Notes under the pieces: model-generated
The model's database searches: none
Told to the model about the DNA's origin: nothing
The model's input: only the letters and a program-made list of their open reading frames with translations
From: an uncultured Roseburia sp.
GTDB lineage: Bacteria; Bacillota_A; Clostridia; Lachnospirales; Lachnospiraceae
Reading direction: 5' to 3'
NCBI GenBank assembly: GCA_900753715.1
Contig: CAAEAE010000129.1
Location: forward strand, 1-17,821
DNA length: 17,821 nt
Translations under genes and position numbers: made by a program
Part shown: one piece after another, positions 1-17,821 of the stretch
How positions within the stretch are numbered: the first letter of the stretch is position 1
Layout: the number at the start of each line of letters is the position of its first letter

Positions 1-591
1 TACTGCATCCTCTAATTTCATCTCTGCCGCATACTTACGGACTCTCGCCACATAAATAGCATACTCTTTTAAAATCTGACAATGCTCCATCAGCTCTTTA
101 TTGTGCCCCTCATTGATATTTAACAGGATGACTTTCAGTTCCAAATCCGGTTCTCCATCCAGGTGTTCATAAGCGGAAGACAATTTCAGTTCCACGGTAT
201 CCTCTAAAGTATCTGTTCCGTTATAAAACACCACAAACTTCGGAGCCGGAATCTTTACAAGGCTTGACGAATACAGCGATTTGTCACTGACATACTTCTG
301 ATACTCGATTGCGATATAAAGCAGGTTCCGCAACGGCATATTGGGATTGACGGTTGACTGGTGCTCATAAAGATAAATATTCGTCTCCAACAGAAACGCC
401 AGGTCATTTTTCATTCCCATGTAAATCGCATTTTTTAATGTAACAATCTGTAATGCCTCTGCGTCCTCATAGTGTTTCCCCGTGACCGCATTGTAAAGCG
501 ATAACAAATGTTCTTTTTCTGAAAACAACATCCGGAACACCGTGTCCTTATACTTGCGATTTGCCGTTGGCTTTTCCTGCAATGTACTCAT
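1..591 (-). CDS. Rpn/YhgA-like PD-(D/E)XK nuclease family protein (3' end outside window)
   Basis: The reading frame is open for 197 codons from an ATG at 591 to the window edge, so the C-terminus is missing. The protein opens with a lysine/arginine-rich segment and an FRMLFSEKE motif. Residues 63-79 carry an NDLAFLL...LYEHQS pattern followed by MPLRNLLYI, which matches the core of Rpn/YhgA-like recombination-promoting nucleases. D63, E76 and Q78 are the candidate PD-(D/E)XK residues, and residues 118-125 (KFVVFYNG) form a later core strand. Relatives are described as DNA endonucleases that promote RecA-independent recombination, and are often labelled putative transposases although they carry no terminal repeats. 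The start is supported by a GAGGGGG ribosome binding site nine bases upstream. The family call is strong; a function in this cell is not known. Confidence 0.8.
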   Translation of the reverse strand, partial: MSTLQEKPTANRKYKDTVFRMLFSEKEHLLSLYNAVTGKHYEDAEALQIVTLKNAIYMGMKNDLAFLLETNIYLYEHQSTVNPNMPLRNLLYIAIEYQKYVSDKSLYSSSLVKIPAPKFVVFYNGTDTLEDTVELKLSSAYEHLDGEPDLELKVILLNINEGHNKELMEHCQILKEYAIYVARVRKYAAEMKLEDAV

Positions 592-610
592 ACTCAATTT
601 CCCCCTCTTT

Positions 611-635
611 CAGGAGGTTCCATTCAGTCCTCCTG
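611..635 (-). promoter_or_regulatory. Leader hairpin of the Rpn-like gene next to its ribosome binding site
   Basis: On the minus strand a perfect 7-bp stem CAGGAGG/CCTCCTG with an 11-base loop ends three bases before the GAGGGGG ribosome binding site at 607-601. The 3' arm (CCTCC, 617-613) is an anti-Shine-Dalgarno sequence that could instead pair with GGGGG at 605-601. The leader can therefore be drawn either with the site free or with it masked. The inverted repeat is seen directly; regulation is inferred. Confidence 0.4.
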
Positions 636-770
636 CTTTTGTAATATGTGGATAAAAGCATAGATTTCTGAATTTCTGATTTGAATATAGAAGGATGTCT
701 TCATCCTGTTTGTCGGTGCATCGTTCTGACAGATGCACGCAAGAAATATGCTTTGTTATAGATTAGCACA

Positions 771-807
771 GGCACTGCCGCTTTCGCAACAGTGCCCGAA
801 ATTTTTT
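771..807 (+). terminator. Possible Rho-independent terminator or stable hairpin
   Basis: GGCACTG at 771-777 pairs with CAGTGCC at 790-796, and further inner pairs leave a small loop. On the plus strand the stem is followed after five bases by a run of six T (802-807). No plus-strand gene lies upstream, so if it is a terminator it would end an unannotated plus-strand transcript from the gap. On the minus strand the same stem, capped by a GAAA tetraloop and lacking a T run, would lie just after the lipoprotein stop and could protect that message's 3' end. Confidence 0.35.
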
Positions 808-831
808 GTGCAATATTACCAATAACCTGCC

Positions 832-1680
832 TTACTCTCCCAATGGAATCCAATCGAGCTTCGCGTAATTCTGCGTATTTGCATCAATTATATCCTGCGC
901 TGTCTGCTCATCGATTCCTTCGTCATTTGAGACATCCCAGTCGTCATCATATGCCATAAACCACGGGTTTTCCTCGTCTGCCATGGCATCGTAGATGATT
1001 GCCTGTACCACCTGCAAACCATCCTCTCCAAGTGTATAATACATCCATCCTGAACTTGCAGCACCATTGGAACCTTCATTGGCAATCATACGTGCTCCCG
1101 CCTCATCCTCAATCAGATAATAACGGTCTCTCTCATAACTTACAAACAGCTGCTGTGCAACGCCATCCTTCAATGTGTACGCGTCAAAAATTATGCGGTT
1201 TTCCGCCTCCTGTGTATCGGTCTCCCCAACTAGAAGTTCCGGCTGGTTATCCCCGTTCAAATCATACAATAAATATCCGGTCTGCTCTGCTGCATTATCC
1301 TCATAAAATGCTGCAACTATCGGGCACAGATTTTCCTCACTGATTTTTTCTAAATCCCACTTCTCATCTATCATGGTTTTATATTCATCAAGCATCTTTG
1401 CATATGCGTCCGGAATTTCATTGTCGGACTGCTGCACATCGTTTTCTGTACTCGTCGTCTCCTGTATCTGTGTCTTCTCTTCCTGTGATTCTGTCTCCTG
1501 CGTCTCTGACGCCTGTGCCTCTGTCTTCTGCGTCTCTGTCTCCTGCGTCTCTGTTGTTTCCTTCTTCTCTTCCGTCTGCGGCTGTGTTGCTGTCGTCTTA
1601 TTGCCACAGGCTGTCAGCAGACTGGTTGACATAACAGCAAGCAGGATTCCTGTAATTACTTTATTTTTTTGTTTTCTCAT
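832..1680 (-). CDS. Lipoprotein with Thr/Glu/Gln-rich stalk and DxNGD-type C-terminal domain
   Basis: A 282-residue secreted, lipid-anchored protein of unknown function. Residues 1-24 form a lipoprotein signal peptide (basic MRKQKNK, a hydrophobic stretch, lipobox LTAC), with Cys25 as the predicted lipidated residue. Residues 31-80 are a low-complexity stalk rich in T, E, Q and K. The C-terminal part has a YLLYDLNGDNQPELLVG segment (about 136-152) resembling the calcium-binding D-x-N-x-D loops of FG-GAP and dockerin-type repeats, followed by an acidic tail. The start at 1680 is preferred over an ATG 21 codons upstream because it has a GAGAGGG ribosome binding site eight bases before it and puts the signal peptide at the N-terminus. 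The gene stands alone and is divergent from a MATE gene. Surface sensing or ligand binding is possible but not shown. Confidence 0.8.
   Translation of the reverse strand: MRKQKNKVITGILLAVMSTSLLTACGNKTTATQPQTEEKKETTETQETETQKTEAQASETQETESQEEKTQIQETTSTENDVQQSDNEIPDAYAKMLDEYKTMIDEKWDLEKISEENLCPIVAAFYEDNAAEQTGYLLYDLNGDNQPELLVGETDTQEAENRIIFDAYTLKDGVAQQLFVSYERDRYYLIEDEAGARMIANEGSNGAASSGWMYYTLGEDGLQVVQAIIYDAMADEENPWFMAYDDDWDVSNDEGIDEQTAQDIIDANTQNYAKLDWIPLGE
1441..1590 (-). repeat. Low-complexity repeat encoding the lipoprotein stalk
   Basis: Residues 31-80 of the lipoprotein are encoded by imperfect short repeats, seen on the plus strand as variations of CTCCTGCGTCTCTG and CTTCTGCGTCTCTG between about 1491 and 1560. 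The repeat gives ETQETE/ETQKTE-like units. Such tracts can change length by slippage, so stalk length may vary between strains (inference). Confidence 0.6.
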
Positions 1681-1714
1681 TTTTCCATCCCTCTCAAAAT
1701 AATTTATTTCATTT

Positions 1715-1743
1715 ATTATAATCCGTGGTATACTTAATTTCAA
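1715..1743 (-). promoter_or_regulatory. Sigma-A-type promoter of the lipoprotein gene
   Basis: On the minus strand TTGAAA (1743-1738) and a perfect TATAAT (1720-1715) are separated by exactly 17 bases. Transcription would begin a few bases after the -10 box, giving a leader of roughly 30 bases with the GAGAGGG site. Confidence 0.7.
1726..1734 (+). promoter_or_regulatory. Possible extended -10 promoter of the MATE gene
   Basis: TGGTATACT on the plus strand is an extended -10 element (TGn plus TATACT). No good -35 box is seen upstream, as is common for extended -10 promoters. It lies inside the spacer of the divergent lipoprotein promoter, so polymerase binding to one should exclude the other. 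Confidence 0.4.
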
Positions 1744-1786
1744 TCAAAATGACTCAACCCCGATATGCACAGAAATGAGGATTTCC

Positions 1787-3147
1787 ATGAAACAGATTGA
1801 TTTTGAAAACGGAACCATTACCGGAAATATTTTAAATGCGGCAATTCCGATGCTTGTTGCGCAGATTTTGAGTCTTCTTTACAATATCGTAGACCGCATC
1901 TATATTGCCCGTATTCCCGGTGTTGGCACTGCGGCACTCGGCGCAGTCGGACTTTGTTTTCCGATTATTATCATTATCACTGCTTTTTCCAACCTGTTTG
2001 GAAGCGGCGGTGCCCCACTTTTTTCCATTAACCGCGGAAAAGGGGATACTGCAAAAGCCGCGCAGATTATGAATACAGCTTTTACAATGCTATGTGTTGT
2101 TTCGCTGCTCCTTATGACAATGGGACTGCTTTTTGCAAAACCGTTACTCATCCTGTTCGGAGCCTCCGAAAATGCACTGGCTTATGCGTACCCTTACCTG
2201 ATGCTCTACCTGCTCGGCACGCTTCCGTCCATGATTGCAACCGGAATGAACCCTTTTATTAACGCACAGGGTTATTCGACAACCGGTATGCTTTCCGTTG
2301 TCATCGGAGCCATTGCCAATTTTCTTTTAGACCCGCTTTTTATTTTTACATTACAGCTTGGAATCAAAGGCGCCGCCATTGCCACCGTGCTCTCGCAGAC
2401 ACTCTCTGCCCTGTTTGTGCTGTTTTTCCTGCGCAACAAGGCAGAGTATAAGGTGCGCCTGCTTCACCGTGCAGAATTTAACTTTACAGATGCCAAAAAT
2501 ATTATCAGCCTCGGCACCTCCGGCTTTATTATGCAGCTTACCAACAGCCTGGTATCCATCTGCTGCAACCATGTGCTCTCCGTGACCGGTGGGGATTTAT
2601 ACCTTTCCGTCATGACGATTATCACCAGTGTCCGCCAGATGGTGGAAACGCCGATTTATGCCCTCACAGAAGGCTCCTCTCCTATCATCAGCTACAATTA
2701 CGGTGCCCTGCGTCCTTTGCGCGTCAAAAAAGCCGGCATCACAATGGCACTTCTCGTGTTCCTGTATACCGGCGTGATGTGGAGCGTCATTATTTTAGCT
2801 CCGGAATTTTTAATTGGAATCTTCAGCTCCGATCAGACGCTGCTCGCTGACAGCGTTTTGGCATTGAAACTTTATTTTGCCGCATTCATCTTTATGGATT
2901 TGCAGTATATCGGCCAGACCATCTTTAAATCTTTAAACAAGAAAAAACAGGCAATTTTTTCTCTCTCCTCCGGAAAGTATTTATCGTTGTTCCGCTGACC
3001 TACCTTCTTCCCTATGCTTTTGGCTTGGGAACGGATGGTGTCTTTCTTGCAGAACCGGTGTCCAATGTCATCGGAGGAAGCCTTTGTTTCATTACAATGT
3101 TAGTTACGATACTGCCGGAGCTAAAAAATATGCAGAAAGCAAAATAG
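1787..3147 (+). pseudogene. MATE family efflux transporter with a C-terminal frameshift
   Basis: The gene encodes a MATE-type (NorM/MepA-like) cation-coupled exporter of the cytoplasmic membrane. It begins with the usual NGTITGNILNAAIPMLVAQ entry, followed by many hydrophobic helices and the YNIVDRIYIARI segment. The start at 1787 is chosen because TGAGGA lies seven bases upstream; an ATG at 1775 has no ribosome binding site. The frame stops at 2996-2998 after 403 residues with a non-family tail (SLSSGKYLSLFR). If one T is restored to the T6 tract at 2955-2960, the frame continues as FFSLLRKVFIVVPLTYLLPY and on to a TAG at 3145-3147, giving about 453 residues, a normal MATE length. The lost part covers roughly the last helix and a half. 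It may be a real mutation, a slippage site or a sequencing error. Confidence 0.8.
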
Positions 3148-3153
3148 CTCTGC
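3123..3153 (-). terminator. Candidate terminator of the eight-gene minus-strand operon
   Basis: Read on the minus strand, GCAGAGC (3153-3147) can pair with GCTTTCTGC (3140-3132), leaving a two-T bulge and a TATTTT loop. After three bases there is a run of six T (3128-3123). It lies 24 bases past the ABC-F stop codon and inside the 3' coding end of the convergent MATE gene. The stem is short, so this is only a candidate. Confidence 0.4.
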
Positions 3154-3176
3154 CGGGGCTGCGAGTCCCGTCGGTG

Positions 3177-5159
3177 TTATTCCACATCCATCTCCGCAAG
3201 CCCGGTCTCTGTCTCAAGCATGCGCTCTAGGAGGCTCTCCTGATTTTTCTCTTCCGCATCGATTGCCTCCTGCAATTCTACAAGTTTCGGATAATCACTG
3301 GCAAGCGCCGGGTCCATAAATTGCAGCTTTAGTTCTGCAAGGCGGCTCTCGCTGTCGGAAAGCATCGTTTCATATTTTTCTAACTGCCGCTTTAATCTGG
3401 AACGGATTTTTCCCGGATTATAATAGGTCTTCTTGTCAAAGACGTCGTCAAGCGTCGGCTGACTCTCCTCCGCCATCCGGCTTACGGCTTCCTTCTGCCG
3501 ATTTGCGCTGCTCCGGCTCTCCTGTGCGGGCAGCTTTCCTGCTTCCTTTGCCTCCTCCGCCAGATAATCTTCGTACTTTCCTGCATATTGCTTTACCGTA
3601 CCATCTGAAAATTCTAAAATTCCAGTGGCAATCCGGCTGATAAAATAGCGGTCATGGGAAACAAATAATACCGTGCCCTCATAGGTATTTAACATTTCTT
3701 CCAATGCCTCTTTTCCGATGATATCCATGTGGTTCGTCGGCTCATCGAGAATTAAAAGATTCGGTCTGGTCTGGAACATCTTGCACAATGCCAGACGCAC
3801 TTTTTCCCCACCGGACAACTGTCCCATCTTTTTGAACACATCCTCACCGGAAAACAAAAAGCCGCCGAGCGCACTCTGCACTTCCTCCCGCACGTAATTT
3901 GGATATTCCTCCCAGAAGTTATCAAGCACCGTCTGCTCTGCATCCACCTGCCCCGATACCGCCTTCTGCTGGTCAAAATATGCCCATTCCACATTCTGAC
4001 CAAACTTAAACTCGCCGCCCAATGCCGGAATCTCGCCAATCAGCGTCTTAAGCAGCGTCGATTTTCCCCTGCCGTTCTCCCCGATGATTGCAAGCCGCTC
4101 TTTTTTCTGCAATAAAAAGGAAACCTCGCTTAGCACTGTGTCATATCCAATCGCAAGTTTTTTCGCCTGGATGACATTCGTATAGCTCTCCGTCCGCGGG
4201 ATATATCTGCCGTGAAATGCCCGTGTGTCAAAGCGCCTTGGCTTTTCAATCTTTACCATATGCTCGATTGCCATCCGTTTGGAGCGCGTTGCCGCTACTT
4301 TCGTCGGCGTGTTCTTCCACTTCTCTATCCAGTCGGTCAGACGCTTGATTTCCTTCTGCTGCTCTTCGTAATCCTTTTCCTGCTTTAGAAGTTCTTCCTC
4401 CTTGCGCTTCATAAATGCTGTATAATTTCCCTCATAGCGCTTGATTTCGTGATACTCGATTTCGTAGGTAACATCGGTAATCCGGTCTAAAAACATCCGG
4501 TCATGCGACACGATGACTACCGCTTTTTCGTACGTGCGCAGATATCCCTCGAGCCACTCAATCGTTGGCAAATCGAGGTGGTTCGTCGGCTCGTCTAAGA
4601 GCATGATATCCGGTCTTTTGAGCAGAAGCTTGATAAATGCCACCTTCGTCTGCTGTCCGCCGGAAAAACTGCCAATCGGGCGTCTCAAATCTTCTAATGC
4701 AAACCCAAAGCGCAAAAACATGGTTTCCATATCCTTGCGCCAGGAATAGCCCTTAAGTGCCTCCATCCGGCTCTGCAAGCTGTCATACTCCCGCAAAAGT
4801 GCCTTATCGTCCGTCTCCTTCATCTGCTCTTCGAGTTCCCGCATGCGCGCTTCGCAGGCAAACACCTCTGCAAATGCCTTTTTGATTTCCTCCTCGACTG
4901 TGACCTCGGTATCTGTGAAATTCACCTGGCGCAAAAAACCGATTTCCTGCTTTCCCGCCATCGTAATCCCACATTCCTCGTCGCTGTCTAAATTGTTCAT
5001 GGAAATATCCCCCGCAATCAGCTTTAAAAGCGTGGTTTTTCCACAGCCGTTTCTCCCCACAACGGCAATTTTTTCCTTATCATGAATTTCAAAATTTACG
5101 TCTTTTAAAATGACATCCCCGCCAAACTGGACCAGGGCATGCCGGATTTGATATCTCAT
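3177..5159 (-). CDS. ABC-F family ATP-binding protein
   Basis: A 660-residue soluble protein with two ABC ATPase domains and no membrane segments, the mark of the ABC-F class, which acts on ribosomes as translation factors or antibiotic-protection proteins. Domain 1 has Walker A GRNGCGKT (35-42), signature FSGGQ (165-169), Walker B LLDEP (187-191) and SHDR (218-221). A charged inter-domain linker follows (about 240-325), where the tRNA-contacting region of ABC-F proteins lies. Domain 2 has GENGRGKST (360-368), LSGGE (448-452), LILDEP (469-474) and SHDR (501-504). Residues about 555-655 form a predicted coiled-coil tail after a Lys/Glu-rich hinge, as in the Uup/YdiF-like housekeeping group. 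The gene starts six bases after the phosphotransferase-like stop and its ribosome binding site is poor, suggesting coupled translation. Whether it gives drug resistance cannot be told from sequence. Confidence 0.93.
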   Translation of the reverse strand: MRYQIRHALVQFGGDVILKDVNFEIHDKEKIAVVGRNGCGKTTLLKLIAGDISMNNLDSDEECGITMAGKQEIGFLRQVNFTDTEVTVEEEIKKAFAEVFACEARMRELEEQMKETDDKALLREYDSLQSRMEALKGYSWRKDMETMFLRFGFALEDLRRPIGSFSGGQQTKVAFIKLLLKRPDIMLLDEPTNHLDLPTIEWLEGYLRTYEKAVVIVSHDRMFLDRITDVTYEIEYHEIKRYEGNYTAFMKRKEEELLKQEKDYEEQQKEIKRLTDWIEKWKNTPTKVAATRSKRMAIEHMVKIEKPRRFDTRAFHGRYIPRTESYTNVIQAKKLAIGYDTVLSEVSFLLQKKERLAIIGENGRGKSTLLKTLIGEIPALGGEFKFGQNVEWAYFDQQKAVSGQVDAEQTVLDNFWEEYPNYVREEVQSALGGFLFSGEDVFKKMGQLSGGEKVRLALCKMFQTRPNLLILDEPTNHMDIIGKEALEEMLNTYEGTVLFVSHDRYFISRIATGILEFSDGTVKQYAGKYEDYLAEEAKEAGKLPAQESRSSANRQKEAVSRMAEESQPTLDDVFDKKTYYNPGKIRSRLKRQLEKYETMLSDSESRLAELKLQFMDPALASDYPKLVELQEAIDAEEKNQESLLERMLETETGLAEMDVE

Positions 5160-5165
5160 GTTTCT

Positions 5166-5786
5166 TCACTCTTTCTTTTTCAGCTCTTCCCATATTGGTA
5201 CAAACAGGGAATGAACCCACAGGTACTGCTCATTCGTTTCGTAATGGCGGTAAGTTCCCTCAAACATCATAATGAGATAGAGGCAAATGTCATACCACTG
5301 TAATTCCTTCATCCAGAAATGACCGAATTTCTTCCCTTTTATCCGGTTTAATCCGGCAAGGTACTCTCCGGTCTGGGCGTTCACCTCCGCCTGTTCTTTC
5401 TCACTCATGTTTCCCCTTGCCGCCGCATAACTTTCCCCATCGAGACTTTCCATCACAAAGTAAATACTGTCGCAGAGTTCATAGCTGTCATCATAACCAT
5501 AAACCTCCGGTACGCCGGAAATTCCCTGCTCTCTGGCAAGCTTCATCGCAGCCACTTCGGTCTGCATCATGCCTTTTTCACAGGACATCATCGTAATCCC
5601 CTTTTTCGGTGCGACTTTTAAAACCGCACGTTTTCCGTCCGAAAGTGTCAGCCGATATGCCGTATTGCAGAATCCATCTGTCAACTCCTCATAGTTTGCA
5701 CGACAATCATCTGCATTAAAAATCTTTTCTGTTATCTTTTGAATCTGTTCCCCCGTCAACCGGTTCTTTGTTACACTCTGGTTCAT
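5166..5786 (-). CDS. Aminoglycoside phosphotransferase-fold protein lacking the catalytic core
   Basis: At 206 residues this is about two thirds of the usual length (around 300) of APH/choline-kinase-like enzymes. The N-lobe is well preserved: a DGFCNTAYRL nucleotide loop (37-46), the ATP lysine in AVLKV (K57), the partner glutamate in QTEVAAMKL (E77) and a hinge VMESLDGE (111-118). The HxDxxxxN catalytic loop and the metal-binding D-x-D that should follow are absent. After GKKFGHF (151-157) the chain jumps to WMKELQWYDICLYLIMM and a YRHYETNEQY tail, which resembles the extreme C-terminus of full-length relatives (from memory of the family). This suggests an in-frame internal deletion of roughly 100 codons around 5300-5320. 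The ribosome binding site AGAAGG lies directly before the ATG, nine bases after the helD-like stop. It is unlikely to be an active kinase; it may be a relic or a binding protein. Confidence 0.75.
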   Translation of the reverse strand: MNQSVTKNRLTGEQIQKITEKIFNADDCRANYEELTDGFCNTAYRLTLSDGKRAVLKVAPKKGITMMSCEKGMMQTEVAAMKLAREQGISGVPEVYGYDDSYELCDSIYFVMESLDGESYAAARGNMSEKEQAEVNAQTGEYLAGLNRIKGKKFGHFWMKELQWYDICLYLIMMFEGTYRHYETNEQYLWVHSLFVPIWEELKKKE

Positions 5787-5795
5787 CCTTCTAAC

Positions 5796-8700
5796 TTAGA
5801 TTTTTCCTGCAAGGTAACGGTACGCCTCATGAAGCTCTTCCTCGCTGTCGGCGCTCATAAAATAGTAATCGAGCTGTGTCATCTTCTCAATGCTGATACA
5901 GCCGCCGTACAGCGGAATATTGCAGCCAAGCACCGTATCATCCGCCGCTATCGCTATCGCATACCCCTTATCTGAAAAAATACAGGGAAGTCTTAACGGG
6001 CGCCCTCCGTGTGAAATATAGCGCGCGCTGTTTTTTAACGGAAGCATCGTTGCCTTTCCGGCGCCAAGTGCCCGGATGCGCTCGTTCCGCTCCCATTCAA
6101 AGAAATTCCAGAACCGCCCGGACTCCAAAAGTCTACACTCATTCTGCCGTTCTGATAAAAGGAGCCTTCCGTCTTTTGTAGAAAAACGAATCGCCCCGCT
6201 TTTCTTTCCGATTGAAACCAGTAACGCCGGTGTCTCTAACTCTATCGCATCCGGTATACTGCGGCAGACCCAGTCTGTTGATACGTCCCTTGCCGCCACA
6301 CATTCGCTGTAAAGCTCCCCCGGCTCCTCCTTTGCAAACGTCACACGGATAATGTCCGGTGCCAGCGGCACAAGCCGCAGTGTACCGTAATTTGTCGTTA
6401 AAAATAATCCTGTTTTCCGCTTCTTTGCCCGCCGGATGGTCAAATCTGCCGGCTCGTGCGGCGCAGGACGAAGCCTGCCGTTTTCCGGCATATCTCCAAA
6501 CGCATAGGGCGATAAATTTGTGCGCCCGGACAAGGGAACCTGTTTTCCAGGCACACGGGGCTGAGGTGCTGGCACACTTTTCACTTCCGGTGTGTGGGGC
6601 TTTGGCTCCGCATTGCGCACTGGTTCCGGTGTGCGGGGCTTTGGCTCCGGCGCTTTTTTCCTGCGCGGGGCAGAAAGCTCTGTCACATCGGATGCCCGCT
6701 CAAGGCTCTTATTTGCCGCCTTTCCTTTCGGTAGCGGCTCTCCAATCAATTCAGTGAGACTGCCCAGATGAAGCACTGCCAGCTCATGGAGCGCACGGGT
6801 TGCCGCCACATACAAAAGCTTCACGGCTGCATCTTCCTTCGGATAATCCTCCTTCGACGGGTCAAAAATCAAAACGGCATCAAATTCCAGTCCCTTGGTG
6901 TCCTCCACCGGAAGCACCATCACACCGGTTGTAAAGCTGCTCACACCGTCCTTTGTTCCCGAGAGCGTAATCCGCCTTCCAAGATGCCCTGCCACTGTCT
7001 CTGCCATCTTAGGTGTTCTACAGATGACAGCTATCGTCTCATAACCGCTCTCCTGCCAGTCCGTAATCGTTTTCGCTGCTGCCTCATAAAGCGCTTTTTC
7101 CCCGGTATATCCTGCAATGCGCACCGGGTTTCCATGGCGGATAATCGGCTCTACCGGATAAACCGGAAAACTTCCGTGATGCAAAATCTCCGTCGCAAAT
7201 TCCGAGATTTCCACTGTATTACGGTAACTTTTCTTCAGCAGATGGAAGCTGTCGTTCATTCCGGTCAGGAAATGCTCCCGCAGCTCCTCCCAGTCATTTA
7301 GCCCACATCCGTAGTGGATATTCTGGGACACGTCGCCCATAATCGTAAACGTGCAGTCCCTGACACAGTATTTTAACACCGCATATGCCATCATGCCAAA
7401 ATCCTGTGCCTCATCAATGACGATGTGGCTTGCCTCCCGGATGAGCTCCGTCTCCTTCACCCGTTTATATAAATATGCCAGCGCCGCCAGGTCGTAAACC
7501 CCGTAATCGTTTTCGGGAATTTCCACCATTGTTCCTTTTGCATTTTCCTGCATCAGAAATTCCGCATACAGTTCAAAAATGGATTTCTTCCATTCTTTTC
7601 CACCAAAATAAAACCGGAGCCGTCTTTTGATTTCCTTCTTTTCATCCGGCGAATAGGCAATTTCTTTTCCGGTCAGCTCGTTTTCTGTCTTGGCGAGAAG
7701 CCTTTTGTTTAGCATCAGGATTTTATTCTGGATGGAAACAGCTGGGTTTTCCCGCAGATAGGTTTCAATCTCCGCTTGGGATAACAGCTGCACTGAACCG
7801 TTTTCCTGCAAAAAGACATCTTCCCTTGGAATAGTGTCCCATTCTAACCTGCGGCAGTACTCCTCAAGCTCTTTAAACCACTTTAGCGTTCCCTTCCGGC
7901 TCTCTCTCGGGTCGTCCTCGTTTCCTTCCCGGATGTGCATCGTCTTTTCATCCCATTCCTCATAGAGAAGACGCACGAAAAGTTCGCTCATCGTCATTTG
8001 TCGTACACCATGCACATCCAAATCCGGAAGCACACTCGTAATGTAGCCTAAAAGTATCTGGTTGCTTCCGACAATATAAAAGTCCTCCGGGCGGAAATCG
8101 TCCGCATAGTTATACAGAATATAAGAAATCCGGTGCATGGCAACGGTCGTTTTTCCGGAACCTGCCACACCCTGCACAATCAGGTTCTGTCTCGGAGATT
8201 TGCGGATAATCGCATTCTGTTCCTTCTGGATGGTCGCAATGATTTCACCAAGCACCGCTTTTTTATTCTTTGCTAAATACTTTGTCAAAAGCTCATCGTT
8301 TGCCACCACATCCGAATCATAGTAGTCGACTAACGTATCGGCGGCAATTTCATACGTGCGCTTCCGCTTTAAATCAATCGAAAATGTGCCCTCTCCCTGT
8401 ACCGTATAACTGCATTTTCCCATGCCGTTTTCATAGTACGCATTTGCAACCGGAGCACGCCAGTCCACCACTTCGATTTCTGTAACGCTTCTTGTAATTC
8501 CGACTTTTCCGATATAAAAAGTTTCTAATCGTTTTAAATTCTCATCGATGAAATCAATACGCCCGAAATAAGGCGTTTTTCTGGCTTTTTTTAACCGCTC
8601 AAGGTCTGCCTGCGCCTCCTCGTACTGCACAGCGGTGTTCCGCCAGATAGAAAGCGCCTCCACATCTTTTGCCCCGTAGCTCTCCAAAAGGTCGTGTAAG

Positions 8701-8831
8701 TCTTCGCCAAGCTTTTTCGTATTCGCGGTTCCTTTTTCCAGATTCTGCTCGGCAACCGCAATCACATGCGCTAATTTCTGCTCTTCCTCTGCCCGCGAAC
8801 TGAGTGGAAATTCTTCTTTTTCTGACGACAT
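5796..8831 (-). CDS. helD: HelD-like UvrD-type helicase fused to a GH31 N-terminal-like beta-sandwich
   Basis: A 1011-residue protein. Residues 14-85 are a charged N-terminal coiled coil, then PYFGRIDF (87-94) and VVDWRAPVANAYY (121-133), hallmarks of HelD, the ATPase that recycles stalled RNA polymerase. Superfamily 1 motifs follow in order: Walker A GVAGSGKTT (221-229), Walker B VIDEAQDF (471-478), IMGDVSQNIH (497-506), YRNTVEIS (536-543), VEDTKGLEFDAV (642-653) and LYVAATRALHEL (673-684). HelD proteins usually end near here, at about 700-775 residues. This one continues with a Pro/Lys-rich linker (about 720-765) and residues 803-1011. That last part looks like the galactose-mutarotase-like N-terminal domain of GH31 glycosidases (TNYGTLRLVPLAPDIIRVTF at 813-832, LPCIFSDKGYAIAI at 948-961, LDYYFMS and AYRYLAGK near the end). 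No GH31 barrel follows. The start directly abuts the upstream MATE stop and has AGGAGG seven bases before it. Helicase identity is firm; the tail's role is unknown. Confidence 0.88.
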   Translation of the reverse strand: MSSEKEEFPLSSRAEEEQKLAHVIAVAEQNLEKGTANTKKLGEDLHDLLESYGAKDVEALSIWRNTAVQYEEAQADLERLKKARKTPYFGRIDFIDENLKRLETFYIGKVGITRSVTEIEVVDWRAPVANAYYENGMGKCSYTVQGEGTFSIDLKRKRTYEIAADTLVDYYDSDVVANDELLTKYLAKNKKAVLGEIIATIQKEQNAIIRKSPRQNLIVQGVAGSGKTTVAMHRISYILYNYADDFRPEDFYIVGSNQILLGYITSVLPDLDVHGVRQMTMSELFVRLLYEEWDEKTMHIREGNEDDPRESRKGTLKWFKELEEYCRRLEWDTIPREDVFLQENGSVQLLSQAEIETYLRENPAVSIQNKILMLNKRLLAKTENELTGKEIAYSPDEKKEIKRRLRFYFGGKEWKKSIFELYAEFLMQENAKGTMVEIPENDYGVYDLAALAYLYKRVKETELIREASHIVIDEAQDFGMMAYAVLKYCVRDCTFTIMGDVSQNIHYGCGLNDWEELREHFLTGMNDSFHLLKKSYRNTVEISEFATEILHHGSFPVYPVEPIIRHGNPVRIAGYTGEKALYEAAAKTITDWQESGYETIAVICRTPKMAETVAGHLGRRITLSGTKDGVSSFTTGVMVLPVEDTKGLEFDAVLIFDPSKEDYPKEDAAVKLLYVAATRALHELAVLHLGSLTELIGEPLPKGKAANKSLERASDVTELSAPRRKKAPEPKPRTPEPVRNAEPKPHTPEVKSVPAPQPRVPGKQVPLSGRTNLSPYAFGDMPENGRLRPAPHEPADLTIRRAKKRKTGLFLTTNYGTLRLVPLAPDIIRVTFAKEEPGELYSECVAARDVSTDWVCRSIPDAIELETPALLVSIGKKSGAIRFSTKDGRLLLSERQNECRLLESGRFWNFFEWERNERIRALGAGKATMLPLKNSARYISHGGRPLRLPCIFSDKGYAIAIAADDTVLGCNIPLYGGCISIEKMTQLDYYFMSADSEEELHEAYRYLAGKI
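6585..6649 (-). repeat. 39-bp tandem repeat in the HelD linker
   Basis: A 26-base sequence starting TTCCGGTGTG at 6585-6610 recurs at 6624-6649 with one mismatch, a period of 39 bases (13 codons). It encodes two EPKP(R/H)TPE units in the Pro-rich linker between the helicase and the C-terminal beta-sandwich. Confidence 0.75.
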
Positions 8832-10169
8832 CTATGCCTCCTTTTCTTTGCTGCCTGACTGCGGCACACCCGGATGTCTGACCGCCTTTATCAGCCCTGT
8901 TATCGTGACAAGCATTGTTCCAAGCTCCGCCACCGGAAATGCAAGCCACACGCCATTCATGCCAAAGGCGGCAGACAGGGTAAATGCAAACAGTAAAATC
9001 AGCACAAACCCACGCAGAATAGACGCCGTAAACGCCCATTTTGCAGACTCCACCGCACTTAAAATACCGGTTCCCACAATGTTGATTCCGGCAAATAAAA
9101 ATCCGGTAAAATAAAGTCTTAATCCGGTCTCGGCATAAGCGGCAAGCGTGGCATCCCCCTCGCTGTTAAAAATTGCCGTAATGCCCTTTGCACCAGCCGC
9201 AACACCCGCAAAAATGGCAATTGCAAGTACAAGTGTCGTTACAACTGCAAGTCTTATCAAAAGCTTTACTTCGCCTGGCTTTTGTTTTCCATAAGAACTG
9301 CTGACAAGCGGCTGGGAGCCCTGGGAAACCCCGTTGAAAATTGCAACCGCCACAAGGGACGTATTGGCAACCACACCGTATGCGGCAACTCCGATATTTC
9401 CAGCAAGAGAGAGAATCATCATGTTAAACGCCGTTGTGATGACACCGGAAGAAATTTCTCCGACAAACGCGGCAACTCCAAGCTGGCAGGAACGAACCAA
9501 CCGCAAAAACGATGGTTTTACCGCATGAAATGCAATACTGCACCGGCTGGACCGAAAATGTATCGTGCAGATAAGAATTCCAATCACCGGGGAGATTGCC
9601 GTTGCAAGCGCAGCGCCCGGCATCCCCATTTTTAACGGAAACATTAACACATAATCCATCACGATGTTAAAAAGGCTGCTGCACAGTGTCGCCGCCATCG
9701 CAATCGACGGTGCACCGTCGTTTCGCACAAACGCATTGCAGATATAGTTTAATATAAAGAAAGGCGAAAACAGCATAAAGATTCTCGTGTAAGGCGCGCC
9801 GATTGCAACAATCACCTCATCGCCGCCCAAAAGTGAGACAAGCTGCCCTGGCAAAAAAAGTCCAATCAACAAAAATCCGATTCCTATGACAATGCCCCAG
9901 AAAAGCGCATTAAAAAAATAGCCCTCCTTATCTTCTCCTGTCCGGTTCTTTGAAACCGTGTAGCGGATGGCGGACCCGACCCCTATCATGGCTCCGATGG
10001 CAAAAATCAGGTTATAAACCGGCAATACCAGATTTAAGGCAGTGATGCCGTTTGCGCCCACTGCCTTTGCGATAAAAAAAGTATCCGCCAGAATATATAA
10101 GGACATTCCTATCATTCCAAATACATTCTGGGAGACATATTTTGCAAATTGTTTTTTTACAGATATCAT
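8832..10169 (-). CDS. MATE family efflux transporter
   Basis: A complete 445-residue MATE exporter of the cytoplasmic membrane, near the family's usual length. The N-terminal helix segment MSLYILADTFFIAKAVGANGITALNL matches the MepA-like branch, where an Asp in the first helix (here in ADTFF) is typical. Later FFILNYICNAFVRNDGAPSIAM and the internal repeat GVAAYGVVANTSLVAVAIFNGVSQGSQPLVS match the two-bundle MATE fold. MATE proteins export cationic drugs, metabolites or peptides in exchange for Na+ or H+; the substrate is not predictable. The gene follows the hydroxyacid dehydrogenase by 30 bases with an AGGAAAAGAAG ribosome binding region, and its TAG stop directly abuts the helD-like ATG. 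It is not a close copy of the frameshifted MATE gene at 1787-3147. Confidence 0.93.
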   Translation of the reverse strand: MISVKKQFAKYVSQNVFGMIGMSLYILADTFFIAKAVGANGITALNLVLPVYNLIFAIGAMIGVGSAIRYTVSKNRTGEDKEGYFFNALFWGIVIGIGFLLIGLFLPGQLVSLLGGDEVIVAIGAPYTRIFMLFSPFFILNYICNAFVRNDGAPSIAMAATLCSSLFNIVMDYVLMFPLKMGMPGAALATAISPVIGILICTIHFRSSRCSIAFHAVKPSFLRLVRSCQLGVAAFVGEISSGVITTAFNMMILSLAGNIGVAAYGVVANTSLVAVAIFNGVSQGSQPLVSSSYGKQKPGEVKLLIRLAVVTTLVLAIAIFAGVAAGAKGITAIFNSEGDATLAAYAETGLRLYFTGFLFAGINIVGTGILSAVESAKWAFTASILRGFVLILLFAFTLSAAFGMNGVWLAFPVAELGTMLVTITGLIKAVRHPGVPQSGSKEKEA

Positions 10170-10180
10170 CTTCTTTTCCT

Positions 10181-10206
10181 ATCTAAATTTCTAAATTCTC
10201 TAAATT
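10181..10206 (-). repeat. Three short ATTTAGA repeats in the spacer before the MATE gene
   Basis: On the minus strand ATTTAGA occurs three times at 8-9 base spacing, the first copy including the dehydrogenase stop codon and the last running into the MATE ribosome binding region. It may reflect local slippage; a role is not evident. Confidence 0.5.
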
Positions 10207-11186
10207 ACACGCCAGGGATTCTCTTTTCCCTCCATGAAGCATTTACAGCTTAACAGCGAATTTTTCACCATTCCCTCGATGGCATTGTCCGTATAAAATG
10301 CCATATGCGGTGTCACGATGACATTCGGGAAGGAACGCAAAATTGCAAGGTCCCGGTTTTCCAACACCTCTGATTTTAAATCGTTATAGTAAAGTCCAAA
10401 TTCCTGCTCTACCACATCAAGTCCTGCCGCTGCAATCTTTCCACTCTCGATTCCCGCAATCAGTGCCTTCGAATCAATCAGTCCGCCGCGCGCCGTGTTG
10501 ATGATGACAACCCCGTCTTTCATTTTCGCAATGCTCTCTTCATTAATCAGATGGAAATTCTCCTCAAAGAGCGGCGCATGCAGGGTAATCAGGTCACTTT
10601 CTGACAATAATACCTCAAGCGGCACATACGTGGCATTTTCTTTTACCGCCTCATTTTCAAACGGGTCATATGCTAAAATTTTGCAGCCGAATCCGCGAAG
10701 CTGTTTGATGACGGTCTGTCCAATCCGCCCGGTTCCGATAACGCCCACGGTAAAATCGTGTAACTCCCGGCCTTCATTTCCTTTCAGCGAAAAATCCTGA
10801 ATTTCCGCCCGCTGCATAATCCGTTTCATCCTGCGGATGCACATTAACATCAGCATAATCGTATAATCCGCAACGCCCTCTGGCGGGTAGACGGCATTTC
10901 CGACGCCTATCTGAAGCTCCTTCGCGCGCGCAAGGTCAATGTGGTCATACCCGATGGTTCGGGTCGAAATATAGCGGATGCCGCACTCATGAAACGCAGT
11001 CACCATCTCAGAGGGAATCTTTGATGTAATAATACTCAGGCAGTCACACCCTCTCGCAAGCTCAATGTTTTCCCCCATCTTCGGCGCCTGCTCACAGATT
11101 TTCAACTCAATGCCAAATTCTCTACTATATTTGTCAAACCATCTTTTTTCATCAAATTCCCGATAATTGTATACCAGAACTTTCAT
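10200..11186 (-). CDS. D-isomer-specific 2-hydroxyacid dehydrogenase (VanH/D-lactate dehydrogenase-like)
   Basis: A 328-residue cytosolic NAD-dependent enzyme expected to reduce a 2-keto acid (pyruvate or a longer one) to the D-2-hydroxyacid. The Rossmann motif is GTGRIGQ (151-157) followed by an Asp (D174, in AYDPF) that favours NAD over NADP. The catalytic triad is in place: R233 (NTARGG), E260 (DVVEQEFG) and H294 (TPHMAFYT). YISTRTIGYDHID (72-84) and VADYTIMLMLM (105-115) are close to VanH and D-lactate dehydrogenases. No VanA-type ligase or VanX peptidase gene is near, so a vancomycin-resistance role is not supported. The ribosome binding site GAGGGA overlaps the stop region of the aminotransferase ten bases upstream, implying translational coupling. 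The exact keto acid is unknown. Confidence 0.9.
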   Translation of the reverse strand: MKVLVYNYREFDEKRWFDKYSREFGIELKICEQAPKMGENIELARGCDCLSIITSKIPSEMVTAFHECGIRYISTRTIGYDHIDLARAKELQIGVGNAVYPPEGVADYTIMLMLMCIRRMKRIMQRAEIQDFSLKGNEGRELHDFTVGVIGTGRIGQTVIKQLRGFGCKILAYDPFENEAVKENATYVPLEVLLSESDLITLHAPLFEENFHLINEESIAKMKDGVVIINTARGGLIDSKALIAGIESGKIAAAGLDVVEQEFGLYYNDLKSEVLENRDLAILRSFPNVIVTPHMAFYTDNAIEGMVKNSLLSCKCFMEGKENPWRVI

Positions 11187-11196
11187 GTCATTTCCC

Positions 11197-12369
11197 TCAC
11201 TTCTTTAAAATACCGCTCTCTGCAATGACTTTTACCGCTTCCTCTATCACTTCCACCGGAAGCACCAGTGCAAAGCGCACATAGCCTTCTCCCATGCTAC
11301 CAAACGCATCTCCGGGCGTCACAATTACTCCGGTCTTTTCCATTAATTCTATGCAGAATTCCTGCGAGGAGGAAAAGCCTTCCGGAATTTTTGCCCAGGC
11401 AAACATCGTACCCTGACTGTCCTTTACGTCCCAGCCGATGGAACGCAGTCCACCACAGAGGGCATCCCGTCTTTTCTGATACTCCAGGCACTGTTTCTTT
11501 ACGCCATCCTGCGGTCCCCGCAATGCCGCAATCGCCGCACACTGAATTGGGTAAAACATTCCAAAATCGTACTGGGAGCGCAGTAATTTCATCGCATCCA
11601 CAATCTTGCGGTTTCCGATGACAAAGGACACCCGCGCACCGGTCAGATTAAACGACTTGGAAAGTGAGAAAAATTCCACACCGATTTCTTTTGCGCCCGG
11701 ATATTCTAAGAACGAGCCGCCGTACACACCATCGTAGATAATATCCGAATAGGCATTGTCGTGAATGACGATAATGTTATATTTTCTGGCAAATGTAATC
11801 AGTTCCTCATAAAATCCATGCGGCGCTACCGCACACACCGGATTATACGGATACGATACCATGATGTATTTTGCCCTCTTTGCGATGTCCTCCGGGATTT
11901 CGTCAAAACGCGGTAAAAACTGATTTTCTTCCTTTAACTCATAAAAATATAACTCCGCTCCGCCAAAGTAAGCGCCCGCCTCAAATACCGGATAGCCTGG
12001 GTTTGGAAGCAGCACGACATCCCCCGGATTGCACAACGCCATGCCGATGTGCGCAATTCCCTCCTGCGAACCGTTTACAGATGTAATTTCGTCTGTAGAA
12101 ATTTCCACATGAAAACGTTCCTTATAATAATCCTTTACCGCCGCTAAAAGCTCCGGCGTATCCCGCAGCATATAATGAAAATTTTCCGGTTTCTCTGCCG
12201 CCTCGATTAATGCCTGTCTGACATGCGGCGCCACCGGGAAATCCGGCGTTCCGACCGACAGGTTGTATACCGTTCTTCCGCTTGCAGCAAGCGCTTCCTT
12301 CCTTTCGTTCAATGTCTTAAAAATTCCGGTCTGAAAATGCTCTAACCGTTTTGCTGTTTCAATCTCCAT
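11197..12369 (-). CDS. PLP-dependent class I/II aminotransferase (LL-DAP aminotransferase-like)
   Basis: A 390-residue fold-type I aminotransferase. The PLP Schiff-base lysine is K238 in SLSKSFNLTGARVSF. The cofactor aspartate is D204 in IHDNAYSD, the cofactor-contacting Asn is in SYPYNP (172-177), and the substrate-carboxylate arginine is R365 in EGYVRFAL. The YNLSVGTPDFPVAPHV opening and overall layout are closest to the LL-diaminopimelate/alanine/methionine aminotransferase group. In the usual NPTGA motif the glycine is replaced (NPVCA), as I recall also for a side branch in Clostridia. The gene has an AGGGGG ribosome binding site eight bases before the ATG. It sits directly upstream of a D-2-hydroxyacid dehydrogenase, which fits a pair converting an amino acid to its keto acid and then to a D-hydroxy acid. 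Substrate assignment is uncertain. Confidence 0.88.
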   Translation of the reverse strand: MEIETAKRLEHFQTGIFKTLNERKEALAASGRTVYNLSVGTPDFPVAPHVRQALIEAAEKPENFHYMLRDTPELLAAVKDYYKERFHVEISTDEITSVNGSQEGIAHIGMALCNPGDVVLLPNPGYPVFEAGAYFGGAELYFYELKEENQFLPRFDEIPEDIAKRAKYIMVSYPYNPVCAVAPHGFYEELITFARKYNIIVIHDNAYSDIIYDGVYGGSFLEYPGAKEIGVEFFSLSKSFNLTGARVSFVIGNRKIVDAMKLLRSQYDFGMFYPIQCAAIAALRGPQDGVKKQCLEYQKRRDALCGGLRSIGWDVKDSQGTMFAWAKIPEGFSSSQEFCIELMEKTGVIVTPGDAFGSMGEGYVRFALVLPVEVIEEAVKVIAESGILKK

Positions 12370-12381
12370 GATGTTTTCCCC

Positions 12382-12807
12382 CTATTTTTTCTTCCGAATG
12401 GTATGAATAATTTTTCCTTCCTGATAAAAAACGGTTCCGACAATGAGCAGTACCACCACCACACTGTACCAGGAACTGATTTCGATTCCCATCACATCGC
12501 AGATGCTTGTCCTGAGCAGACTTAACACAAATATTAATTTTACGCCCGCCAACATCCGAAGCGTGTCTCTCCTTACCGTGCCGCTGCACTTTTCCTTCGG
12601 CAGGCTGTTCACCTTCTCCGGATATCTTGCAAGCAGCGTCAGCCCTGCATAAACCAACAGGAGCATCACGACATTTAAAATAATATTTTTTGCCGCCACT
12701 CCGTACGAAATACCATAATAAATCTGCATCCCTATGTATACAAGCCCTGCCACAATTCCGACCGCTTCCGCAAGCAGTCCCGCCGTTGTCATATCTTCTT
12801 TTTTCAT
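12382..12807 (-). CDS. Small membrane protein with four predicted helices, unknown function
   Basis: A 141-residue protein starting MKKEDMTTAGLLAEA. Hydrophobic segments lie at about 9-31, 40-60, 84-104 and 111-129, separated by a basic loop (about 61-83) and ending in a basic tail IRKKK. The start at 12807 is chosen over an upstream in-frame ATG at 12879 because GGAGGAACG precedes it and the ATG overlaps the glycosylase stop (ATGA, four bases), a common coupled arrangement. I do not recognise a named family. It may be specific to Lachnospiraceae and their relatives (inference). Confidence 0.8.
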   Translation of the reverse strand: MKKEDMTTAGLLAEAVGIVAGLVYIGMQIYYGISYGVAAKNIILNVVMLLLVYAGLTLLARYPEKVNSLPKEKCSGTVRRDTLRMLAGVKLIFVLSLLRTSICDVMGIEISSWYSVVVVLLIVGTVFYQEGKIIHTIRKKK

Positions 12808-13319
12808 CGTTCCTCCGTCCCATTTCCGATGCAGCAAAGTGCTTCTCCCCAGACCTCTATCAGCCGCTGTAAGCTCCACGCGGCGTTTGCCGGGCTTGTT
12901 GAAGGAAGTTTCTTTACCTCCGGCATTCCTTCCTGCATACAGTATTTTAAAAAGAGCTGGTATGCTTTATCCCCGTTGCACAAAATTTCCTGAATGTCCG
13001 CAGCTTTCAAGATGCGCCCGATATCGTTTGGCACCACATTTTTTATGGAGCTGTCCGAAGAGCCTATAATATCACAGGATGCAATAACATCCCACAGCGC
13101 AATGTGGTGTTCTAACAAAAAGTCGCACTTCTCTTCGATTGTCTCGGGAACTTTTGCTTTGCATACGCCGGCTGCCATTTTCCAGAAACGGTTTTTCGGG
13201 TGCCCATAATAAAAATTGTTTTCTCTCGACTTCACCGACGGAAACGAGCCAAGTACAAGAACCTTTGCATTTTTATCATAAACAGGCGCAAACGTATGCG
13301 TCACATGAGAAAGCTCCAT
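12804..13319 (-). CDS. DNA-deoxyinosine glycosylase (uracil-DNA glycosylase superfamily, family 6-like)
   Basis: A 171-residue base-excision repair enzyme predicted to remove deaminated bases, chiefly hypoxanthine, from DNA. The motifs fit the hypoxanthine-DNA glycosylase group of the UDG superfamily: VLVLGSFPSVKS (20-31), NFYYGHPKNRFW (35-46), LWDVI (75-79) and LPSTSPANA (138-146, the DNA-minor-groove loop region). The Asn in GHPKNRFW (N43) is the likely counterpart of the catalytic Asn reported for archaeal members. The ribosome binding site AAAGGAGAG lies about ten bases upstream of the ATG. It is the first gene of the long minus-strand run and overlaps the next gene by four bases. A clear promoter was not found in the 13320-13430 gap. 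Mug/thermophilic-type UDGs are the alternative, but the motif set favours the hypoxanthine type. Confidence 0.88.
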   Translation of the reverse strand: MELSHVTHTFAPVYDKNAKVLVLGSFPSVKSRENNFYYGHPKNRFWKMAAGVCKAKVPETIEEKCDFLLEHHIALWDVIASCDIIGSSDSSIKNVVPNDIGRILKAADIQEILCNGDKAYQLFLKYCMQEGMPEVKKLPSTSPANAAWSLQRLIEVWGEALCCIGNGTEER

Positions 13320-13429
13320 TTTTCGCCACTCTCCTTTTTTCTCTTACCCTTTAGAATACTATATTTTCCTCTCCGTTGGAAGTGCTTTTTTGTATACACG
13401 CATTATTTTTCAAAATCGGATATCTTTTC

Positions 13430-13457
13430 TTGAAAATGAAATGCCTTGTGCTATAAT
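13430..13457 (+). promoter_or_regulatory. Sigma-A-type promoter of asnA
   Basis: TTGAAA (13430-13435) and TATAAT (13452-13457) are 16 bases apart, with TGC before the -10 box making it an extended -10 as well. Transcription would start near 13462-13464, giving a leader of about 45 bases. An inverted TTTTCAA/TTGAAAA pair (13407-13413 and 13430-13436) overlaps the -35 box and could be an operator, though it may be chance. Confidence 0.75.
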
Positions 13458-13469
13458 AATTAAGGTTAT

Positions 13470-13507
13470 GTGTGAGTCTATGGGCTCATACCAGAGAGGA
13501 GAACCCA
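13470..13507 (+). promoter_or_regulatory. asnA leader with two mutually exclusive hairpins
   Basis: Hairpin A pairs 13470-13478 (GTGTGAGTC) with 13483-13491 (GGCTCATAC), nine pairs with two G-U wobbles and a four-base loop. It leaves the ribosome binding site AGGAG (13497-13501) free, seven bases before the ATG. Hairpin B pairs 13481-13487 (TGGGCTC) with GAG (13499-13501) and CCCA (13504-13507), with a two-base bulge, and covers that site. A and B share bases 13483-13487, so they cannot form together. The pairings are read from sequence; switching is inferred. Confidence 0.45.
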
Positions 13508-13508
13508 C

Positions 13509-14519
13509 ATGGACAAATTAGTGATTCCGAAAAATTATCATTCTGAACTGAATTTGCACGATACGCAGATTGCCATCAAGGTTGTAAAAGACTTTTTCCA
13601 GAATCTGCTTGCACTGCGGCTTAATTTAACCCGTGTATCCGCTCCGCTTTTTGTCGACCCGGCATCCGGCTTAAACGACAACTTAAACGGTGTAGAACGC
13701 GCGGTCAGCTTCGATATCAAAGAGCAGAACGGCCGTAACGCCGAGGTTGTACAGTCTCTTGCCAAGTGGAAGCGCTACGCGTTAAAGAAATACGGTTTTT
13801 CCTGTGATGAGGGATTATACACCGATATGAATGCGATTCGCCGCGACGAGGAGACCGACAACATCCACTCCATCTTTGTGGACCAGTGGGACTGGGAAAA
13901 AATCATCCGCAAGGAAGACCGCACGCTTGAGAAATTAAAAGAAACGGTACGCACTGTCTACAAATGTCTTTTAAAGACCGAGAAATATATGTCTATCCAG
14001 TACGATTATATCGAGGAAATCCTGCCGCATGATATCTTCTTTATCACGACCCAGGAATTAGAGGAGATGTTCCCGGACTATACACCAAAGGAACGTGAAT
14101 ACTACATCACCAAGACAAAGGGCGCTGTCTGCATCATGAAAATCGGTGATGTTTTAGAAAACGGCAAACCACATGACGGCCGTGCACCGGACTACGATGA
14201 CTGGTCTTTAAATGCGGACATTTTAGTTTACTATCCGGTACTTGATATCGCATTAGAGCTTTCTTCCATGGGAATCCGTGTTGACAAAAAGGCAATGCTC
14301 TCCCAGTTAAAGAAGGCTGGCTGTGAGGAGCGCGCAAAGCTTCCGTTCCAGCAGGCAATTATCAACGAGGAACTTCCGTTTACCATCGGCGGCGGAATCG
14401 GTCAGTCCCGTATCTGTATGTTCTTCCTGCGCAAGGCGCATATCGGAGAGGTTCAGTGTTCGCTCTGGCCGGACGAAATGGTTGCTGCATGTGAGAAAAA
14501 CGGCATCCAATTATTATAG
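13509..14519 (+). CDS. asnA: Aspartate-ammonia ligase (asparagine synthetase A)
   Basis: A 336-residue enzyme that makes asparagine from aspartate, ammonia and ATP in the cytosol (EC 6.3.1.1); the family is about 330 residues and resembles class II aminoacyl-tRNA synthetases. Diagnostic stretches are DNLNGVERAVSFDI (57-70), VQSLAKWKRYAL (81-92), EGLYTDMNAIRRDE (101-114), FVDQWDWEK (123-131), RAPDYDDW (225-232), LSSMGIRVD (251-259) and TIGGGIGQSRICM (292-304), matching E. coli AsnA closely over the whole length. It has its own promoter and ribosome binding site and is followed by a strong terminator, so it is a single-gene unit. Its promoter lies between it and the divergent glycosylase operon. 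Confidence 0.98.
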   Translation: MDKLVIPKNYHSELNLHDTQIAIKVVKDFFQNLLALRLNLTRVSAPLFVDPASGLNDNLNGVERAVSFDIKEQNGRNAEVVQSLAKWKRYALKKYGFSCDEGLYTDMNAIRRDEETDNIHSIFVDQWDWEKIIRKEDRTLEKLKETVRTVYKCLLKTEKYMSIQYDYIEEILPHDIFFITTQELEEMFPDYTPKEREYYITKTKGAVCIMKIGDVLENGKPHDGRAPDYDDWSLNADILVYYPVLDIALELSSMGIRVDKKAMLSQLKKAGCEERAKLPFQQAIINEELPFTIGGGIGQSRICMFFLRKAHIGEVQCSLWPDEMVAACEKNGIQLL

Positions 14520-14520
14520 C

Positions 14521-14561
14521 AAAAAAGCAGGTTTCCAGAATTTCTGAAAACCTGCTTTTTT
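14521..14561. terminator. Bidirectional Rho-independent terminator between asnA and aguB
   Basis: A near-perfect inverted repeat: AAAAAAGCAGGTTT (14521-14534) pairs with its complement at 14548-14561, and CAGAA pairs with TTCTG inside, with one C/A mismatch. The A6 and T6 ends give a T run after the stem on both strands, so it can end asnA (stop at 14519) and the convergent aguB (stop at 14565). Confidence 0.93.
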
Positions 14562-14564
14562 CCG

Positions 14565-15443
14565 CTATTCCGTGATTTTGTGGTAACACTCCGGTCTTCT
14601 GTCCCGGAACAATCCCCACTCCAAGCGTTTCTGCTGCAACTCATCGAGGTCAAAGCTCTGCATTAAAATCTCCTCTTTGTCCCGCGCCGCAGTCTCTAAA
14701 AGTTCTCCCGTCTCATCTGCTACAAAGGATGAACCGTAAAAGTTCAGAGACGAACTCTGTCCACCGTTTTCTGCCGAAGGCTCCACTGTCTCCACTCCGA
14801 TGCGGTTTGACGCTATCACCGGTATCAGATTGGAAGCCGCATGTCCCTGCATACATCTGCGCCAGTGCGGCATGCTGTCACACTCCAAAATCGGCTCTGA
14901 ACCGATTGCCGTCGGATAAAAAAGAAGTTCTGCGCCCTCTAATGCCATACAGCGCGCGGTCTCCGGAAACCACTGGTCCCAGCAGATTCCCACCCCGATG
15001 GTGCCAAACCTTGTCCGGAATACCTGAAAGCCGCTGTCTCCCGGTGTAAAATAGAATTTTTCCTGATAATAATGGTCATCCGGGATATGCGTCTTGCGGT
15101 AAACGCCAAGGATTTTTCCGTCCGCATCAATACAGGCAATGGAATTATACAGATTATTGACGTCCTTCTCATAAAAACTGATAGGCAGTACCACTCCAAG
15201 CTCCTTCGCTAAGCGAATTCCCATCTGTACCGCTGCATTTACATTTGTCTCCTCTGCATACCGGTAAAACTCATAGCATCTCTGCTGACAGAAATATTCC
15301 CGCTCAAACAGCTCCGGCAGAAGAATCACATTTGCCCCTGCTTCCGCGGCTTTGCGTACCATTTTCTCCGCTTTCTTTAAATTTGCCTGTCTGTCCTTTT
15401 CACAGCGCATCTGCACTGCCGCCACCGTTATCTTTCTCATCAT
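14565..15443 (-). CDS. aguB: N-carbamoylputrescine amidase
   Basis: A 292-residue nitrilase-superfamily enzyme that hydrolyses N-carbamoylputrescine to putrescine, CO2 and ammonia (EC 3.5.1.53). The catalytic triad is E44 (LLPELF), K117 (YRKTHIP) and C154 (GICWDQWFPE). KTHIPDDHYYQEKFYFTPGDSGF and the PHWRRCMQGHAASN stretch are typical of AguB rather than of other nitrilases. The first ATG overlaps the aguA stop by four bases. A second ATG immediately after it (15440) is better placed for the AGAGG ribosome binding site and gives the MRKITVAAVQM start seen in relatives, so the true start may be one codon later. It is the last gene of the polyamine operon and ends at the strong terminator. Confidence 0.96.
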   Translation of the reverse strand: MMRKITVAAVQMRCEKDRQANLKKAEKMVRKAAEAGANVILLPELFEREYFCQQRCYEFYRYAEETNVNAAVQMGIRLAKELGVVLPISFYEKDVNNLYNSIACIDADGKILGVYRKTHIPDDHYYQEKFYFTPGDSGFQVFRTRFGTIGVGICWDQWFPETARCMALEGAELLFYPTAIGSEPILECDSMPHWRRCMQGHAASNLIPVIASNRIGVETVEPSAENGGQSSSLNFYGSSFVADETGELLETAARDKEEILMQSFDLDELQQKRLEWGLFRDRRPECYHKITE

Positions 15444-16624
15444 TTTCCTCTATTCTTTCCGCAGTTTCCTGCCGGAATCTGCTGGGTGATACAGTGAATG
15501 TTGCCGCCGCCCACCAAAATATCCCTTGCATACACAGAAATCACTTTCCTCTCCGGGCAGAGCTCTTGCATCATCTGCGCCGCCCGCCTGTCACTTGCTT
15601 CATTTTCTCCGCCAAACGCCGGCATAACAACCGCTCCGTTGGAAAAATAAAAATTGACATAGGAAGCTGCTAAGCGTTCTCCCGCCTCTCTCTCATCCTC
15701 TCCGGCTTCAAACGTATAACCCTCTAATTCTTTCTCTGTAATGCAGACCGGAATGTCGGGAATCGGAAGCTTGTGCACGATAAGCTTTCTCCCCTTCGCG
15801 TCACATTCCTGCTCCAAATAGGACAGGCACGCCATTGAGAGTGCATATTGTGGGTCGTTTTTGTTGTCTGTCCATGCAAGCACGACCTCTCCCGGCCGTA
15901 TAAATGCACAGATATTATCCACATGTTCATTCGTTTCATCCTGGTAGATACCTCTCGGAAGCCATAAGATTTTCCGTGCCCCAAGATATTTCTTTAATCT
16001 GGATTCAATTTCTTCTTTCGACAGTTCCGGATTTCTCCCAGCACTGAGCAGACAGGCTTCCGTTACCATCACGGTTCCTTCCCCATCGCTGTGAATGGAG
16101 CCGCCCTCCAACACAAACGGCGACGCATCATACATTGGAAAGTCATAACGGCTTGCAAAAAGCTGTGCAAACGCATCATCTTTTTCCCAGGAAGCATACA
16201 GTCCATCCACTTCTCCGCCCCATGCGTTAAAGCGCCAGTTGACCGCCCGCACTTCCTTCCCGTCTGTCACGAAGGTCGGCGCAACGTCTCTCGCCCACGC
16301 ATCGTCTGTCTCCGCCGGAAAAATCCGTACATTTTTCTGCCACTCATTATCTGCCTCAGACAGTTCTGCACCAAGCAGCATCTCTTTTGCGGAGGCAATG
16401 CTTCTCTCTCCTGCCGCCACATAAACCGTCTCGCTCTCTGCAATGGCAGCAATGACTTCCCGGAATGCCCTTCTCGCCGCCTTCGCTTCATAAATCCACG
16501 AACCGGGACGCTCCGGCCAGATTAAGATACATCCCTGATGGGGCGCAAACTCTGCCGGCATGAAAAATCCATCCGCAAGCGGTGTCTTTTCTGTTATTGT
16601 GTAAAATCCCTGCTTTTCTGCCAT
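15440..16624 (-). CDS. aguA: Agmatine deiminase
   Basis: A 394-residue guanidino-group hydrolase (EC 3.5.3.12) that turns agmatine into N-carbamoylputrescine and ammonia. Family landmarks are DDAWARDVAPTF (108-119), NWRFNAWGG (129-137), LEGGSIHSDG (172-181), ETNEHVDN (230-237, with H234 and D236) and the C-terminal GGGNIHCITQQ, where C378 is the nucleophile. It is slightly longer than typical members (around 365-385). Only three bases separate it from nspC upstream, and its own ribosome binding site is weak and distant, so it is probably translated by coupling. It overlaps aguB by four bases. Confidence 0.97.
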   Translation of the reverse strand: MAEKQGFYTITEKTPLADGFFMPAEFAPHQGCILIWPERPGSWIYEAKAARRAFREVIAAIAESETVYVAAGERSIASAKEMLLGAELSEADNEWQKNVRIFPAETDDAWARDVAPTFVTDGKEVRAVNWRFNAWGGEVDGLYASWEKDDAFAQLFASRYDFPMYDASPFVLEGGSIHSDGEGTVMVTEACLLSAGRNPELSKEEIESRLKKYLGARKILWLPRGIYQDETNEHVDNICAFIRPGEVVLAWTDNKNDPQYALSMACLSYLEQECDAKGRKLIVHKLPIPDIPVCITEKELEGYTFEAGEDEREAGERLAASYVNFYFSNGAVVMPAFGGENEASDRRAAQMMQELCPERKVISVYARDILVGGGNIHCITQQIPAGNCGKNRGK

Positions 16625-16627
16625 ATC

Positions 16628-17788
16628 TTATGATAATCTTCCTTTAAAATCTTCGTAGCCAAATCTCTTGATTAGTTTTGTCGTTTTATCTTCCTGCAAC
16701 AGCACAATATCCGGCAGTGGAATCCCATTAAACGTATTGTTTTTTACCATGGAATAAATCGCCATATCCTCGAAAATCAGCCGATCTCCCACCTGAATCT
16801 TGTGCTCAAAGCTGTAATCACCAATCACATCTCCCGCCAGACAGGTCATCGAGGAAAGCCGGTATGTATAGGGCTTCTCCCCTGCCTCATAGCCGTCCTT
16901 TAACGGCGGGCGGTACGGCATCTCAAGCACATCCGGCATATGACATGCCGCGGAAGCATCGAGAATCAGGATGTCCAAATCATTGTGCACGATATCAAGC
17001 ACTTCCGTCACAAGATAACCCGCATTTAAGGCAATCGCCTCTCCCGGCTCCAGATAGACCGTAACACCATAGGTATCTTTTATCCTGCAAATCAGTTCTT
17101 TTAACGCCTTCCTGTCATAGTCGGCTCTTGTGATATGGTGTCCGCCACCGAGATTTAACCACTTTATCTGGGACAGATACGTACCAAATTTCTGCTCAAA
17201 TGCCTCAAATGTGGTCATTAAATCATCCGCATTCTGCTCACAGAGCGTGTGAAAATGAAGCCCTTCCACATCCTCCGGCAAGCGTCCCTCAAATGCTTTG
17301 TCAAAAAGCGCCTTTGTCACACCAAGCCTGGAGCCCTTTGCGCACGGGTCATAGATGGCGTGGTCCCCCTGCGTGGAACACTCCGGGTTCACACGGATTC
17401 CGATGCTGCAATGCACACCGCCCGTTTTCGACTGATTGTACCGCGCCACCGTCTCCCGGTGTCTCTCATACTGTGCCACGGAATTAAACACGATGTGGTC
17501 ACAGATTTGCACCAGCTCTGGCATATCCGCATCCTTAAATGCCGGCGCAAAGACATGGTTTTCTTTTCCCATCTCTTCCCTGCCAAGCCTCGCCTCATAC
17601 AGTCCGCTTGCCGTTGTTCCGCTTATATACTGCCCAATGAACGGGTAAAGTGCAAATGCCGAAAATGCTTTCTGTGCGAGCAGGATATGACATCCCGTCT
17701 CCTGCTCGATTTCGTGCAATATTCTTAAATTGTCTTTTAATTTCTTTTCATCAATTACATAGCATGGGGTCTGTAATGTTTCAAACAT
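16628..17788 (-). CDS. nspC: Carboxynorspermidine/carboxyspermidine decarboxylase
   Basis: A 386-residue fold-type III PLP decarboxylase that removes CO2 from carboxyspermidine (or carboxynorspermidine) to give spermidine (or norspermidine). PLP binds K40 in LLAQKAFSAF. Further landmarks are GLHFHTLCEQ (176-185), LGGGHHITR (213-221), the phosphate-side EPGEA (247-251), C316 in MTCLAGD and YSMVKNNTFNG (345-355), all in the order expected for NspC rather than for lysA or ornithine decarboxylases. The ribosome binding site GGAG lies seven bases upstream. Next to aguA and aguB, which supply putrescine, the natural product is most likely spermidine (inference). Confidence 0.96.
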   Translation of the reverse strand: MFETLQTPCYVIDEKKLKDNLRILHEIEQETGCHILLAQKAFSAFALYPFIGQYISGTTASGLYEARLGREEMGKENHVFAPAFKDADMPELVQICDHIVFNSVAQYERHRETVARYNQSKTGGVHCSIGIRVNPECSTQGDHAIYDPCAKGSRLGVTKALFDKAFEGRLPEDVEGLHFHTLCEQNADDLMTTFEAFEQKFGTYLSQIKWLNLGGGHHITRADYDRKALKELICRIKDTYGVTVYLEPGEAIALNAGYLVTEVLDIVHNDLDILILDASAACHMPDVLEMPYRPPLKDGYEAGEKPYTYRLSSMTCLAGDVIGDYSFEHKIQVGDRLIFEDMAIYSMVKNNTFNGIPLPDIVLLQEDKTTKLIKRFGYEDFKGRLS

Positions 17789-17792
17789 CGCA

Positions 17793-17821
17793 TTACTCCA
17801 CCGTCTGCGGGTGCTCTTCCA
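17793..17821 (-). CDS. C-terminal tail of a probable carboxynorspermidine/carboxyspermidine dehydrogenase (partial)
   Basis: The last bases of the window hold an open frame ending EEHPQTVE and a TAA at 17795-17793, four bases before the nspC ATG, with the nspC ribosome binding site lying across the end of this frame. Eight residues are too few for homology. The identity (saccharopine-dehydrogenase-like partner of nspC) is inferred only from the usual gene order. Confidence 0.4.

Follow-up and report, generated by a model that had tools for sequence, protein, structure and literature searches.

Background

The closest described system to the protein analysed here is HelD of Bacillus subtilis (class I; 6WVK and 6ZCA), a member of a family of current interest for its involvement in RNA polymerase recycling, dormancy and rifampicin tolerance. 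It combines a UvrD-like motor (with a Walker A motif), a secondary-channel arm whose tip carries the acidic residues Asp-56 and Asp-57 (PMC7749167), and the DWR (Trp-cage) motif, a HelD feature located in the N-terminal domain (PMC8655204). In B. subtilis, HelD is assisted by the delta subunit of RNA polymerase, with which it cooperates (PMC7749165). The reported HelD structures considered here (6WVK, 6ZCA and those from M. smegmatis) are of tailless forms. The available part of a survey of HelD classes (PMC8655204) gives protein lengths of 671-872 residues and contains none of the terms "C-terminal", "extension" or "glycos".

Two other systems are relevant to the comparison. The SF1 motor of PcrA/UvrD ends in a conserved beta domain preceded by a linker of low conservation, and in PcrA this arrangement provides a tether to RNA polymerase, with the Tudor domain binding the beta subunit (PMC5397179, PMC8318588). 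The GH31 alpha-xylosidases, such as BoGH31A (5JOU), Xac1773 (7KMP) and CjXyl31A (2XVG), and their Lachnospiraceae relatives begin with a beta-sandwich that precedes the catalytic barrel. Here we describe a gene joining a HelD-type motor to a sandwich of the latter kind. It is a clear-cut example of a domain that the transcription machinery has taken over from a metabolic enzyme and retained across a bacterial family. This architecture is surprising and, as anatomy, well supported; its function is predicted.

A HelD-type motor with a C-terminal extension

The gene lies in a 17,821-nucleotide stretch of DNA from an uncultured Roseburia sp., analysed as a whole and referred to as the window. Its features are:

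5796-8831, minus strand: whole fused gene, an uninterrupted frame of 1011 codons plus stop
6741-8831, minus strand: HelD motor, residues 1-697, UvrD-like 1A/2A domains with arms (profile and Foldseek matches)
8577-8795, minus strand: predicted helical hairpin corresponding to the secondary-channel arm, residues 13-85 (structure prediction and alignment)
8457-8465, minus strand: DWR motif of HelD proteins, residues 123-125 (alignment)
8148-8171, minus strand: Walker A motif GVAGSGKT, residues 221-228 (alignment)
6507-6740, minus strand: linker, residues ~698-775, basic and rich in Pro, predicted to be disordered, containing imperfect 21-nt repeats
6456-6500, minus strand: tail signature FGxMP...LRPxGH, residues 778-792, N-terminal to the sandwich and absent from GH31 enzymes
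5799-6455, minus strand: GH31 N-terminal-domain-like beta-sandwich, residues 793-1011 (profile, fold and alignment)
6012-6026, minus strand: tail-specific motif ARYIS, residues 936-940 (mostly T-Q-Y-L-H in related GH31 enzymes)
5922-5924, minus strand: Cys-970, conserved in 41 of 41 compared tails and not in GH31 enzymes

An earlier note on this DNA, made from the letters alone, had proposed a HelD-type motor, and both profile and structure bear this out. The motor matches NCBIfam HelD_BACSU with an E value of 7.5e-108 and 361.4 bits; this score is below the curated cut-off of 419 bits for NF041464, the B. subtilis-type HelD equivalog, so the fused protein is not filed under it. Neither did any fused frame from the strain genomes or from the HelD search of 299 genomes (see below) exceed this cut-off, and the fused proteins belong to another branch of HelD cores than the tailless HelDs that do. 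The first seven Foldseek matches of the full-length model (33 sequences, mean pLDDT 80.7, pTM 0.58) were HelD proteins of B. subtilis and M. smegmatis, with B. subtilis HelD as the best one (6wvk_H, E 4.0e-38). The Walker A motif, the DEAQD box and DWR are invariant in all 33 aligned fusions, and both DWR and G..GSGKT are present in 54 out of 54 full-length fused loci. The hairpin helices are predicted at residues 13-51 and 57-85 around a conserved acidic tip, where Asp-56 is nearly invariant and Glu-58 invariant among the same 33 fusions. By analogy with class I HelDs, we infer that the fused motor would perform ATP-driven release of stalled RNA polymerase.

Unlike the B. subtilis protein, which has neither a C-terminal linker nor a sandwich, the fused protein continues well beyond its motor. 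The Pfam matches (UvrD and AAA) stop at residue 686, in agreement with the motor end near 690 read from the sequence previously, and in tailless HelDs (31 usable proteins, regex search) the chain ends 6-33 residues past the last motor motif, so that everything beyond approximately residue 697 is extra in the fused protein. The segment 5796-6674, to which the earlier note assigned its observation, corresponds to residues 720-1011 plus the stop; it indeed contains the domain but only a part of the linker, as the extra region starts earlier, near 6740.

The Pro-rich repeat linker had also been recognized correctly. Positions 6586-6650 within it form an imperfect tandem repeat with a 21-nt period (3.2 copies, 59% matches), and its residues 710-765 are predicted with pLDDT below 50. 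Among related proteins the linkers have a median length of 125 residues with ~9.5% Pro and a median net charge of +9, being positively charged in 107 cases out of 109. The closest relative of the window protein, P0002, with 99% identity in the tail, exceeds it by 13 residues and has one extra copy of a repeat unit in its linker.

The tail is related to the N-terminal domain of GH31 enzymes

Taken alone, the window protein gave only 15.4 bits (E 0.024) against Pfam PF13802, not reaching the gathering cut-off of 27; the best phmmer match of its tail in PDB had an E value of 0.014, and the tail has no NCBIfam match. A profile constructed from this tail and 20 related ones yielded a strong GH31 N-domain match, and structure comparison showed that the predicted fold of the tail matches the GH31 N-terminal sandwich (PF13802 fold). 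As the window does not attain the Pfam gathering score, the kinship rests on profile and fold. PF13802 was detected at E <= 0.1 in 15 out of 21 related tails (best 2.8e-8). The 50 best structure matches in each of two lists were glycosidases, with no Tudor-like fold among them. Overall, the resemblance to a GH31 N-domain suspected earlier was upheld, by profile and by fold, once the related tails were included.

An alignment with whole GH31 enzymes continues until immediately ahead of the catalytic barrel, the tail being collinear with GH31 alpha-xylosidases up to the last strand and helix that precede it. The frame thus stops where it was said to stop, and no match to the barrel (PF01055) was found in the fused protein. 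A tail devoid of the barrel has no active site. It also differs from the alpha-xylosidases in being basic rather than acidic, in having lost the enzyme invariants and in having acquired invariants of its own.

The most likely source of the tail is an alpha-xylosidase-type GH31 enzyme, as judged by similarity searches and phylogeny. The top scores of the tail search, after the fusions, belong to GH31 enzymes of the same family. An enzyme from Eisenbergiella tayi (L093) contains the complete set of GH31 domains. Three alpha-xylosidases are its best relatives in PDB, and the tail profile finds these three in identical order. In a phylogeny built from 41 tails together with 41 N-domains of GH31 enzymes, the tails form one group (SH-aLRT 100), which, upon rooting on L098 and L099, is nested in the enzymes beside L101 and P0232 (path support 54-100).

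Occurrence and origin of the fusion

When residues 790-1011 were used to search 5.8 billion proteins, with a length window that excluded short ones, 115 matches were obtained. All but one contain helicase domains (114 proteins, three of them partial), the remaining one being a GH31 enzyme; six of the 115, missed by the motif search, were left out of the tail alignment. Precomputed PF13802 labels are attached to 12 out of the 114 fusions, and the raw fact of the fusion is therefore already present in automatic Pfam labels. The public names of this branch are "AAA family ATPase" or "3'-5' exonuclease", and no description of a HelD with a GH31-type tail was found in searches of open-access literature, in line with the novelty presumed at the outset.

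The pattern scan of species genomes (with patterns derived from six tails) identified 59 fused loci, 47 of them labelled as Lachnospiraceae, three as Eubacteriaceae, one each as Clostridiaceae and Oscillospiraceae, and seven bearing no family label. A single fused frame of at least 1000 codons (range 1024-1265) is present in 54 loci; among the other five, L013 and L041 are cut at the locus start and L058 at the end, and L027 and L052 have shorter frames. Intact fusions occur in E. tayi DSM 26961, E. porci, Acetatifactor muris DSM 23669, [Clostridium] polysaccharolyticum DSM 1801 and Lacrimispora saccharolytica An817. Hence, the fusion is conserved across Lachnospiraceae far beyond the source assembly; with the profile and structural matches also significant, the earlier reading of the fusion and of its GH31-like fold stands.

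Within the family of E. tayi, a tail match better than E 1e-37 was obtained for 24 out of 299 genomes, and in 21 of them it lies in one frame of 1011-1145 codons. Weaker matches in these genomes are almost wholly confined to GH31-sized frames. At the level of the order, the fusion was found in 11 out of 392 genomes, the two samples sharing at least G002, G035 and G296. The tail search covered the order of E. tayi, and the six-tail pattern scan reached beyond it; the fusion may occur more widely. All matches stronger than E 1e-37 in the 299 and 392 genomes lie in frames of 1011-1145 codons, apart from G055 and G013 (cut by contig ends) and G156, and none represents the tail as an independent gene. 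The motor and the tail of G156 (L092:179-3287) are in different, overlapping frames, so the fusion looks broken there; in Eubacterium plexicaudatum ASF492 (L052:5614-8723) the core of the fused gene is split over two frames. In viral contigs, 16 stretches matched a pattern and none was confirmed.

The fusion probably arose once and anciently, as suggested by the phylogeny of the HelD cores. In a tree of 42 fused and 31 tailless cores, the latter hand-picked rather than random, the fused proteins form a single group with one label change (SH-aLRT 100, used as the only support measure, with no bootstrap). Among the tailless rows, L088, L069 and L078 are closest to this group; L075, a partial sequence, was excluded, and L079 entered the tree without its first 330 residues. 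HelD was detected at E <= 1e-40 in at least 98 of the 299 genomes, at least 56 of them over the cut-off (both counts are lower bounds, with at most three candidates scored per genome), and these 98 include 23 of the 24 genomes with the tail. Canonical tailless HelDs occur in sister lineages and also alongside the fused form in the same genomes. Among seven strain genomes searched, two have one tailless HelD beside the fused form (Lacrimispora with a fragmentary third in addition) and that of E. tayi has two, while in four the fused form is the only HelD seen, one of these being E. plexicaudatum with its broken core frame. The tail may thus matter for basic RNA polymerase upkeep in these four. 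The fused form therefore appears to be a paralogue of its own that is kept vertically, subject to a tailless sample that was hand-picked and not random.

Divergence of the tail from its enzyme relatives

The tail domain is under purifying selection at the sequence level: the median dN/dS is 0.15 for the tail (54 locus pairs) and 0.11 for the motor (56 pairs) vs 0.50 for the linker (42 pairs), where pairs share sequences and are not independent. The net charge is reversed with respect to GH31 N-domains, with a median of +5 in the tails (positive in 108 out of 109) vs -8 in the enzyme domains (positive in none of 111, after leaving out 17 of 128 rows that do not have the barrel-start motif). The HelD cores have a median of -17.

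The core fold residues of the sandwich are retained in the tails. On the other hand, positions invariant in 37 enzymes (Gly-921, Gln-924, Gln-941 and Asn-943 in window numbering) are variable in 41 tails, which have fixed a different set: FGxMP and LRPxGH before the sandwich, Tyr-815, Arg-819, Phe-832, Trp-908, ARYIS at 936-940 (literally present in 43 out of 54 full-length fused loci), Cys-970, Pro-973 and Tyr-975. Taken together, the dN/dS value of the tail, the reversal of charge and the lost and gained invariants argue that the tail is maintained and re-specialized. The segment with G-L-G-Q and Q-x-N is presumably what is termed the "N-loop" in GH31 enzymes. An N-loop is described as lining the pocket (PMC4742823).

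A stretch of ~33 residues that is present in 35 out of 37 compared GH31 N-domains is missing from all 41 tails. We considered this loop as proof of a lost enzyme role and dropped the argument, because a full GH31 enzyme, L100, is also devoid of it and yet retains G-L-G-Q and Q-x-N; the absence of the loop in the tails therefore proves nothing by itself. L100 (L100:841-3126) sits in a genome (G621) that has a fused HelD elsewhere.

Possible roles of the tail

We give about an even chance to the proposal that the RNA-polymerase-recycling motor of a Lachnospiraceae lineage uses its once-gained GH31 sandwich as a module that docks, on a tether, to RNA polymerase or nucleic acid. The motor would act in the manner of class I HelDs and open RNA polymerase; the sandwich, carried by a long linker that is basic and flexible, would bind to a surface of either partner; and, once docked, it would keep the motor near its target, as the linker and Tudor domain of PcrA do with the beta subunit. 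The similarity to PcrA/UvrD would be one of working principle only, as a Tudor domain of ~50 residues and a GH31-type sandwich of ~220 residues have unrelated folds. The basic tail and its own conserved residues lean towards a new protein or nucleic-acid surface rather than sugar binding, the basic charge fitting nucleic acid and acidic protein alike. Docking is weakened by the canonical tailless HelDs of sister lineages and of the same genomes, which need no tail, and the nonconserved gene neighbourhood gives no functional hint in its favour.

The tail could also stand in part for the delta subunit. Delta (HARE-HTH) was found in none of 15 fused genomes, with a positive B. subtilis control; as the sample consisted of fused genomes alone, this implies no correlation with the tail, and the substitution is a lead only. 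The flexible region of delta is strongly acidic (-47) as opposed to the basic linker, with no homology between the two.

The tail might instead dock onto some other partner, e.g. a ribosome or membrane component. Its conserved new surface residues and basic charge would suit many acidic partners; however, no linked partner gene is seen in the 59 loci, and the arms with which the motor engages RNA polymerase are intact, making such a partner rather unlikely.

The hosts of the fused HelD are saccharolytic gut bacteria, a setting that would suit a sensor, in keeping with the binding or sensing module suggested in the earlier note. The sandwich would still recognize a carbohydrate or a metabolite resembling a sugar, and RNA polymerase recycling or storage would be coupled to the level of this ligand. 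The core fold residues are kept, and in the ancestral enzyme the domain flanks the sugar site (PMC4742823). According to the same source, however, the GH31 N-domain merely helps to shape a pocket that is mostly made by the barrel, which is missing here. The enzyme-invariant residues, including G-L-G-Q and Q-x-N, are lost from the tails, even though enzymes with a shortened loop retain them, and linkage to sugar genes is not conserved (9 out of 59 loci have sugar ABC permeases within 8 kb). The missing barrel and the loss of these residues make sugar sensing distinctly unlikely. We regard as improbable the particular scheme in which the barrel-less domain binds a cytoplasmic sugar or sugar phosphate and, via the linker, sets the grip of HelD on RNA polymerase or its release; if true, the carbohydrate supply of gut bacteria would be linked to their recycling of transcription or to dormancy.

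Dimerization of the fused HelD through its sandwich, promoting paired dormant RNA polymerase, is just as doubtful. Dimers of the B. subtilis RNA polymerase-delta-HelD complex do resemble hibernating RNA polymerase I, but in that structure HelD is located outside the dimer interface (PMC7749165). Finally, a misjoin, a frame or annotation artefact or a functionless passenger domain, to which the subthreshold Pfam match of the window and a few broken copies (L052, L092) might point, is hardly credible and was rejected, given that the same fusion is found in many independent assemblies (named strains included), in one clade and mostly in single frames, with a tail dN/dS near that of the motor.

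Gene neighbourhood

In the window, the fused gene belongs to a single minus-strand run (3177-10169, with gaps of 0-9 bp) together with:

8832-10169, minus strand: MATE transporter
5166-5786, minus strand: APH-like kinase (PF01636)
3177-5159, minus strand: ABC-F protein, ribosomal protection-like (480.8 bits, cut-off 380)

This run may be an operon with which the species responds to drugs or stress; the same arrangement is absent from the other fused loci (59 compared). A conserved operon was rejected, as no gene cluster is common to more than 17 out of 60 sequences (the 59 loci and the window), and the most widespread neighbour cluster (17 out of 60) consists of generic ABC ATPases at varying distances.

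On the same strand, the region 10200-12369 encodes a dehydrogenase closest to VanH-type D-lactate dehydrogenases (below every NCBIfam cut-off), adjoining an LL-diaminopimelate-aminotransferase-like gene. A polyamine run at 14565-17788, also on the minus strand, comprises N-carbamoylputrescine amidase, agmatine deiminase and carboxynorspermidine decarboxylase, each scoring above its NCBIfam cut-off.
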